A DNA stretch of 64,000 bases, from contig NZ_CP047020.1 in NCBI RefSeq assembly GCF_009796285.1, forward strand, positions 4,774,001 to 4,838,000, given 5' to 3'. The notes under the pieces were generated by a model. That model did no database searches, was not told where the DNA came from, and saw nothing but the letters and a program-made list of their open reading frames with translations. Shown piece after piece: positions 1 to 64,000 of this stretch. Positions within the stretch are counted from its first letter, which is position 1. Each line of letters opens with the position of its first letter. The stretch comes from Streptomyces broussonetiae. Lineage in GTDB: Bacteria; Actinomycetota; Actinomycetes; Streptomycetales; Streptomycetaceae. The position numbers were made by a program, and so were the translations under genes.

Positions 1-319
1 GTGGTCGGCCGGGACGCGCCCCCGCCGGGCGACCAGGTGGCCCATTTCCTCGTCCCCATGCGCCCAGCCTGGGACGACGTCGTGCGCACCTGCGGCAACC
101 AGCGCCTCTTCCGCTCCACCGACTGCGTCGAGACCTGGCTGCACAGGACGGGCCACGAGCGCGGCTACGTCAATGGATCCCGGCACCCTGTGGCGCTTCG
201 CCGGCGACTGGTGCACCAGGCGCCCGGAGCCGGGCCACACCCGCCGCGACCCCGCCTCCGCCACCGCCTGCTTCGCCGAGGTCGGCCTGCACGGATCTTT
301 CTGGGGACTGCCCGACTGA
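1..319 (+). pseudogene. MerB-like (alkylmercury lyase family) C-terminal part, frameshifted and cut by the window edge
   Basis: The frame entering at base 1 reads a conserved stretch (HFLVPMRPAWDDVVRTCGNQ, then a Cys/Trp-rich segment) that I recognise as the end of Streptomyces proteins annotated as alkylmercury lyase family. The reading stops making sense after GYV at about base 171. The sense continues in the next frame as MDPGTLWRFAGDWCTRRPEP and ends FWGLPD with TGA at 317-319. Dropping one base near 172 joins GYV to MDP and restores the protein. The upstream part lies outside the window. Either the gene carries a one-base insertion or the base is a sequencing error. Family assignment is from memory of the conserved pattern and is moderately sure. 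Confidence 0.55.
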
Positions 320-356
320 TGGGCCCGGCGCCGGGCACCCGGCGCCCCTTGAGGCC

Positions 357-2147
357 CTACCGCACCACCCGCACCGGTGCCGACACCGTCACCTGGTCCA
401 GGTCCGACACCCGGACCGTCGCCTTCATCGTCCAGGTCCCCGGGATGGGAAGGTCGAAGGAGTCGGCTCCCCAGTAGCCGCCGCGGTCGGTGACCCCGGT
501 GTCGAGGGGGCCGATGCGCTGGGCGGGGAGGGTGAGGGAGACCCGGAGTTCGGGGACCGTGGACAGGCCGCCGTCGGGGCCGTAGACCACCGCCTGGACG
601 GAAGTGCGGCCCACGCGGCCCGGGTCCAGGGTGATCTGGACCTTGCCGTGGCCGCCGGGGGTGCCGAGGTCGAAGGGGATCGTCGTCACGGACGCAGTCG
701 GGATGCCCGCGTCCGCCGTACCGGACTGCGTCGCCCCGGTGGCCGTGCGGCCGGGGACGGTGCTCGTCAGGAGGGTCGTCAGGGCCAGGACCACCACCGC
801 CACGGCCGCCTCCGCCAGCACCGAGCGGCGCAGGACGTGGAAGGGGACGGGCGGCGGCGGGGCGGGAACGGACGGCTCCGCGGGGAGCGGGGGGCCCGTT
901 GCCGGCTCGGGGACGCGGGCCGGGGTCGTCGTGCTCGCGTGTGCCCGCACCTGTGCCGTGCGGGACGTCCAGGTGCGGGAGCAGGCCGCCGCCAGCAGGA
1001 GCGCGGTGACGGCCGCCAGTTTGGCCAGCAGCGTGCGGCCGTACGTCGTGTCCGTGAGCGCCTGCCAGGAACCGAGCCCCCGCCAGGACTGGTAGACGCC
1101 GGTCACGGCCAGCACGGTCACCGAGGCGAGCGCCAGGCGGGAGAAGCGGGCCGGGACCGAGAGCGGGAGCGCCGGAGTGCGGGACAGGGTGCGCAGGAGC
1201 GCGGCCAGGCCGCCCAGCCAGACCCCCATGGACAGCAGGTGCAGCGTGGCCGAGGTGATCGCCAGCGGGACCTGGATGCCCGCCGAGGCGTGTTCGGCCG
1301 CCGCCCAGGTCAGGGCCAGGGGCAGGGAGACGGTCGCGGCCACGGCCAGCGTGGCGCGGCGGGGGAGCCTTCTGCGGCGGGCCCGCAGGACGGCGACGAC
1401 GGCCGCCGCCAGCAGCAGCAACACCAGGCGGGCGAGCAGGAGTTCACCCGTGCGGGTCGTCGCCGTACGGGCGAGAGCGCCGAGGGAGAGGGCCCGCAGC
1501 GGCGCGGTGCCCTCCTCGTACGGTGCGCGCAGGACGAACAGGGCGGCCGTCGCGGCCATGAGGGTCCAGGCCGCGGCCAGGACGGGCGTGCGCAGCGGGG
1601 CCGCCTTCGGCGGGCGGCAGTACGCCACGAACGCCGCCGTGCCCAGCAGCAGGGCCACGGAGAGGTAGGCGAGGTAGCGCGCGATGTTGTACAGCGCCGC
1701 GGTGGCCGGGTTCTCGGTGCTGTCGGGGGCGGCGCTCACGGTCGTCGCCGTGCGGCTGCCGACGGAGAACGTCAGCGCGCCGGACACGGGGTGGCTGTCC
1801 GCCGACACCACCCGCCAGGCGACCGTGTAGGTACCGGTGGCGAGCCTCGCCGGCAGGGAGACGCGGGCGGTGTCCGAACGGCCGGGGACATGGCCGGCGG
1901 GGCCCGTGCGCACCCGGTGGTTGCTGGGGTCGTAGACCCGGAAGGAGTCGGTGAGCAGGCCGACCGACTCGCTGAACGTCAGGGTCACCTGCCGGGGGGC
2001 CGTGCCGAGGACGGTGCCGTCGGCGGGGTCGGTCGCGCGCAGGGCCGCGTGGGCCGAGGCGGGGGCCGCCGCGGCGAACAGGAGGAGGAACAGGCTCGTG
2101 CCCAGCAGCACCAGCCGTCGTGGCCATCGGTGTCGGTCGCGCTGCAC
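357..2147 (-). CDS. CopC-CopD fusion, copper resistance/uptake membrane protein
   Basis: Predicted 596-aa membrane protein for copper handling at the cell surface. A signal peptide (about 1-32) ends ASA. It is followed by a CopC domain (about 33-130) that begins with His (HAALRATDP) and carries the DSHPVSG motif, the residues that bind Cu(II) in CopC. A CopD-type block of about eight membrane helices follows (about 150-385), then a Pro-rich linker, one more helix (about 440-460) and a C-terminal YtkA-like beta domain exposed outside. The GTG start at 2147 has a purine-rich sequence just upstream. It is the last gene of the minus-strand run from 6435 and lies 60 bp after the SDR gene. A link to the iron box upstream of that run is only inferred. 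Confidence 0.85.
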   Translation of the reverse strand: MQRDRHRWPRRLVLLGTSLFLLLFAAAAPASAHAALRATDPADGTVLGTAPRQVTLTFSESVGLLTDSFRVYDPSNHRVRTGPAGHVPGRSDTARVSLPARLATGTYTVAWRVVSADSHPVSGALTFSVGSRTATTVSAAPDSTENPATAALYNIARYLAYLSVALLLGTAAFVAYCRPPKAAPLRTPVLAAAWTLMAATAALFVLRAPYEEGTAPLRALSLGALARTATTRTGELLLARLVLLLLAAAVVAVLRARRRRLPRRATLAVAATVSLPLALTWAAAEHASAGIQVPLAITSATLHLLSMGVWLGGLAALLRTLSRTPALPLSVPARFSRLALASVTVLAVTGVYQSWRGLGSWQALTDTTYGRTLLAKLAAVTALLLAAACSRTWTSRTAQVRAHASTTTPARVPEPATGPPLPAEPSVPAPPPPVPFHVLRRSVLAEAAVAVVVLALTTLLTSTVPGRTATGATQSGTADAGIPTASVTTIPFDLGTPGGHGKVQITLDPGRVGRTSVQAVVYGPDGGLSTVPELRVSLTLPAQRIGPLDTGVTDRGGYWGADSFDLPIPGTWTMKATVRVSDLDQVTVSAPVRVVR

Positions 2148-2207
2148 CTCGCCCCCTTCGTGGGCCCGCCGTGTTCCTGGTAGATACGGAGAGTCCGGCT
2201 CCGTTGC

Positions 2208-2969
2208 TCACCACGTCGGGCGGGCCGAGACACCGCCGTCCACGACCAGGTCGTGCCCGGTGATCCAGGCCGCGAGCGGCGAGGCCAGGAACACGCAGGC
2301 GTCGGCCACGTCCTCGGGACGGCCCAGGCGGCCGGTGGGGGCGGCGGCGAGCCAGCGGCGTACGCCGTCCGGCCAGGCCCCGGCCAGGCCCTCCCGGTCG
2401 ATCAGGCCGGGCGAGACCGTGTTGACGCGGATGCCCTCGGGCCCGTACTCGAGGGCCGCCGCACGGGCGTGCATGACCACCGCCGCCTTGGCCGCGCTGT
2501 AGTGCGCGTGGCCGGGGGCGGGCCGGGCCGCCTCGATGGAGGCGATGTGGGTGATGGTGCCGCCGCCGTGCGCCCGCATGTGGTCCGCCGCGGCCTGGGT
2601 ACAGGAGAAGACGCTGGTGAGGTCGGTGTCGACGACCGTGCGCCACTCGGCGGCCGTCATTCCGGGCAGGGGCTGCACGGGCTGGACGGCGGCGTTGTTG
2701 ACGAGCGCGGTGAGCCGGCCGCCGGACCAGTGCGTCACCTGACCGACCAGCCGGTGGCAGGCCTCCTCGTCGGTCAGGTCCGCCTGGAGTACGACTGCCT
2801 CGCCGCCCGACTCCCGGATCCGGGCCGCCACTTCACCGGCCGCCGCCACCGCCGTGCGGCAGTGGACGGCCACCGCCGCGCCCTGCTCCGCGAGGCGCAG
2901 GGCGATGGCGCGGCCGATGCCACCGCTCGCGCCGGTCACCAGGGCGGTCTGTCCCTCGAGAAGGCTCAT
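2208..2969 (-). CDS. SDR family oxidoreductase
   Basis: A 253-aa classical short-chain dehydrogenase/reductase, cytoplasmic and NAD(P)-dependent. The N-terminal TGASGGIGRA is the nucleotide-binding glycine motif. The NNAAV motif and a Ser followed by YSAAK give the catalytic Ser-Tyr-Lys. The C-terminal segment HDLVVDGG is usual for the FabG-like branch. The substrate cannot be told from sequence. It sits 31 bp after the cupin gene and 60 bp before the CopC-CopD gene, all on one strand, so cotranscription is likely. Confidence 0.85.
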   Translation of the reverse strand: MSLLEGQTALVTGASGGIGRAIALRLAEQGAAVAVHCRTAVAAAGEVAARIRESGGEAVVLQADLTDEEACHRLVGQVTHWSGGRLTALVNNAAVQPVQPLPGMTAAEWRTVVDTDLTSVFSCTQAAADHMRAHGGGTITHIASIEAARPAPGHAHYSAAKAAVVMHARAAALEYGPEGIRVNTVSPGLIDREGLAGAWPDGVRRWLAAAPTGRLGRPEDVADACVFLASPLAAWITGHDLVVDGGVSARPTW

Positions 2970-3000
2970 CTTCCGTTTCCCTTCCGCCGCGTCCTGCCGT

Positions 3001-3480
3001 TCACGGGCGGGACAGTTCCGTGATGCGGGCGGCCTGGGACGGGTAGCGCGCCGTCAGGTCGGCCGCGTCGCCGTGTTCGTAGTCCGCGTCGGTGAATCCG
3101 GGGGCCATCGTGGTGCCGAAGAGCGTCCACGCGCCGCCCGGGGCGACCCGCGCGCCCATCCAGGTGCGGGCCGGCACGGTCAGCTGGACGTGCTGGCCGG
3201 ACAGCGGGGCGGGGCCGAGCACGGCGGTGCGGGCGGTGCCGTCGGGGGCGAGGAGCAGGAGGTGGAGCGGGTCGCCGAGGTAGAAGTGCCAGACCTCGTC
3301 GGTGGGCAGGCGGTGCAGGGCGGAGAAGTCGTCCGCGGTGAGCAGGGCGACGATGGCGGAGCCCTCGGGACGGCCGTCGGGGCGCACGGGGCCCGCCCAG
3401 GTACGCCGGAACAGGCCGCCTTCGCGCGGGATCGGTTCGAGCCCGTAGTGGGCGATCAGTTCTTGGGGCGTCGTCGTCAC
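3001..3480 (-). CDS. DUF985-type cupin protein
   Basis: A 159-aa single-domain cupin of the DUF985 family: the start TPQELIAHYGLEPIPREGG, then FRRTW and the WHFYLGDPL motif that gives the cupin core its metal site. GTG at 3480 is the natural start. Longer readings run into the acetyltransferase gene, whose stop lies 10 bp upstream. The biochemical role of the family is unknown; members are often called sugar-epimerase-like or ureidoglycolate-lyase-like. It belongs to the acylase-GNAT-cupin block. Confidence 0.8.
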   Translation of the reverse strand: MTTTPQELIAHYGLEPIPREGGLFRRTWAGPVRPDGRPEGSAIVALLTADDFSALHRLPTDEVWHFYLGDPLHLLLLAPDGTARTAVLGPAPLSGQHVQLTVPARTWMGARVAPGGAWTLFGTTMAPGFTDADYEHGDAADLTARYPSQAARITELSRP

Positions 3481-3490
3481 CCGGGGAAGG

Positions 3491-4081
3491 CTAGTCGCCC
3501 GGCAGGGCCACCGCCCGCTCCAGGAAGGCGAGTTGGGCGTGCTTCTCGGGCAGGTGCACCTCGGGGACGTCCACCTCGGGCAGGACGACCGCCGGGCCGC
3601 GCACAAAACCCTGGCGTTCGAAGCGGGCGATCGCCCTGGTGTTGCGCACGTCCGGGTCGACCACGAGCCGGCGCCGGTCCGCGGCCCGCAACGCGTACGT
3701 CGTCATCACGGACAGCAGTGCCGCCGTCCAGCCGGGGCGCGGGCCGTCGGGGCCGGCCGGGCCGAGCAGGACGTGGACACCGAGGTCGCCGGGGCGTACG
3801 TCGTAGCACTCGCCGACCCGGTCGGCGGCCGGCTCGTACGTCTGGAGCAGGGCCACCGGTACGCCGTCCTTGGTGACGAGGTGGGCGTGGTGGGTGTCGA
3901 GGCCGGCCATGTGGGCGTAGACGTCGGCGACCTCGTCCCGGGTGAGGCCGTTCATGCCCCAGAAGACGGCACGTTCCCCGCTCACCCAGCCGTGGACCAC
4001 GTCCGCGTCGGCCACCGGGTCGAGGGGGCGGACGCCGACGGTGCCGAAGCCGTCGACGTGCTGCTCGTAGGGGTCGGTCAT
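3491..4081 (-). CDS. GNAT acyltransferase of the siderophore-biosynthesis (IucB/AlcB-like) type
   Basis: A 196-aa cytoplasmic acyltransferase. The N-terminal signature HGWVSGERAVFWGM resembles the HxWxxxxRxxxFWGM start of the siderophore N-acyltransferase family (PF13523), which acylates hydroxylated lysine or ornithine side chains. The acetyl-CoA-binding middle part and the closing NTRAIARFERQGFVRG fit the GNAT fold. The ATG at 4081 overlaps the stop of the acylase gene (ATGA), so the two are translationally coupled. With the iron box upstream of the acylase, a role in siderophore modification is a reasonable inference. No other siderophore gene is nearby. Confidence 0.8.
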   Translation of the reverse strand: MTDPYEQHVDGFGTVGVRPLDPVADADVVHGWVSGERAVFWGMNGLTRDEVADVYAHMAGLDTHHAHLVTKDGVPVALLQTYEPAADRVGECYDVRPGDLGVHVLLGPAGPDGPRPGWTAALLSVMTTYALRAADRRRLVVDPDVRNTRAIARFERQGFVRGPAVVLPEVDVPEVHLPEKHAQLAFLERAVALPGD

Positions 4082-6435
4082 CGGGTCTCCTCGGTGCGTT
4101 CCAGCAGGGTCAGCAGGGTCCAGTCGGTGACGACGGGGACCAGGTCTCCCCTGAGCCACACGGGGAGTTGGTCACGGTGGTGGGCGGCGCCGGGAACCCC
4201 GTCGGCGCCGAAGGGGACCACCCAACGGCTGCTCGCGCGGTCGGCCAGGTCCCACACGTAACGAGCGGCCGGTCCGCGGGCCGCGCGGTCGGTGAGGCCC
4301 GGGACGGCGGAGGTGCACAGCACACAGTCGTGGTCACCGGCGAGTCCGGGTTCGGAGGGCGGGTCCGGGACAGGAGGCGCGTCCGGGGCAGGGTGCGGGA
4401 CCGGGTGCAGGGCCGGGGCAGGGTGCGCGTCCGGTGCAGGGTGCGGGGCCGGGGCGGGCAGTGCGCGCCAGGGGGCGAGACGGTGGGTGTCGGACCAGGT
4501 ACCGGCCGGGGGCCGGGCGGCCACCTCCTCCAGGGCGGCGCGGACGGCGGCCGGGCGGTCGATGCCGTACAACTCCTCGGCCCGCAGGAGGTGTTCGAGG
4601 GCGAAGCCGATACGCGGGACGAGGGCCAGCCAGGGGAGCAGGACCTCCGGATACGCGGGAGGCTCGGTCAGCGGGGCGAACACCGGGTGGGCGGCGAGAC
4701 GGCGTACGACCGCGCCGCGCACGGCCGCGTAGGCCGCGGCGTCGCCGCTGTCGGCGTCCATGCGGCGGTTCCAGGCGAGCAGACGGCCGCGCAGCCGGGC
4801 CGCCTCGGGGGTGAGGCCGTCGAGGGCGGCCAGATGGCCGAACAGGGGCTCGGCGGAGCCCAGGCGGGTGTCGGTGTGGATCGCGCCCATGGCGTCGGCG
4901 GTCCAGGTGCGACGGGCGTCGAGGAGGGCGCGTATGCGGTCGGCACGGTGCGGTGGAGCGAACTCGACGCCGAGGGGGGAGGCGAGGCCGCGCTGGTTGG
5001 CCATCACCGCGGTGCCGTCCTCGACGGCGGCGCCGGGCGTCTCCTGCCAGCCCTGCCAGTCGTGGCCGGGCCGCCAGGCGGGAACCGGATGGAGACGGTT
5101 GGCCTGCGCGCGCAGCGGGACGCGGCCGGCGACGCGGTGCAGGGTGCCTCCGGCGGTGTCGGCCGCCTGGACCACGTTGACGGGCTCGACCCAGTGGTTC
5201 AGGGCCCGGTCGATGTCGGCGGCGGTACGGGCGCGCAGGAGCGGGAGCAGGGCGCTGAAGCCGAGGTCCTCGGTGACGCGGGGCGGGTAGCGCAGGGCGA
5301 GCGCTCCGGCTTCGCCTCCGGCGGGGACCGTGTCCCCGTCCGCGCCATGCGAGCGGCTTTCGTGGCCGGGGGCGGACGGCCCGGACGAGGTGTCCTCGCC
5401 GTCGGCGGTCCGTGGAACGTACGACGGCTCCGGGGACGGCGCCGTCCGCATGCCCCGGTGCACCTCGGCGCTCGCCGGCCCCGTTGCCCACGCGCCGACC
5501 CCGGCCTCCAGGCCCTCCGGCCCGCCGACGATCACCGGCCCCCGTGCCGTCTCGATCAGCTCGATCTCCAGCGGCGGCTCTCCCGCGATCTCCACCGTCT
5601 CGGTGTGCCGGGCGGCCCGGTGCCAGAGCCCGTCCGGGCCGAGGGCCTGGACGCCCGCGCCGGTGCGTCGCAGCCGTTCGCGGTACAGGTCCTGGTAGTC
5701 GGCCATGGCGTTGGTGATGGCCCAGGCGACCGTGCCGGTGTGGCCGAAGTGGGCGATGCCGGGGACGCCGGGCACGGCGAGGCCGACGACGTCGAACTCC
5801 GGGCAGGAGAGGTGGATCTGCTGGTAGACGCCGGGATCCTCGATGAACCGGTGCGGGTCCCCGGCGATCAGCGCGTGCCCGGTGGCGGTGCGGGCGCCGC
5901 AGACGAGCCAGCCGTTGCTGCCGGCGGTGCCGGGACCGTCGGTGGCGAACAGGCCGACGGCGTCGGGCCCCAGGTGCCGTATCGCCTGCTCGCGCCAGAG
6001 CTTGGCCGGGAACCCCGCGAACAGGATGTGGGTGGCGAGCCAGACGCCGAGCGGTGTCCAGGGCCGCCAGCGGCCGGGGGCGAGGCCGGCGCGGGCGAAC
6101 TCCGGGGCGCGGCGGGCGCCTTGCGGCAGAGCCTCGTTGACGCCGTCGACGTAGGCGCGAACCCAGTCGGCCGTCCCGGGGTCGCGGCGTTCCAGCGCGG
6201 CGAAGCAGCGGCGGGCGGTGTCCTCGAGGCGGGCCCGGCGGGCCAGGAGGTCCCAGGACAGGGCGTCGGCGCCGAGGAAGGAGGCCGAGGTGCCCTGGGA
6301 GCGGTGGCGCTCGACCTCCAGTTGCCAGGCGCGGTCCACGGCGGTCACCCGGCCCTGGGCGCGGGCCAGTTCGAGGGTGCTGGAGGCGCGCAGATGGGGG
6401 ATGCCCCAGGCGTCGCGGTACGTCTCTGTGGTCAC
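4078..6435 (-). CDS. Penicillin acylase family Ntn-hydrolase
   Basis: A 785-aa amidohydrolase of the penicillin/AHL acylase superfamily. These enzymes are made as one chain and cut themselves to free an N-terminal nucleophile Ser on the beta subunit. The likely cleavage site is TAG/SNGW with Ser at about residue 173, after an alpha part of usual size; HTGTVAWAITNAMAD fits the beta-chain core. No obvious signal peptide is visible (start MTTETYRDAWGIPHL), whereas many relatives are exported. A Pro/Ala/His-rich insert (about 655-685) is coded by short GC-rich repeats and may vary in length. The gene begins 19 bases from an iron box and is coupled by ATGA to a siderophore-type acyltransferase. 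Candidate substrates are acylated siderophores or N-acyl compounds; this is inference. Confidence 0.85.
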   Translation of the reverse strand: MTTETYRDAWGIPHLRASSTLELARAQGRVTAVDRAWQLEVERHRSQGTSASFLGADALSWDLLARRARLEDTARRCFAALERRDPGTADWVRAYVDGVNEALPQGARRAPEFARAGLAPGRWRPWTPLGVWLATHILFAGFPAKLWREQAIRHLGPDAVGLFATDGPGTAGSNGWLVCGARTATGHALIAGDPHRFIEDPGVYQQIHLSCPEFDVVGLAVPGVPGIAHFGHTGTVAWAITNAMADYQDLYRERLRRTGAGVQALGPDGLWHRAARHTETVEIAGEPPLEIELIETARGPVIVGGPEGLEAGVGAWATGPASAEVHRGMRTAPSPEPSYVPRTADGEDTSSGPSAPGHESRSHGADGDTVPAGGEAGALALRYPPRVTEDLGFSALLPLLRARTAADIDRALNHWVEPVNVVQAADTAGGTLHRVAGRVPLRAQANRLHPVPAWRPGHDWQGWQETPGAAVEDGTAVMANQRGLASPLGVEFAPPHRADRIRALLDARRTWTADAMGAIHTDTRLGSAEPLFGHLAALDGLTPEAARLRGRLLAWNRRMDADSGDAAAYAAVRGAVVRRLAAHPVFAPLTEPPAYPEVLLPWLALVPRIGFALEHLLRAEELYGIDRPAAVRAALEEVAARPPAGTWSDTHRLAPWRALPAPAPHPAPDAHPAPALHPVPHPAPDAPPVPDPPSEPGLAGDHDCVLCTSAVPGLTDRAARGPAARYVWDLADRASSRWVVPFGADGVPGAAHHRDQLPVWLRGDLVPVVTDWTLLTLLERTEETR

Positions 6436-6453
6436 CCGGAACCCTTCATCATT

Positions 6454-6472
6454 TTAGGTTAGCCTTGCCTAA
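6454..6472 (-). promoter_or_regulatory. DtxR/IdeR/DmdR-type iron box upstream of the acylase operon
   Basis: The 19 bases TTAGGTTAGCCTTGCCTAA form an imperfect palindrome that closely follows the actinobacterial iron-repressor consensus (TTAGGTTAGGCTAACCTAA). It lies 19 bases from the acylase start and would cover its promoter, so iron-loaded DmdR/IdeR should repress the acylase-GNAT operon. The HhH-GPD gene reads away on the other side, starting about 110 bp off, and could be affected as well. Confidence 0.85.
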
Positions 6473-6580
6473 GTTTCCATGCCGATCGTACGCGAAGGGT
6501 GGAGAGACGGTGGGCGGGGGCCGCCGTGAAACCCCGCCGGCCCGGCTGCACCGGGCGCGCGGCCCGGCGATCATCGACGC

Positions 6581-7183
6581 ATGGATGTCACCCTGCACCT
6601 CGCCCAGGACCCGGCGGCCGACGCGCTGCTCGGCCGCTCCCCGCTCGCCGCGCTGGTGGGCATGCTGCTCGACCAGCAGGTTCCGATGGAGTGGGCGTTC
6701 AAGGGCCCTCGCACCATCGCCGACCGGCTCGGCGCCGGGGCCGCCGGCGATCTCGACGCGCACGAGATCGCCGCGATGAACCCGGAGGCCTTCGCCGCAC
6801 TGCTCTCCGACAAGCCGGCCGTGCACCGCTACCCGGGCTCCATGGCCAAGAGGATCCAACAGCTGTGCCAGTACCTCGTCGAGCACTACGACGGGGACGC
6901 GGAGGCGGTCTGGCGGGACGTCCCGACCGGTTCCGAGGTGCTCGGGCGGCTCGAGGCCCTGCCCGGGTTCGGCAAGCAGAAGGCCCAGATCTTCCTCGCG
7001 CTGCTCGGCAAGCAGCTCGGGGTCGCCCCCAAGGGCTGGCGGGAGGCGGCCGGCGCGTACGGCGAGCCCAGGGCCCACCGGTCCGTCGCCGACATCACCG
7101 GGCCCGAGTCGCTGGCCAAGGTCCGCGCGCACAAGCAGGAGATGAAGGCCGCGGCCAAGGCGGCGAAGGCCTCCGGCAGGTAG
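6581..7183 (+). CDS. HhH-GPD superfamily protein (putative base-excision repair glycosylase)
   Basis: A 200-aa protein with an HhH-GPD fold. An N-terminal helical part (LLDQQVPMEWAFKGP) is followed by the helix-hairpin-helix LPGFGKQKAQIFLALL near residues 127-142. Relatives excise damaged bases. The loop after the hairpin reads LGVAPKGW, where active glycosylases usually carry a catalytic Asp, so activity is not assured. The C-terminal tail is Lys/Ala-rich and may bind DNA. It is divergent from the acylase operon. Confidence 0.8.
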   Translation: MDVTLHLAQDPAADALLGRSPLAALVGMLLDQQVPMEWAFKGPRTIADRLGAGAAGDLDAHEIAAMNPEAFAALLSDKPAVHRYPGSMAKRIQQLCQYLVEHYDGDAEAVWRDVPTGSEVLGRLEALPGFGKQKAQIFLALLGKQLGVAPKGWREAAGAYGEPRAHRSVADITGPESLAKVRAHKQEMKAAAKAAKASGR

Positions 7184-7394
7184 GGCCGAGAGCTGGGGGC
7201 GGCGGGTGCATGGCGGGTGCGGACGGTGGGGCCTCGGCCGCGCGTGCGGGGTGTCCCCCGCCCCACGTGCGCAGCGGCCGGTCGCTCCCCCGAGTTCCCG
7301 GCGTTCCCGGCGTTCCCGGCTACGCCCGGGAGCGCGTCACCCGCCCGGCCCCTTCCCGATGGCACGCCCGCCCGCGCCGGTCCCAGCATGAACC

Positions 7395-8060
7395 ATGACC
7401 GAGGCATCGAGCGGTCCGAACAGGGGCCGCGAGTACGACGACCGGAACGTCCATGCCGGCCGGCCGCCCGGTGGGCGGCACGAGCCGGAACCACCGTTCG
7501 AGGGGCCCCTGCACGCCCTGTCCCGAGCCGCCTGGCAGGTGGTCCTGGTCACCGGGGTCGCCTCGCTGATCCTGGGGATCCTGGTGCTGGTCTGGCCGGG
7601 CGCCTCCCTGCTCGCGGCCGGCGTCCTGTTCGGCCTCTACCTCGTGATCAGCGGCATCTTCCAGCTGGCCTCCGCGTTCGGCACGCACATGGCGACCTCG
7701 CTGCGCGTGCTGGCCTTCATCAGCGGCGCCGTGTCGATCCTGCTCGGCCTGTTCTGCTTCCGCGGGCCGATGCAGTCGATCCTGCTGCTCGCCCTGTGGA
7801 TCGGCATCGGCTGGCTGATCCGCGGCATCACCCAGACCCTGGCCGCCGCCTCCGACCCCCGGATGCCCGCCCGTGGCTGGCAGGCCTTCCTCGGGGTCCT
7901 CACCTTCATCGCGGGCATCGTGCTCATCGACTCGCCGTTCAAGTCGGTCGCCGTGCTCACCCTCGTCGGCGGCATCTGGCTGGTCGTGGTGGGGATCACC
8001 GAGATCGTCACCGCGTTCAGCATCCGCGGCCGGGCCAGGCAAGTCCCCAGGACCGTCTGA
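7395..8060 (+). CDS. DUF308 / HdeD-like integral membrane protein
   Basis: A 221-aa protein with a hydrophilic N-terminal 40 residues and then six predicted membrane helices in the paired pattern of the DUF308 (HdeD-like) family. Examples are VLVTGVASLILGILVLVWPG and the matching helices ending near IVTAFSIRG. HdeD is linked to acid stress in enterobacteria, but the role in Streptomyces is unknown. The ATG at 7395 was chosen over ATG 7388, which is out of frame. The 210 bp upstream hold no gene I can support. Confidence 0.85.
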   Translation: MTEASSGPNRGREYDDRNVHAGRPPGGRHEPEPPFEGPLHALSRAAWQVVLVTGVASLILGILVLVWPGASLLAAGVLFGLYLVISGIFQLASAFGTHMATSLRVLAFISGAVSILLGLFCFRGPMQSILLLALWIGIGWLIRGITQTLAAASDPRMPARGWQAFLGVLTFIAGIVLIDSPFKSVAVLTLVGGIWLVVVGITEIVTAFSIRGRARQVPRTV

Positions 8061-8161
8061 GCCGTCGCCGCCGTCAACACCATGCCTCGCTTCTACGCCG
8101 TGCGGGCGGATCTCCCGCCCGAGGTGCTGCACCTGGCGTCCGGCCCGGGGAGAAGCCCCTC

Positions 8162-8527
8162 GTGAGCGGGACCGCGCGTACTCCGCGCAGCCGTACCCGG
8201 CTGCGGGTGCTCGTGCTGCTCCTCGCCCTGTGGGTGCCCCTGGCCCACGCGCAGGCCCAGGCGGCCCCCGCGTTGGTCGCGGCGTCCGGGATCTGCGGGC
8301 ACTACGGCTCCGACGGTTCCGACGGCACCGACGCCCTCGACGGCCACGACGGGCTCGACGGTCTCGTACGTCCCCCCGTCCGCGCCCTCCACCGCACCGA
8401 CGCACCCGAGCGCCCCGCGCCCCTGCCCGACCCGGCGCCCGCCCGCCCGGCACTGCGCCCGTGCCCCGGCGCGCCACGGGCGCCGTACGCCATCCCCCTG
8501 CTGCGCACGGTGGTCCTGCGCTGCTGA
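8162..8527 (+). CDS. Small secreted or membrane-anchored protein, unknown function
   Basis: A 121-aa protein beginning SGTARTPRSRTRLRV and followed by a hydrophobic signal sequence (VLVLLLALWVPLAHAQAQA), so it is likely exported. The mature part is low in complexity, with Asp/Gly repeats (GSDGSDGTDALDGHDGLDGL) and then Pro/Ala/Arg-rich sequence. The end TVVLRC is, as I recall, shared with other short Streptomyces secreted proteins. A GGGGAG ribosome site lies about 10 bases before the GTG. Codon-position GC bias supports the frame. Confidence 0.6.
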   Translation: MSGTARTPRSRTRLRVLVLLLALWVPLAHAQAQAAPALVAASGICGHYGSDGSDGTDALDGHDGLDGLVRPPVRALHRTDAPERPAPLPDPAPARPALRPCPGAPRAPYAIPLLRTVVLRC

Positions 8528-8586
8528 CAGACCCGTGTCCCCACACCACACACGAGGTCAGTCGGCTCGACGCAAGGAGCACAGCC

Positions 8587-8709
8587 ATGCCCAAGGACCC
8601 GTACGCCGTCCTGCGCGCCCTGCTGCGCGCGGAGGCGAGGCGCACCGCGCCGCCCAAGCCGGAGGAGAAGGAAGAACCGCAGCGGCAGCCCGGGGACCGG
8701 GACCACTGA
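8587..8709 (+). CDS. 40-aa hypothetical protein
   Basis: A short, charged 40-residue protein (start MPKDPYAVLRALLRAEARR, Glu/Lys/Pro-rich end). It has a clear ribosome-binding site, CAAGGAG, seven to ten bases before the ATG. It follows the secreted-protein gene by 59 bp. No family is recognised. The good ribosome site and short acidic/basic pattern argue for a real small gene. Confidence 0.5.
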   Translation: MPKDPYAVLRALLRAEARRTAPPKPEEKEEPQRQPGDRDH

Positions 8710-8736
8710 ACCGCTCCGGCGGAGGCGGGCCCACCG

Positions 8737-8998
8737 CCTCCGCCGGGCCGCGCCGCACAGGGACCGGGTGATCTCGCGGCCCGGCCGGGTGCCCACCGAA
8801 CGGGCCAGGGACCTGAACATCCCGCCGCTCACGCCCCGTTCGACCAGCGAGGGCTCCTGCTCGGGTGCCCGCGGGGCCGCCGGCCGCGGGGCCTGCACCT
8901 GCGACCGGGCGCTCGGCTTCCCGCACGCCGACTCGCGGTCCACAGCCTGTGCACAACGGTCGTGGAGCGCGGAGCCTGCGACCGCCGGCGGCGCGGTC
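8737..8998 (-). pseudogene. Decayed C-terminal end of a HerA-like (DUF853) helicase gene
   Basis: The minus frame reads DRCAQAVDRESACGKPSARS, later EPSLVERGVSGGMFRSLARS and GREITRSLCGAARRRR. This matches, with substitutions, the end of Streptomyces HerA-helicase-like ATPases as I remember them (RYAQAVDRESAYEKL, EPSLVEQV, FKSLARSVGTQLGREITR). Nothing of the ATPase domain is present upstream, and the stop expected after RRRR is replaced by TGG. It is best read as the leftover of a duplicated or deleted gene. Edges are approximate. Confidence 0.55.
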
Positions 8999-9136
8999 CC
9001 GCTGCCACTCGTCGCAGCCCCCTGTTCCCGTAGTAACCCCTTATGAGCCATTTGTGCGATCTTTTCAAGGCTTTCCAAGGCTCACACTCCCTCGCCATGG
9101 CTGCGCCCGGAACGTCTTGACCGGTAGGCTTTCCGT

Positions 9137-9433
9137 GTGATCTTCAAGCGCATCGGAAACGGCCGGCCGTACCCCGACCACGGCCGGGAAAGCACCCGGC
9201 AGTGGGCGGACGTCGCGCCGCGCCCGGTCCGCCTCGATCAGCTCGTGACCACCAAGCAGCAGCTCGACCTCGAGACCCTGCTGGCGGAGGACTCGACGTT
9301 CTACGGCGACCTCTTCGCACACGTCGTGAAGTGGCAGGGCGACCTCTATCTCGAAGACGGTCTGCACCGCGCGGTGCGCGCCGCGCTTCAGCAGCGCCAG
9401 GTGCTGCACGCACGCGTGCTCGAACTCGACTGA
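9137..9433 (+). CDS. Conserved 98-aa protein (VapB-antitoxin-like annotation in some genomes)
   Basis: A 98-aa soluble protein starting MIFKRIGNGRPYPDHGRES. It is conserved in Streptomyces and placed, as I recall, in front of the LytR_C gene. Automatic pipelines sometimes call it a VapB-family antitoxin. I see no PIN-domain toxin beside it, so that label is doubtful. GTG at 9137 fits the conserved start; GTG 9135 is out of frame. The 98 bp to the next gene contain AT-richer promoter-like sequence. Confidence 0.7.
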   Translation: MIFKRIGNGRPYPDHGRESTRQWADVAPRPVRLDQLVTTKQQLDLETLLAEDSTFYGDLFAHVVKWQGDLYLEDGLHRAVRAALQQRQVLHARVLELD

Positions 9434-9531
9434 CCCGGCTCGACACGGCCGTTGACCCTTTCGGGTTCCGCTGAGCCGCATCGACTGATCATCTAATAGG
9501 CATCGCCGCTCGGGCGCACTACGCTGCGCCC

Positions 9532-10182
9532 ATGAGCATGCTGACTCCTCCCGGCATGGGCGGCCAGTACCGGATCACGGGGGACAAATACCCTCGGATG
9601 CGTCCGCCGCGCCGCCGCGCCAGGCTTGTGGCCGCCGTGGTGGCCGCCGTCTGTGCGCTCGGCCTGGTCGGCTGGGGCACGCTGCAGCTCATCGACGTCT
9701 TCAGCGGCGGCAAAAAGGCCTCGGCGGCCGGCTCGAAGACCGACTGCCGCCCCAGGACCACCACGGGCACCACGGCCGCACAGGTGAAGGCCCTGCCGCA
9801 GCCGGGGCAGATCACCGTGAACGTCTACAACGCCACCGCGCGCACGGGTCTCGCCAAGGACACCGCCGACGAGCTGAAGAAGCGCGGCTTCAAGATCGGC
9901 GACGTGGGCAACGCGAACAAGTCCTACGACGGGAAGGTCAAGGGCACCGGGATGCTCCTCGGCCCCGCCAGTGCGCTGCACGGCTCGCTGTCGGTCCTGG
10001 GCACACAGCTCGCCGGTGCCGAGCAGCACAGCGAGGCCGGCCGCAAGGGGGCCGATCTCGACCTCATCCTCGGCGACGGGTTCAAGGGGCTGGCCAAGCC
10101 GGGGGACGCGGCGAAGGCGCTGACGGCCCTGACGGCACCGCAGTCGACGGGGTCCACGGGATCGCCGAAGAAGTCCTGCTGA
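9532..10182 (+). CDS. LytR C-terminal domain (LytR_C) membrane-anchored protein
   Basis: A 216-aa protein with a cytoplasmic Arg-rich N-terminus, one membrane helix (about 31-50, RLVAAVVAAVCALGLVGWGT) and an outer LytR_C domain (PF13399, about 90-185). The domain core is ITVNVYNATARTGLAKDTAD followed by LKKRGFKIGDV. The domain normally accompanies LCP enzymes that attach polymers to peptidoglycan; here it stands alone, so a wall-binding accessory role is likely. Both strands end in a shared hairpin before upp. Confidence 0.85.
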   Translation: MSMLTPPGMGGQYRITGDKYPRMRPPRRRARLVAAVVAAVCALGLVGWGTLQLIDVFSGGKKASAAGSKTDCRPRTTTGTTAAQVKALPQPGQITVNVYNATARTGLAKDTADELKKRGFKIGDVGNANKSYDGKVKGTGMLLGPASALHGSLSVLGTQLAGAEQHSEAGRKGADLDLILGDGFKGLAKPGDAAKALTALTAPQSTGSTGSPKKSC

Positions 10183-10290
10183 CCGGGTTCCTGGGCGGCG
10201 GGCCCGCCGTGGCCGCCCGCTCCCCCGAGGTCCCGGCTCCGCCCGAACCCGGGGAGACCCCCGTCGCGGCGCGGTCGCCCGCCGGGCACG

Positions 10291-10311
10291 GCCCCGTGCT
10301 CCGCACGGGGC
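10291..10311. terminator. Bidirectional hairpin between the LytR_C gene and upp
   Basis: GCCCCGTGC and GCACGGGGC form a perfect 9-bp stem with a 3-base loop in the gap between two convergent genes. There is no long T-run, as is usual in Streptomyces. Confidence 0.65.
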
Positions 10312-10339
10312 GCCCCCTTCCGTGTCTTCTGCCCGGCTG

Positions 10340-10975
10340 CTACTCGGCCGAGCCGTAGAGCCGGTCCCCGGCGTCGCCCAGCCCGGGCACGATGTACCCC
10401 TGCTCGTTGAGATGGTCGTCCACCGCCGCCGTCACGACCGTCACCGGAGTGCCCGCCAGCTCACGCTCCATGACCGCCACGCCCTCGGGGGCGGCGAGCA
10501 GGACCACCGCCGTCACATCGTCCGCACCGCGCTTGATCAGCTCCTGGATCGCCGCGACCAGCGTGCCGCCCGTGGCCAGCATCGGGTCCAGGACGTACAC
10601 CTGGCGGCCCGAGAGGTCCTCCGGCATGCGCGAGGCGTACGTGGAGGCCTGCAGGGTCTCCTCGTTGCGGATCATGCCCAGGAAGCCCACCTCGGCCGTC
10701 GGCAGCAGCCGGACCATGCCGTCCAGCATGCCGAGACCGGCGCGCAGGATCGGCACGACCAGCGGGCGCGGACGGGCCAGCTTGACGCCGGTGGTCTGCG
10801 CGACCGGCGTCTGGATGTCGACCTGCTCGGTGCGCACGTCCCGCGTGGCCTCGTAGGCGAGCAGGGTGACCAGTTCGTCGGCGAGCCGCCGGAAGGTCGC
10901 GGAGTCGGTGCGCTGGTCGCGCAGCGTGGTGAGCTTGTGGGCGACCAGGGGGTGGTCGACGACGTGGAGACGCAT
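10340..10975 (-). CDS. upp: Uracil phosphoribosyltransferase
   Basis: A 211-aa enzyme of pyrimidine salvage that makes UMP from uracil and PRPP. The family start [20 protein letters not shown], the uracil-side motif and the PRPP-binding loop [13 protein letters not shown] are all present, as is the closing [13 protein letters not shown]. An alternative ATG six bases upstream (10981) has the better-spaced AGG ribosome site and would add Met-Gly. The 10975 start follows the family. The gene is divergent from a small plus-strand gene. Confidence 0.95.
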
Positions 10976-11071
10976 GCCCATAACGGTACCTGCGCCTCGC
11001 ACCCCCCTGGTGCTGGCGTCAAACCGCCCGTCCGGGGGAAAGTGGGAAGGACGGAAGTGGGGTGGTGTGCC

Positions 11072-11332
11072 GTGTCCGATCTGCCTGACCTTCCTGACGC
11101 CACGCCCGGGGACACCGGAGCCGCAGGACCCGCCCGGGACCCCCGCGACACGGGCGGGCCCGCGACACGTGGTTCCGACGCGCCCGAGACGGACGCCGAA
11201 CGACGGCGACGGCGCGCCCGGTTCCTGCGTGATCTGGCCGAGGCCCGCGAGCTGCGCGCCCGGGTGCAGCCGCGACGCACCAGGACCGCCCGACTGCGCC
11301 ACGAGATGCGGATGCGGACATTCCGCTGGTAG
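11072..11332 (+). CDS. Small Arg-rich conserved protein, unknown function
   Basis: An 86-aa protein, acidic/Pro-rich at the start ([15 protein letters not shown]) and strongly basic later ([20 protein letters not shown]), ending MRMRTFRW. I recall the same ending in a small gene next to upp in other Streptomyces. No domain is recognised; the helix-prone basic half could bind nucleic acid. Its stop codon lies inside a 20-bp direct repeat. Confidence 0.65.
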
Positions 11333-11371
11333 GCCGTCCGTAGGGCGCCCGGTAGGCCGTTCGTAGGGCGC
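11329..11371. repeat. 20-bp direct repeat, two copies
   Basis: Copies at 11329-11348 and 11352-11371 read GTAGGCCGTCCGTAGGGCGC with one difference (C to T). The first copy contains the TAG stop of the preceding small gene. The remaining spacer to 11680 shows a TACGAT -10-like hexamer at 11510 but no gene I can support. Confidence 0.8.
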
Positions 11372-11680
11372 TGGTGCTCCACTCGTGGGCCCGCCGGTGG
11401 GGAGGAAGCCCCTGGAGCAGGGCCCGGTAAGAAAGTTCTCGGTGAGGAAGATCCATGTCCGAGGCGGTGCTTGCGCGGTGGACGTGCGTGAGCGCCTGGA
11501 AAAGCCGCGTACGATCCGCAGGTGGCCGGCAAGACACAGGGAGCCGAAGACGTCCCCTGATCGCCTTGTTTCTGCCACGATTCCGAGTGGGTGGGGCTCG
11601 GAGCCCAGGCTCTGTCCGCCCACGTACCTCCGCCGGGGGGACCCCCAACCGGCACACCTATGACCAGTGGGAGAGTCACG

Positions 11681-12220
11681 GTGTACTTCGCCGCACTGCT
11701 CGCGCGCACCGAAGACGGGTGGGAAGCGAGCGACACAGAGCTCGACAATGTGGAAACCCTGTCGGATCTGGCCGACCTGGCCCGGGAAGCCTCTCCCGAC
11801 GAGGACACGGTGCTCGTCCTGATCGAGCAGGAGGACGCCTGGTTCGGCGTCGTCCGCGTCGACGGCGAGGACGACCCGCGCATCTACGTCTCGGACGCGG
11901 CCGCCGCCCAGCGCAGCGCGTACGGCGAGCTGCTGCTCACCGACGAGCTGCTCGGCCGGGAGCCCGGCTCGGACGACGGCCCCGACCTGGACTCCCTGGA
12001 CCTCGACGGCACGGAGGACGGCGAGTCCGACTCCGACGAGGACGACGAGGAGGAGGAGGGCGGCGCGGACGCGGTCCCGCACAGCCCGGTGGGCGACAGC
12101 CGGATCCTCGACGACCTGGGCATCGGCGAGAAGGAGCTGCGCATCCTGGACGCCGACGACGCGCTCAGCTCGATCGCCGAGGCTCTGGGCGCCGCGGAGG
12201 TCCTGGAGACCGTCCGCTGA
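11681..12220 (+). CDS. tRNA adenosine deaminase-associated protein
   Basis: A 179-aa acidic protein, conserved in actinobacteria immediately ahead of tadA. The N-terminal part ([20 protein letters not shown]) and the stretch [20 protein letters not shown] are the conserved core. A long Asp/Glu tract (about 105-125) follows. GTG at 11681 is preferred because GGGAG lies seven bases upstream; ATG 11660 has no ribosome site. It probably helps TadA act on tRNA, but its mechanism is unknown. The stop overlaps the region where tadA begins, suggesting coupling. Confidence 0.85.
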
Positions 12221-12252
12221 CCATCGAGAACACGGCAGCCGCACCGGACCCG

Positions 12253-12708
12253 GTGCGGGACCGCTGGCGGGCCGCGATGCGACTCGCCCTGGACGAGGCC
12301 GGACGGGCCGTCCAGGGCGGGGACGTCCCCGTCGGCGCCGTCGTGCTGTCCCCGGACGGTACGACGGTGCTCGGCGCCGGACACAACGAGCGTGAGGCCA
12401 CCGGCGATCCCACCGCCCATGCGGAGGTCCTCGCCATCCGGCGGGCCGCCGCGCGGTTCGGGCAGTGGCGGCTGACCGACTGCACGCTCGTCGTCACCCT
12501 GGAGCCGTGCACCATGTGCGCGGGCGCCATCGTGCAGTCCCGTATCGACCGGGTCGTCTACGGCGCCCGGGACGAGAAGGCGGGAGCGGCGGGCTCGCTG
12601 TGGGACGTGATCCGGGACCGGCGGCTCAACCACCGGCCCGAGGTGATCGAGGGCGTCCTCGCGGCAGAGTGCGCCCATCTGCTCACGGAGTTCTTCCGGG
12701 ACCGCTGA
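12253..12708 (+). CDS. tadA: tRNA adenosine(34) deaminase
   Basis: An enzyme of about 151 aa that converts A34 to inosine in tRNA-Arg(ACG). It has the deaminase zinc motif HAEVLAI (His ligand and catalytic Glu) and PCTMCAG (two Cys ligands), in a family of usual length 140-160. GTG 12253 is the first standard start in frame without N-terminal padding. A CTG at 12217 overlapping the upstream stop (CTGA) is an alternative that would give tighter coupling. The target tRNA-Arg(ACG) is encoded in this same window at 37123-37195. Confidence 0.93.
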
Positions 12709-12855
12709 CGGACGGCAGGCGGACGGCAGGCGGACCGCTGACGGACCACCCAGAGGCCGCGGGCGGGCCACGGGCGGGACAGCGACCGGAAGCCCGAGCG
12801 GGACCGCCGTATACCGATTTCGAAGCAAGCCCCACTGTGCTGTAGGGTCTCCCTC

Positions 12856-12940
12856 GGTAGCGTGTCCGAGCGGCCGAAGGAGCTCGCCTCGAAAGCGAGT
12901 GTGGCGCAAGTCACCGAGGGTTCAAATCCCTCCGCTACCG
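12856..12940 (+). tRNA. tRNA-Ser(CGA)
   Basis: An 85-nt cloverleaf with acceptor GGTAGCG/CGCTACC, anticodon stem CTCGC/GCGAG, loop CTCGAAA with anticodon CGA, a long class II variable arm, T-loop TTCAAAT and discriminator G. CCA is not encoded. Confidence 0.97.
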
Positions 12941-12945
12941 CTCAC

Positions 12946-12977
12946 AGAAGGGCCCCGTCGACAGACGGGGCCCTTCT
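12946..12977 (+). terminator. Terminator after tRNA-Ser(CGA)
   Basis: A perfect 14-bp stem (AGAAGGGCCCCGTC / GACGGGGCCCTTCT) with the loop GACA starts six bases after the tRNA. Confidence 0.9.
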
Positions 12978-13166
12978 CGTCGTCCGGAACCCTCAAGTAC
13001 GCGCCGCCCGAAGGCGTGCACACGGGTTCGCCGTCCGGCCTGTGCCCCGCACCACCTGCACGGGCCCCGCAAAAGACCTCGACCGGCGGGCCGTTGGCCC
13101 TCGAAAGAGGCGCGAAGGTTACACTCGCCGCCGGTGGCAGGGGCACACAGCGCAGGGGAGGCCGCG

Positions 13167-13346
13167 GTGACGGTGAACGCCAAGAAGATCGCCACGTACG
13201 CGCTCGTGGTCTTCGTGCTCTACGTGATCATCACGGACCCGGCCAAGGCGGCCGGCTACGTACAGATAGGCTTCGAGGGCATATCGGACGCCGCGAAGGC
13301 CATAGGCGACTTCATGACCTGGGCCGCCAACGGAGGAAAGAACTGA
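13167..13346 (+). CDS. Small single-helix membrane protein
   Basis: A 59-aa protein (TVNAKKIATYALVVFVLYVI) with one membrane helix and an amphipathic tail, conserved in Streptomyces as far as I recall. GTG 13167 was chosen because GGGGAGG lies six bases upstream; GTG 13173 is the other option. It is 10 bp ahead of the Dabb gene and probably cotranscribed. Function unknown. Confidence 0.7.
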   Translation: MTVNAKKIATYALVVFVLYVIITDPAKAAGYVQIGFEGISDAAKAIGDFMTWAANGGKN

Positions 13347-13356
13347 GGTACGTCCC

Positions 13357-13650
13357 ATGATCCGCCATCTGGTCCTCTTCAGGCTCAACGAGGGCGTCGA
13401 GCGCGACGATCCGCGGGTCGCGGCGGGCGTGGCCGCCTTCCGGGCCCTCGGCGACCAGATCGAGGAGCTGCGGTTCTGGGAGTGCGGCTGGAACGTCAGC
13501 GACCGGCCGATCGCCTACGACTTCGCGATCAACTCGGCGGTCGAGGACACCGACGCCCTGGGCCGCTACCTGGAGCACCCGGCCCATCAGGCGGGCGTCG
13601 CGCAGTGGCGCGAGTTCGCCACGTGGGTGATCGCCGACTACGAGTTCTGA
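13357..13650 (+). CDS. Dabb family (stress-responsive A/B barrel) protein
   Basis: A 97-aa dimeric ferredoxin-like alpha/beta barrel. The start MIRHLVLFRLNEGV, the central WNVSDRPIAYDFAI and HPAHQA give the Dabb signature. Members range from stress proteins to polyketide cyclases; no specific substrate can be named. A GC-rich hairpin after the stop (about 13670-13692, CCGCCGG/CCGGCGG) probably ends the transcript before the sigma gene. Confidence 0.85.
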   Translation: MIRHLVLFRLNEGVERDDPRVAAGVAAFRALGDQIEELRFWECGWNVSDRPIAYDFAINSAVEDTDALGRYLEHPAHQAGVAQWREFATWVIADYEF

Positions 13651-13753
13651 GCCCCGCTCCACCCGAGCCCTCCGCCGGACCGGCGGGGGGCTTTCGTGCG
13701 TTGCACGCCCCAACTTGTCGAAGTTTGAACACAACACGGCGTTATGCGGTGCT

Positions 13754-13766
13754 TGCACACAGTGCA
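13754..13766. promoter_or_regulatory. Short inverted repeat in the promoter region of the first SigB-type sigma gene
   Basis: TGCAC-ACA-GTGCA, about 65 bases before the GTG start, in an AT-richer stretch (13700-13830). It could be an operator; no known regulator is matched. Confidence 0.35.
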
Positions 13767-13830
13767 CATGTCTTGTGATGCTATGACCGCTTTTGATCGA
13801 TGATTGAGCGACGAAGAGGTGGCGTTGACC

Positions 13831-14676
13831 GTGTCGGCCAGTACTGCGCCACCCCAGGAGGAGGCGGTCCCCCCTGCCCCCGCCCCCGCTCCTCCCGACA
13901 CCCCGGAGAAGCGGCGCAGCGCCGACACCCGAGCCCTCACCCAGGTCCTCTTCGCCGAACTGAAGCAGCTCGCCCCGGGCACGCCGGAGCACCACCGGGT
14001 GCGCGGGGCGCTGATCGAGGCGAACCTCCCGCTCGTGCGCTACGCGGCCGCCCGCTTCCGCTCCCGCAACGAGCCGATGGAGGACGTCGTCCAGGTCGGC
14101 ACCATCGGCCTGATCAACGCCATCGACCGGTTCGACCCGGACCGGGGCGTGCAGTTCCCGACCTTCGCGATGCCGACCGTGGTCGGCGAGATCAAGCGCT
14201 ACTTCCGGGACAACGTCCGCACGGTCCACGTACCGCGCCGGCTGCACGAGCTGTGGGTGCAGGTCAACAGCGCGACCGAGGACCTCACCACGCTCTACGG
14301 CCGCTCCCCGTCCACCGCCGAGATCGCCGAGCGGCTCCGGATCGGCGAGGACGAGGTACTGAGCTGCATCGAGGCGGGCCGCTCGTACCACGCCACCTCC
14401 CTGGAGGCCGCGCAGGAGGGCGACGGGCTGCCCGGGCTGCTGGACCGGATCGGGTACGAGGACCCGGCCCTCGACGGCGTGGAACACCGCGACCTGGTCC
14501 GGCACCTGCTCGTCCAACTCCCCGAGCGCGAGCAGCGCATCCTCCTCCTGCGTTACTACAGCAATCTCACCCAGTCACAGATCAGCGCGGAACTCGGCGT
14601 CTCCCAGATGCACGTCTCGCGTCTCCTCGCCCGCAGCTTCCAGCGGCTGCGCTCCGCGAATCGCATCGACGCCTGA
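13831..14676 (+). CDS. sigF: SigB/SigF-family RNA polymerase sigma factor (sigF-like)
   Basis: A 281-aa sigma factor of the SigB/F/G family. A short Pro/Ala-rich N-terminus precedes region 2 ([20 protein letters not shown] and [18 protein letters not shown]), then region 3, and region 4 with the [20 protein letters not shown] helix-turn-helix. GTG 13831 follows AGAGGTGG by eight bases; a TTG at 13804 lacks a ribosome site. These factors are usually held by RsbW-type anti-sigma ATPases. The order upp, tadA, tRNA-Ser and two adjacent paralogous sigma genes matches what I recall for sigF (spore maturation) next to sigN, so the symbol rests on order and N-terminal resemblance. Confidence 0.85.
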
Positions 14677-15064
14677 GGACTCCGGGCATAAGCGCTCGAC
14701 ACTTAAAGGCGCGATAAGAACCAGTACGGACCCAAGCGCGGGGGGCGTTCAGCCGATGCATAGCAGGCGCACGGAAGCACGCCTTGAGCGCTTCTGCATC
14801 GCATACCCGAGCGAGCGGTAACCGTCACGGGCGAATCGCTCACCTGGGCCGATGCCGACAGTTGGGGCCGGAAAAAGCGTCAGACCCCTTCCGTCCAGGG
14901 CCGATTCGGATCTGTCATGTCGACATGTCACTACAGCGTGTTGCCGACATGTGACATTCTGCGGGAGACGCGTTTGCCGGGCCTCCGGCTCCGGTATTCA
15001 GGTGAAGGCTGCGTTGCTCGAATGTCGGCGCCGCCGCGACCGTCCGCGACCCAAAGGGGGTGGC
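14677..15064. other. 388-bp leader/promoter region between the two sigma genes
   Basis: No coding frame here has support. The region holds the symmetric CATGTCGACATG element and its partial direct repeat (listed separately), and the AAAGGGGG ribosome site at its end. Its length suggests a separate, regulated promoter for the second sigma gene. Confidence 0.6.
14916..14952. promoter_or_regulatory. Palindrome plus direct repeat upstream of the second sigma gene
   Basis: CATGTCGACATG at 14916-14927 is a perfect 12-bp palindrome. CGACATGT occurs at 14921-14928 and again at 14945-14952, 24 bp apart, both about 110-150 bp ahead of the start. Two similar sites about two helix turns apart are typical of cooperative regulator binding. 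Confidence 0.5.
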
Positions 15065-16003
15065 ATGTCCGCAGACCAGGGCAGCTCGAAGGTGCTGACG
15101 CCCGCGACGAGCGAGGCAGCGCCCAAGGAGCTCGACGCTCTCGACGTCCTCGACGGAATCGAGGCCGTCACGGCCCTCGACGCCGTGCAGGCCCCGACCG
15201 CTCAGGCGGCCGCCCCTGTCCCGGCCCCGCCGGCGTCGGGTGACATCGACACCCGCACGTTGTCCCGCTCACTGTTCCTGCGACTCGCCGCCCTCGGCGA
15301 GGACAGCCCCGAGCGGGCCTACGTCCGGGACACCCTGATCGAGCTGAACCTCCCGCTGGTCCGCTACGCGGCCGCGCGCTTCCGCTCGCGAAACGAGCCG
15401 ATGGAGGACATCGTCCAGGTCGGCACCATCGGCCTGATCAAGGCGATCGACCGCTTCGACTGCGAACGGGGCGTGGAGTTCCCGACGTTCGCGATGCCGA
15501 CCGTGGTCGGCGAGATCAAGCGGTTCTTCCGCGACACCTCCTGGTCGGTCCGTGTCCCGCGCCGACTGCAGGAGCTGCGCCTCGCCCTCACCAAGGCGAG
15601 CGACGAACTCTCGCAGAAGCTGGACCGCTCTCCGACGGTGACCGAACTGGCCGCCGTGCTCGGCGTCTCCGAGGAGGACGTGGTCGACGGCCTGGCGGTC
15701 GGCAACGCCTACACCGCCTCCTCGCTCGACTCCCCCGCTCCCGAGGACGACGGCGGCGAGGGCTCGCTGGCCGACCGCCTCGGCTACGAGGACACCGCCC
15801 TGGAGGGCGTGGAGTACCGCGAGTCCCTCAAGCCCCTGCTGGCCAAACTCCCACCCCGTGAGCGCCGGATCATCATGCTGCGCTTCTTCGCCAACATGAC
15901 CCAGTCCCAGATCGGCGAGGAGGTCGGCATCTCCCAGATGCACGTCTCCCGGCTGCTCACCCGGACGCTGGCCCAGCTGCGGGAGGGGCTGATCTCCGAC
16001 TGA
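15065..16003 (+). CDS. sigN: SigB/SigF-family RNA polymerase sigma factor (sigN-like)
   Basis: A 312-aa paralogue of the preceding factor. A long acidic/Ala-rich N-terminal part (about 1-70) leads into region 2 with the same [10 protein letters not shown] core, [20 protein letters not shown], and region 4 [23 protein letters not shown] 15065 has AAAGGGGG five bases upstream; longer readings have no site. Pairing with the sigF-like gene suggests an old tandem duplication. By order it corresponds to the sigN gene of S. coelicolor, from memory. The long spacer in front suggests independent control. Confidence 0.82.
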
Positions 16004-16041
16004 GGGTTCAGTTCTGACGGTTCGTCAGCGACACTGGCCCG

Positions 16042-16836
16042 ATGCTGCGAGCGACAGGGCCGGACGACACCGCTCGAACAACCCGCGCGACATGGACACG
16101 TGGCCGCCGAGGCGCCGTTACGGCAGCGTCGGCGGCCGTCGTCGTACTGGGCGGGGTGCTCGCCGCGTGCGGGGGCCACGGCCCGGGCAGTGGCTATGTC
16201 GCGGTCGGCGCCGCGGGCGGCCCGGAGAGCAACGGTGCGGCGGCGACACCGACCGGTTCGGTGTCGCTGGTTCCGCTCGACGGCAACTCGGCGACGGGAG
16301 CGCCGGGTTCGCCACGACCGAGCAGCAGCGGGTCGGCCGCCCCGGGCAGCCCGGGGCAGAGCACGCCGGCACCGGGCACGCCGGGCGCCTCCGGCAGCAC
16401 GGGTGGGGCGGCCTCCGGCAGCCCCGGCGAAGCCTCCGGCGGCACGGGCGGCGCGTCCGGCCGTACGACACCCGGGCCACCCGCGACCGGCTCCCCCACC
16501 CCGACTCCCGCCCCGGGCACGACCGTCGGACCGGCCGTCCTCACCTGGGGCAGGCCGACGACCGCGGCGACGGACCAGCGCTGGTGCCAGAAGGTGACCG
16601 TCGCCTTCCACAACTCGGGTGGAACCGCCGTGCGTTCGGGCTCGGTGACGTTCAGCACGCACATCATCGGCGCGCTCGGTATCGACTGGGGCACGGTCGA
16701 CTCGGCCGCGGACCTGCCGGCGCCCATCGCGCCGGGCGCGCGGCCGAAGCCCACCTGGACGGTGTGCGTCGACGCCTGGCGCGTGCCGCTCGGCATGCAC
16801 GTCGAGACGCGGGACGTCTCCGTCCAGTGGAAGTAG
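16042..16836 (+). CDS. Secreted lipoprotein with low-complexity stalk
   Basis: A 264-aa protein with a lipobox LAAC at about residue 42 (VLGGVLAACGG), so lipid-anchored outside the membrane. A Gly/Ser/Pro/Ala stalk (about 45-165) lifts a C-terminal beta-type domain of about 95 residues (AVLTWGRPTTAATDQRWCQK to VETRDVSVQWK) with two Cys that could pair. I do not recognise the domain. It follows the sigN-like gene by 38 bp and may share its transcript. Confidence 0.7.
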   Translation: MLRATGPDDTARTTRATWTRGRRGAVTAASAAVVVLGGVLAACGGHGPGSGYVAVGAAGGPESNGAAATPTGSVSLVPLDGNSATGAPGSPRPSSSGSAAPGSPGQSTPAPGTPGASGSTGGAASGSPGEASGGTGGASGRTTPGPPATGSPTPTPAPGTTVGPAVLTWGRPTTAATDQRWCQKVTVAFHNSGGTAVRSGSVTFSTHIIGALGIDWGTVDSAADLPAPIAPGARPKPTWTVCVDAWRVPLGMHVETRDVSVQWK

Positions 16837-16866
16837 GGGGAGCGAGCGCCCGAGGCGCCGTACTCC

Positions 16867-17070
16867 TTACTTGAGCGCCAGCCAGGCCACGCCCGCCACC
16901 ACGGCGATCGCCACGACGATGCCGATGATCAGGCCGATGCGGGGACCGGAGGAGGAAGCGGCGGCTGCCTGTGCCTGGCGCCCCTGGGGGGCCTCGTCGA
17001 CGAACGCGCGGAACATCTGGGTGCTGCCGGCGGGGTCGTAATTGCCCTGGGGGCCCTGGGTGTTAGCCAT
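16867..17070 (-). CDS. Small membrane protein, unknown function
   Basis: A 67-aa protein with a polar start (MANTQGPQGNYDPAGSTQMF) and one C-terminal membrane helix (about 45-66, IGLIIGIVVAIAVVAGVAWL), i.e. tail-anchored. It is convergent with the lipoprotein gene. No family recognised. Confidence 0.6.
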   Translation of the reverse strand: MANTQGPQGNYDPAGSTQMFRAFVDEAPQGRQAQAAAASSSGPRIGLIIGIVVAIAVVAGVAWLALK

Positions 17071-17237
17071 GGCCCGAGACCTTAGCGAAGACGGGCCCGG
17101 CCGCCCAAGTGGGGGCCCTCGGGATCCCATCGGGACAGACGGGGGCACGCCACCCCCACTCACCTGCGTATTTACGATTGCAATACTTGCCTTTGCCAAG
17201 TTTTTGCGACTCTGGACCCCCTACTTGTTTGCCTGCA

Positions 17238-17261
17238 GCAACCAATCACCACTATGGTTGC
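17238..17261. promoter_or_regulatory. Inverted repeat, probable MarR operator
   Basis: GCAACCA and TGGTTGC face each other across 10 bases, centred 40 bases ahead of the MarR start in the only AT-rich part of the spacer. The dyad size suits a MarR dimer and suggests autoregulation of the MarR-MFS-YceI unit. Confidence 0.55.
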
Positions 17262-17289
17262 CCCAAGCAACGAATACGGGAGGTGTGTG

Positions 17290-17805
17290 ATGGCCGAGCG
17301 GGCGCAGTTCGAAGAGCTGGCGCGTCAGCTCAGTGCCGTCGGAGCCGTGAAACGGGACCTGGGGCGGATCCTGCCGTCCGACTGTCCGACCGGCTCGGCC
17401 GCCGTGCTGACCCTGCTGGGGCGCCACGGCGACATGCGCATGAGCAAGCTCGCGGAGCTGCTCGCCGTGGACATGTCGGTCACCAGCCGGCATGTCGCGC
17501 ACGTCGCCGCGCGCGGCTGGATCGAACGGCACCCGGACCCCGCGGACAAGCGCTCGCGGATCCTGCGCCTGACGCCCTCGGGGCTGGCGCAGCTCGACGA
17601 GCTGTCCCGGCGGACCACGCATCTGCTCGCGGAGCGGCTCGCCGACTGGACCGACGACGAGGTCGGCCAGCTCATCCGGCTGATGACCCGCCTGCGCGAC
17701 TCGTTCGGGGACTGCCGGGCCGCCTCGGTCCGGTTCCCCTCCGCCGTGGCCGAAGAGACCACACCCGTACTCGCAGAGACCACCCGTACACCCGCAAGCA
17801 CGTAA
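17290..17805 (+). CDS. MarR family transcriptional regulator
   Basis: A 171-aa winged-helix repressor. The recognition part runs MSKLAELLAVDMSVTSRHVA and the wing contains DPADKRSRILRLT. The ribosome site GGGAGGTG lies just before ATG 17290. The C-terminal 25 residues are a Pro/Thr/Ala tail longer than usual. It starts 14 bp before the MFS gene and almost certainly controls it; the ligand is probably an exported compound. Confidence 0.9.
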   Translation: MAERAQFEELARQLSAVGAVKRDLGRILPSDCPTGSAAVLTLLGRHGDMRMSKLAELLAVDMSVTSRHVAHVAARGWIERHPDPADKRSRILRLTPSGLAQLDELSRRTTHLLAERLADWTDDEVGQLIRLMTRLRDSFGDCRAASVRFPSAVAEETTPVLAETTRTPAST

Positions 17806-17818
17806 GAAAAGGAAGCCC

Positions 17819-20383
17819 ATGGCAACGACCACACCAGCCGGTGTGCGGGCTCATGCCAAGCATGGGGGAGGCTCCCCGGCGGAGCACGCCCCCATGACAC
17901 ACCGGCAGATCATGGAGGCGCTGTCCGGCCTGCTCCTGGGCCTGTTCGCCGCCATCCTCTCCTCGACGATCGTCACCAACGCACTGCCGACGATCATCAA
18001 GAGCATCGGCGGCGGCCAGTCCGCCTACACCTGGGTCGTCACGGCGGCACTGCTCGCCATGACCGCCTCCGTGCCGCTGTGGGGCAAGCTCGCCGACCTG
18101 GTCAGCAAGAAGGCGCTCGTCCAGATATCCCTGGTCATCTACGTCATAGGCTCGGTCGTCGCCGGTCTCGCGCAGAACCCGGCGATGCTGATCAGCGCGC
18201 GTGTCATCCAGGGCCTGGGCGCCGGCGGTCTGTCCGCCCTGGTGCAGGTCATCATGGCCGCGATGATCTCCCCCCGGGAGCGCGGCCGGTACTCCGGCTA
18301 CACCGGCGCGACCTTCGCCCTCGCCACCGTCGGCGGCCCGCTGCTCGGCGGTGTCATCACCGACACCTCCTGGCTCGGCTGGCGCTACTGCCTCTTCGTC
18401 GGTATCCCCTTCGCGCTGATCGCGCTGGTCGTGCTGCAGAAGACGCTGCACCTGCCGGTCGTCAAGCGGAAGGTCAAGGTCGACTGGACCGGCGCCTTCT
18501 TCATCACCGCCGCCGCCTCGCTGCTGCTGGTCTGGGTCACCTTCGCCAACGACAAGTACGACTGGCTGTCCTGGCAGACGTACACGATGGTGGGCGGCAC
18601 GATCGTGCTCGCGCTGCTGTTCGTGTTCACCGAGACCAGGGCCGCCGAGCCGATCATCCCGCTGCGGTTCTTCCGCAACCGCACGATCACGCTGGCCTCG
18701 CTGGCCTCGCTGTTCGTCGGTGTCGGCATGTACTCGGGCACCGTGTTCTTCTCGCAGTACTTCCAGCTGGCCCGCGACAAGTCGCCGACGATGTCCGGCG
18801 TCATGACCATCCCGATGATCGGCGGTCTGTTCGTCGCGTCCATGGTCTCCGGCCGCTTCATCACCAGCACCGGCCGCTGGAAGGGCTGGCTGGTCGGCGG
18901 CGGTGTCTCCCTCACGGCGGGCCTCGCCCTGCTCGGCCTGATGCGCTACGACACCCCGTACTGGGAGCTGTCGATCTACATGGCGCTGCTCGGCATCGGC
19001 GTCGGCACGATGATGCAGAACCTGGTGCTGTCCACGCAGAACCAGGTCCAGCCCAAGGACCTGGGCGCCGCCTCCTCCGTGGTGAGCTTCTTCCGCTCCC
19101 TCGGCGGTGCGGTCGGCGTCGGCGTGCTCGGCTCGGTCATGTCGGAGCGGATCACCCACCACGCCAAGGACACCATCACCGAGCTGAGTCCCAGGGCGCG
19201 GGAGGCCGCGGCCCAGGCCGTCGGCAGCAGCAACCTGCCCGACATGAACGCGCTGCCGACCCCGGTGCGCAGCTGGCTGGAGGGCGCCTACGGCCACGGC
19301 ATCGCGGACGTCTTCCTGTACGCGGCCCCGTGCGCGCTGATCGCGTTCATCACGGTGCTGTTCATCAAGGAGGTCCCGCTCAGGACGTCCGGCGCGCTGG
19401 CCCAGGCCGCGCAGGAGAAGGCCGGGGCGGTCGCGGAAGCCGCCGCTCCCGTGGACATGACCGTGGAGAACATCGTGCAGGAACCCGCACAGCAGAAGGT
19501 CCCCAGCTGGGCCACGCCCGTGGTGTCGGACGCCTCCGCCGAGGCGCCGGCCGCGGCGACCGCCGCGGCGCCGGTGGCGACCGCCGTCGCGACGCTCGCC
19601 GGGCCCGGCTCGGGCGGCCCGGGCGGCACCCCGGTGCACGGCTTCGTCCGCGGCGCCGAGAGCGCCCCGGTCCCGCAGGCCGCGGTCACCCTGATCTCGC
19701 TGTCCGGCCGCCAGCTGGGCCGCGCGGTCGCCCAGGGCGACGGCTCCTACTCCGTCGACGCCCCGGGCACGGGTTCGTACGTCCTGATCGCCTCCGCCGA
19801 CGGCTACCAGCCGCAGGCCTCCACCGTCGTGGTGGGCGAGGAGCCGCTGCCGTACGACATCCTGCTCAGCGGCACCAGTGGGCTGACCGGTGTCGTCCGG
19901 GCCGCCGGGAGCGCGCTGCCGGTCAAGGACGCCATGGTGATCGTCACCGATGTACGCGGTGACCTGCTGGCCACCGCCGCCACCGGTGAGCAGGGCGAGT
20001 TCGCCTTCACCGATCTGGTGCCCGGTACCGTGACGATGGCCGTCAACGCGAGCGGCTTCCGGCCGCGCGCGCTGCCGGTCGAGGTCGGCACCACCGGGAT
20101 CACCCGGATCGAGATCGACCTGGACGCCGGCGCCCGCCTCCAGGGTGTCATCAGGGCCCCGCACGGTCCGCTGGCCGACGCCCGTGTGACCCTGGTCGAC
20201 CAGGCCGGCAACGTGGTCGGCACCGCCACCACCGGAACGGACGGCGCGTACGCCTTCACCGACCTGGACAGCGGCGAGTACACCGTCATCGCGACGGGCT
20301 ACCCGCCGGTGGCCACCGCGCTGACCGTCGCCGGCACCGGAGTCGACGGCCACGAGATCCAGCTCGCCCACCCCGGCGAGTAG
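17819..20383 (+). CDS. MFS (DHA2-type) exporter fused to three prealbumin-like (carboxypeptidase regulatory-like) repeats
   Basis: An 854-aa protein. Residues about 30-530 form a 14-helix drug/H+ antiporter of the EmrB/QacA type: LWGKLADLVSKKAL (motif A) and GPLLGGVI (motif C). After an Ala/Pro linker (about 540-600) come three beta-sandwich repeats starting near residues 602 (VHGFVRGAESAPVPQAAVTL), 687 (LTGVVRAAGSALPVKDAMVI) and 772 (LQGVIRAPHGPLADARVTLV). With 14 helices the C-terminus should lie in the cytoplasm, an unusual place for this domain. The next gene carries the same domain on a YceI protein. Ordinary DHA2 exporters end near residue 530, so the tail is a true addition. Confidence 0.9.
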   Translation: MATTTPAGVRAHAKHGGGSPAEHAPMTHRQIMEALSGLLLGLFAAILSSTIVTNALPTIIKSIGGGQSAYTWVVTAALLAMTASVPLWGKLADLVSKKALVQISLVIYVIGSVVAGLAQNPAMLISARVIQGLGAGGLSALVQVIMAAMISPRERGRYSGYTGATFALATVGGPLLGGVITDTSWLGWRYCLFVGIPFALIALVVLQKTLHLPVVKRKVKVDWTGAFFITAAASLLLVWVTFANDKYDWLSWQTYTMVGGTIVLALLFVFTETRAAEPIIPLRFFRNRTITLASLASLFVGVGMYSGTVFFSQYFQLARDKSPTMSGVMTIPMIGGLFVASMVSGRFITSTGRWKGWLVGGGVSLTAGLALLGLMRYDTPYWELSIYMALLGIGVGTMMQNLVLSTQNQVQPKDLGAASSVVSFFRSLGGAVGVGVLGSVMSERITHHAKDTITELSPRAREAAAQAVGSSNLPDMNALPTPVRSWLEGAYGHGIADVFLYAAPCALIAFITVLFIKEVPLRTSGALAQAAQEKAGAVAEAAAPVDMTVENIVQEPAQQKVPSWATPVVSDASAEAPAAATAAAPVATAVATLAGPGSGGPGGTPVHGFVRGAESAPVPQAAVTLISLSGRQLGRAVAQGDGSYSVDAPGTGSYVLIASADGYQPQASTVVVGEEPLPYDILLSGTSGLTGVVRAAGSALPVKDAMVIVTDVRGDLLATAATGEQGEFAFTDLVPGTVTMAVNASGFRPRALPVEVGTTGITRIEIDLDAGARLQGVIRAPHGPLADARVTLVDQAGNVVGTATTGTDGAYAFTDLDSGEYTVIATGYPPVATALTVAGTGVDGHEIQLAHPGE

Positions 20384-20473
20384 TGCACCCCCGGCCCGTG
20401 GCACACGTACCGTCGTGTGCCACGGGCCGATGCCATAAGACCAATTTGTAAGGCTTTTCAGGGAGAAAACGGG

Positions 20474-21295
20474 ATGGGACTGACCGCGAAGATCCGCACG
20501 CGTGACGGGTGGGCCGTGTCGCACGCGGTCGTCACGGTGACCGACATGACCGGTACGCAGGTGCTGCGCGCCGAGGCGGATACCGAGGGGACGGTACGGG
20601 ACACCACCGAGCTGGTGCCGGGGGCGTACACGGTGATCGTGACGGCGGTCGGGTACGCGCCCGCCGCCTCCAGCGCGATCGTCACCGCGAGCGGCCGGGC
20701 CGAGGTCGGCACGGTCACACTGGCCCGGCAGGGCGGCACCGAGCTGCCGCCGCCCGGGCCCTGGACGATCGACCCGGTGCACTCCTCCGTGGCCGCGGTC
20801 GCCCAGCACCTGGGCATCTCCAGCGTGCACGGCCGGTTCACGGAGTTCGGCGGCACGATCGAGATCGCACCTGACGACGTCACCAAGTCCCGGGTGGAGG
20901 CGGTGATCAAGGCCGCGTCCATCGACACGGGCAACGCGATGCGCGACACGCATCTGAAGTCCGGGGACTTCCTCGACGTCGAGCAGCACCCGGAGATCAC
21001 GTACCGCTCCACCGGTGTGACGGTGGCCGGCTCGGACCGCTGGACGGTCCACGGCGAGCTGTCGATGCACGGTGTCGTACGGCCGGTCGACCTGGACCTG
21101 GCGTACCTCGGCACCGGCGCGGACCCCTGGGGCGGCACGCGCGCCGCGTTCCGCGCGACCGCGGAACTGCGCCGCGAGGACTTCGCGATGAACTACAACC
21201 AGGTTCTGCAGGCCGGTATCGCGGCGATCGGTACGACGCTGAAGGTGGATCTGGACATCCAGGCGGTACAGGGCGACTCGCTGCCCCAGGCGTAG
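20474..21295 (+). CDS. YceI-family protein with N-terminal prealbumin-like domain
   Basis: A 273-aa protein. Residues 3-85 repeat the domain seen at the MFS C-terminus (LTAKIRTRDGWAVSHAVVTV and PGAYTVIVTAVGYAPAA). Residues 95-270 are a YceI lipocalin-like barrel (WTIDPVHSSVAAVAQHLGIS, RDTHLKSGDFLDVEQHPEIT, VHGELSMHGVVRPVDLDL). YceI proteins bind long isoprenoid-type lipids and are usually exported, but no signal peptide is visible here. ATG 20474 has GGGAG upstream. It lies 90 bp after the MFS gene and is probably a functional partner. Confidence 0.9.
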   Translation: MGLTAKIRTRDGWAVSHAVVTVTDMTGTQVLRAEADTEGTVRDTTELVPGAYTVIVTAVGYAPAASSAIVTASGRAEVGTVTLARQGGTELPPPGPWTIDPVHSSVAAVAQHLGISSVHGRFTEFGGTIEIAPDDVTKSRVEAVIKAASIDTGNAMRDTHLKSGDFLDVEQHPEITYRSTGVTVAGSDRWTVHGELSMHGVVRPVDLDLAYLGTGADPWGGTRAAFRATAELRREDFAMNYNQVLQAGIAAIGTTLKVDLDIQAVQGDSLPQA

Positions 21296-21344
21296 GCACA
21301 GCAGGGTCAGCCACAGGGGCACACACTGCCCCTAGGCTGCCCCC

Positions 21345-21815
21345 ATGGCACCGAACATCGCTACCAACACCCGTGTATCGCTGGACGAGCTGCTGGACTT
21401 CGTACGGCCCCGGCACCGGGCCCTGCTGCTGACCCGCCGCTCCGACGGCGGGCCGCAGGCCTCTCCGCTGACCTGTGGAGTCGACGACGCGGGCCGGATC
21501 GTCGTCTCCACCTACCCCGAGCGCGCCAAGACCCGCAACGCCAAGCGCGACCCGCGGGTCGCCCTGGTCGTCCTGAGCGACGAGTGGAACGGCCCCTGGG
21601 TCCAGATCGACGGCACGGCCGAGGTCATCGACACCCCGGACTCCGTGGAACCGCTCGTCGAGTACTACCGCAACATCGCCGGCGAACACCCCGACTGGGA
21701 CGAGTACCGCGCGGCGATGGTCAAGCAGGGCAAATCGATCATCCGGGTGACCCCGCAGCGCTGGGGACCCATCGCCACCGGGGGCTTCCCGGCCCGGCTG
21801 GTGTCCGAGGAGTGA
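21345..21815 (+). CDS. PPOX-class (split-barrel) F420-dependent oxidoreductase
   Basis: A 156-aa flavin/F420-binding split barrel. The signature parts are RALLLTRRSDGGPQASPLTC, VSTYPERAKTRNAKRDPRVA and GTAEVIDTPDS. These proteins use F420 or FMN to reduce varied substrates. It starts 49 bp after the YceI gene, so it may share that transcript, and converges on the TetR gene. Confidence 0.88.
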   Translation: MAPNIATNTRVSLDELLDFVRPRHRALLLTRRSDGGPQASPLTCGVDDAGRIVVSTYPERAKTRNAKRDPRVALVVLSDEWNGPWVQIDGTAEVIDTPDSVEPLVEYYRNIAGEHPDWDEYRAAMVKQGKSIIRVTPQRWGPIATGGFPARLVSEE

Positions 21816-21840
21816 GGGGGGACAGCCGGGACCGAGGGAG

Positions 21841-22629
21841 TCAGCCGCGTTCCACCATCGCCTCGATGCCCGCCACCAGCAGGTCCAGGGCGTAGGTGAA
21901 GTCGCGGTCCAGCATTTCGGCGACCGTGTCCCCGCCGCGGGCCGCCACGATGTCCCTGGACTCCTCCACGGCCTCGGCGGTCTGCGGGGCCTCGGCCACC
22001 ATGGCCAGGGCCCGCTGGTGATACTCGTCGGCGCTCAGCCCGGTGTCCGCGATCCGGGCGGAGAAGTGCGCCTCGTACGTGCCGTAGCCGTAGACGAACT
22101 GGAAGACCGCCGAGATCGCCCCCATGACCCCGTGCGCGGGCAGCCCCGCCCGGCGGACCACCCGCTGGACCACGCGGGAGAACGCCAGCGCGTTCGGGCC
22201 GATGTTGAGATAGCGCCCGGCGAGCGGCGACAGCCAGGTGTGGCGCACCAGCAGCGCCCGGTACTCGGTGGCCAGCCCCCGCAACTGCCCGCGCCAGTCC
22301 TCGCCCTCGGCGTCCGGGTCGGGCAGCCGCAACTCGCCGAAGACGGCGTCCAGGGCGAGTTCGAGCAGGTCGTCCTTGGTGTCGACGTACCAGTACAGGG
22401 ACATCGCGGTGACGTTCAGCTCCGCGGCCAGCCGCCGCATGGACAACTTCGCCAGCCCCTCGGCGTCGAGCAGCCGCACGGACACCGAGGTGATCCGCTC
22501 CCGGTCGAGCCCTGAGGGCTGGGCGGCACTGCGTCCGCCACGGGGGGCCTTCGCCTCCAGCCACACGCTGCCCCTCGCCGACCGCCCTGCTTCCTTCACC
22601 ACCGGTGCACCTTCCTCGAATCCGGCCAT
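21841..22629 (-). CDS. TetR family regulator (TetR_C_1 type)
   Basis: A 262-aa repressor. A 40-residue basic leader comes before the helix-turn-helix (LSMRRLAAELNVTAMSLYWY), then a C-terminal ligand domain of the tetracycline-repressor class C1 (RHTWLSPLAGRYLNIGPNAL). This class usually controls a neighbouring MFS pump. The pump gene is just upstream on the same strand, with a 128-bp gap and a strong palindrome at the pump's own start. Confidence 0.88.
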   Translation of the reverse strand: MAGFEEGAPVVKEAGRSARGSVWLEAKAPRGGRSAAQPSGLDRERITSVSVRLLDAEGLAKLSMRRLAAELNVTAMSLYWYVDTKDDLLELALDAVFGELRLPDPDAEGEDWRGQLRGLATEYRALLVRHTWLSPLAGRYLNIGPNALAFSRVVQRVVRRAGLPAHGVMGAISAVFQFVYGYGTYEAHFSARIADTGLSADEYHQRALAMVAEAPQTAEAVEESRDIVAARGGDTVAEMLDRDFTYALDLLVAGIEAMVERG

Positions 22630-22757
22630 TGGTCCAACCTAAGGGGCACACGGCTGTGTCCGATATGCGGCTGCGCCGCGCGGGCGCGAGCGACCCCGAT
22701 GCATCCGCACCCGCACCCCCACCCGCCCGTACACCGATACCCCCGAGCCGACAGGGC

Positions 22758-24143
22758 CTAGGCGCCCACCCGCTCCGCCCGTCGCAACAGCGCCGCCGTG
22801 AGGAACCCCCCGGCCAGCACGGCAACGGCTCCCACCAACTGACCGGCGCCCAGAGCGGTGGACAGCGTCTTTCCCGACGCCACGGAAGAGCTGAGCACAG
22901 CACCCAGGACGGCAACACCAAGACCGTTGCCGAACTCTGCCAACGTTCCGTTGATCCCGGCCCCCACCCCGGCCTTCTCCGCAGGGATCGCGCTCATGAC
23001 GGCGTGCGCCATCGCCGGGTTGGCGACCGCGGCCCCCATGCCGATCAGCACCAGCCCCAGCAGGGTCCCGGCATACCCGCCGGAGTCCACCTCCGCGATC
23101 GCCACGAGCCCGGCCGCCATCAGCGCCATCCCGAGCGCGACGGACACGGGCGTGCCCAGCCGGGCGGACAACTTCGCCGACAACCCGGTGAAGTTGAGCA
23201 GCACCACCGTCACCGCCAGCGGAGCGGTCCGCAGCCCCGCCTCCAACGGCCCGTACCCGAGCACGAACTGCAGATGCTGCGTCAGCAGGAACATCGCCCC
23301 GCCCATGCCGAACATGAGCAGCAGGGCCCCGGCGACCGCGCCCGTGAACTGCCGGTTCCTGAAGAAGTGCAGGTCGAGCATCGGCTCGGCGACCCTGCCC
23401 TCCCACCGGGCGAAGGCCCCGAGCACGAGCACCGCCGCGCCGGCCGTACCGAGCACGCGGGGAGAGGTCCAGCCGTGCTCCGGGCCGGAGATGATCGCGA
23501 AGACCAACGCGGCCATACCGATGGTCGACAGCACCGCGCCGAGCAGGTCGGGGCGGTCGCCGCCAGGGCTCTTCGACTCCGGTACGAGCACCACCACCGC
23601 GACCAGGGCCAGCACCGCGACCGGGATGTTGATCAGGAAGATCGCGCCCCACCGGAAGTGGTTCAGTACGAAGCCGCCGACGAGCGGACCGCCGCCGAAG
23701 CCGAGCGCGTTGACCGCGCTCCAGATGCCGATCGCCTTCGGCTGCTCCTCGGGCGTGAAGATCTGCATGGCCACGGCCAGCGTGGTGGTCAGCAGCAGCG
23801 CACCGCCTATGCCCATGCCGGCCCGGGCAGCGATCAACTGGCCGGTGGTTCCTGAGAGTCCGGCCGCCAGCGAGCCGATGCCGAACAGGGCGAGCCCGGC
23901 CATCAGCATCTTCTTACGGCCGTAGCGGTCGGCGGCGCTGCCCGCGGTGAGCAGCAGCCCGGACTGCACCAGGGAGTACGCGTTGATCATCCATTGGATG
24001 TCCGAGGTGGCGGCGTGCAGTTCGCGGGTGAGCGAGGGGATGGCCACGTTCAGGACGGTGTTGTCGAGCAGCACGGTGAGCTGGGCCAGGCAGATGACGC
24101 CGAGGATCAGCCAGCGCTGGGGGTGTCCCTGGGATACAGACAT
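22758..24143 (-). CDS. MFS transporter, DHA2 family (14 helices)
   Basis: A 461-aa exporter. The start MSVSQGHPQRWLILGVICLA, DRYGRKKMLMAGLALFGIGS (motif A) and VLLDNTVLNVAIPSL fit multidrug exporters. ATG 24143 coincides with the edge of the 40-bp palindrome; a GTG at 24152 lies inside it, so the ATG is preferred. If transcription starts within the palindrome the message is nearly leaderless. It is probably regulated by the TetR protein encoded downstream. Confidence 0.88.
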   Translation of the reverse strand: MSVSQGHPQRWLILGVICLAQLTVLLDNTVLNVAIPSLTRELHAATSDIQWMINAYSLVQSGLLLTAGSAADRYGRKKMLMAGLALFGIGSLAAGLSGTTGQLIAARAGMGIGGALLLTTTLAVAMQIFTPEEQPKAIGIWSAVNALGFGGGPLVGGFVLNHFRWGAIFLINIPVAVLALVAVVVLVPESKSPGGDRPDLLGAVLSTIGMAALVFAIISGPEHGWTSPRVLGTAGAAVLVLGAFARWEGRVAEPMLDLHFFRNRQFTGAVAGALLLMFGMGGAMFLLTQHLQFVLGYGPLEAGLRTAPLAVTVVLLNFTGLSAKLSARLGTPVSVALGMALMAAGLVAIAEVDSGGYAGTLLGLVLIGMGAAVANPAMAHAVMSAIPAEKAGVGAGINGTLAEFGNGLGVAVLGAVLSSSVASGKTLSTALGAGQLVGAVAVLAGGFLTAALLRRAERVGA

Positions 24144-24182
24144 GTCGTACACCGTATAGCAGCTGCTATACGGTGTACGACA
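24143..24182. promoter_or_regulatory. Perfect 40-bp palindrome, probable TetR operator
   Basis: The left half TGTCGTACACCGTATAGCAG is followed by its exact reverse complement, with no mismatch and no spacer; the centre is at 24162/24163. Each half holds GTACACCGTATAG, itself a rough dyad, so two dimers could bind side by side. It sits between the glycosyltransferase stop (24199) and the MFS start. Confidence 0.85.
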
Positions 24183-24198
24183 CCCTTTTCCGCCGCCG

Positions 24199-26433
24199 TC
24201 AGCCGCTCTTCTTCCGCGTGAGGTCGTAGAAGGTGGCCGAACCCACCGTCACCTTCTTGAAGTTCTTCTGGACCCACGAGCTGATCTGCGAGGCGGTGCC
24301 GTCGCTGCTGCTTGCGCCGCCCGCTCCGAAGCCGCCGCCCGCGATGAAGTAGTGGACCTTGCCGTCCGCCACGTACTTCTGGAACTGGGCCGCCGTCGGG
24401 GACGGGTCGGTGCCGTTGAAGCCACCGATCGCCATCACCGGCCGGCCGGTGGCGAGCTGGTAACTGGCCGCGTTCTGCGCACCGATGGACGCGGCCGCCC
24501 AGGTGTACTTCGAGGCGTCCTTCTCCAGCAGCTTCTTGGCGGCCGAGGAGACGTTCGCGCCGTCCAGCAGACCGCCGAGGCCACCGCCGCCGCGCATACC
24601 GCCCTCGCCCGTCCGGCCGGCGCCGGGGAAGCCGTTGCCCATCCGGCCCCGGCCCTGCCCGCCCTGGCCCTGGCCCTGCGTGCTCCCGTTGCCGTTCCGC
24701 TGGTTCCGGCCGCCCGGCACACCGCCGCCGAAGCCGCCGCCCGGGAAGCCGTTGCCGTTGCCCTTGCGGCCCTGGCCCTGCTGGTTCTGGCCGGGCACAG
24801 CACCGCCGAAACCGCCGCGCACACCGCCCTTGCCGCCGCCCGGACCGCCACCGAAGCCCATCATGCTCGCGCCCGCCGGACCGGCCGTCGGGATGGAGCC
24901 GGTGTGCGCGGAGTTCACCGTGCTGAGGGTGTACGCCGTAGGGCCGGCGAGCGCGGCCACCAGGCCCACCGCCGCCGCCCCGAGAGCCGGCTGCCGGGAG
25001 ATCCGGCCGGCGAAGACCAGGCCCAGCGCGGCCGCCAGACCGCCGGTCAGGACCAGCCACTTGAGCCAGGGGAGGTAGGTGGAGGTGCGGTTGAGCAGGA
25101 CGTAGCCCCAGGCCGTCGCGGCGACCACGGAGGCGGCGAGCGTGATCGACGCCCACAGCTCCTGCCGCCTCTCCCACAGCAGTCCGGCGCCCATGCCGAT
25201 CACGGCCGCGAGGTAGGGGGCGAGGGCCACGGTGTAGTACTGGTGGAAGATGCCCGCCATGTAGCTGAAGACCACCATGGTGATCAGCAGCGAGCCGCCC
25301 CACACCAGGAACGAGGCACGCGTGACGGATGTGCGCTGCAGCTTGCGGGTGGCCACCAGACCGGCGACCAGCAGGACCAGCGCGGCCGGGAGCAGCCAGG
25401 AGATCTGGCTGCCGATCTCGGAGCCGAACATCCGGTCCCAGCCGGTGGAGCCCCAGCGGCCGGAGCCGCCCGCGCCACCGCCCCCGCCCACGCTGCCGGT
25501 CTCGTCGCCGTTGATCCGGCCGAGGCCGTTGTAGCCGAAGGTCAGCTCCAGGAAGCTGTTGTGCTGCGAACCGCCGATGTAGGGGCGCGAGGAGGCCGGC
25601 CACAGTTCGACGACCGCGACCCACCAGCCGCCGGCGAGGACGAGCGCGAGGGTGGCGGCGGCCAGCTGCCCGAACCGCTTCCTCACCGGGACCGGGGCGC
25701 ACACCGCGTACACGATCGCCAGCGGCGGCAGGATCAGGAACGCCTGCAGCGTCTTGGCGAGGAACGCGAAGCCGATCACGGACCCGGCCCACACCAGCCA
25801 CTTCGTCCGGCCGTCCGCCACGGCCCGTACGACGAAGTAGCAGGCCAGCGCCATCAGGAGGGCCAGCATCGCGTCCGGGTTGTTGAACCGGAACATCAGC
25901 GCCGCGACGGGGGTGAGCGCGAGCACCGCACCCGCGACCAGACCCGCGACCGGGCTGAACCGGCGGCGTACACCGGCGTGGACCACCGCGACCGTGCCGA
26001 CGCCCATGAGGACCTGGGGTGTCAGGATCGCCCACGAGTTCAGGCCGAAGATCCGGACCGACAGCTCCATCGGCCACAGGAACGCCGACGGCTTGTCCAC
26101 GGTGATGGCGTTGCCCGCGTCCAGCGAGCCGAAGAAGAACGCCTTCCAGGACTTGCTGCCCGCCTGCACGGCCGCCGAGTAGAAGGAGTTGGCGTAACCG
26201 GAGGCACTCAGGTTGTACAGATGGAGGACGAGGGTGGCGGCCAGCAGGCCGAGGAAGGCCGGGCGCGCCCAGCGCGGGTCCTCGGGCCGGCCGCGCCACA
26301 GTCTGCGCGGGAACGGCTGCCCGGGCTCACCGCCCGCCCGGTGCGGGTGCGGGGCCGCAGGAGCGGTCGGGGGCGGACCCCACGTCGCCGTACCGCCGGC
26401 CTGTGCGGCCGACGCGTCGTACCGGGTGGTCAT
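24199..26433 (-). CDS. GT39/ArnT-like membrane glycosyltransferase (YkcB type)
   Basis: A 744-aa polyprenyl-phosphate-sugar-dependent glycosyltransferase. The N-terminal 55 residues are Pro-rich. About 12 membrane helices follow, with the early catalytic region NSFYSAAVQAGSKSWKAFFF and VDKPSAFLWP typical of the PMT/ArnT group. A Gly-rich outer stretch (about 540-640, GGGFGGGVPGGRNQRNGNG) precedes a C-terminal extracytoplasmic YkcA/YkcB-type domain (about 640-744). It overlaps the GT2-GtrA gene by ATGA; the pair mirrors Bacillus ykcB-ykcC. The acceptor is unknown. Confidence 0.88.
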   Translation of the reverse strand: MTTRYDASAAQAGGTATWGPPPTAPAAPHPHRAGGEPGQPFPRRLWRGRPEDPRWARPAFLGLLAATLVLHLYNLSASGYANSFYSAAVQAGSKSWKAFFFGSLDAGNAITVDKPSAFLWPMELSVRIFGLNSWAILTPQVLMGVGTVAVVHAGVRRRFSPVAGLVAGAVLALTPVAALMFRFNNPDAMLALLMALACYFVVRAVADGRTKWLVWAGSVIGFAFLAKTLQAFLILPPLAIVYAVCAPVPVRKRFGQLAAATLALVLAGGWWVAVVELWPASSRPYIGGSQHNSFLELTFGYNGLGRINGDETGSVGGGGGAGGSGRWGSTGWDRMFGSEIGSQISWLLPAALVLLVAGLVATRKLQRTSVTRASFLVWGGSLLITMVVFSYMAGIFHQYYTVALAPYLAAVIGMGAGLLWERRQELWASITLAASVVAATAWGYVLLNRTSTYLPWLKWLVLTGGLAAALGLVFAGRISRQPALGAAAVGLVAALAGPTAYTLSTVNSAHTGSIPTAGPAGASMMGFGGGPGGGKGGVRGGFGGAVPGQNQQGQGRKGNGNGFPGGGFGGGVPGGRNQRNGNGSTQGQGQGGQGRGRMGNGFPGAGRTGEGGMRGGGGLGGLLDGANVSSAAKKLLEKDASKYTWAAASIGAQNAASYQLATGRPVMAIGGFNGTDPSPTAAQFQKYVADGKVHYFIAGGGFGAGGASSSDGTASQISSWVQKNFKKVTVGSATFYDLTRKKSG

Positions 26434-27989
26434 CGCAAGTCCCTCGGATCGGTGTCGTGAGGGCGCACCGGCTGCAACTGCATGGTGGCGTCCCTCCAGG
26501 TGCCGTCCACGGCTTCACCGGTGCGGACCTGGGTGGTCGGGGTGGTCGGGCTGGTCGGGTACGGCGGGGTCCGCTGGGTCTGCGGCACCGGACGGTGCGG
26601 CAGCGGGGTGTGCGGGCCCGGCGCGCCGTACGCAGCGCCCGTGCCGTACGGCGCGGTAGCGCCCGTGCTGTACGTCGGCGAGGACGGATGCGCGGCGCCG
26701 GCCGGGGGCGGGGTGTGCGCGGCGAGAACCGTCGAGCCGCTGTCGGGCTCGTCGCGGTCCGGGAAGACCCAGGCGCGGAAGAGCAGGAAGCGCAGCACGG
26801 TCGCGGCGAGGTTGGCGGCGATGAGCACCGCCAGTTCCGTGGAGTGCGCCGGGTTGTTGCTGGCCGCGTTCAGGGCGGCCAGCGAGCCGCTGGTCAGGGC
26901 GAGACCGATGCCGAAGACCACCAGGCCCTGCGCCTGGTGCCGTACGGCACCGCCCCGGCCGCGCACCCCGAAGGTGAGCCGGCGGTTGGCGGCCGTGTTG
27001 GCGACCGCCGAGACCAGCAGCGCGAGCGCGTTGGCGACCTGGGAGCCGGAGAACTGCCGGAAGAGGCTGTAGAGCACCAGGTAGAACAGGGTGGACAGGC
27101 CGCCGACCACGCAGAATCCGACGAGCTGACGGGCAAGTCCCTTGGGCACGTTGGTCAGATCGCGGTCGCGCGGGTCGTCACCGAAGGGCCGGGTGAGGCG
27201 GTCCAGCGGCAGCGAACCGGTGGCCAGCGCCGTGCCGACCCGCCAGACGCCCCTGAGGTCGTCGGTCGCGGTCCTCACGATGTGCACGGTGGAGTCCGGG
27301 TCGTCGACCCAGTCCACCGGCACCTCGTGGATCCTGAGGCCGGCCCGCTCGGCGAGCACCAGCATCTCGGTGTCGAAGAACCAGCCGGTGTCCTCCACCA
27401 GCGGCAGCAGCACCTGCGCCACATCGCGCCGGATCGCCTTGAAGCCGCACTGCGCGTCCGAGAAGCGGGCCTGGAGCGAGCCGCGCAGGATCAGGTTGTA
27501 GGCGCGGCTGATGAACTCCCGCTTGGGACCGCGCACCACGCGCGAGCTGCGGGCGAGCCGGGAGCCGATCGCGAGGTCGGAGTGCCCGGAGATCAGCGGC
27601 GCCACCAGCGGCAGCAGGGCGTTGAGGTCGGTGGACAGATCGACGTCCATGTAGGCGAGGATCGGCGCGTCGGACGCGGACCACACCGTCCGCAGGGCCC
27701 GGCCGCGGCCCTTCTGCTCCAGGCGGAAGTTGGTGACCTCGGGGATGTCCGCCTCCAGCCGCGCCGCCACCTGGGGGGTGGTGTCCGTGGACGCGTTGTC
27801 CGCGACGGTGATGCGGAACGCGTACGGGAAGGTGCGCTCGAGGTGCTCGTGCAGTCTGCGGACGCACGGCTGGAGGTCCTTCTCCTCGTTGTAGACGGGG
27901 ATCACTACGTCCAGGACAGGCGTACCGGCGTCTGCGGCCGGGAGGTGCTCCCGCGCCGGCAGAGTGCCGGGAGAAGAGTCGGTTCGCAT
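26430..27989 (-). CDS. Bifunctional GT2 glycosyltransferase with GtrA-like membrane domain (YkcC type)
   Basis: A 519-aa protein. Residues about 25-260 are a dolichol-phosphate-mannose-synthase-like GT2 (VIPVYNEEKDLQPCVRRLHE, ADNASTDTT, AYMDVDLSTD with its DxD). Two membrane segments and a GtrA-type four-helix region (about 290-430) follow, then a Pro/Thr/Tyr-rich cytoplasmic tail. It should make polyprenyl-phosphate-hexose and pass it across the membrane to the GT39 enzyme encoded next. The start is 14 bp after the sensor kinase stop, so the two-component genes and glycosyltransferases form one operon. Confidence 0.9.
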   Translation of the reverse strand: MRTDSSPGTLPAREHLPAADAGTPVLDVVIPVYNEEKDLQPCVRRLHEHLERTFPYAFRITVADNASTDTTPQVAARLEADIPEVTNFRLEQKGRGRALRTVWSASDAPILAYMDVDLSTDLNALLPLVAPLISGHSDLAIGSRLARSSRVVRGPKREFISRAYNLILRGSLQARFSDAQCGFKAIRRDVAQVLLPLVEDTGWFFDTEMLVLAERAGLRIHEVPVDWVDDPDSTVHIVRTATDDLRGVWRVGTALATGSLPLDRLTRPFGDDPRDRDLTNVPKGLARQLVGFCVVGGLSTLFYLVLYSLFRQFSGSQVANALALLVSAVANTAANRRLTFGVRGRGGAVRHQAQGLVVFGIGLALTSGSLAALNAASNNPAHSTELAVLIAANLAATVLRFLLFRAWVFPDRDEPDSGSTVLAAHTPPPAGAAHPSSPTYSTGATAPYGTGAAYGAPGPHTPLPHRPVPQTQRTPPYPTSPTTPTTQVRTGEAVDGTWRDATMQLQPVRPHDTDPRDLR

Positions 27990-28003
27990 GGCACCGACTC
28001 AAC

Positions 28004-29662
28004 TCAAGCCCCCTGTCGCACCCATGTGGTGGCACTGTGCTGGGCCTGTGAGTGCGATGGCCGGCCGGTTTCGGCGGCAGGCCGGGGCACGGCCGGGACG
28101 AGCGCCGGCAGATGCACGGTGAACACCGTCCGCCCCGGCATGCTGTCGACGGTCACCGCGCCGCCGTGTGCCGCCGCGACGGCCTGCACGATGGCGAGCC
28201 CGAGCCCGGTGGACCCGGTGGACCGCGAGCGCGCCGAGTCACCGCGCGCGAACCGCTCGAAGACGTGCGGCAGCAACTCGGCGTCAATCCCCTGCCCGTT
28301 GTCCTCGACGTCCACGCACATCCACGACCCGCGCCGCTGCACGCGCGCCGTCACGGTCGTACCGGGCGGGGTGTGCTTGCGGGCGTTGCCGATCAGGTTG
28401 ACGAGCACCTGCTGGACGCGGGCCGCGTCGGCGGACACGAGCGCCGGCTCGTCGGGCAGGTCGAGCCGCCAGTTGTGGTCCATGCCGGCCGCGCGGGAGT
28501 CGCTGACGGTGTCGACGACGAGCGGGATGAGATCGGTCTGCTCGAACTGCAGCGGCCGTCCGGCGTCGAGGCGGGCGAGCAGGAGGAGATCCTCGACCAG
28601 GAGGGTCATCCGGCCCGCCTCGGACTCGATGCGCCCGAGCGCGTGCCGGGTGTCGGGCCCGACCTGCTCGCGCCCGCGGCGGGTGAGTTCGGCGTACCCA
28701 CGGATGGAGGCGAGCGGCGTGCGCAGCTCATGGCTGGCGTCGGCGACGAACTGCCGCACCCGCGTCTCGCTCTGCTGGCGGGCGTGCAGGGCGCCATGGA
28801 CGTGGTCGAGCATGCGGTTGAGCGCGGCGCCGACCTGGCCGACCTCGGTGTGCGGATCGCACTCGGACTCCGGGACCCGCTCGCTGAGGTTCACCTCGCC
28901 GGTGTGCAAGGGGAGTTCGGAGACCCGGGTGGCGGTGTTGGCGACCTTGCGCAGCGGGCGGGTGGCGACGCCGACGAGCACGTATCCGGCGATACCGGCG
29001 GCCGCGAGACCGGCCACGGTGACGCTGACCTCGATCAGGATCAGGGCGTCGATGTTCTCGTCGACGTCCTGGGTCGGCAGGGCGACGTAGAAGGCGTCAC
29101 TGCCGTCCCGGCCGGTCACGTACCTGATGCGGTAGTCCCCGAGCCCGGGGATCTCCACGGTGTGCGGCTTGCCGTCCTTGGCCACCGAGTTCAGGACGTT
29201 CTGCTGCGCCGTGCTCAGGCCGTCGGCCTTCATCTGCTTGAAGAGGCCGGTGGTGTAGTTCTGCTGCTCCGAGACGGCCGCCCGGACGATCGAGCCGTTC
29301 TGCACGTACGCGGCGATCGTCTTCGCCTGTGTCGGGCCCTTGGTGAGCAGGTTGACGACCTTCTCGCCCGGTGTGGCGTTCTCCCCCGGGGAGGACCCCG
29401 GGCCGCCCGGGCCGCCCAGGTTCGCACCGCCGCCCGGAACCTGCGGGTGGCCGACGGCGCGCTGGCCGATGTCTCTCACCTTGCCGTCCAGCTGGTCGTA
29501 CAGGTGCGAGCGCAGCGCGAGCGTGGTGACCGTGCCGATCACCGCACAGACCACGGCGATCAGCATCACCGACGCGACGACGAGCCGCGTCCGCAGGGTG
29601 CGCGGCTGTCCAGCTCGTCGCTTCTGTCGCGCTTGCGGACGCGGCCGTCGTCGTCCGCTCAT
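28004..29662 (-). CDS. Sensor histidine kinase
   Basis: A 552-aa membrane kinase. A basic N-terminus is followed by helix 1 (about 27-50), an outer sensing part of about 170 residues with a Gly/Pro-rich loop, helix 2 (about 212-238), HAMP, and HisKA with DASHELRTPLASIRGYAEL (phospho-His near residue 311). The HATPase domain has NARKHTPPG (N box), DNGQGID (G1) and TGLGLAIV (G2). ATG 29662 overlaps the response regulator stop. The C-terminal tail of 30 residues is Pro/Ser-rich. The signal is unknown; surface sugar modification is the likely output. Confidence 0.93.
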   Translation of the reverse strand: MSGRRRPRPQARQKRRAGQPRTLRTRLVVASVMLIAVVCAVIGTVTTLALRSHLYDQLDGKVRDIGQRAVGHPQVPGGGANLGGPGGPGSSPGENATPGEKVVNLLTKGPTQAKTIAAYVQNGSIVRAAVSEQQNYTTGLFKQMKADGLSTAQQNVLNSVAKDGKPHTVEIPGLGDYRIRYVTGRDGSDAFYVALPTQDVDENIDALILIEVSVTVAGLAAAGIAGYVLVGVATRPLRKVANTATRVSELPLHTGEVNLSERVPESECDPHTEVGQVGAALNRMLDHVHGALHARQQSETRVRQFVADASHELRTPLASIRGYAELTRRGREQVGPDTRHALGRIESEAGRMTLLVEDLLLLARLDAGRPLQFEQTDLIPLVVDTVSDSRAAGMDHNWRLDLPDEPALVSADAARVQQVLVNLIGNARKHTPPGTTVTARVQRRGSWMCVDVEDNGQGIDAELLPHVFERFARGDSARSRSTGSTGLGLAIVQAVAAAHGGAVTVDSMPGRTVFTVHLPALVPAVPRPAAETGRPSHSQAQHSATTWVRQGA

Positions 29663-30399
29663 CACACGGCGGGTTTGATCAGATAACCGGCCCCGCGCCG
29701 CGTGTGGATCATCGGCTCGCGCCCGGCGTCGATCTTCCGCCGCAGATAGGAGATGTACAGCTCGACCACGTTGGCCTGCCCGCCGAAGTCGTACGACCAC
29801 ACGCGGTCCAGGATCTGCGCCTTGCTGAGCACGCGCCGCGGGTTGCGCATGAGGAAGCGCAGCAGCTCGAACTCGGTGGCGGTGAGGTGGATGTTGTCCC
29901 CGGCCCGCGAGACCTCGTGGCTGTCCTCGTCGAGGGTCAGGTCCCCGACGACGAGCACGGAGTCGGACCGCCGGTCGGCGGCCCCGGACCTGCGGATGAG
30001 CCCGCGCAGCCGCGCCACGACCTCCTCGAGGCTGAACGGCTTGGTGACGTAGTCGTCCCCGCCCGCGGTGAGCCCGGCGATACGGTCCTCGACCGCGTCC
30101 TTGGCGGTCAGGAACAGCACGGGCACCTCGGGCAGTTCCCGCCGCAGCCGGCCGAGGACGGCGAGCCCGTCCATGTCCGGCAGCATCATGTCCAGGATGA
30201 CGGCGTCGGGCCGGAACTCCCGGGCGGTCTGGACGGCTCCCTGCCCGTCTCCCGCACTCCTGATCTGCCAGCCCTCGTACCGAAGGGCCATGCTCAGCAG
30301 TTCGGTGATCGACAGCTCGTCGTCCACCACAAGCACGCGGACGGGGCTCCCGTCCGGCCTCAGCAGTTCGGTGCGCCCCTGGGGCGAGGTCGTGGTCAT
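29662..30399 (-). CDS. OmpR-family response regulator
   Basis: A 245-aa regulator. The receiver has the acidic pair VVDDE and the phospho-acceptor Asp near residue 70 (VILDMMLPDMDGL), Thr in FLTAKD and Lys in VTKPFS. The C-terminal winged helix is of the OmpR/PhoB kind (LTATEFELLRFLMRNPRRVL to RRGAGYLIKP). ATG 30399 is preferred; in-frame upstream codons have no ribosome site. First gene of the RR-HK-GT2-GT39 operon. Confidence 0.93.
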   Translation of the reverse strand: MTTTSPQGRTELLRPDGSPVRVLVVDDELSITELLSMALRYEGWQIRSAGDGQGAVQTAREFRPDAVILDMMLPDMDGLAVLGRLRRELPEVPVLFLTAKDAVEDRIAGLTAGGDDYVTKPFSLEEVVARLRGLIRRSGAADRRSDSVLVVGDLTLDEDSHEVSRAGDNIHLTATEFELLRFLMRNPRRVLSKAQILDRVWSYDFGGQANVVELYISYLRRKIDAGREPMIHTRRGAGYLIKPAV

Positions 30400-30507
30400 G
30401 GTGGACACCTTGTCCGGGCCCTCTGAGAAGAGGCTTTCCGCAATCTGTGATTTCCCTGAGAAACACACAGGCACCTCTCAGGCCGCACCTGGGAAAGCCC
30501 CTCGGGA

Positions 30508-30876
30508 TCACGCCGGGCCGCCGAAGGCGTGACTGTGCTCGACCCGCGCGATGTGGATCACGTACCGCTCGTACCACCGCTCCCGCCCGCGCCGCTTGGC
30601 GTCGAGGTGCTCGGGATGGTCCCGCCAGCGCCGGATCCCCTCGAGATCCCGGAAGTAGGCGACGGAGATGGCGAGTCCGCCGGGGGCCGGGCTGTGGGCG
30701 AAGTCCTCCCCGAGGAAGCCGGGGATGTCCCGGACGAGCCGGGAGAGCCGGGCGGCGGTCCGCCGGTAGTCGTCCGCGTCCTCGTCGGGACGGCGTACGG
30801 AGGTGAACACGACGGCGTAGTAAGGGGGTTCGTGCGCGGGAGTGGGACCGACAGTGGTGTCCGGGTGATCGCTCAT
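30508..30876 (-). CDS. Antibiotic-biosynthesis-monooxygenase (ABM) domain protein
   Basis: A 122-aa ferredoxin-like alpha/beta barrel. YYAVVFTSVRRPDED, DIPGFLGEDFAHSP and ISVAYFRDLEGIRRWRDHPE are typical of ABM proteins related to heme-degrading or quinone monooxygenases. No specific substrate can be assigned. It is separated by 108 bp from the two-component operon downstream. Confidence 0.85.
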   Translation of the reverse strand: MSDHPDTTVGPTPAHEPPYYAVVFTSVRRPDEDADDYRRTAARLSRLVRDIPGFLGEDFAHSPAPGGLAISVAYFRDLEGIRRWRDHPEHLDAKRRGRERWYERYVIHIARVEHSHAFGGPA

Positions 30877-30962
30877 GACAACAACGGTCGGCCACCGACT
30901 CGTTGAGCGTCCATGGGTCTTGCCGAAAGGGATCCGTCCGGGATCCCTTTCTTTACGGTCGG

Positions 30963-31835
30963 TCAGAACAGCCCTTCCTGCGCACGCCGGAACTCCCGCA
31001 CCGGGAGACCGAGCCGGTCTCCCGGGCCGCCGAACGGCACCATCACCCACCCCGCCATCAGCCGGGTGTCGAGCACGACGACCCCGCGTTCGCCGACCGC
31101 CAGATGGAGATCGGGTCCGGCCGCGGCGACCAGCTCCCCGCTCACGGCTCCGCCCGGCGCCAGCTCCACGACCTCTCCGTAGGCGCCCGGTGCCCGGTCG
31201 AGCCCGAACACCGTGACGTGGTCGGCGACATGGCACTCGGCGGGCCGCAGCGACTCCGGCCAGCCGGGCAGGTCGACGGCCCGCGCGTGCAGCTCCCGCA
31301 GCTCGGCGGCGCGCTCGGCCGCGGTCCGCGGCAGCGCCGAGCGCACCGCCCGCTTCTCGGCGTAGGGGATCCGGTCCGGCACCCCGAGCGCGGCCCGCAG
31401 CAGTTCCTCGGTGCGCCGGGCGGCCATCAGCGGGCCGGTGCCGAGCCAGCTGAAACACACGGCACCCTGCTCGAGCAGCCGTGCGTCGCCCCGCTCCACG
31501 GCGGTGATGCCCACCTTGGCCATCCCGGGCCCGAACCACGCCAGATACACCCGGTACGGCCGCGGGTCGTCGGCGATCGTGTCGGCGGCCACGGAGTGCG
31601 CCCGGTCCAGCCGCGCACACTCCTCGCAGCGAGCACCCGTGCTCCGCCCCGACACGGCGATCCGCCCCGGACACGCGTGCCCCCGCGCCCCCACGCACCT
31701 GCGCACACCGTCTTCCGGCACGGCGAAGGCGACCCGCTTCCCCCACGGCAGCGCACCGCGCCGCCCGCCGTCCCAGCCCAGCACGGGTCCGTCCGGCGTC
31801 CACCGCAGTCCCGAGCATGTCCATCCGTGTGCCAT
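30963..31835 (-). CDS. DUF2797 protein
   Basis: A 290-aa cytoplasmic protein with Cys-rich motifs (RRCVGARGHACPGR and RCEECARLDRAH) that probably hold zinc, and the conserved PYRVYLAWFGPGMAKVGIT and RTEELL segments. The YLAWFG...KVGIT part resembles a GIY-YIG-type nuclease core. Function unproven. ATG 31835 directly follows an in-frame GTG at 31838; neither has a clear ribosome site. Confidence 0.85.
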   Translation of the reverse strand: MAHGWTCSGLRWTPDGPVLGWDGGRRGALPWGKRVAFAVPEDGVRRCVGARGHACPGRIAVSGRSTGARCEECARLDRAHSVAADTIADDPRPYRVYLAWFGPGMAKVGITAVERGDARLLEQGAVCFSWLGTGPLMAARRTEELLRAALGVPDRIPYAEKRAVRSALPRTAAERAAELRELHARAVDLPGWPESLRPAECHVADHVTVFGLDRAPGAYGEVVELAPGGAVSGELVAAAGPDLHLAVGERGVVVLDTRLMAGWVMVPFGGPGDRLGLPVREFRRAQEGLF

Positions 31836-32322
31836 CACCGGTGAGCGTAGCCCCCGGGTCCGACAGGAGGCCTGAACCCGGTACGGACAGCGATCACCAA
31901 CCGCCGTCCGCGCACCGCGCGTTCACTCGAGGGACGACACGGACACCGGTTCGGCGGACTCCGCACCGGGCACCACGGCCGCCGCGGAGCCGGCCCTGCG
32001 CCCCCGTCCCGCCAGCAGGCACCGGCAAGGACCGGCGGGCACCGGCAAGAACCGGCGAGGGACACCGCGGGCGACGGGCCCGAGCACGTGCATGCCCTGT
32101 GCACACGGCATGGACGGCCACCCCCGAGCCGCGGGTCGGATCAGCCCATCCCTCGAGCAACTTGTACAGACACCTTTTCTCCACGGACCGATCCACCGAT
32201 GTTCTTTCGGCGGCCCTTTTGGCCGTACCGGCGAGTACCTAGAGTCGCGCTGTCATGTACGCACCCGGTCCGTCCTGGCAGGTACGGGGCCGGGGGCAAC
32301 CCCATTTCCACCAGGAGAGCGC
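31836..32322. other. 487-bp divergent spacer before the sphingomyelinase gene
   Basis: No gene is supported. It holds a 20-bp tandem direct repeat (32019-32038 and 32039-32058, GCACCGGCAAGGACCGGCGG with two changes), a T-rich stretch near 32160-32220, and AGGAGAG at the end as ribosome site for the next gene. Confidence 0.6.
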
Positions 32323-33360
32323 ATGGTCTCGCGTCGTACCGCTTCCGCCCTCACCACCGCGGCGGCAGTCCTGCTGCTCGGCGCCGGCGGCTTCACGGCC
32401 GCCCCCAGCGCCGGCGCGGCCACCGGCACCAACCTGTCGGTGTTCGCCTGGAACGTCGACCTCGGCACCCCGATCGTCGACAGCACCCAGAACGAGAAGG
32501 CGGCCCAGCGCACCCCGACCATCGAATCGATCATCCGCAAGCACGGCGCGGACGTGGTGGTGCTGGACGAGAACTTCAACAACACCTCGACCGCCGACAT
32601 CACCAGCAAGCTGGCCGACCTCTACCCGTACCACACCCCGGTCGTCGGCCAGACCTGCTCCGGCGGCGGCTGGAACGGCATCAGCGGCGACTGCTCGAAC
32701 TCGCTGTTCGTCATCAACGGCGGCACGATGATCCTCTCCAAGTACCCGATCACCGCCCAGTACGCCCATGTCTTCAGCAACTCCACCTACGGCACCTGGG
32801 ACTACCACGCCAACAAGGGCGCGGCACTGGCGCAGATCGACAAGGGCGGGGTGAAGAGCTGGGTGGTCGGCACCCACCTGCAGGCCGACGAGTCCGACAC
32901 CTCCACCGACACCACGCAGGCCACCCGGCTCGCCCAGCTCCGCGAGATCCGCAGCTGGGTGGACGGCATCGCCGGGTCGAACGGGCCGGTGCTGATCGGC
33001 GGCGACCTGAACGTCGAGTACTACGGCGGCCAGTCGCGCGGCGACTACGCGGGCGCCCAGAGCGCGGTGAACGGCGTCCTCGGCACCCCGGCCACCGACT
33101 CGAGCCAGACCCTGCGCACCATGGACTGCCCGGCCTCCGCCTGGTGCCAGTACATGTCCGGCGTCGAGTCCTTCCCCAAGGACTACCGGGACGACCTCGA
33201 CTACATCGGCTACCTGAACGCGACGAACCGCCCGGCCCCGGCCGCGATGTCCACGGTCAAGGTCGACTTCGACCCCCAGTCCGGCTGGACCACGGGCCAG
33301 ACCGACACCAACGCCCCCAGCGACCACTACCCCGTCGAGGCGACGTTCCAGATCGGCTAG
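32323..33360 (+). CDS. Secreted sphingomyelinase C-like phosphodiesterase
   Basis: A 345-aa exported enzyme of the DNase I-like endonuclease/exonuclease/phosphatase fold. The signal peptide is about 1-33 (ending SAGAA). The mature part has AWNVDL (Asn of the active site), VVVLDENFNN (metal-binding Glu), YPYHTPVVG, NGGTMILSKYPI, ANKGAALAQI, VVGTHLQA (His), GGDLNVEY (Asp/Asn) and the terminal PSDHYPVEA (catalytic Asp-His). The pattern is closer to bacterial sphingomyelinases than to nucleases. It would split sphingomyelin or related phospholipids outside the cell. Confidence 0.88.
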   Translation: MVSRRTASALTTAAAVLLLGAGGFTAAPSAGAATGTNLSVFAWNVDLGTPIVDSTQNEKAAQRTPTIESIIRKHGADVVVLDENFNNTSTADITSKLADLYPYHTPVVGQTCSGGGWNGISGDCSNSLFVINGGTMILSKYPITAQYAHVFSNSTYGTWDYHANKGAALAQIDKGGVKSWVVGTHLQADESDTSTDTTQATRLAQLREIRSWVDGIAGSNGPVLIGGDLNVEYYGGQSRGDYAGAQSAVNGVLGTPATDSSQTLRTMDCPASAWCQYMSGVESFPKDYRDDLDYIGYLNATNRPAPAAMSTVKVDFDPQSGWTTGQTDTNAPSDHYPVEATFQIG

Positions 33361-33385
33361 CACCGGCAGAAGAAGCCGCAACGCC

Positions 33386-33413
33386 GAAGGCCCCGGAGTG
33401 ATCCGGGGCCTTC
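33386..33413. terminator. Hairpin between sphingomyelinase and the truncated tRNA copy
   Basis: GAAGGCCCCGGA and TCCGGGGCCTTC form a perfect 12-bp stem with loop GTGA. It probably ended both the sphingomyelinase gene and, before the insertion, the tRNA-Arg gene. Confidence 0.85.
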
Positions 33414-33418
33414 AATCC

Positions 33419-33463
33419 ATGTGCACTCGGCAGGACTCGAACCTGCAACCTTCTGATCCGTAG
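33419..33463 (-). repeat. Truncated tRNA-Arg copy (left attachment-site-like repeat)
   Basis: These 45 bases match 37120-37164 with one difference (C at 33436 versus T at 37137). They reproduce the 3' half of tRNA-Arg(ACG) from the anticodon loop to the acceptor end. The sequence beyond 33463 does not continue the tRNA, so it is a pseudo-tRNA of the kind left by integration into a tRNA 3' end. Confidence 0.9.
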
Positions 33464-33580
33464 GATCGGGCAGGCTGTTGGGCGGTGGGCAGCCTTCCTC
33501 CCGGCTGATCGCTGAGGGGCGTGAGCGCTTCACTGTCGTCGGCGGGGTACAAACGGTCGGGCGAACGTAGCGGGCTGGAT

Positions 33581-34690
33581 TCACAGGCGCATGATGACCA
33601 GGGCGGTGTCGTCGGTGGCGTCGCCTGGTGGAAGCAGGTCGTTGAGCACGGCGTCGGCGAGGGCTTCGGGGTCGTCTGCCTGGTGGCGGGCCAGGGAGTC
33701 GGCGAGTCGGGCGAGGCCGGTGTCGATGTCTTCGCCGCGTCGTTCGATCAGGCCGTCGGTGTAGAGCGCGAGAACGGCGCCCTCGCGGAAGGCTGTGACA
33801 GCCTGGATCCGGGGGGCGTGTTCAGGGCGGGCGGCCAGGGGCGGGTCGGTGGCCTGGTTCAGGAACTCGACGGTCTCGTCCCTCTGCAGGAGCGCGGGTG
33901 GTGGATGGCCGGCGCTGCTGTAGGTGATGGTGCGGGTCTCCCAGTCGATGAATGCCGTGGCCACGGTGGTGTTCTCGGCGCCGTCGACAGTGCGGGCGTA
34001 CAACCCGAGGACTTCCAGGGCGCGGGCGGGACCGCCGGCGACGAGGGAGGCGGCGGTGAGGGCGCTGCGCAGTTGTCCCATGACACCGGCTGCGGGCAGG
34101 CCGTGGCCGACGACGTCGCCGACGGTGACGGCGATGCGGTCACCGGGCAGATCAACCAGGTCGTACCAGTCGCCGGCCACATTCAGTGCTTCGGCGGCAG
34201 GCCGGTAGCGTACGGCCGCCTGATGCCGGCCGACCGGGCGCAAAGCGGGCAGCATGGCTTCCTGCAAGGCCAGCGCCACTTCACGGGCGCGGATGAGTTC
34301 GGTGACGTCCTCCGCCCGGTGCAGCAGCAGCGACACCCGCCCGTCCGGGCCGAAGACGGGAACGTTGGTCAGGTCCAAATACCGCTCCTGCCGCGCGCCA
34401 GGCTGCTCGGGGTCCTCCACGTCGTAGCGTTGCAACGCCACGATGCTGCGCTCACCGGTGTCGGCCGCCTGGCGCAGTGACGCCAGAACTCTGAGCAGGA
34501 GAGGCTCGGCGGGGGCTTTTTCGGGGTGGTCCTCAGGCACGAAGTGACCGATCACTTGTTCGCGTGGAAGGCCCCGCAGGCGCAAGAACTCCGCGTTGGC
34601 GTCCGCGTAGATCAGTTGCGGGGTCACTAGCGCCACCGCCCCGGGTAGGGCCTGGAACACCGCCGCGTAGTCGATCGCCGGTACCTTCAT
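33581..34690 (-). CDS. PAS-SpoIIE (PP2C-type) serine/threonine phosphatase
   Basis: A 369-aa cytoplasmic phosphatase. A PAS domain (about 8-125, VFQALPGAVALVTPQLIYAD, then YLDLTNVPVFGPDGR) is joined by a helix to a SpoIIE domain (about 145-369). Metal ligands look complete: AGDWYDLVDL, VGDVVGHGLPAA, YTDGLIERRG and TDDTALVIMR. Such proteins dephosphorylate anti-anti-sigma factors in partner-switching. It lies inside the tRNA-bounded island, so it is accessory. No anti-sigma partner is next to it. Confidence 0.9.
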   Translation of the reverse strand: MKVPAIDYAAVFQALPGAVALVTPQLIYADANAEFLRLRGLPREQVIGHFVPEDHPEKAPAEPLLLRVLASLRQAADTGERSIVALQRYDVEDPEQPGARQERYLDLTNVPVFGPDGRVSLLLHRAEDVTELIRAREVALALQEAMLPALRPVGRHQAAVRYRPAAEALNVAGDWYDLVDLPGDRIAVTVGDVVGHGLPAAGVMGQLRSALTAASLVAGGPARALEVLGLYARTVDGAENTTVATAFIDWETRTITYSSAGHPPPALLQRDETVEFLNQATDPPLAARPEHAPRIQAVTAFREGAVLALYTDGLIERRGEDIDTGLARLADSLARHQADDPEALADAVLNDLLPPGDATDDTALVIMRL

Positions 34691-35158
34691 GACTTCCCTG
34701 CCTTGCCCGCAGCTCCGTCTCTTTTCACGATACGAGCGGGGAGTCACAGCTCGCCTCCTGATGTTGTAGGCCCAAGGGCGGCTACACACGAACGGTGATC
34801 GATTGGCGTGCCCGGAGACCTCGCCGACGACCTCGCCAGGGCGTGCACCGCGCGGACGTATGCGGACCGTCGCAGCAGGTGAGAGGCGCACCGGCCCAAG
34901 GTCAAGCGCTCCGCGAAGTTGCTTCGGGACGAAGAGGTCGTGGGCCAAAGGCTGTCACGCTCGATCAGTACGGCGTTTGCCCAGTACCCACGGCCGACCT
35001 GCAGATGCTTCAGCTGCCGGGCGCCGCTCAGCCATCGCCCCGTCGGGTGGATCAACAGGGTCAAGCGGGATTGAGCGCCCCCGGAGGGGACCCATGGACT
35101 CGCGGGCGATGTCTGCGGTCCGCCACGAGGGCGTACCGGTGCCTTGTGAGGGGTGAGC
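34691..35158. other. 468-bp spacer inside the island
   Basis: Both strands have open frames, but none shows a start with a ribosome site plus a recognisable protein. It is likely eroded sequence. GAGGGG at 35148-35153 is the ribosome site for the next gene. Confidence 0.5.
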
Positions 35159-36061
35159 ATGGGACCTTCGGTGAGCAGGGTTGCCGTGAGCAAGTTGCCG
35201 ATGGTCGGCGCGATGTTCTGGGCGACCAAGATCGTGGCCACCACGCTGGGCGAGTCGGCATCGAACTTTGTCACGATGGCCCCACTGAACCTCGGCTACG
35301 CCGTTGGCGCGATGATCTTCCTGATGGCGTTCGGGGTCACCCTGGCGATGCAGCTCAAGGCTGACCGCTTCCACCCGGTGGTGTTCTGGTCGGTCATTCT
35401 GACGACCAGCATCGTGGGCACCTCGATGTCCGACTACATCAACCGCACTGCTGGGCTCGGCTACGCCGGCGGCTCAATTCTGCTGACCAGCCTGCTGGTG
35501 ATCGTGCTGATCGGGTGGCGGATGACCGGACAGACCATGGATGTGGAACGGATCGCCACCACGGAGGGCGAGGTCTTGTACTGGACCGCGACACTGGTGT
35601 CCAACACGCTGGGTACCTCCAGCGGTGACTTCCTCTCCGGCGGTCTGGGCCTCGGCTTCCGCGACAGTTCTCTGCTGCTGTCCGGGGCCATGCTCGTGAT
35701 CCTTGCCGCGCACTATCTGACCCCTATCTCCGGCACTGCGCTGTTCTGGGCGGCCTACGTGTTGACCCGCCCTCTCGGAGCGGTGGCGGAGAACGCGGTG
35801 GAAAAGCCCGTCGCGCAGGGCGGGCTCGGATCGGGAACCACGGTCACCTCATCCGCGCTGCTCGCCGTCCTGGCAATTCTGGTGGGCCGGCAGATGGTCG
35901 GGGGCCACCATGTGACCCGCAAGGTGGATGCCGCCTTCGCAACCGATAGCCACGATCCCCAGCCTGTCGGCCCGTCAACAGCAACTTCGACGGATGGCTA
36001 CGCAGGCAAACCCCCGGGACGCCACTCGCACCGAGGGGAAGGCGACCGGGCCGATCTCTGA
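35159..36061 (+). CDS. DUF347-repeat (COG4705) integral membrane protein
   Basis: A 300-aa membrane protein of about eight helices made of repeated units. KLPMVGAMFWATKIVATTLG and VLYWTATLVSNTLGTSSGD are two of the four DUF347-type repeats, each with a W/F-A-x-K/L and T-L-G pattern. The last 50 residues are a hydrophilic tail that may have been changed by rearrangement. ATG 35159 is five bases after GAGGGG. Function unknown. The gene is an accessory of the island. Confidence 0.8.
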   Translation: MGPSVSRVAVSKLPMVGAMFWATKIVATTLGESASNFVTMAPLNLGYAVGAMIFLMAFGVTLAMQLKADRFHPVVFWSVILTTSIVGTSMSDYINRTAGLGYAGGSILLTSLLVIVLIGWRMTGQTMDVERIATTEGEVLYWTATLVSNTLGTSSGDFLSGGLGLGFRDSSLLLSGAMLVILAAHYLTPISGTALFWAAYVLTRPLGAVAENAVEKPVAQGGLGSGTTVTSSALLAVLAILVGRQMVGGHHVTRKVDAAFATDSHDPQPVGPSTATSTDGYAGKPPGRHSHRGEGDRADL

Positions 36062-36207
36062 ACTGCGCCGTTCTGACATCCACGAGTGTCATCAACGGCG
36101 CCGGACGCCAGCACTCCTGGGCGGTCTGGCACGGCCCGCGTGGCCCGGCGACTCCCCGGCAATGCCGCGCAGCGATCGAACTCCTGAAGCGGGTGTCGCA
36201 GGTTGGC

Positions 36208-36478
36208 TCAGCCGAGGTAGGGGCGCTCACGGTGCTCCAGGAAGCGACGGATCCTGAGCCGCTGCGTGTGATGCATCGGCAGTTGATCGATCTCTTCCGG
36301 TTGGACGAACCGCAGCTCCGTGGACTCGTCCGAGATCGCGAGCCGGCCGCCGACCACGCGGGCGGTGAAGCAGACGTTGAACTGTCTGCGCACCTCACCG
36401 TCCCAGTAGGCAATGATGTGGCGAGGGTCGGTGTACGTGCCCACGAGCCCGGTGATCTCTACGTCCAGACCCGTTGCC
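36208..36478 (-). pseudogene. C-terminal fragment of a NUDIX hydrolase
   Basis: The minus frame reads TGLDVEITGLVGTYTDPRHI, then AYWDGEVRRQFNVCFTAR and ends EHRERPYLG. This is the part after the Nudix box in Streptomyces NUDIX proteins. The box itself (REUxEE) is missing: homology begins abruptly at TGLDVE near 36478. An internal GTG gives a 78-residue frame, but the product could not be active. The break coincides with the start of the integrase fragment. Confidence 0.75.
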
Positions 36479-36765
36479 GCGCCTGGCGCCTCTCCCAGGC
36501 CGAAGCCGCCCGCGCCCGCGCCGGCCTCCTCACCACCGACGAGAACACCACCCTCGTCACCGCCTCTTCCGCCAAGGAGGGGCGTCAGCTCCTGGCGGTG
36601 GCCCGCGACAGCCGGCTGTGGGCCGCGTATGAGCTGGCCGTCCGTATCGGCCTACGTCGGGGTGAGGTGCTGGGACTGCGCTGGTCGGACGTGGATCTTC
36701 ACGAAGGCGTTCTCACCGTCCGTAGCCGTTTGATCCACCCGCACTCACCGGTTAGGTCGAACTGA
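36479..36765 (+). pseudogene. Tyrosine recombinase (integrase) internal fragment
   Basis: The plus frame holds the beginning of an integrase catalytic domain: LLAVARDSRLWAAYELAVRI, then GLRRGEVLGLRWSDVDLHEG with the first catalytic Arg, and LTVRS. The sequence then leaves the family and ends at TGA 36763-36765, so HxxR and the Tyr nucleophile are absent. No N-terminal arm-binding domain is present. It sits 350 bp from the intact tRNA-Arg, where an element's integrase belongs. Confidence 0.8.
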
Positions 36766-36837
36766 CGGCGCCTCTCGTTCCGCCCCGGCGATTCGTGGGA
36801 AGGGCAGAGGAGGACAGAGCGGCAGAAGGGTGACAGC

Positions 36838-37028
36838 GTGCAGGCCAGTATTGGGGACAGGCTCCTTGTCCACGGTCGGAACGTGGGACAGCAGAATCGC
36901 ACCGCAGAGATCATCGAGGTGCTCGGGATGAACGGGGGCCTCCGTACCGGGTCCGTTTCGAGGACGGTCACGAGACGCTGATGAGTCCAGGCCCGGACTC
37001 CGTGGTCCGTCCCGCGTTCGAGGACTAG
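36838..37028 (+). pseudogene. DUF1918 gene with a one-base deletion
   Basis: GTG 36838, eight bases after GAAGGGTGA, begins QASIGDRLLVHGRNVGQQNR and TAEIIEVLG, the DUF1918 signature. After NGGL the frame breaks. In the next frame the expected continuation YRVRFEDGHETLMSPGPDSV runs to TAG at 37026-37028. One C missing near 36940 explains it. As written, translation would stop at 36981. Confidence 0.8.
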
Positions 37029-37081
37029 ACAGCGCTCGGACCCGGCGGTTGCCGTCAAACACTGCCGTCAAGGCAAAAGCC

Positions 37082-37113
37082 AGAGACCCCGTGGATCTCT
37101 CCACGGGGTCTCT
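37082..37113 (-). terminator. Terminator after tRNA-Arg(ACG)
   Basis: AGAGACCCCGTGG and CCACGGGGTCTCT form a perfect 13-bp stem with a 6-base loop, 10 bases past the tRNA 3' end. It lies on the island side of the repeat. Confidence 0.85.
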
Positions 37114-37119
37114 GATCTG

Positions 37120-37164
37120 ATGTGCACTCGGCAGGATTCGAACCTGCAACCTTCTGATCCGTAG
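37120..37164 (-). repeat. Right attachment-site-like repeat inside tRNA-Arg(ACG)
   Basis: The partner of the copy at 33419-33463 (44 of 45 bases identical). It covers the tRNA from the anticodon loop to its 3' end, so the intact tRNA gene is the side rebuilt by the element. Confidence 0.9.
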
Positions 37165-37195
37165 TCAGATGCTCTATCCGTTAAGCTACGAGTGC
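37123..37195 (-). tRNA. tRNA-Arg(ACG)
   Basis: A 73-nt cloverleaf: acceptor GCACTCG/CGAGTGC, anticodon stem TCTGA/TCAGA, loop CTACGGA with anticodon ACG, T-loop TTCGAAT, discriminator A, no encoded CCA. A34 is the substrate of TadA, encoded at 12253-12708. Confidence 0.97.
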
Positions 37196-37372
37196 TTGTT
37201 CTTTTGTTCTTGTCTCCGTTTCGGCCCTTTCGGCCCTGTCCCGGCGACAGGAAGAACATTACATGACTGCCGCCGTCATGTGAAATCCGATCCGCACACC
37301 CGTTGTGACCTGCGAAAACGCCGACAGCGGGGTCCCGTGGGGCACCCTGTGGGACATGCCCTGGAGAACGCC

Positions 37373-37401
37373 GAAGCCCCGGTCCTGTGGACCGGGGCTT
37401 C
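37373..37401 (-). terminator. Terminator after tRNA-Ser(GCT)
   Basis: GAAGCCCCGGTCC and GGACCGGGGCTTC pair perfectly over 13 bp with loop TGT, 10 bases past the tRNA-Ser 3' end. Confidence 0.9.
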
Positions 37402-37411
37402 GGGATCGGTG

Positions 37412-37502
37412 CGGAGGCGGAGGGATTTGAACCCTCGATGGGCTTTAAGGCCCAAACCGCATTAGCAGTGCGGCGCCATAGACCGGACTAGGCGACGCCT
37501 CC
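37412..37502 (-). tRNA. tRNA-Ser(GCT)
   Basis: A 91-nt class II tRNA: acceptor GGAGGCG/CGCCTCC, anticodon stem CCGCA/TGCGG, loop CTGCTAA with anticodon GCT, long variable arm, discriminator G, CCA not encoded. Confidence 0.97.
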
Positions 37503-37697
37503 AGCACAACCGCTCACGCGAGCGCGAGAGTGGTGCGTGCAGATGATGACACAGCCGAGTGCCCTGTCACCAATCGGCCTCCACGGTACTAGGCACTCGG
37601 GCCGCAGGGCAAAGGGCTTCCGTCCGGCGAGGCGTGCGCCGCGTCCCGCCGGCCGGCGGGAGCGCAACGTCCGGCGGGCGGCGGCGTTGGGCAGGGC

Positions 37698-38198
37698 ATG
37701 GTTCTTCTCATCCAGCGGAGGGCGGCGCGAGCCCTCCTGCGACGGGGGCCCGTGGGCGCCGTCGCCGCCCCCGCACTCGGCGCCGTCTCGGCCCTGGTCG
37801 CCCTCGCCGCCGTACCCGCCGTCGCGGCGCCCGCCCTGCCCCCGCCCGTGCTACCGGAGGACCGGGCCGGTGATCACCTCACCGTCGTGGTGCAGCACGC
37901 CGGGTCCGGGCGGGACGGAACGTACGAACTCTTCTGTCATCCGGACAGCGGCACTCATCCGGATCCGGCCGGGACCTGCCGGGCGCTGGACGGGCAGACG
38001 CGGTGGGGGCAGGACACCTTCGCCCCGGTGGAGCCCGGCTCCACCTGCACCATGATCTACGGCGGCCCGGCCACCGCCCATGTCACCGGCACCTGGGCCG
38101 GACGCCCGGTCGACGCCGTCTACGACCGCAGCAACGGGTGCGAGATCGGGCGCTGGGACCGGATGGTGCCGCTGCTGCCGAAGCCGGGACCGGCCTAG
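37698..38198 (+). CDS. SSI-family subtilisin-like protease inhibitor
   Basis: A 166-aa secreted inhibitor. The basic N-terminus and hydrophobic core (about 1-44, ending AVAAPA) form a long signal peptide. The mature part has the SSI pattern DHLTVVVQHAGSGRDGTYEL, the four Cys of the two disulfides, and the reactive loop STCTMIYGG, where Met matches the P1 residue of classical SSI. GPATAHVTGTWAGRPVDAVY and NGCEIGRWDRM close the fold. It blocks subtilisin-type proteases outside the cell and is typically made at aerial growth. Confidence 0.92.
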   Translation: MVLLIQRRAARALLRRGPVGAVAAPALGAVSALVALAAVPAVAAPALPPPVLPEDRAGDHLTVVVQHAGSGRDGTYELFCHPDSGTHPDPAGTCRALDGQTRWGQDTFAPVEPGSTCTMIYGGPATAHVTGTWAGRPVDAVYDRSNGCEIGRWDRMVPLLPKPGPA

Positions 38199-38461
38199 CC
38201 GGTCGTGCAGACAGGCTGCCCATGGACGGTTCTTGGCCGAATCACCGTGGCCGTAAAGGTCCCGCGAAAGTCTTGCGGAGTCGAAGCCCGTGGTCAGGGG
38301 GTGGTCACGGGATCGGTGTCACTTCCTCGTGGGACCTCCCTCTCATCCGGCGTCGCAAGCGCAACGCGTGCCCTTAGACTCCCTCGCGTGACACGTTGCG
38401 GGCCGGTTGGCAAGATGGCCCGAGCGGTCGGCAAGGTGCGGTAACAGGGAGGAAGCGTCTC

Positions 38462-41400
38462 GTGAGCAGCAGGCCATCCCGAGGCGCTGCTCGCCTCGCA
38501 GCCATACTCGACGCTCTGCCGGACGCGTTGGTCCTGGTCAACGCCAACGGAACAGTCGTCAACGCCAACACCATCGCGCTCGAGGCATTCGAGGCGCCGG
38601 GTACGGCTCTGGTGGGGCGGGGCCTGCTCGATCTGCTGCCGCAGTTCGACTCCCGGCTGATCCCGGGGTCCATGCGGCGGCCCGATCACATGGACCCGCA
38701 CGGGCGGACCAAGCCCACGCGGATGGTCGCGCGGCGGACCGACGGAACCGAGTTCCCGGTCGAGGTCACCAGCGCGAACCTGGAGAACGGGCAGCAGGCG
38801 TACGACGGTTACGGATACACCGGCGACGAGCTGCTGATGATCGTCGTGCGGGACCTGTCCGGGACCGTGGACACCGAGGCGGAGCTGGCGCGCTCGCAGC
38901 GGCAGACCGAAATGATCCTGCGGGCCGCGGCCGAGGGTGTCGTGGGCACCGACACCGACGGGCGGATCGTGCTCGTCAATCCGGCCGCCGCCCAGATACT
39001 GGGCTACCGGGCCGGTGAGCTGGGCGGCAAGGAGCTGCACGCCCTGGTGCTGCACTCGCGCGCCGACGGCTCCCCCTTCCCGTACGAGGAGTCACCGCTC
39101 GCCGACACCCTGCGCTCCGGGCGCAAGCACCGGGTGCGCGGGCAGGTGCTGTGGTCCAAGGGCGAGGAAAGGGTCTCCGTCGACCTCACCACCGCTCCCG
39201 TGCGCGACGGGGACCAGCTCGTCGGTGCCGTGATGACCTTCACCGACCGGCGGTCCTTGGACGCCCTGGCCGAGGAGAAGGCCGCGCTGGAGCGGGCGCA
39301 CGCGCAGGAGGTCGAGCGGCGCGCCGAGGAGCACGCCGCCGACCTGACCGCGCTGCGCCAGAAGCACGTCACCGAGCTGGAGGAGCTGCGCGAGAAGCAC
39401 GCCGAGGAGCTGGCGGCGGGCGAGGAGCGGTACGCCGCGCTCGCCGAGCGGGAAAAGGACCGGTACGAGGCGCTGGCGGGCCGGCACGAGCAGTTGCTGA
39501 CCCTGCTCGGGGCGTCGCTGCGCGGGCCGCTGGACGAGCTGCGGCGCGAGCTGTCCGCCCTGGCGGCCGATGACGCGGGGCAGCTGTGGCCCGAGGCCAA
39601 CCAGGTGCTGCACCACCTCTCGGCCGGGTACGCCCGCATCACGACGCTGATCGACAACGTCCTCGGGTACCAGCGGCTGGACGCCGGCAGTGAGGACATC
39701 ACCCGTGCGAGGGTGATGCTGGACGCCGTCGTCGCCGCCGGCGTGGACGGCGCGGTCGAGCTGATCGGTCCGGGGCGGGTGCAGTTCGCCGTGCACGCGC
39801 CGCCCATCGAGGCCGAGGTCGACCCGCAGCGGCTCGCAACCGCCCTCGCCCACCTGGTGGCGGACGTGGCCGGGGTCGACGCCACCGGCAACTCTCCCGT
39901 CTCCGCGGGCGGTTATCTGGACAACACGGTCGTGGTCGCCGCCGCGCAGCGCGGTGAGGTGGTGCGGATCGAGGTGCGCGGGCCGTACGCCGGGGGCGAC
40001 CCGGTGCACGAGCCGATCGTGCGCGGGATCGTCCGGGCCCACGGCGGCGTGCTGCAGACGCACGAGGTGCCGGGCATGAGCGGCAGCGCGTACGTCCTGG
40101 AGGTGCCGATCGGCGGCGGTGCCGGGGCGGTCGCCGCCGCGTCCGCTCCGGCCGAGTCCGCCGTGGACGAGAGCGCTACGGCCGACGGACACACGGTCGG
40201 CGGCGGACGGCGGCGGGCCCGGCGGGCCTCCACGGACGCCTTCCTGGACGGTGACGTACCCGGCGCGGGCGAGACCGGTGAGGCGGCGGCGCCCACGCCG
40301 ACCGGGCGGCGCCGCAGGCGTGCCGGCGCGCCCGCGGAGCAGAGCGCCGTGGCCACGGACGAGGGCGAGCAGGCCGCGTCCGGCGGCACCGGGCGGCGCC
40401 GTGGGCGGCCCGCCGCCGTCGCCGCCGCCGACGGCACCGGCGACGCGGTGAGCGAGGGCGCCGTGGTGACCGCGGCCGAGCATGCCGCGGGGGCCGCCGC
40501 CGTCGCCACGGGACTCGGCAGCACCGTGCCGCCGCGGGGCGTGCCCGTCTCCGCGGGCCAGGTCGCCCGTCCCGACGCCGGCGCGCCGCAGGCCGCCCTG
40601 CCGCCCGCGCTGCCCGCGGGGGGTGCGGAGCCGGCTCCGGGCACCGGTGCGGAGGACACCGCTGCCGAGGGCGCGCAGCCGACCGGGCGGCGCCGGCGTG
40701 CGCTGGCCGCCGCGGCGGAGCGTGCCGCGGCGCAGGAGGCCGCGGGACCGCGTCCCGTCTTCGCCCTGCCGCCGGCCGAGGCCGACCGTTCCCCGCAGTC
40801 CGCGGACTCGGCGAGCGCGACCGGGGCCGGTGCCGAGGCCCGACCGCAGCTGCCCGCTCCGCTTCCGGCGCCCGTCCAGGACGTGCCCGGTGACGACGGC
40901 CGGCACGACGCCGTGGCGCTCGACGCCGCCGAGGACCACACCCCGCCGCAGCCGCACCCCACCAGCGCACCGACCGGCCGACGCCGCCGGGCCGTGGCCC
41001 AGTCGGCTCCCGCCGCGCAGCCGACGGCAGCGGCACCGGGCGCCACGTCCGTACCCGTGCCGGGGACCGCGCAGCCGGTTGCCGCACAGCCGGTTCCGCC
41101 ACAGGCCGCTGCGGGGCAGGCGGCTGCGGGTCGGACGGCTCCCGCCCAGGCGGTTCCGGCTCTGGCCGGTCAGCCCGGGCAGAACCCGGCGGGGACGCCG
41201 ACTCCCGGTCGGGGCACGCCCGTTGACGCCCATGCGGCGCAGGGCACGGTCGGGCAGGGCCTCTCCGTCCCGGCCGGTCCCGCACCGGCGCCGGGTCGGC
41301 CCGTCGTACCGGGCCAGGCGGCGTCCGGCAGCGCGACCACGGCACCGGCCGCGCCCGCCGCTGCCGGACAGCCCGTGCCCGCCCGGCCGGTGGCTCCCGG

Positions 41401-42859
41401 GCAGCAGCTCCCGGCGGTACCGTCGGCGACCCCGCCCGGCGGTACCCCGGCCGCGCAGCCGCTGCCGCTGCCCGCGGAGGCCGGGGCCGGACCGGCACCG
41501 GCGACCGGTCGGGCCGCACCGGCGCCCCAGGCCGCGCCCGTGACCGCAGCCGGCACCCCCGCGGCCACCGTCCCGCAGCAGTGGCCCGGTGCCGACGACA
41601 CCTCCGGTGCGGGCACGCCCGTACCCGCCGCGTCCCAGGCCGAGGCGCAGCTGCAGCGCAGTGCGCAGCCGCTGCCCGTCGAGGGGGCCGCGGTCGACCC
41701 GAACTCCACACAGGGACGGGCGATCAGCGTCCGTACGCTCGGGCAGGGCGTGCCGTTCGCGCGCCAGGCCGCACAGGTGCAGCAGCCGACGGCGACCCCG
41801 CCGCCGCACGCGCCGGGCGGTTCCGGCCGCCGCCGCAAGCTGGGCACGCCCCCCGACCCGGCCACCCGCCCGGAGCAGCAGCCCGAGCAGGCGGCCCGCC
41901 CGCACCCGGCGGCCGAACCGGCGCCCGCGCAGCAGCCCGTGGCGCAGCAGCCGTCGTCGGCCGGGCAGTCCCGGATGGCCCTCGGGACCGAGGGGGCCGG
42001 ACGGTCGTACGCCATAGGTGCCCCGGACGCCGACGCCGCCGAGGGACCCGAGCCGCTGGACGGTCCCGGCGGGGCCGTCGAGGTCGCGGATCCTCCGCGT
42101 CCGCAGCCGATGGACGACGAGCTGCCCCCGGAGCCACTGGACAACCCGCGCCGGCTGCTGGTGTGGCCCGCGCCGGACGTGACGACCCAGCAGGCGCTGA
42201 GCGACCGCGGGTACCGGCCGGTGATCGTGCACTCCCGTGAGGAGGTCGACGCGCAGATCGCTGCCTTCCCCGCCGCGCTGTTCGTGGACCCGCTGACCGG
42301 GCCCATCACGCGTACGGCCCTGCAGTCGCTGCGCCAGGCCGCCGTCGCCGCCGAGGTACCGGTGCTGGTCACGGCCGGGCTCGGGCAGGCGACGCGCGAG
42401 GCGGCGTACGGCGCCGACCCCGCCGTTCTGCTCAAGGCGCTGGCGCCGCGCGACAGCGAGCAGCACCCGCCGCGGGTGCTGCTGATCGAGGAGCACGCGG
42501 AGATCGCGCTGGCGCTGACCGCGACGCTGGAGCGGCGTGGGATGCAGGTGGCGCGTGCCGCGAGCGACAACGACGCGGTGACGCTGGCGGGGCAGTTCCG
42601 GCCGAACCTCGTGGTGATGGACCTGATGCAGGTGCACCGGCACCAGGGCGGAGCCGGGTTCACCGGGATCATCGACTGGCTGCGTGTGAACGGCCGGCTC
42701 AACCGCACCCCGCTGGTCGTCTACACCGCCGCCGTCGACCAGGCCGACCTGCCGAGGCTCGCCTCGGGCGAGACGGTGCTGTTCCTCGCGGAGCGGTCCA
42801 CGAGCAGCGAGGTGCAGAACCGGATCGTGGATCTGCTGGCCCGGATCGGCACCAACTAG
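38462..42859 (+). CDS. Giant PAS protein with degenerate kinase and receiver domains and Arg-box repeats
   Basis: A 1465-aa protein. Two PAS domains (about 8-140, LDALPDALVLVNANGTVVNA; about 145-270, AEGVVGTDTDGRIVLVNPAA), then a charged coiled coil (about 270-345, EEHAADLTALRQKHVTELEE). A HisKA-like region (LLTLLGASLRGPLDELRREL) lacks the SHExRTP phospho-His box, and the HATPase-like region has no clear N box. Residues about 560-1220 are Ala/Pro-rich and disordered, with six GRRRR-type boxes. The C-terminus (about 1228-1465) has a receiver-like fold: EE in place of the acidic pair, VVMDLMQ with a possible phospho-Asp, VVYTAA with Thr, but no Lys. GTG 38462 follows AGGGAGGA by eight bases. 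Probably a scaffold rather than a working kinase. Confidence 0.82.
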   Translation: MSSRPSRGAARLAAILDALPDALVLVNANGTVVNANTIALEAFEAPGTALVGRGLLDLLPQFDSRLIPGSMRRPDHMDPHGRTKPTRMVARRTDGTEFPVEVTSANLENGQQAYDGYGYTGDELLMIVVRDLSGTVDTEAELARSQRQTEMILRAAAEGVVGTDTDGRIVLVNPAAAQILGYRAGELGGKELHALVLHSRADGSPFPYEESPLADTLRSGRKHRVRGQVLWSKGEERVSVDLTTAPVRDGDQLVGAVMTFTDRRSLDALAEEKAALERAHAQEVERRAEEHAADLTALRQKHVTELEELREKHAEELAAGEERYAALAEREKDRYEALAGRHEQLLTLLGASLRGPLDELRRELSALAADDAGQLWPEANQVLHHLSAGYARITTLIDNVLGYQRLDAGSEDITRARVMLDAVVAAGVDGAVELIGPGRVQFAVHAPPIEAEVDPQRLATALAHLVADVAGVDATGNSPVSAGGYLDNTVVVAAAQRGEVVRIEVRGPYAGGDPVHEPIVRGIVRAHGGVLQTHEVPGMSGSAYVLEVPIGGGAGAVAAASAPAESAVDESATADGHTVGGGRRRARRASTDAFLDGDVPGAGETGEAAAPTPTGRRRRRAGAPAEQSAVATDEGEQAASGGTGRRRGRPAAVAAADGTGDAVSEGAVVTAAEHAAGAAAVATGLGSTVPPRGVPVSAGQVARPDAGAPQAALPPALPAGGAEPAPGTGAEDTAAEGAQPTGRRRRALAAAAERAAAQEAAGPRPVFALPPAEADRSPQSADSASATGAGAEARPQLPAPLPAPVQDVPGDDGRHDAVALDAAEDHTPPQPHPTSAPTGRRRRAVAQSAPAAQPTAAAPGATSVPVPGTAQPVAAQPVPPQAAAGQAAAGRTAPAQAVPALAGQPGQNPAGTPTPGRGTPVDAHAAQGTVGQGLSVPAGPAPAPGRPVVPGQAASGSATTAPAAPAAAGQPVPARPVAPGQQLPAVPSATPPGGTPAAQPLPLPAEAGAGPAPATGRAAPAPQAAPVTAAGTPAATVPQQWPGADDTSGAGTPVPAASQAEAQLQRSAQPLPVEGAAVDPNSTQGRAISVRTLGQGVPFARQAAQVQQPTATPPPHAPGGSGRRRKLGTPPDPATRPEQQPEQAARPHPAAEPAPAQQPVAQQPSSAGQSRMALGTEGAGRSYAIGAPDADAAEGPEPLDGPGGAVEVADPPRPQPMDDELPPEPLDNPRRLLVWPAPDVTTQQALSDRGYRPVIVHSREEVDAQIAAFPAALFVDPLTGPITRTALQSLRQAAVAAEVPVLVTAGLGQATREAAYGADPAVLLKALAPRDSEQHPPRVLLIEEHAEIALALTATLERRGMQVARAASDNDAVTLAGQFRPNLVVMDLMQVHRHQGGAGFTGIIDWLRVNGRLNRTPLVVYTAAVDQADLPRLASGETVLFLAERSTSSEVQNRIVDLLARIGTN

Positions 42860-43458
42860 CCCTCTGGGAAAGGAGGTCGGCGCGCGACCAGCTTGCGGGC
42901 CGCCTCCTTGATGGAGTCCCTCAGGCGGTCGCGGTCGGTGTGCTCGGTGCCCGAGAGGATGCGGCGCATCTGCGGGACCACGGCCATCCAGTTGACCAGC
43001 GCGGTCAGCAGCAGCAGCAGGTCGCCGGGCGGGATCGCGTCACTGATCACGCCGCGGGCCTGGCCGTCGGCCAGGGCGGCGACCTTGCGGGCGTAGTGCT
43101 CCTGGCGGGCCGGTTCGTCGGGCAGCTCGGCGGTGCCGTACTCGAGCCCCTCCCAGAAGAGCAGGCGGAGGAACTCGGGGTGGCTCGCGTGGTAGTCGAG
43201 CAGGCGGTCGACCCAGCCGTCGACGTCGTCCGGGTCGACCGGGACGGCCGCCGCGAGGTCCGTCATGGACCGGCCGAGGACCTGGCCGAACAGCTCCGCC
43301 TTGTTGCCGTAGTAGGCGTAGATCAACTGCTTGTTGGCCTTGGCCTCGGTGGCGATGCGGTCGATGCGGGCGCCCGCGATGCCGTGCCGGGAGAACTCGG
43401 CGACCGCCGCGTCGAAGATGCGGGCCTTGGTGGCCTCGGGGTCCCTCACTGCTGCCAT
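42856..43458 (-). CDS. TetR family regulator
   Basis: A 200-aa repressor: helix-turn-helix in IDRIATEAKANKQLIYAYYG, then an all-helix ligand domain (HPEFLRLLFWEGLEYG). Its stop TAG shares bases with the stop of the giant PAS gene on the other strand (CTAG). It is divergent from the MFS gene, and the 148-bp gap holds two copies of one operator. Confidence 0.9.
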   Translation of the reverse strand: MAAVRDPEATKARIFDAAVAEFSRHGIAGARIDRIATEAKANKQLIYAYYGNKAELFGQVLGRSMTDLAAAVPVDPDDVDGWVDRLLDYHASHPEFLRLLFWEGLEYGTAELPDEPARQEHYARKVAALADGQARGVISDAIPPGDLLLLLTALVNWMAVVPQMRRILSGTEHTDRDRLRDSIKEAARKLVARRPPFPEG

Positions 43459-43487
43459 GCGGACAGGGTAGGGCGCGGGCGTCAAGT

Positions 43488-43503
43488 AACCAACTATTTG
43501 GTT
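43488..43503. promoter_or_regulatory. TetR operator, copy 1
   Basis: AACCAA-CTAT-TTGGTT, 30 bases upstream of the tetR start. The half-sites are the same as in copy 2; centres are 56 bp apart. Confidence 0.85.
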
Positions 43504-43543
43504 GACAGGGAATGCGGGCGACGGCGACCCTGTTACTGCTTCC

Positions 43544-43559
43544 AACCAACCAGTTGGTT
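43544..43559. promoter_or_regulatory. TetR operator, copy 2
   Basis: AACCAA-CCAG-TTGGTT, about 48 bases upstream of the MFS start, so one regulator can shut both divergent promoters. Confidence 0.85.
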
Positions 43560-43606
43560 GATGACTTCCCGGTCGAGAAACCCGGCTCCAAGGAGTGTCT
43601 GCGTTC

Positions 43607-44824
43607 ATGCCGTCAGCAACCCGTACCGGCGAGGCCCGCGTGCTCCCGGTCACCGACCAGGAGCGGTCCGCGTCCGGCACCGCCTTTCTGCTCCTCGTCG
43701 CCGTCTGCACCGCCGTCACGGCCGCGAACATCTACCTCGCGGCACCCCTGCTCCCGCTGATCGCCCACAGCTTCGGCACCACCGCCTCCGGTGTCGCCTG
43801 GATCGCCTCGACGGCCCAGCTCGGCTATGCGGCCGGCCTGCTCTTCTTCGCCCCGCTCGGCGACGGCGTCGACCGGCGCCGACTGGTCGGCGGACTCTCC
43901 CTCGTGGCCGCGGGCGCGCTGGCCGCCGCAGCCGCCGCGACCGGCACCGCCGCACTGGCGGCAGCCGTCCTGGTGGCCTCGGCCGCCACCGTCGTACCGC
44001 AGCTGCTCGTGCCCCTGGTGGCCGCGCGGGCCCCCGCCGACCGGCGGGCCCGGCATGTCGCGGCCGTCATCTCCGGGCTGTTCACCGGGGTCGTGGCAGC
44101 CCGGGTGCTCGGCGGGCTGATCGGGCAGGCCTACGGCTGGCGGGTCGTCTTCGGCGGCGCGGCCGTCCTGACCGCACTGCTGGGCCTCGTCACCGCCCGG
44201 GCCCTGCCCCGCGAGGACCGGCCGCGCCGTACCGGCCCGCTGTTCGCCGGGCTGGCCTCGCTGCCCGGTATCGTGCGCCGCTCGCCGGACCTGTGGCGCG
44301 CGTGCGTGCGGCAGGCCGGGCTGTACGGTGCCTGGAGCGCCCTGTGGACCTCGCTGGCGCTGCTGCTCACCGGCCCCCGGTACGGCCTGTCGACCGCCGT
44401 GGCCGGACTGTTCGGCCTGTTCGGGCTCTCGGCGAGCGCGGTGGCGCCCCTCGCGGGCGGCCTCGTGGACCGCTTCGGCGCCGCCAAGGTCGTCCGCTGC
44501 GCCTACCTCGCCGCCGCCGTCTGCGTCCCGCTGTTCTGGCTCGGCGGGCACACGCTCGCCGCGCTCGTCGCCGGTGCCGTCGCGATCCACGCGGCGCTGG
44601 TCGCCTCCCACGTGGCCAACCAGACCCTCGCGCTGACGACCACCTCCGCGCCCGCGACCGCCAACACCGCCTACGTGGTGGCGAACTTCGCCGGCGGCGC
44701 CCTCGCCTCCGCCCTGACCGGCCCTGCCTACGGCCACTGGGGCTGGAGCGGGGTGTGCGCGGTGGCGGCGACGTGGCTGCTGCTCGGGTGGACGGCGACG
44801 GCGGTACGGCGTCCCCGCGCGTGA
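43607..44824 (+). CDS. MFS transporter (DHA1-like, 12 helices)
   Basis: A 405-aa exporter: NIYLAAPLLPLIAHSFGTTA at helix 1, DGVDRRRLVGGLS (motif A) after helix 2, RVLGGLIGQAYGWR (motif C like). ATG 43607 lies 11 bases after AAGGAG; the in-frame GTG 43595 overlaps that site and is less likely. The coding end TAVRRPRA runs into a 26-bp tandem repeat. Controlled by the divergent TetR gene through two shared operators. Confidence 0.9.
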   Translation: MPSATRTGEARVLPVTDQERSASGTAFLLLVAVCTAVTAANIYLAAPLLPLIAHSFGTTASGVAWIASTAQLGYAAGLLFFAPLGDGVDRRRLVGGLSLVAAGALAAAAAATGTAALAAAVLVASAATVVPQLLVPLVAARAPADRRARHVAAVISGLFTGVVAARVLGGLIGQAYGWRVVFGGAAVLTALLGLVTARALPREDRPRRTGPLFAGLASLPGIVRRSPDLWRACVRQAGLYGAWSALWTSLALLLTGPRYGLSTAVAGLFGLFGLSASAVAPLAGGLVDRFGAAKVVRCAYLAAAVCVPLFWLGGHTLAALVAGAVAIHAALVASHVANQTLALTTTSAPATANTAYVVANFAGGALASALTGPAYGHWGWSGVCAVAATWLLLGWTATAVRRPRA

Positions 44825-44922
44825 CGGCAGTACGGCGCCCCCACGCGTGACGGCAGTACGGCGCCCCCACGCGTGACGGCAGTACGGCGCCCCCACGCGT
44901 GACGGCAGTACGGCGCCCCCGC
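44819..44922. repeat. 26-bp tandem repeat, four copies
   Basis: Units at 44819, 44845, 44871 and 44897, each starting GCGTGACGGCAGTACGGC and ending in a C-run; the fourth differs by one base. A degenerate earlier copy lies inside the gene end. The first unit contains the TGA stop of the MFS gene. Confidence 0.95.
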
Positions 44923-45123
44923 GCGTGACGGCCGTCCTGATCAGCCGGCGCGAACGGCCGACGCCGCGGTCAGCCGACGGCAACCGGCCGACGCGAACGG
45001 CCACCGCCATGACCAGCCGACGCCAACCGGCCGGTGCAAACAGCCGACGCCGTGATCCGCCGCCTGATCAGGTGGTGTGATCGGCCGGCTGGTCAGGCGG
45101 CCGATCAACCGGCTGATCAGGCG
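44923..45123. other. Spacer rich in short imperfect repeats
   Basis: Between the two tandem arrays the sequence is built from scrambled short words (CCGACGC, CGGCC, TGATCAGG) and small inverted repeats such as CCTGATCAGG. No gene is supported on either strand. Confidence 0.6.
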
Positions 45124-45188
45124 GCGTGAACGTCCGGCGTGAACGTCCGGCGTGAACGTCCGGCGTGAACGTCCGGCGTGAACGTCCG
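45124..45188. repeat. 13-bp tandem repeat, five copies
   Basis: GCGTGAACGTCCG is repeated perfectly five times, ending eight bases from the stop of the acyl-CoA ligase gene. The unit length is half that of the 26-bp array and shares GCGTGA with it. Confidence 0.95.
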
Positions 45189-45196
45189 GAGCGCGG

Positions 45197-46852
45197 TCAG
45201 AGCGTGGTGACGGCCAGCTCGCCGTCGGCGTACTGCCTGCGCAGCACCTTCTTGTCGAACTTGCCCACGCTCGTCTTGGGCACCGCCTCGACGATCGTCC
45301 AGCGCTCGGGCAGCTGCCACTTGGCGATGCGGCCCTCCTCGGCGAGGAAGGTACGCAGGGCCGTGAAGTCGGCGGTCGCGCCCTGCCGGAGGACCACCGT
45401 GGCCAGCGGGCGCTCGCCCCACTTGTCGTCGGGTACGGCGACCACCGCGGCCTCGGCGACGTCCGGGTGGGACATCAGCGCGTTCTCCAGCTCCACCGAG
45501 GAGATCCACTCACCACCGGACTTGATGACGTCCTTGGCACGGTCGGTGAGGGTGAGGTAGCCGTCGGGGGAAATGGTGCCGACGTCACCGGTCTTGAGCC
45601 AGCCGTCCTCACTGAACTTGTCGGCGGGGCGCAGCGGCTCGCCGTCCGCGCCGTTGTAGTAGGCGCCCGCGATCCAGTTGCCGCGGACCTCCAGCTCGCC
45701 CGCCGAACGGCCGTCCCAGGGCAGGCGTTCGCCGCCGGGGCCGGTGAGCCGGGCCTCGACGCCGGCCGGGAAGCGGCCCTGGGTGAGGCGGTAGGCGAAC
45801 TCCTCCTCGGTGCCGACCACATGGGCCGGCGGCCGGGCGACCGTGCCGAGCGGGGAGGTCTCCGTCATGCCCCAGGCGTGGCAGACCCGCATGCCGAGCC
45901 GGTCGAAGGCCTCCATGAGGGAGGGCGGGCAGGCCGCGCCGCCGATGGTGACCTGGCCGAGGGAGGAGACGTCCCGGGGGCGTGCGGTCAGTTCGGCGAG
46001 CAGGCCCTGCCAGATCGTCGGGACGGCCGCCGCGTGGGTCGGCCGCTCCCGCTCGATCATCTCGGCGAGCGGCGCGGGCTGCAGGAAGCGGTCCGGCATC
46101 AGCAGGTTGACGCCGGTCATGAACGTGGCGTGCGGCAGGCCCCAGGCGTTGACGTGGAACTGCGGGACCACGACCAGGGACGTGTCCTGGTCGGTCAGGC
46201 CCATCGACTGGGTCATGTTGACCTGCATGGAGTGCAGGTAGATCGAACGGTGGCTGTACACCACGCCCTTGGGGTCGCCGGTCGTGCCGGAGGTGTAGCA
46301 CATGGCGGCGGCCTGGCGCTCGTCCAGCTCCGGCCAGTCGAACCGCGTCGGCCGGTCCGCGATCAGCTCCTCGTACTCGTGCACCTGCGCGGCGGCACCC
46401 GCCAGCGGCGTACGGTCGCCGGGGCCGGAGACGACGATGTGCTCCACGGTCGGCAGCTTGGAGAGCAGCGGCGCGAGCAACGGGATCAGCGAGCCGTTGA
46501 CGATGACGACCTTGTCGGCCGCGTGGTTGACGATCCACACCAGCTGCTCGGCGGGCAGCCGCAGATTGAGCGTGTGCAGCACCGCACCCATGGACGGGAT
46601 GGCGAAGTAGGCCTCGACGTGCTCGGCGTTGTTCCACATCAGGGTCGCCACCCGGTCGTCGGCCCGGACGCCGAGTTCGTCCCGCAGGGCGTTCGCCAGC
46701 TGTACGGCACGTACGCCCGCCTCGGCGAAACTGCGCCGCTGCGGCTCGGCCTCCCCGGTCCAGGTGATGATCTGGGACCTCCCGTGCACCAGCACCCCAT
46801 GAGCAAGGAGACGGGTGACGGTCAGCGGTACGTCCTGCATGGTGCTCAGCAC
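45197..46852 (-). CDS. Medium/long-chain acyl-CoA ligase (FadD-like, AMP-forming)
   Basis: A 551-aa ANL-superfamily enzyme that activates a carboxylic acid with ATP and CoA. Motifs: YTSGTTGDPKGV (P-loop), HAWGMTETSPLG, KTGDVGTISPDG (Asp of the hinge region), DVIKSGGEWIS and the terminal KTSVGKFDKKVLR with the catalytic Lys. GTG 46852 is six bases after AGGAGG; ATG 46840 is an inner alternative. Placed near the Ltp2/MaoC operon, it may feed acyl-CoA into the same pathway. An 18-bp palindrome lies upstream. Confidence 0.92.
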   Translation of the reverse strand: MLSTMQDVPLTVTRLLAHGVLVHGRSQIITWTGEAEPQRRSFAEAGVRAVQLANALRDELGVRADDRVATLMWNNAEHVEAYFAIPSMGAVLHTLNLRLPAEQLVWIVNHAADKVVIVNGSLIPLLAPLLSKLPTVEHIVVSGPGDRTPLAGAAAQVHEYEELIADRPTRFDWPELDERQAAAMCYTSGTTGDPKGVVYSHRSIYLHSMQVNMTQSMGLTDQDTSLVVVPQFHVNAWGLPHATFMTGVNLLMPDRFLQPAPLAEMIERERPTHAAAVPTIWQGLLAELTARPRDVSSLGQVTIGGAACPPSLMEAFDRLGMRVCHAWGMTETSPLGTVARPPAHVVGTEEEFAYRLTQGRFPAGVEARLTGPGGERLPWDGRSAGELEVRGNWIAGAYYNGADGEPLRPADKFSEDGWLKTGDVGTISPDGYLTLTDRAKDVIKSGGEWISSVELENALMSHPDVAEAAVVAVPDDKWGERPLATVVLRQGATADFTALRTFLAEEGRIAKWQLPERWTIVEAVPKTSVGKFDKKVLRRQYADGELAVTTL

Positions 46853-46908
46853 GGGATCCTCCTGGCGACATTGCCTACGCGGGAGTAGAGGCTGCGCCGA
46901 TTCTGCGC

Positions 46909-46926
46909 ACATACCGCGCGGTATGT
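46909..46926. promoter_or_regulatory. Perfect 18-bp palindrome upstream of the acyl-CoA ligase
   Basis: ACATACCGCGCGGTATGT, 57 bases ahead of the start. The ATACCG/CGGTAT type of dyad is common for TetR-family regulators of fatty-acid genes. No TetR gene adjoins, so the regulator would act from elsewhere. Confidence 0.75.
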
Positions 46927-47029
46927 CACTAGGTGGTTCGTCACCAAGCGGAAGGGAACCCGCCGGGGAACGGGGCTCGGGGCCGAGGAGGAGGGGCTGA
47001 GGAGCAGGCTGAGGAAGGGTCGAGGAGGG

Positions 47030-47101
47030 GCCGAGGAAGGGCCGAGGAAGGGCCGAGGAAGGGCCGAGGAAGGGCCGAGGAAGGGCCGAGGAGGGGGGCC
47101 G
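47030..47101. repeat. 12-bp tandem repeat, six copies
   Basis: GCCGAGGAAGGG is repeated perfectly five times with a sixth variant copy (GCCGAGGAGGGG). Degenerate versions reach back to about 46975. It is purine-rich on the plus strand and lies between the ligase promoter and the stop of the sigma gene. Confidence 0.93.
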
Positions 47102-47124
47102 CGATGGGGGAGCGTGGGCTCAGC

Positions 47125-47718
47125 TCAGCGGATGAGCCCCAGCTCGGGATCCTCGCGCAGCTTGCCGAGCGCGCGCGACACCGCCGACTTCACTGTGCCC
47201 ACCGACACCCCGAGGACATCGGCGGTCTGGGCCTCGCTGAGGTCCTCGTAGTACCTGAGGACGACCATCGCCCGCTGCCGCGCCGGGAGTTTCATGATCG
47301 CCCGCCACATGGCGTCGTGCAGCGCCTGACGCTCGGCCGGGTCGTCGACGCCGGGCACCGGCTCCGGCTCCGGCAGCTCGTCGCAGGAGAACTCGTCCAC
47401 CCTGCGCTTGCGCCACTGCGAGGTCCGGGTGTTCAGCAGCGCGCGGCGCACGTAGCCGTCCAGCGCCCGCTGGTCCTCGATCCGGTCCCAGGCCACATAG
47501 GTCTTGGCGAGCGCGGTCTGCAGCAGGTCCTCGGCGTCGCTCGGGTTCGCGGTCAGCGAGCGGGCGGTGCGCAGCAGTACCGGCTGGCGGGCCCTGACAT
47601 ACGAGGCGAACGACGGGTACGTGGGGGTCGCACCGCTCGGCCGGCGGCGGGCGTGGGGGAGGGTCTGTCCCGCTGGTGCGGCGGCGGCCGAGGCGCTGGT
47701 GCAGACGGGTGTGGTCAT
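47125..47718 (-). CDS. ECF sigma factor, SigE-family type
   Basis: A 197-aa sigma factor of the actinobacterial 'SigE family' class: region 2 FASYVRARQPVLLRTARSLT and NPSDAEDLLQTALAKTYVAW, region 4 LPARQRAMVVLRYYEDLSEA and TADVLGVSVGTVKSAVSRAL. It has a 40-residue Ala/Pro-rich N-terminus. No anti-sigma gene is adjacent, which is usual for this class. Which promoters it reads is unknown. Confidence 0.92.
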   Translation of the reverse strand: MTTPVCTSASAAAAPAGQTLPHARRRPSGATPTYPSFASYVRARQPVLLRTARSLTANPSDAEDLLQTALAKTYVAWDRIEDQRALDGYVRRALLNTRTSQWRKRRVDEFSCDELPEPEPVPGVDDPAERQALHDAMWRAIMKLPARQRAMVVLRYYEDLSEAQTADVLGVSVGTVKSAVSRALGKLREDPELGLIR

Positions 47719-47787
47719 GGCTCCACGCTAGGAGCGGGAGCCGCCCCGGCGGATCGCCCGCAGGTCCCTAAGCAGAGTCCCCCTCAG

Positions 47788-47840
47788 GTTGTAGGGGTGG
47801 GGCAGGCTCCACCTCCTGAAGGTGGAGTGCGGGTACAACC
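47788..47840 (-). terminator. Nested hairpin after the Ltp2 operon
   Basis: Outer arms GGTTGTA/TACAACC and inner arms CTCCACCT/AGGTGGAG enclose a 5-base loop, 70 bp beyond the Ltp2 stop and ahead of the sigma gene. It is probably the operon terminator, although an attenuator role for the sigma gene is possible. Confidence 0.6.
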
Positions 47841-47910
47841 GTCTGCGGGTTCGACCCTGAGACCGGCCGTGGCCCGGCTCGGCTCCGGGTGCGGGACCGG
47901 CCCCATGACC

Positions 47911-49077
47911 TCAGCCGTCCGCCGTCAGGATCAGCCCCGAGGTCGGCACCCCGGTGCCGGCCGTCACCAGGGTCCGGGACGCTCCCGGTATCTGGTTCAC
48001 CGCCGTGCCCCGCAGCTGGCGCACCGCCTCGGCGATGCCGTTCATCCCGTGCAGGTACGCCTCCCCCAGCTGGCCCCCGTGCGTGTTGAGCGCCAACCGC
48101 TCCTCGGCCACGAAACCGGCCGCCTCCCCCTTCCCGCAGAAGCCGAACTCCTCCAGCTGCATCAGCACGAACGGCGTGAAGTGGTCGTACAGGATGCCCA
48201 CGTCGATGTCGGCCGGGCCGAGGCCGGAGGTGCGCCACAGCCGGCGGGCCACCACATCCATCTCCGGCAGGCCGGTCAGATCGTCCCGGTAGAAGCTGGT
48301 CATCTGCTCCTGCGCCCGGCCGGCACCCTGCGCGGCCGCCGCGATGACGGCCGCGGGGTGCGGCAGATCCCGGGCCCGCTCCAGGGAGGTGACGACGACG
48401 GCCTGCCCGCCGTCGGTCTCCTGGCAGCAGTCCAGCAGCCGGAGCGGCTCCACGATCCAGCGCGACGCGGCGTGCTCGGCCAGGGTGAGGGGACGCCCGT
48501 GGAAGTACGCCGCCGGGTTGGTCGCCGCGTGCTTGCGGTCGACCACGGCCACATGCCCGAACACCTCCGGGGTCACCCCGTACGCGTGCAGATACCGCTG
48601 GGCCGCCATCGCCACCCAGGAGGCCGGGGTGAGCAGCCCGAACGGCAGCGCCCAGCCGAGCGCCGCGCCCTCCGCCGACGGCTCCCGGTGCTGTACGCCC
48701 GCGCCGAATCTGCGGCCCGAGCGTTCGTTGAAGGCCCGGTAGCAGACCACGACCTCCGCCACGCCCGCCGCCACCGCGAGGGCCGCCTGGAGCACGGTTG
48801 CGCAGGCCGCGCCGCCGCCGTAGTGGACCCTCGAGAAGAAGGACAGCTCGCCCACCCCGCACGCCTGGGCCACGGTGATCTCGGGGTTGGTGTCCATCGT
48901 GAACGTCACCATCCCGTCCACGTCGGCCGGCGCCAGCCCCGCGTCGTCCAGCGCGGCCCGCACCGCCTCCACCGCCAGCCGCAGCTCACTGCGGCCCGAG
49001 TCCTTGGAGAACTCGGTGGCCCCGATCCCGACGACCGCGGCCCGGCCGCCCAGGGTGTCGCGCGCAGGCCCGCTCAT
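47911..49077 (-). CDS. Thiolase-fold lipid-transfer protein (Ltp2/SCPx-like, probable retro-aldolase)
   Basis: A 388-aa thiolase-superfamily protein: AAVVGIGATEFSKDSGRSEL, LRLAVEAVRAALDDAGLAPA and the Gly-rich LSFFSRVHYGGGAACATVLQ. The family includes Ltp2, which splits the aldol product during removal of steroid side chains together with a DUF35 partner. The neighbouring genes supply that partner, so the same reaction type is inferred. The start ATG overlaps the upstream stop (ATGA). Confidence 0.88.
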   Translation of the reverse strand: MSGPARDTLGGRAAVVGIGATEFSKDSGRSELRLAVEAVRAALDDAGLAPADVDGMVTFTMDTNPEITVAQACGVGELSFFSRVHYGGGAACATVLQAALAVAAGVAEVVVCYRAFNERSGRRFGAGVQHREPSAEGAALGWALPFGLLTPASWVAMAAQRYLHAYGVTPEVFGHVAVVDRKHAATNPAAYFHGRPLTLAEHAASRWIVEPLRLLDCCQETDGGQAVVVTSLERARDLPHPAAVIAAAAQGAGRAQEQMTSFYRDDLTGLPEMDVVARRLWRTSGLGPADIDVGILYDHFTPFVLMQLEEFGFCGKGEAAGFVAEERLALNTHGGQLGEAYLHGMNGIAEAVRQLRGTAVNQIPGASRTLVTAGTGVPTSGLILTADG

Positions 49078-49505
49078 GCCGCACCTTCCCCGGGCCGCCG
49101 GGCCGGGACCGTGACCGTCACCGTGCCCGTCACATGGCGGCCGATGCCGTTGGCGCCGACGACGCGCACGGTGGCGGTGTCGCCGTCGACCGACTCGACC
49201 GTGCCCGTCAACACCATCGTGTCTCCCGGATAGTTGGGCGCCCCCAGTCTGATGGCCACCTTGCGGAGCACCGCCGTGGGGCCGAAGTGGTCCGTGATGT
49301 ACCTGCCGACCAGGCCGTTCGTCGTCAGGATGTTCATGAAGACGTCCGGCGAGCCCTTCTGCCGGGCCAGCTCCGCGTCATGGTGCACGTCCTGGTAGTC
49401 CCGGGACGCGATCGCCCCCGCCACGATCAGCGTCCGCGTGACCGGGATCTCCAGCGGCGGCAGCTCGGTGCCCGCCGTCACTGCCCCCCTGGCAGCCGTC
49501 GTCAT
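49074..49505 (-). CDS. MaoC-like enoyl-CoA hydratase subunit (ChsH1-like)
   Basis: A 143-aa hot-dog protein. SRDYQDVHHDAELARQKGSP holds the hydratase-2 Asp/His pair, followed by DVFMNILTTNGLVGRYITDH and GTVESVDGDTATV. In steroid degradation ChsH1 pairs with the MaoC half of ChsH2 to make one active site. The next gene upstream has that second half, so a mixed complex is expected. Confidence 0.88.
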   Translation of the reverse strand: MTTAARGAVTAGTELPPLEIPVTRTLIVAGAIASRDYQDVHHDAELARQKGSPDVFMNILTTNGLVGRYITDHFGPTAVLRKVAIRLGAPNYPGDTMVLTGTVESVDGDTATVRVVGANGIGRHVTGTVTVTVPARRPGEGAA

Positions 49506-49508
49506 GTC

Positions 49509-50471
49509 TCACTCCCCACTCGCGGTCGACTCCCCCGGTCGGCGCTCGCCCTCGACGGCCCGGAAGACCGGCAGGACCAGCGCGCCCTCGTCGTCCTCGT
49601 GGCTCAGGAACTCCACCCGGACCGGCAACCCGATGCGCACCTTGTCGTACGGCACCCCGACCACGTTGCTCACCATCCGCACCCCTTCGGCGAGTTCGAT
49701 CAGTCCGACCGCGTACGGCGGATCGAAGGCCGGGAAGGGCGGGTGGTGCATGACCACGTACGAGTAGACCGTGCCCGCGCCGCTCGCCTCGAGCGTGTCC
49801 CACTCCAGGCAGCCGCAGGCGTTGCAGCCCGGCAGCCAGGGGTGCCGCAGGGTGCCGCAGCCTGTGCACCGCTGGATCAGCAGCCGGTGCTCGGCCACGC
49901 CCTGCCAGAAGCCGGCGTTGTCCCGGTTGACCACCGGGCGGGGGCGCCCGGGGCGCGCGGCCGGAGGTCTGCGGGGCGCGGGGGCGTACTTGAGGATGCG
50001 GAAGCGGTGCGTCCCCACCAGCTCGTCCGCGACCCGTACGTCCATGCGGGTCGTCACGAAGTACCCCGTGCCCAGCTTCGTGGTCTTGCGGTCGGAGACG
50101 GACTCGATCACCGCGTCGAAGGTGACCTCGTCACCCGGGCGCAGCGGCCGGAGATACTCCTGCTCGCAGTCGGTGGCGACCACCGATGTGCAGCCCGACT
50201 CGTCGAGCAGGCCGAGCAGTTCGTCGTAGGCGCCCGTGCGGTCCGCGTGTCCGGACAGGCCGCCCATCGTCCAGGCCTGGAGCATGGTGGGCGGGGCGAC
50301 GGCGTCCGGGCCGCGGTACGCCGGATTGGTGTCGCCCATGGCCTCGCACCAGTGCCGGATCATCGGCGCGTTCACCGGGTCCCGGCCCGCCCCGGCGGCC
50401 GCGGCGGCGCGGCCCTCGTACGCCTTGAGCCGCGCGCCCAGCGCGTCGGGCCGCGCACTCCTCCCGTTCAT
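49509..50471 (-). CDS. MaoC-DUF35 (OB-fold/zinc ribbon) fusion (ChsH2-like)
   Basis: A 320-aa two-domain protein. Residues about 10-170 are a MaoC hot-dog (GDTNPAYRGPDAVAPPTMLQ; EYLRPLRPGDEVTFDAVIES) without the catalytic Asp/His seen in its partner. Residues about 185-320 are DUF35 with a four-Cys zinc ribbon (RCTGCGTLRHPWLPGCNACG) and an OB fold (GTVYSYVVMHHPPFPAF). DUF35 is the docking part for the Ltp2 aldolase. Overlaps the dehydrogenase stub by ATGA and precedes the ChsH1-like gene by three bases. Confidence 0.9.
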   Translation of the reverse strand: MNGRSARPDALGARLKAYEGRAAAAAGAGRDPVNAPMIRHWCEAMGDTNPAYRGPDAVAPPTMLQAWTMGGLSGHADRTGAYDELLGLLDESGCTSVVATDCEQEYLRPLRPGDEVTFDAVIESVSDRKTTKLGTGYFVTTRMDVRVADELVGTHRFRILKYAPAPRRPPAARPGRPRPVVNRDNAGFWQGVAEHRLLIQRCTGCGTLRHPWLPGCNACGCLEWDTLEASGAGTVYSYVVMHHPPFPAFDPPYAVGLIELAEGVRMVSNVVGVPYDKVRIGLPVRVEFLSHEDDEGALVLPVFRAVEGERRPGESTASGE

Positions 50472-50680
50472 GCCGGCCCCCTCTGCGCCCGCTCCGTGCA
50501 CGCCGTCCTCGCGCACCCGAGCCGCGTCGTCGCGACGGTCTCCCGCTGCACCTCGCTCACCCCGCCCCCGAACGTGTTGGTCTGTGCCGTCCTGTTCAGC
50601 CGCTCCGGCCCCCCGCCCCCGAGCACCGCCGGGGAGCCGGAGCGGGCCCGACCCGCCTCGCCCGCGATCTCCTGACACAT
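50468..50680 (-). pseudogene. C-terminal stub of an acyl-CoA dehydrogenase
   Basis: About 70 residues, with RTAQTNTFGGGVSEVQRETV and ATTRLG, match the end of acyl-CoA dehydrogenases of this operon type. The FAD-binding and catalytic parts are absent; the frame stays open upstream (to about 51064) but is not recognisable. The overlap of its stop with the next start (ATGA) shows it was once the first or second gene of the operon. Confidence 0.65.
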
Positions 50681-51266
50681 GCGATACGTCGCGACAGCCG
50701 CTTTCGTTCCCGCGGCCTTCCCGCCGTCCGCCTCGCCGGGCACCGCCCCGCCCCCGCCCGCATCAGCCACCGGACACCGGCTGAGCAGGCATTTCACCGT
50801 CGGCCGGGCATGCGCGCCGACCACTCTCGGACGCACCCACGGCCCATCGGTCCGGCGCCACGGATTCACCGGATCGAGTGCACGGACGGCAGGAACGTTG
50901 ACGTCGTCGCAGCAGATGGCCGCCGTCCTCCGCACCTCGGGTCCGGTGCGCCGCACAACGGCCCGGCGGCCGACCGGTTCGCCGCGCCCGGGCGGCACGG
51001 TCCGGACACGGGCGCACGGTTCGGCACGCAGGCGTCGCCGCCGCTGCGTGGGGGCGAGGTGCACGGCGGGCCTCCCTGCCTCGCAGACCTTCCCTGGAAG
51101 GTTTCTGACTGTCCGTCAGGCAACGGCAGGTGTCAAGGTCGGCGACGGCCTGCCGGGCGGCCCGGAAAACGCCGGAGCGGCGGCACCCACGTGCCGCCGC
51201 TCGACGTGTTACGACCCCGAAGCACACCCCACGAGGGCCCTCACCGGGAGGGACCTCGCCCTGTGC
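50681..51266. other. 586-bp region without a convincing gene
   Basis: Only GC-driven open frames are seen. It includes a small hairpin ACCTTCC-CT-GGAAGGT (51086-51101) and the TGAC/GTCA dyad listed next. It probably contains the promoter of the Ltp2 operon and the scar of the lost dehydrogenase. Confidence 0.55.
51104..51118. promoter_or_regulatory. TetR-type dyad CTGAC-N5-GTCAG
   Basis: CTGACTGTCCGTCAG fits the TGAC-N-G-N-C-N-GTCA form seen for many TetR-family operators of acyl-CoA catabolism. It lies about 420 bp ahead of the stub on the promoter side of the operon. Confidence 0.55.
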
Positions 51267-51578
51267 TCACCAGAGGTTGGCGAAGTTGACGGACACGTTC
51301 TCGTTGCCCTGCTGGATGGCCGTGAGGGCGGAGCCGTTGACCTGAGCGGTGTTGCTCTGGTTCGAGGCGCCGGCGCCGACCGCGTTCTGCTGGGTGGTGG
51401 ACGAGTTGCCGAAGTTGTCGTGGCCGACACCGCTGCCGACGACGCTCGCCACGCCGGCGTTCGATCCGTGGCCCGCGATGGCACCGTTGTCCGCGGCAGC
51501 GACCCCGCCGAACAGGGCTGCTGCGAGCGGGAGAGCGGCGGCGACGGCGACAACGCGGGCGGTACGGATGCTTGCCAT
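51267..51578 (-). CDS. Small secreted Asn/Gly-rich protein
   Basis: A 103-aa protein. The signal peptide is about 1-28 (RVVAVAAALPLAAALFGGVA, ADN). The mature part is rich in Asn, Gly, Ser and Gln, with NSSTTQQNAVGAGASNQSNT and ending QQGNENVSVNFANLW. GGAGG lies six bases before the ATG. The pattern is amyloid-prone and reminiscent of aerial surface proteins, but it lacks the Cys pair of chaplins and the rodlin core. Function unknown. Confidence 0.75.
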   Translation of the reverse strand: MASIRTARVVAVAAALPLAAALFGGVAAADNGAIAGHGSNAGVASVVGSGVGHDNFGNSSTTQQNAVGAGASNQSNTAQVNGSALTAIQQGNENVSVNFANLW

Positions 51579-51935
51579 CTTGATCCTCCAGAAAGCGACC
51601 CGAGGGCCGGAAGTGTGTGAACTGCTTTTCGTATCAAGGCAGTTGGCCGACCGCCTCGACTGTCTGGACGACGTCGCGAATCAAGAGTTGCCCACCGAAT
51701 CCCTGGCGAACCACCCTGGAAGACGTGATTCGCACGCAAGCGTGATGACAAGTCGATAAACCCTTATCGCCTCTTTTTGTCGCGTCTCGGGCCAGGAAGC
51801 ATGCATCGGTACTTTCACCCCCCAAGCGGCACAAGAGGTGAACCGTTCCGTCGAACGCCCCGCCCGGCCTGCCGCCTCCGGCGTGCCGTAGGCGCCCCTC
51901 TTTCCTTTTTCGAACGCACGTACGAACATAGACCC
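51579..51935. other. 357-bp divergent spacer with an AT-rich hairpin
   Basis: It holds promoters for genes on both sides. CGATAA-ACCC-TTATCG at 51754-51769 is followed by a T-run (CTCTTTTTG), which looks like a compact rho-independent terminator reading right. No ORF with a ribosome site was found. Confidence 0.5.
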
Positions 51936-52808
51936 ATGGCCACCACCGACCGGCAGGCCACGACCCTGGCCCTCGCACACGCGCTGTCAGCCGCCGAACG
52001 CGGCCTGGCCGTCATCCCGCTGTCCCGGACGAAGCTCCCGGCCCTGCGCTCCCCCCACCACGACGACCCCGACCCGGCCGGCTCGCGCTGCCACGGCGCG
52101 TGCGGCCGCCTCGGTCACGGCGTCTACGACGCCTCGACCGACCCCGTCCGCATCCGCGAGATGTTCACCGCCGCCCCCTGGGCCACCGGCTACGGCATCG
52201 CCTGCGGACTGCCCCCGTACCACCTGATCGGTGTCGACCTGGACACCAAGACCGGCACGGACTCCTCGGCCGCCCTGCGCGAACTGGCCCTGCGCCACCT
52301 GTTCACCATCCCGGAGACGGTCGTCGTCCGGACCCCGAGCGGCGGGCGCCATCTGTGGCTCACCGGCCCGCCGGACGTCGTCGTACCGAACTCGGCCGGC
52401 CGCCTCGCCCCCGGCATCGACATCCGGGGCGCCGGCGGCTATCTCGTGGGCCCCGGCTCGCGCACCGACCACGGCGTCTACACCACCGCGCCCGGCACCA
52501 CACACCTCGCCCCCGCCGCCTGCCCGCCGTCCCTCCTGCGCCTGCTGCTGCCCCCGCCCCGCGGCCCGCACCCGGCCCCGGCCGTCCCCGGCGACCACGG
52601 CCGCGGCCTGATCCAGTTCGTCCTCTCCGCCCACGAGGGCCAGCGCAACACCCGCCTGTTCTGGGCCGCCTGCCGCGCCTACGAGAACGGCCTCGGCCCC
52701 GCCCTGAGCGAGGCCCTGACCGAGGCGGCCCTCAACACCGGCCTGACGGAACGCGAGGCCCGCGCGACGATCGCCTCGGCGGCCCGGATGACAGGACACC
52801 GGCGGTGA
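51936..52808 (+). CDS. Bifunctional DNA primase/polymerase (Prim-Pol) domain protein
   Basis: A 290-aa protein. The archaeo-eukaryotic primase-like core has IGVDLDTKTG (two metal-binding Asp) and SGGRHLW (conserved His), with GIDIRGAGGYLVGPGS closing the site. Residues about 215-290 form a small helical domain (EGQRNTRLFWAACRAYENGL). Such proteins are common in Streptomyces chromosomes and in mobile elements; their role is uncertain (repair or lesion bypass). Catalytic residues appear complete. Confidence 0.85.
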   Translation: MATTDRQATTLALAHALSAAERGLAVIPLSRTKLPALRSPHHDDPDPAGSRCHGACGRLGHGVYDASTDPVRIREMFTAAPWATGYGIACGLPPYHLIGVDLDTKTGTDSSAALRELALRHLFTIPETVVVRTPSGGRHLWLTGPPDVVVPNSAGRLAPGIDIRGAGGYLVGPGSRTDHGVYTTAPGTTHLAPAACPPSLLRLLLPPPRGPHPAPAVPGDHGRGLIQFVLSAHEGQRNTRLFWAACRAYENGLGPALSEALTEAALNTGLTEREARATIASAARMTGHRR

Positions 52809-53122
52809 GGGACGCGTGCGGGCCCGACCTGCTCGGATGCGCCTGCCGCAGCCCCCTCCCGCCCGGGCCGGAGAGGCATCCGGATAGCGCGCCCGACGGC
52901 ATTTGCCGAGCGGAGCGGGCCACTCCCGGGATCACGGGCAGCGCCGCTCACGCCCCCGTCACCGTCGGCGTTGCGGTCATGAAGGACGGTAACCGGGCGA
53001 TGCCTGGCACCCACCCGCGTGAAAGAGCTGCGGCTCTCCCCTCGCCCTTTGGTCCACGCCTGGTCCACACGCACTGATCCGCAACGCGACAGGACCGGAT
53101 CAAGGTGAGACAGGCCCCATGC
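52809..53122. other. Spacer with no supported gene
   Basis: Only GC-biased open frames are present; nothing recognisable between the Prim-Pol stop and the tRNA-Ser terminator. Confidence 0.5.
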
Positions 53123-53157
53123 AGAAGGGGCGCCCCTCATCGAGGGACACCCCTTCT
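53123..53157 (-). terminator. Terminator after tRNA-Ser(TGA)
   Basis: AGAAGGGG and CCCCTTCT form the outer stem, with a further CCCTC/GAGGG pair inside, 22 bases past the tRNA 3' end. Confidence 0.8.
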
Positions 53158-53178
53158 GACCAGCACGTCTCTGACCTG

Positions 53179-53265
53179 CGGAGGCGGTGGGATTCGAACC
53201 CACGGTGACATCGCTGCCACGACGGTTTTCAAGACCGTTCCCTTCGGCCGCTCGGGCACGCCTCC
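53179..53265 (-). tRNA. tRNA-Ser(TGA)
   Basis: An 87-nt class II tRNA with acceptor GGAGGCG/CGCCTCC, anticodon stem CGGTC/ACCG-type, anticodon TGA, T-loop TTCGAAT, discriminator G, and no encoded CCA. Confidence 0.97.
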
Positions 53266-53502
53266 CCGCGTCGTCCACCTGGGACGGAGCGGGTAACAGC
53301 GTACCGGGACCGGGCGTTCGGCGGGCGCTGTGGTCGGTACCGGGCCCGAGAGACGGGCTCGAGCCCTTGGCGGGCGCATGGCGACAGCGGCGGCCGAACC
53401 GGCAACACGCGCGCGTGCGAGCGCCGCGGCCCTCCGCGAACGGCAAAGGGGCGCCCCTGTGTCGAGAGGCGCCCCTACGCGCGCGTGCAGGTCGGCAGCG
53501 GG

Positions 53503-55017
53503 TCAGCTGTCGCCCACCCGGGAGCCCAGGGTCAGGTCCACCGTGTGCTCCTGGCCACCCCGCTTGTAGGTGATCGTCACCTTGTCGCCGGGCTTGTGGG
53601 TCCAGATCTCGCCGATCAGGGTCGGGCCGCTGTCGATCACCATGTCGTCCAGCTTGGTGATCACGTCCCCGGGCTTGAGGCCCGCCTTGTCGGCGGGGCC
53701 GCCCGCCTCGACCGCGGCAGAGCCCGCCGTACCCTGCTCGGTGATCTTCGCGCCGTTGCTGGAGTCCTCCAGCGAGACGGACGCGCCGATCCTGGCGTAC
53801 ACCGGCTTGCCGTTCTTGATCAGCTGCTGGGCGACGTACTTGGCCTGGTCGATCGGGATGGCGAAGCCCAGGCCGATCGAGCCGGACTGGCTGGAGCCGC
53901 CGAAGCCACCACCGCCGCCGCTGGTCGACTGGATCGCCGAGTTGATGCCGATGACCGCGCCGGAGGCGTCCAGCAGCGGGCCGCCGGAGTTGCCCGGGTT
54001 GATCGAGGCGTCGGTCTGCAGGGCGCTCATGTACGAGGCCTTGCTGGAGGAACTGCCGTCGCTGGAGGCCACCGGGCGGTTCTTGGCGCTGATGATGCCG
54101 GTCGTCACCGTGTTGGACAGGCCGAAGGGCGCGCCGATGGCGATCGTCTCGTCGCCGACGGCCACCTTGTCGGAGTCGCCGAGCGCGAGGGGCTTGAGGT
54201 CCGACGGCGGGTTCTTGAGCTTGACGACCGCCACGTCGTAGCCCTGGGCGTGGCCGACGACCTCGGCGTCGTACTTCCTGCCGTTCGGGAACGTAGCGGT
54301 CAGCTTGCCGCCGTTGAGCGCGTCCGCCACCACATGGTTGTTGGTGAGGATGTGGCCCTGGGTGTCGAAGACGAACCCGGTGCCGGTGCCGCCGTCTCCG
54401 TTGGTGCCCTCGGCCTCTATGGTGACCGTGCTCGGCAGCGACTTGGCGGCCACGTTGGCAATGGTGCCGGGCGCGCGCTTGACCTGGGCGGCACTGCCGT
54501 CCGAGGCGGAGACGGTCGTGGAGCCGCTGTCGTCGTGGTCCTTGGCCAGGGTGTAGCCGAGGCCGCCGCCCAGGCCGCCGGCGACCAGCGCGGCCACCAG
54601 GACGGCCGCGACCAGCCCGCCGCGCCCGCGCGGCTTGGGCGCGGGCTGCTGGTACGACGCTCCCCACGCCGCACCGCCGGCACCAGCGCCGAAGCCACCG
54701 GCACCGCCCGCGGCACCCGCAGCGCCTGCGCCGTAGGCCGGACCCTCGCCGTAGGCCTGGCCCTCGCCGTGCGGTGCGGTGACCGGGGGCGGGGGCGGCC
54801 AGGAGGCGTCGGGAGCCTGGCCGGAGGGGTGCGGGGCGCCGGCCGCGCCCGCGGGCGTCCCGGCGGCGGGAGCGTCCTCGGGGACCGGCGGAAGGGGAGC
54901 GGTCGGTGTGTTCCCCTCGGGCGCAGGGCCCTGCGGGGAAGCTGCGGGAGAGCCCACCGGCACGGGGGGTGCGGACGGGGCCGGGGGTACCTCGTTGCCC
55001 TCGTTCTCGGTGCTCAC
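53503..55017 (-). CDS. HtrA/DegP-like membrane serine protease with PDZ domain
   Basis: A 504-aa quality-control protease. A Pro/Ala/Gly-rich cytoplasmic part (1-130) leads to one membrane helix (about 133-155), then a trypsin-like domain outside with His in LTNNHVVAD, Asp in GYDVAVVKL and Ser in NPGNSGGPLL. A PDZ domain (about 410-495, GGPADKAGLKPGDVITKLDD) completes it. It should remove misfolded secreted proteins. AT-rich repeated promoter sequence lies between it and the divergent GDPD gene. Confidence 0.93.
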   Translation of the reverse strand: MSTENEGNEVPPAPSAPPVPVGSPAASPQGPAPEGNTPTAPLPPVPEDAPAAGTPAGAAGAPHPSGQAPDASWPPPPPVTAPHGEGQAYGEGPAYGAGAAGAAGGAGGFGAGAGGAAWGASYQQPAPKPRGRGGLVAAVLVAALVAGGLGGGLGYTLAKDHDDSGSTTVSASDGSAAQVKRAPGTIANVAAKSLPSTVTIEAEGTNGDGGTGTGFVFDTQGHILTNNHVVADALNGGKLTATFPNGRKYDAEVVGHAQGYDVAVVKLKNPPSDLKPLALGDSDKVAVGDETIAIGAPFGLSNTVTTGIISAKNRPVASSDGSSSSKASYMSALQTDASINPGNSGGPLLDASGAVIGINSAIQSTSGGGGGFGGSSQSGSIGLGFAIPIDQAKYVAQQLIKNGKPVYARIGASVSLEDSSNGAKITEQGTAGSAAVEAGGPADKAGLKPGDVITKLDDMVIDSGPTLIGEIWTHKPGDKVTITYKRGGQEHTVDLTLGSRVGDS

Positions 55018-55199
55018 AGCTCTTCTCCTCGATCCACGGCTGTTGTTCCCACGGCTGTTGTTCTCGGTCGCACTCGGTCACGCTCGGCAGCTGTGCATGG
55101 TGCTGTGGTCAGTCTTCACTGTTCCGTTTGTATGCGGTCAGCTTTTCTCACCAGCCGTCAGAGCACCATAAGCCGTGGCTGTGGGTCCACGGCCAGTCT

Positions 55200-55231
55200 T
55201 TACATAGGGTATTTTCACCAAAAGTTACATA
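55200..55231. promoter_or_regulatory. TTACATA direct repeat in the htrA-GDPD divergent promoter
   Basis: TTACATA occurs at 55200-55206 and 55225-55231, 25 bp apart, in the most AT-rich stretch of this region. The second copy is part of GTTACATAAC, a near-dyad. It is about 185 bp from the htrA start and about 60 bp from the GDPD start. Confidence 0.5.
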
Positions 55232-55292
55232 ACAGGACACTAGGTGCGGCTGAGCCGCCCCGCGCGCGGCCGTACGGTGACACCATGACGCG

Positions 55293-56123
55293 GTGACCCA
55301 CGCACCACAACGCTCCCTCCAGGTCGTCGCCCACCGGGGCGCCTCCGAAGACGCGCCCGAACACACCCTGGCTGCCTACCGGAAGGCGATCGAGGACGGC
55401 GCCGACGCCCTCGAGTGCGACGTACGGCTGACCGCCGACGGCCATCTGGTCTGCGTCCACGACCGGCGCGTGAACCGTACCTCCAACGGCCGCGGCGCCG
55501 TCTCCGCGCTGGAGCTGGCCGATCTCGCCGCGCTCGACTTCGGCTCCTGGAAGACGCGCGAGGCGTGGCGCGGGCGGGACGAGGAGCCCGACTGGGAACA
55601 CCGCCCGGAGGACCGCGAGGAGACCTCCGTCCTCACCCTGGAGCGCCTGCTGGAGCTGGTCTCGGACGCCGGGCGGCGGGTGGAGCTGGCCATCGAGACC
55701 AAGCACCCCACACGCTGGGCCGGCCAGGTCGAGGAGCGGCTGCTGACGCTGCTGAAGCGGTTCGGCCTGGACGCGCCGGCCTCCGCCGCCGAGTCCCCCG
55801 TGCGGATCATGAGTTTCTCGGCGCGTTCGCTGCACCGCGTGCGTGCCGCCGCGCCGACCCTGCCGACGGTCTATCTGGTGCAGTTCCTCACGCCGCGGCT
55901 GCGCGACGGACGGCTGCCCGCGGGCGTGCGGATCGCGGGCCCCTCGATCCGCATCGTGCGCAGCAACCCCGCATACGTGGAACGGCTGAAACGGGCCGGT
56001 CACCAGGTGCACGTGTGGACCGTGAACGACCCCGAGGACGTCGACCTCTGCGTGGATCTGGGCATCGACGCGATCATCACCAACCGCCCGCGCGCGGTAC
56101 TGCGCCGATTGGGCCGGGTGTGA
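55293..56123 (+). CDS. Glycerophosphodiester phosphodiesterase
   Basis: A 276-aa TIM-barrel enzyme that splits glycerophosphodiesters to glycerol-3-phosphate. VVAHRGASEDAPEHTLAAYR, GADALECDVRLTADG and LVCVHD supply the catalytic His pair and metal-binding Glu/Asp; ELAIETKH and HVWTVNDPEDV complete the site. No signal peptide, so cytoplasmic. GTG 55293. Confidence 0.92.
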   Translation: MTHAPQRSLQVVAHRGASEDAPEHTLAAYRKAIEDGADALECDVRLTADGHLVCVHDRRVNRTSNGRGAVSALELADLAALDFGSWKTREAWRGRDEEPDWEHRPEDREETSVLTLERLLELVSDAGRRVELAIETKHPTRWAGQVEERLLTLLKRFGLDAPASAAESPVRIMSFSARSLHRVRAAAPTLPTVYLVQFLTPRLRDGRLPAGVRIAGPSIRIVRSNPAYVERLKRAGHQVHVWTVNDPEDVDLCVDLGIDAIITNRPRAVLRRLGRV

Positions 56124-56292
56124 CCTCAAGAGGCCGGTAAAGAGCCACCCGGAACCCTTGACCGGGCTGTGCGACTGCTGGATCCTCCCTGTCGGCCACG
56201 CCGATGGAATTCAGCCACACGACGACCAGACGAAGTAGCCGATCGTCACAGGGAGTGCTCCGGCGCGTTCGCTCCGTACGGGGGCGTTACGA

Positions 56293-56937
56293 ATGCGTCA
56301 CCGGAAGGGGATTGGCCGGTTTCCGGTAAAGGTCCAGGGGGCATCCACACCGTGGCGTGGGGCAAAGGAGGTCTCGGGGGTGGCGTTGGTGGTGGCACAG
56401 GAGGTGCCCACGTCGTCGAGCATGGCCGTACCCCATGGCCCTGCGGGCGTGGGGAAGGCGAGGCACCGGATGCGCGCGCAGCTGCGCAGCGGTGGCGTCT
56501 CGGAATCGGTCATCGACGATGCCGTACTGATCCTTTCGGAACTGCTGAGCAATGCCTGCAAGCACGGGCGGCCCCTGGGCGGCTCACTCGCCGGTGACGG
56601 CGATGTGCGGGCCGCATGGCAGGTCGACCTGCGGGGGCGGCTCATCGTCGAGGTGACGGACGGCGGCGGTCCGACCCGCCCGGCGCCGGCCACTCCGTCG
56701 GTGACCGCGCACGGCGGCCGCGGGCTCAACATCATCACGGCCCTCGCCGACGACTGGGGCGTCCGGGACGACGCCCGGGGCGAGGTGACGGTCTGGGTGG
56801 TGGTCCACGAGGACGTCCACGATCCCGATGCCGGGTGCCGCCGCGAGGGCTTCGCTACGCGCGTCACGGCCCCCGCGCTCGCCGACATGAGCATGGCCGG
56901 CCTGGACTTCGCGGACTCCTTCGAGGACCTGGACTGA
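56293..56937 (+). CDS. RsbW/SpoIIAB-like ATP-binding protein (anti-sigma factor type)
   Basis: A 214-aa protein with a GHKL ATPase fold: ILSELLSNACKHGRPLGG (N box), VEVTDGGG (G1), GGRGLNIITALADDWG (G2). The N-terminal 45 residues (KEVSGVALVVAQEVPTSSSM) and acidic C-terminal tail go beyond the minimal domain; GTG 56380 could be an inner start. Relatives bind SigB-family sigma factors or phosphorylate anti-anti-sigma proteins. Two such sigma genes lie 40 kb away in this window, but a direct link is not shown. Confidence 0.85.
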   Translation: MRHRKGIGRFPVKVQGASTPWRGAKEVSGVALVVAQEVPTSSSMAVPHGPAGVGKARHRMRAQLRSGGVSESVIDDAVLILSELLSNACKHGRPLGGSLAGDGDVRAAWQVDLRGRLIVEVTDGGGPTRPAPATPSVTAHGGRGLNIITALADDWGVRDDARGEVTVWVVVHEDVHDPDAGCRREGFATRVTAPALADMSMAGLDFADSFEDLD

Positions 56938-57084
56938 ACCCGGGGTCCATGTCCCCCGTACTGTCCACAGGTTCACACCACTGGCGTCGAGCGCGCGTGC
57001 GTTGTCCACAGGTTCCCGTCGGTGATGTCCGGAACGGCTAGGCTCCGCCCGTACGAGAAGAGCCGTAACCGGGAGACACCCACG

Positions 57085-58047
57085 ATGGCCAAGAAGCGAC
57101 CCCAGACGAAGGCCAAGCCACAGATCACGGACGGAGAGATCCCGGTTGTCGGCGCCCGCGAGCCCTGCCCCTGCGGCAGCGGCCGGCGCTACAAGGCCTG
57201 CCACGGCCGGGCCGCCGCGCACGCGGTGACCGAGTTGGTGCACCGCCCGTTCGAGGGCATCACGGGAGAGTGCGACTGGGTGGCACTGCGCGAGCTGGTG
57301 CCCGCCGCAACGGTCGAGCTGACCCTCAAGGGCGGCCTGCCCGAGGGCGTCCCGTCGGTCATGCTCGCCACGGTGCTGCCGATGGCCTGGCCGGCGCTGC
57401 GCCGTGACGACGGCACGGTGCTGCTCGGCCTGCAGAACGACACGGCGTCCGGTGACATCAGCCGCGACCTCGCCGACACGCTCGTGCGCGCACTGGAGGC
57501 ACAGCCGGGCACGCCCGTGCAGGGCCGCCGCGCTCCCGCCGACGGCCCCCGGCTGCAGGACCTGCTCGACGCCGACGCGCCGTTCGAGCCGGTCGTGCAC
57601 AGCGGCTTCGAGTTCTGGGTGCCGGACGCGGAGAACGCCTCGCCGGACGTGACCGCCTCCCTGGAGCGGGCCAACGCCGCCGCCATCCCCACGGCGAAGC
57701 TGGCCGGTGTGGACGCGGCGTACTGGTGCGAGACCCCGGAGAAGAACCACCTGCGCTGGGTGATGCCGCACCCCGAGGAGCAGCTTCTGGACGCTCTCGC
57801 GCGGCTGCACGCCGCGGGGCGCTCGAGCCTCGGCGAGGGCACCCGTCTCGTGGGCTCCTTCCGTGCTCACGGGCTCACGGTGCCGGTCTGGGACCTGCCG
57901 AGCGGCATGTCCGCCGAGGACGTGGAGAAGCCGGCCGCCGAGTTCGCCGAGCGTCTCGCCGCCGCTCTCGCCGCCACCGAGCCGCTCACGGCGGACGAGC
58001 GCCGGGCCCGCGGCGGCCTGACCAACCGGCAGGTCACGCTCAGCTGA
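57085..58047 (+). CDS. DUF5926 protein with SEC-C zinc motif
   Basis: A 320-aa cytoplasmic protein. The Lys-rich start [15 protein letters not shown] is followed by [17 protein letters not shown], the SEC-C zinc-binding motif otherwise found at the end of SecA. The remaining 270 residues are the DUF5926 region ([20 protein letters not shown]). GGGAGA precedes ATG 57085. Conserved in Streptomyces; role unknown. Confidence 0.9.
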
Positions 58048-58061
58048 GCACCACGCGCGTG

Positions 58062-58093
58062 TGTCACGGCTGACCGACCGGTCAGCCGTGACA
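58062..58093 (+). terminator. Strong hairpin after the DUF5926 gene
   Basis: TGTCACGGCTGACCG and CGGTCAGCCGTGACA pair perfectly over 15 bp with a 2-base loop, 14 bases after the stop. Confidence 0.85.
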
Positions 58094-58173
58094 AGAGGCG
58101 GCGGAACAGGTGACTCCTGTCACAACTCGCCGTCATCACGGGGATTTCGGTGGCCGAATGCCCCAGTCGGAAT

Positions 58174-58247
58174 TTGCGAACCGCCGATCTCTTGTTACCG
58201 TTCCTGTAGCCCGGTTGCTGGTGCATCCCCCGTCGCCAGCAACCGGG
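58174..58247 (+). ncRNA. Candidate tiny RNA: promoter-like hexamers and a C-loop hairpin
   Basis: TTGCGA (58174-58179) and TACCGT (58196-58201) lie 16 bases apart like -35 and -10 boxes. About nine bases on, CCCGGTTGCTGG and CCAGCAACCGGG (58210-58247) form a perfect 12-bp stem with a C-rich 14-base loop, followed by TCTTT. It may instead simply end the minus-strand gene at 58290. Confidence 0.4.
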
Positions 58248-58289
58248 TCTTTCCATGTCCGCGTACGGCACAGGGTCCGTAGCGCGGCG

Positions 58290-58943
58290 TCAACTCCTTT
58301 TCGGCGCTCCGGAGTTGGTTCCGGCGTCCGCCGTGCTGCTGCCCGAGCGCAGCAGCAGGGCACCGTCGCCCCCGCGCCGGGCGAACTCGTCGACAGCCGA
58401 GTAGGCGTCCGGCAGGCCCCCATTGGGCCGGCGGGGGGTCTCGCAGGTGGCGGGCTCGTCGTCGGCGCCGGTGACGCAGTGCATCTGCACACTGCGACCG
58501 TCCGGGCCCAGCATGCTCAGCACGGAGTCCAGCGACTCACCGGTGGCGTTGCGGTAGTAGGTGCGCGCCCATGTGTCCGCGCCCTGTGTCAGCACACAGG
58601 TCTGCGCCTCGATGCCCTCGGGCGAGGTCAGCTCGGGGCCGCAGCGGGCGGCGGTGGCGAGCCCCAGCCCGAGCAGCCGGGGAGAGGCACTGGCGGGGGG
58701 AATCTTGGCGTCCTCGCGCCGGGAGTCGCGCACGGCGCCGCGCGGCCGCTCGGCCGAGCGCGCGGCCGGCTCGCCCACCTGACCGGCGAAGGCGACGGCC
58801 AGCGGCAGCACGACCGCGGCCGTCACGACGCCGACCAGGGCGAGCAGACGGATCGATCGGGGGTCCGGCCCGCCCTCCGACGACGGGCGACGACTGTGAC
58901 GCCCCGGAATTCGACGGCCCTGTCCCCCAGGAATTCGCTGCAT
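58290..58943 (-). CDS. Membrane-anchored secreted protein, unknown function
   Basis: A 217-aa protein. A basic 30-residue start is followed by one hydrophobic segment (about 31-53, IRLLALVGVVTAAVVLPLAV) and an outer part with four Cys (RCGPELTS, AQTCVLTQGADTWARTYYRN, MHCVTGADDEPATCETP) that may form two disulfides. The C-terminal 60 residues include a Gly/Arg stretch. No family recognised; it is likely a Streptomyces-specific surface protein. Confidence 0.75.
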   Translation of the reverse strand: MQRIPGGQGRRIPGRHSRRPSSEGGPDPRSIRLLALVGVVTAAVVLPLAVAFAGQVGEPAARSAERPRGAVRDSRREDAKIPPASASPRLLGLGLATAARCGPELTSPEGIEAQTCVLTQGADTWARTYYRNATGESLDSVLSMLGPDGRSVQMHCVTGADDEPATCETPRRPNGGLPDAYSAVDEFARRGGDGALLLRSGSSTADAGTNSGAPKRS

Positions 58944-58997
58944 GAGCGAAAAATAACGAGCAGGTGACGTACCCTCTGCGCCCCCGCGCCGACACTC

Positions 58998-59663
58998 CTA
59001 CAACTCGGGCGCGCTCACACCCGTACGAGTGAGGGCGTCGACCACGGCGTCCACGACGGCCTCCACATCGGGCACCCAGGGCACGGCCGAGCCCGGCAGC
59101 GGTGCCCGCTCCCAGCGGACGCCCCCCTGACCGGTCTCGGACGGGGGCAGGGCGAGATAGCCCCCCTCCCCGTGGAAACGCAGCGAGCCCGGCACGAAGT
59201 CCTTGGCGTAGAGCAGCTCGCCCAACTGCTCCATGGAGTACGGCTTGACGAGCAGCGCCCAGCGGGTCGGCGAGGCGACCACCGGGCCGAGGCGCATGCC
59301 CCGGCGGTCGAGCAGGGCCAGGGCGTGGGAGGCGGCCGGCGCCGGCAGGCTGACCGCGCAGGGGGCCCTGCCTCCGGTGGCGAGGACGATCGGCGCGCTC
59401 GGCCGGTTGGTCCACCACCAGCGGACCATGCGTGCGTCGGTGGTGGCCGCGAGCAGGCCGGGGTCGAAGGGATGTGCTCCGGGCACCGTGCACTCCGGGT
59501 CGGGGCAGCCGCAGCGGGCCCGACCCTGCGGGTCCGGGGCCACACCCGGGAGTACCGGCCACTGCCATTCGGTCGCGAAGGTCAGGGCCGCGCTGATCAG
59601 CTCAGGCCTCCCGTCGTTCCGCCTGGACAGGAGCCTGCGTCGCCTTCCGAGGATCTCGCGCAT
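58998..59663 (-). CDS. Prim-Pol-like protein, probably catalytically degenerate
   Basis: A 221-aa protein related to the bifunctional primase/polymerase N-terminal domain: ISAALTFATEWQWPVLPGVA, Cys-rich CGCPDPECTVPGAHPFDPGL and VRWWWTNRPSAPIVLATGG. The DxD metal site expected after that segment reads CAVSLPAPA, and the SxH site is not found, so polymerase activity is unlikely. A structural or regulatory role is possible. It begins with a basic Arg-rich stretch. Confidence 0.75.
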   Translation of the reverse strand: MREILGRRRRLLSRRNDGRPELISAALTFATEWQWPVLPGVAPDPQGRARCGCPDPECTVPGAHPFDPGLLAATTDARMVRWWWTNRPSAPIVLATGGRAPCAVSLPAPAASHALALLDRRGMRLGPVVASPTRWALLVKPYSMEQLGELLYAKDFVPGSLRFHGEGGYLALPPSETGQGGVRWERAPLPGSAVPWVPDVEAVVDAVVDALTRTGVSAPEL

Positions 59664-60275
59664 GAGCGCTCGTTCCTTTCCGTTGCACCGCTGGCAACAC
59701 CGTGGTCCACATCACACCATGTGTCGATCACTTCACTGTGCGTACCTGTTGGCGCATCACACCCCCGCGCACGGCAGGGGGGTCCCCAGGGGGTCGAGCA
59801 GGGGCCGCTTCCGCATTCCTGGTGTGTCCGACAAAAGCACGGCTGCGGCGTAGGGGTGGCGAAGTATGGCGTTTTTGCCGTCGCGCGTATTTCTCTCCGC
59901 CTCCGCCAGGGAGGATGGGGCTCGGCCGTCGGTGGCTATGACGCCCGGGTCCGCCGCCAGGTTCCGGGTAGCCCCCAACCACCCCTGGCCTTCTCCGAGT
60001 ACGTACCCATCACGACCGCTGTGACGCTCCGTGGAGCAAGGCCAGTCGACCGCAATGAACCGTTACCCGAGGCAGTTTTAGGCCAACTTGGCAGTAAGGC
60101 AAGGGGTTCGGGAAAAACCCTCGCCCGTCTCACAGACACCAGGAATCCCTGCAGGACAATGCTGGACATCCCCTCACGAGTGCGTGTACATGTGGAGACA
60201 CTGCTAGCGGCGCAGAATGACATGGGGGTTTGCGATGCTTTTCAGCAATACGCACCGGTCTGAAGGCCGGACGCC
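59664..60275. other. 612-bp divergent regulatory region
   Basis: No coding sequence is supported. It includes the dyad GCCAA-C-TTGGC (60082-60092) and AT-richer stretches at 59870-59890 and 60060-60120. The promoter of the GAF-SpoIIE gene should lie at its right end. Confidence 0.5.
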
Positions 60276-61712
60276 ATGAACGCCCCGCACCCTCCGAAAG
60301 TGGCTGGAATCGATCCAACGGTTCCGACGCCCGCACACACTGTCGCGCCCGTACCCCCCGCCCCCGGCGCCACGTCCTCCCCCGACGCCGCTCCCGTGCC
60401 CGCACCGGCCGCCCCCGCGCCCGGTGCCCTCCTCCAGGACCGGCTGGCCGGCTGGGTCTCGGACCTGACGACCCTCCACGAACTCACCGAACACCTCTCC
60501 CGCACGAACGCGCTGGATCCCGCCCTGCACGAGCTGCTGCGCGCCGGAGCCGCCCTGGTCGGCGCCCGTCGCGGCCTCGTCGTCCTGGAGCCCGCCGACG
60601 GACTCGGCCCCCGTGTCACCCTCGGCCTCGGCCTCGGCCACGCCGACCTCGGCCACATCGAGACCGTCCCGCGCGGCGCCCTGCCCTACGACACCGGTGC
60701 CGCCGCCGAGATCGCCCACCCCGACCTGCTCGCCGAGGACGGCCTCGACCCCCGCCACCGCGAGGTCGCCGCACGGCTCGGCTACGCCGCCAGCTACGCC
60801 CTGCCCCTCGCCTCCGACTCCGCCGGCCGCCTCGGCGCCGCGGTCTGGCTCTACGACGAACCGGCCGAGCCCGACGAGCGCCGGCGCCATCTGGCCGGCC
60901 TCTACGTCCGGCACGCCACCGAGCACCTGGCCCGGCTGCTGGAGGTGGAACGCACACGCGCGCGCGTGGCGACCATCACCGAGGAACTGCTGCCCTCCCG
61001 GCTGCCCCGCGTGCCCGGCGTCCAGCTCGCCGCCCGGCACCGCACCGGCCCGCACGGCGGCGGCGACTGGTACGACGCGCTGCCGCTGCCCGACGCCGCC
61101 CTCGGCCTGTCCGTCGGCTCGGTCACCGGCTGCGGCCCGAGCGCGGTGGCCGCCATGGGCCGCCTGCGCGCCTCTTTGCGGGCCTACGCCGTGATGGAGG
61201 GCGAGGACCCGGTCGCCGTCCTGTCCGACCTGGAGCTGCTGCTGCGGCTGACCGAGCCCGCCCGCTCGGCCACCGCCCTGTTCGCCTACTGCGAGCCCGC
61301 CCTGCGCAAGATCACCCTGGCCGGCGCCGGACACAGCCCGCCGCTGCTGATCGGCGAGCGGCGCACCGAGTTCGCCGAGACCTCCGTCTCCGCGCCGCTC
61401 GGCATGCTCGCCTGCTGGGAGGCGCCGAGCGTGGAGATCCAGGCCGAGGCCGGCGACACGGTCCTGCTCTACACCGACGGCCTGCTGCACCGTACCGGCG
61501 ACCCCATGGACCGCGCCTTCGCCCGGCTGCACACGGCCGCCGCGAGCATCCCGCGCGCGCTGCGCCACGACCCCGGCGCCGTCGCCGACCACATCCTGCG
61601 CACCGTCCTGCCGGACGGCCCGGACATGGGCGTTCCGCCCGGTCGGGGACATGCGAGGCCGGGGGAGGACGGCGAGGAGGACGTGGTCCTGCTCGCGGCC
61701 CGCTTCGACTGA
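60276..61712 (+). CDS. GAF-SpoIIE protein with substituted phosphatase metal ligands
   Basis: A 478-aa protein. A Pro/Ala-rich N-terminus (1-52) is followed by a GAF domain (about 60-225) and a SpoIIE/PP2C domain (about 240-478). HGGGDWYDAL and LLYTDGLLHRTG are kept, but the central VGDVxGHG motif reads VGSVTGCG (Asp to Ser, His to Cys) and the terminal DD is EED. The missing Asp binds metal in active enzymes, so this may be a pseudophosphatase that senses a ligand through GAF and binds anti-anti-sigma partners. Confidence 0.87.
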   Translation: MNAPHPPKVAGIDPTVPTPAHTVAPVPPAPGATSSPDAAPVPAPAAPAPGALLQDRLAGWVSDLTTLHELTEHLSRTNALDPALHELLRAGAALVGARRGLVVLEPADGLGPRVTLGLGLGHADLGHIETVPRGALPYDTGAAAEIAHPDLLAEDGLDPRHREVAARLGYAASYALPLASDSAGRLGAAVWLYDEPAEPDERRRHLAGLYVRHATEHLARLLEVERTRARVATITEELLPSRLPRVPGVQLAARHRTGPHGGGDWYDALPLPDAALGLSVGSVTGCGPSAVAAMGRLRASLRAYAVMEGEDPVAVLSDLELLLRLTEPARSATALFAYCEPALRKITLAGAGHSPPLLIGERRTEFAETSVSAPLGMLACWEAPSVEIQAEAGDTVLLYTDGLLHRTGDPMDRAFARLHTAAASIPRALRHDPGAVADHILRTVLPDGPDMGVPPGRGHARPGEDGEEDVVLLAARFD

Positions 61713-61872
61713 GCACGGCACCGCCCCCGCCGGTATGACCGGGCATAACAGGTCATCCGACCCTGGTCCACCCGCGGTACGACCGTACGATGATGGAGGC
61801 CCCCCGCTCGGACACGATCGTGAGCGTCGCGGGCCGCCGGGGGAGATCACACGCCGTACCGAGGAGGATCAC

Positions 61873-63357
61873 GTGGCCGACGAACTCAACCCGGCCGTGC
61901 CCGACGCTGCCACCGCAGCGGGCCCGGAGACTGAGTCCGAGGAGCCCATCAAGCAGCGGAAGAACGGCCTGTACCCGGGCGTCTCCGACGAGCTGGCCGA
62001 GAACATGCAGTCCGGCTGGGCCGACACGGAACTGCGTGACCTGAAGCCGATCGCGCAGGCCGCCGAGACCGCGCGCCGCCGCGCCGCGCTCTCCGCCCGC
62101 TTCCCGGGCGAGCGCCTGGTAGTCCCGGCGGGCAACCTGAAGACCCGCTCGAACGACACCGAGTACTCCTTCCGCTCCTCCGTCGAGTACGCCTACCTCA
62201 CCGGCAACCAGACCGAGGACAGCGTCCTGGTCCTGGAGCCCACCCCGGACGGCCACCAGGAGACGATCTACCTCCTGCCCCGCTCGAACCGCGAGAACGG
62301 CGAGTTCTGGCTCTCCGGCCAGGGCGAGCTGTGGGTCGGCCGCCGCCACTCCCTCACCGAGTCCGAGGCGCTCTACGGCATCCCGGCCGCCGACGTGCGC
62401 GAGCTGGCGGAGAAGCTGAAGGAGGCCACCGGTCCGGTCCGCGTGGTGCGCGGCCACGACGCCGGTATCGAGGCCGCGCTGACCGACAAGGTCACGGCCG
62501 AGCGCGACGAGGAGCTGCGCGTCTTCCTCTCCGAGGCCCGGCTGGTCAAGGACGACTTCGAGATCGGCGAGCTGCAGAAGGCCGTCGACTCGACGGTCCG
62601 CGGCTTCGAGGACGTGGTCAAGGTCCTGGACAAGGCGGAAGCCACGTCCGAGCGCTACATCGAGGGCACGTTCTTCCTCCGCGCGCGCGTGGAGGGCAAC
62701 GACATCGGCTACGGCTCCATCTGCGCCGCCGGTCCGCACGCCTGCACCCTGCACTGGGTCCGCAACGACGGCCCGGTCCGCTCCGGTGACCTGCTCCTGC
62801 TCGACGCCGGTGTGGAGACCCACACGCTGTACACCGCCGACGTCACGCGCACGCTGCCGATCAACGGCACGTACAGCGAGATCCAGAAGAAGATCTACGA
62901 CGCCGTCTACGAGGCCCAGGAGGCCGGTATCGCGGCCGTGAAGCCGGGCGCCAAGTACCGCGACTTCCACGACGCCGCCCAGCGCGTGCTCGCCGCGAAG
63001 CTCGTCGAGTGGGGCCTGGTCGAGGGCCCGGTCGAGCGCGTTCTGGAGCTGGGCCTGCAGCGCCGCTGGACCCTGCACGGCACCGGTCACATGCTCGGCA
63101 TGGACGTCCACGACTGCGCCGCCGCGCGCACCGAGACCTACGTCGACGGCACGCTGGAGCCGGGCATGGTCCTCACCGTCGAGCCGGGCCTGTACTTCCA
63201 GGCCGACGACCTGACGGTGCCGCGGGAGTACCGGGGCATCGGCGTCCGGATCGAGGACGACATCCTGGTGACCGGGGACGGCAACCGAAACCTTTCGGCC
63301 GGGCTGCCGCGCCGGTCCGACGAGGTCGAGGCGTGGATGGCCGCGCTGAAGGGCTGA
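61873..63357 (+). CDS. pepP: Xaa-Pro aminopeptidase (aminopeptidase P)
   Basis: A 494-aa two-metal peptidase that removes the first residue before Pro. An N-terminal domain (about 60-210, including RTLVVP-like RLVVPAGNLKTRSNDTEYSF) precedes the pita-bread domain with all five ligands: LLLLDAGVE and TADVTRTLP (Asp), HGTGHMLGMDVHD (His), TVEPGLY (Glu) and GVRIEDDILV (Glu). GTG 61873 follows GAGGAGGA. Cytoplasmic, no signal peptide. Confidence 0.95.
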   Translation: MADELNPAVPDAATAAGPETESEEPIKQRKNGLYPGVSDELAENMQSGWADTELRDLKPIAQAAETARRRAALSARFPGERLVVPAGNLKTRSNDTEYSFRSSVEYAYLTGNQTEDSVLVLEPTPDGHQETIYLLPRSNRENGEFWLSGQGELWVGRRHSLTESEALYGIPAADVRELAEKLKEATGPVRVVRGHDAGIEAALTDKVTAERDEELRVFLSEARLVKDDFEIGELQKAVDSTVRGFEDVVKVLDKAEATSERYIEGTFFLRARVEGNDIGYGSICAAGPHACTLHWVRNDGPVRSGDLLLLDAGVETHTLYTADVTRTLPINGTYSEIQKKIYDAVYEAQEAGIAAVKPGAKYRDFHDAAQRVLAAKLVEWGLVEGPVERVLELGLQRRWTLHGTGHMLGMDVHDCAAARTETYVDGTLEPGMVLTVEPGLYFQADDLTVPREYRGIGVRIEDDILVTGDGNRNLSAGLPRRSDEVEAWMAALKG

Positions 63358-63367
63358 TCTGCGTTTC

Positions 63368-63400
63368 AATGGCCGGGTACCGGGGAGGTGCCCGGCCATT
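63368..63400. terminator. Hairpin after pepP
   Basis: AATGGCCGGG and CCCGGCCATT form a perfect 10-bp stem with a 13-base loop between pepP and the next gene. Confidence 0.8.
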
Positions 63401-63424
63401 GGCATACCTAGGGGGAGGGTATTC

Positions 63425-64000
63425 GTGGACGACGTGTGGTCCGGTGCGGGTGTGGATCTGCATCTCGGGCCCGATGCGGGGGACGGCCGCCGGATCGGGC
63501 TGGAGCGGGCGCTCAGGGACGCCATCCGGGACGGGCGGCTCACCCCCGGGACCCGGCTGCCGGCCACCCGGCGCCTCGCGGCCGACCTCGGTGTCTCCAG
63601 GGGCACGGCGAAGGCGGCGTACGACCAGCTGGTGGCGGAGGGCTACCTGACGGCCCGGCAGGGCTCGGGCACCCGTGTCGCCGCGCTGCCCCCGCCGGCC
63701 GCCGAGCCGCCGCAGGCGCCCGCACACGCGCGTGCGCCGCGTTTCGACCTGCGCCCCGGCAGCCCTGACGTCGGCGCGTTCCCGGCCGCGGCCTGGCTGC
63801 GCGCCCTGCGCCGCGCCATCGCGACGGCACCCTCCCTGGCGTACGACTACGGCGACCCGCGCGGTCGCGTCGAACTGCGCACGGCCCTGTCCGGCTACCT
63901 GGGCCGGGCCCGCGGGGTCATCGCGCCCCCGGAGCGCATCGTCATCACCTCCGGGTACGTCCAGGGGCTCGCGCTCCTCACGCGCGTGCTGGACGGCGCC
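63425..64000 (+). CDS. MocR/PdxR-type regulator (GntR HTH plus aminotransferase fold), cut by the window end
   Basis: The first 192 residues are present. A GntR winged helix (about 20-85, LERALRDAIRDGRLTPGTRL and LAADLGVSRGTAKAAYDQLV) is joined by a Pro/Ala linker to the start of a class I PLP aminotransferase-like domain (FDLRPGSPDVGAFPAAAWLR; YGDPRGRVELRTALSGYL; IVITSGYVQGLALL). MocR proteins sense PLP or amino compounds, and PdxR members control vitamin B6 genes; the target here is not visible. The gene continues past 64000. Confidence 0.92.
   Translation, partial: MDDVWSGAGVDLHLGPDAGDGRRIGLERALRDAIRDGRLTPGTRLPATRRLAADLGVSRGTAKAAYDQLVAEGYLTARQGSGTRVAALPPPAAEPPQAPAHARAPRFDLRPGSPDVGAFPAAAWLRALRRAIATAPSLAYDYGDPRGRVELRTALSGYLGRARGVIAPPERIVITSGYVQGLALLTRVLDGA

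Follow-up and report, generated by a model that had tools for sequence, protein, structure and literature searches.

The usual view of MFS drug pumps is that they pick up their substrates straight from the membrane or the cytoplasm, without any protein that delivers them. The locus described here, from Streptomyces broussonetiae, raises the question of whether such a pump could have an intracellular partner that brings the cargo to it. Its three genes, all on the (+) strand, encode a MarR-family repressor, a DHA2-type exporter and a YceI-family lipocalin (Table 1), and they lie in the window, which is the whole stretch of 64,000 nucleotides of the 9.74-Mb chromosome that was analysed. An initial annotation had proposed that repeats shared by the last two proteins bring a cytoplasmic lipid or quinone carrier to the pump, under the control of MarR.

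Table 1. Features of the locus, with positions in the window, and the tailed paralogous exporters of the same genome (last row, positions in their own loci).
Feature	Position	Strand	Evidence or remark
67-aa protein with C-terminal membrane anchor, SCO4033 orthologue	16867-17070	-	divergent from MarR, upstream of the trio
MarR operator a, TTGCCTTTGCCAA	17187..17199	+	exact match to the SAV4189 consensus (PMC6036246)
MarR operator b1, TTGCCTGCAGCAA	17229..17241	+	exact consensus match
Dyad GCAACCA-N10-TGGTTGC of the initial annotation	17238..17261		facing arms of operators b1 and b2, no separate site
MarR operator b2, TTGCCCCAAGCAA	17258..17270	+	one mismatch to the consensus; position conserved
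MarR-family repressor, 171 aa	17290..17805	+	Pfam MarR 7.5e-12; orthologue of SAV4189 / SCO4032
DHA2-type MFS exporter, 854 aa	17819..20383	+	MFS_1 8.5e-42; orthologue of SAV4190 / SCO4031
Membrane part, 14 transmembrane helices, residues 34-516	17918..19366	+	hydropathy and positive-inside charges
Flexible Ala/Pro/Glu-rich linker, residues 517-603	19367..19627	+	not a 15th helix
Tail repeat 1, residues 604-686	19628..19876	+	carries the GxQxxR signature
Tail repeat 2, residues 687-771	19877..20131	+	
Tail repeat 3, residues 772-854	20132..20380	+	
16-bp perfect hairpin between exporter and yceI	20392..20429	+	no U-tract
YceI-family lipocalin with N-terminal repeat, 273 aa	20474..21295	+	YceI 6.5e-46; no signal peptide
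N-terminal CarboxypepD_reg-like domain of YceI, residues 1-88	20474..20737	+	nearest to tail repeat 1
YceI barrel, residues 97-264	20762..21265	+	Pfam PF04264; model matches 7bwl and 1y0g
F420-dependent PPOX-class oxidoreductase	21345..21815	+	Rv1155_F420 1.9e-40; common downstream neighbour, outside the core
Tailed paralogous exporters, G000	L026 4762-7329; L027 5092-7413; L028 4974-7310; L033 5258-7012		

The order of the genes leads to a region that is already known in other species. The C-terminus of the small divergent protein, AASSSGPRIGLIIGIVVAIAVVAGVAWLALK, is a near match to the tail of SCO4033 from S. coelicolor, AASSGPRVGLIVGIVAAVIVVAAVAWLALG, and SCO4033 is a candidate for a tail-anchored protein (PMC3087755). 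On account of this tail, together with the MarR protein and the exporter, the locus is considered the counterpart of SCO4033-SCO4032-SCO4031 and of sav_4188-sav_4189-sav_4190 (PMC6036246). The MarR protein agrees with SAV4189 both in its length (171 aa) and in its operators, and the SAV4189-SAV4190 system also has three operators, an MFS exporter a few bases downstream and a divergent small membrane gene (PMC6036246), so that the two loci are regarded as orthologous. On the other hand, the yceI gene, the repeats of the exporter and their sharing are unmentioned in the literature found on that system. Regarding the surroundings of the locus, inspection of the window revealed two adjoining genes resembling stress-type sigma factors upstream of it (13999-16003) and, on the (-) strand (21841-24152), a TetR-like regulator with another DHA2-like exporter that lacks the repeats, an ordinary-looking drug-export pair.

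The regulation of the first two genes can be described by reference to S. avermitilis. SAV4189 protects three 13-bp palindromes, with the footprinted consensus TTGCCYKHRSCAA, and represses both its own gene and the exporter; hygromycin B and thiostrepton release it, and the exporter then rises about 70-fold (PMC6036246). Deletion of the exporter in S. avermitilis raises the yield of avermectin. The window contains three 13-bp operators of this type, and two or three of them are present in 75 of 76 loci. The dyad that had been proposed as the MarR operator is a perfect 7-bp inverted repeat, as stated at the time, but its role as an operator is ruled out by these three sites, which match the footprinted SAV4189 consensus. 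The wider proposal that MarR controls the exporter has been demonstrated experimentally for the orthologue (PMC6036246) and by analogy would apply here. The MarR-exporter half of the locus, an antibiotic-released repressor with its target exporter, is therefore already published through SAV4189/SAV4190.

The exporter itself is a 14-helix DHA2 protein with a C-terminal tail, as it had been annotated, according to both the MFS_1 match and hydropathy. EmrB-type DHA2 transporters (TIGR00711) resemble it in the 14 helices and the drug-exporter sequence; nevertheless it scores 218.6 bits against that model, just below the cut-off of 230.2, and is thus a relative of this type rather than a strict member, and it differs from it in the long cytoplasmic tail made up of three beta-sandwich repeats. 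Lysine and arginine are enriched in the loops predicted to be inside, which, following the positive-inside rule, would place both termini in the cytoplasm. Across orthologues the linker measures 29-117 aa in the aligned window and its hydropathy reaches a maximum of 1.5. A 15th helix formed by the mildly hydrophobic residues 576-594, which would put the tail outside, was considered and rejected, because no orthologue has a linker above 1.6 in hydropathy and because of the variation in linker length.

The third protein covers the whole YceI profile (PF04264, positions 1-150 of 150) with 156.8 bits, the cut-off being 23.7. Its gene likely starts at the ATG at 20474, preceded by the ribosome site AGGGAG, and not at an upstream GTG. 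The model of the barrel gave TM values in Foldseek of 0.86 to 7bwl and 1y0g and of 0.81 to 1wub. The absence of a signal peptide, already noted for the single protein, extends to 79 YceI orthologues, among which no signal-peptide-like hydrophobic N-terminal stretch was found by hydropathy alone. Taken together, the positive-inside charges, the non-hydrophobic linker and the lack of a signal peptide uphold the earlier view that the tail and YceI share one compartment, and both are very probably cytoplasmic as far as can be predicted from sequence.

The feature that joins the two proteins is the repeat. The exporter tail matches CarboxypepD_reg (PF13620, prealbumin-like) with 115.3 bits, in three stretches of 83-85 residues each, and the three homologous repeats of about 84 residues that had been described are confirmed with the borders given in Table 1. 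Each of the 152 exporter sequences whose tail could be parsed has exactly three of them. The fusion of one more such repeat to the YceI domain also stands, although with a weaker match: residues 4-83 of the lipocalin reach 30.9 bits against PF13620, just below the cut-off of 32.3, and the corresponding value in the distant orthologue L180 is 48 bits. Pairwise identities among the three tail repeats and the N-terminal domain of YceI (YceI-N) are 28-42%, which is 6.8-11.5 standard deviations above shuffled sequences, so the likeness is not due to chance.

With respect to the history of these domains, repeats 1, 2 and 3 mostly cluster by their own kind in the tree, across paralogues and families, and the triplication is therefore old. 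YceI-N clusters with repeat 1 (99/96; 99/90 without the long rows; short alignment), whereas the AU test keeps kinship with repeat 3 (p 0.18) or with repeat 2 (p 0.13), and in the window alone the highest single-pair identity of YceI-N is with repeat 3 (36%). The origin of YceI-N from repeat 1 was consequently dropped as a settled point: it gives the best tree, yet the alternatives with repeats 2 and 3 are not rejected. A sign that does not depend on the tree is the motif GxQxxR, as Q29 and R32 are present in 153/153 YceI-N sequences and, at the same places of repeat 1, Q is found in 152/152 and R in 98%, both residues being absent from repeats 2 and 3. This motif is the best candidate for a binding surface common to YceI-N and repeat 1, judging from residue conservation. 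It also appears in repeat 1 of paralogous exporters without a YceI neighbour, and may therefore have a partner that all tails of this kind share. Among the Streptomyces sequences, the rate at which repeats 1 and 3 diverge does not exceed that of the membrane part of the exporter. The distances of tail and YceI-N correlate strongly, but not more strongly than those of other parts.

How constant the association is was surveyed in 121 Streptomyces genomes, in which YceI orthologues were defined by at least 70% identity and the exporter was located by a tail search. The YceI orthologue was detected in 88 of the 121 genomes; in 87 of these 88 it is immediately preceded, in the same orientation, by an exporter tail, and this is also true of the remaining one (L109) when its locus is read directly. 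None of the 121 genomes has one orthologue without the other, and the other exporter-tail matches of at least 59% all belong to genomes that possess the pair. Among the fetched Streptomyces loci the MarR gene is present in 75 of 79, and the downstream PPOX gene in 50 of 79.

The pair is also found outside Streptomyces, in named genomes of Nocardia, Amycolatopsis, Actinomadura, Nocardioides, Streptacidiphilus and Actinoallomurus, and under three further family codes (f17, f4 and f42) of the genome set. In the scan of named genomes a single distant YceI query found nothing, while an alignment query found the loci; the exporter tail is located just upstream of YceI in 76 of 80 of them. Many of the non-Streptomyces pairs have genes overlapping by 4 bp, and their regulator is different: a distant MarR up- or downstream, or a TetR-like gene (the latter by inspection only). 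As the pair recurs with differing regulators, exporter and YceI, rather than all three genes, constitute the core and MarR the variable part. Exporter and YceI very likely form a conserved functional pair.

The exceptions are few. Three related Nocardia carry YceI behind an AraC-like gene (by inspection) and have two three-repeat exporters elsewhere in their genomes. In Streptomyces justiciae (L214, 4480-7741) the neighbour of YceI, in tail-to-tail orientation, is a different DHA2 exporter, which has the same three repeats, and an exporter tail of the window type (83%) is also present elsewhere in that genome. An apparent natural fusion of tail and YceI in Streptomyces macrolidinus (L217, 3300-5330), where the stop codon of the exporter is absent, was discarded, since a stop and a frameshift, both in the linker, make a sequence error or decay likelier. 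The genome of the window encodes four more tailed exporters, of which three have three repeats and one has a single repeat; none of them lies beside a YceI gene (Table 1). Another YceI that bears a repeat at its N-terminus (44% identity) occurs at L029 (6749-7639, (-) strand) beside lepA and rpsT, with no exporter neighbour, and such lepA-linked repeat-bearing YceI proteins are widespread in Streptomyces. From the three tailed paralogues without YceI and the exporter-less YceI near lepA it follows that each half can serve without the other adjoining.

Whether the repressor also governs yceI in Streptomyces is uncertain, because a strong hairpin separates this gene from the exporter. The outer stem, GGCCCGTGG...CCACGGGCC, is kept in most close relatives and the middle varies; the terminator scan did not call the hairpin, which may end, slow or separate transcription. 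In the partial tables of two transcriptome papers SCO4031 and SCO4032 appear together, without SCO4030 (presumably yceI, by gene order), which is a weak indication. A hairpin with a conserved loop (GGCAGGC AGGGGACG GCCTGCC) was observed between exporter and yceI in a subset of Streptomyces (L121, L133, L135, L138, L140, L144 and others), and none of the three loci scanned gave an Rfam match to it.

The near-constant adjacency and the common repeat suggest that YceI may attach to the pump and supply it. The reading that we prefer, tentatively, is an efflux module inducible by antibiotics or xenobiotics, in which YceI docks on the tail of the pump and supplies its cargo. The MarR repressor would occupy its three operators until certain drugs release it, as has been shown for the orthologue, and the 14-helix pump would then be made, with the three beta-sandwich repeats held in the cytoplasm on a flexible linker, as topology and sequence would predict. 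YceI, also in the cytoplasm, would take up amphiphilic drugs, or metabolites resembling drugs, in its barrel, dock on the tail by means of its own repeat and raise the local concentration of cargo at the inner gate. A protein that binds a broad range of amphiphiles would be a plausible neighbour for a multidrug exporter, because YceI lipocalins bind antibiotics (PMC5350466) as well as isoprenoids and ubiquinone (PMC9113575).

The separate steps of this module are not equally probable. Physical docking of YceI on the exporter tail has somewhat less than an even chance, and it is doubted because no confident contact appeared in the fused chain and because each half also occurs alone in the same genome. 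For that model, exporter and yceI being in the same frame, the TAG stop of the exporter was read as Gln and a shallow alignment of 18 rows was used; tail and YceI as a single chain gave a pTM of 0.48, with no confident arrangement predicted. A deeper mixed alignment was abandoned, as tails were aligned to the wrong repeats. The tail alone is predicted by AlphaFold2 as well-folded repeats (pLDDT 86.9) of uncertain mutual orientation (pTM 0.57), and the folds nearest to this model are beta-sandwich domains of surface proteins and pilins, at low overall TM. The hand-over of cargo from YceI to the pump would be a further step and is doubtful. It is similarly unlikely, though worth stating, that the cytoplasmic lipocalin is a dedicated delivery subunit, that is, a soluble intracellular adaptor which docks via the common domain on a single-component MFS pump.

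The same data leave some room for a joint stress response without contact, a possible if slightly less favoured explanation, in which cytoplasmic YceI would sequester drugs, oxidised lipids or quinones while the exporter works separately, and the repeats would be stabilising or self-association modules derived from one ancestral gene pair. The retention of the three-repeat tail by paralogous exporters lacking YceI, the repeat-bearing YceI that has no exporter neighbour, the predicted structures, which fix no arrangement of tail and YceI, and the free scavenging carried out by secreted YceI proteins (PMC5350466) are all in agreement with it. Nevertheless, a loose regulon would need neither the near-strict adjacency over several families nor the 4-bp overlaps, nor the re-pairing in S. 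justiciae, and GxQxxR is common only to YceI-N and repeat 1. An improbable third reading makes YceI a regulatory or assembly subunit: its repeat would attach to the tail, thereby gating or clustering the pump, while the barrel senses a ligand; the common repeat, the flexible linker and the translational coupling in several lineages fit it, but nothing direct separates gating from delivery. The original version, a lipid or quinone carrier passing an isoprenoid or a quinone to the pump, is very improbable, since despite the isoprenoid or ubiquinone in most YceI crystal structures (PMC9113575) and the match of the barrel to the polyisoprenoid-binding protein 1wub, the orthologous regulator responds to antibiotics (PMC6036246), the exporter is of the drug-export type and, in an unsystematic look, no isoprenoid or quinone gene was noticed as a conserved neighbour.

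Returning to the preferred module, a drug or xenobiotic ligand would fit the regulator better than a lipid or a quinone, by analogy with the orthologue. YceI lipocalins from other organisms bind rifampin, polymyxin B, norfloxacin and ceftazidime (PMC5350466). Against the drug reading, those YceI proteins that are known to bind antibiotics are secreted, and their binding of the aminoglycoside gentamicin is poor, and one of the inducers is the aminocyclitol hygromycin B. BcnA and BcnB of Burkholderia and PA0423 of Pseudomonas (PMC5350466) have in common with the lipocalin of the window the YceI barrel (model TM 0.78-0.86 to 5ixg, 5ixh and 7bwl) and an expression context linked to antibiotics; however, they are single-domain proteins and BcnA is secreted, whereas the protein of the window lacks a signal peptide and has a repeat domain in addition to the barrel. 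In the BcnA-LcoA pair, which detoxifies lipid peroxides (PMC9113575), a YceI lipocalin is also genetically tied to an upstream membrane protein, but that system pairs a periplasmic lipocalin with a cytochrome b561, instead of a cytoplasmic lipocalin with an upstream MFS exporter.

SCO4121/SCO4122 is a similar pair, on which nothing useful was found in the literature. Searches for papers on this YceI, or on exporters with such repeats in their tails, gave no result either. The YceI partner, the common repeat and the wide pairing are new, no description of them having been found, and the nearest concept is BcnA with LcoA (PMC9113575).

Tailed MFS exporters are a broader class, on which no literature was found, and the pairing suggests that the same pair be sought in Nocardia and Amycolatopsis. 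If the pump does have a lipocalin partner with a common domain, this would account for a so far unmentioned gene next to a studied operon that responds to antibiotics and affects the yield of avermectin, and the delivery of the drug to the pump would become a question that can be tested in a laboratory Streptomyces.
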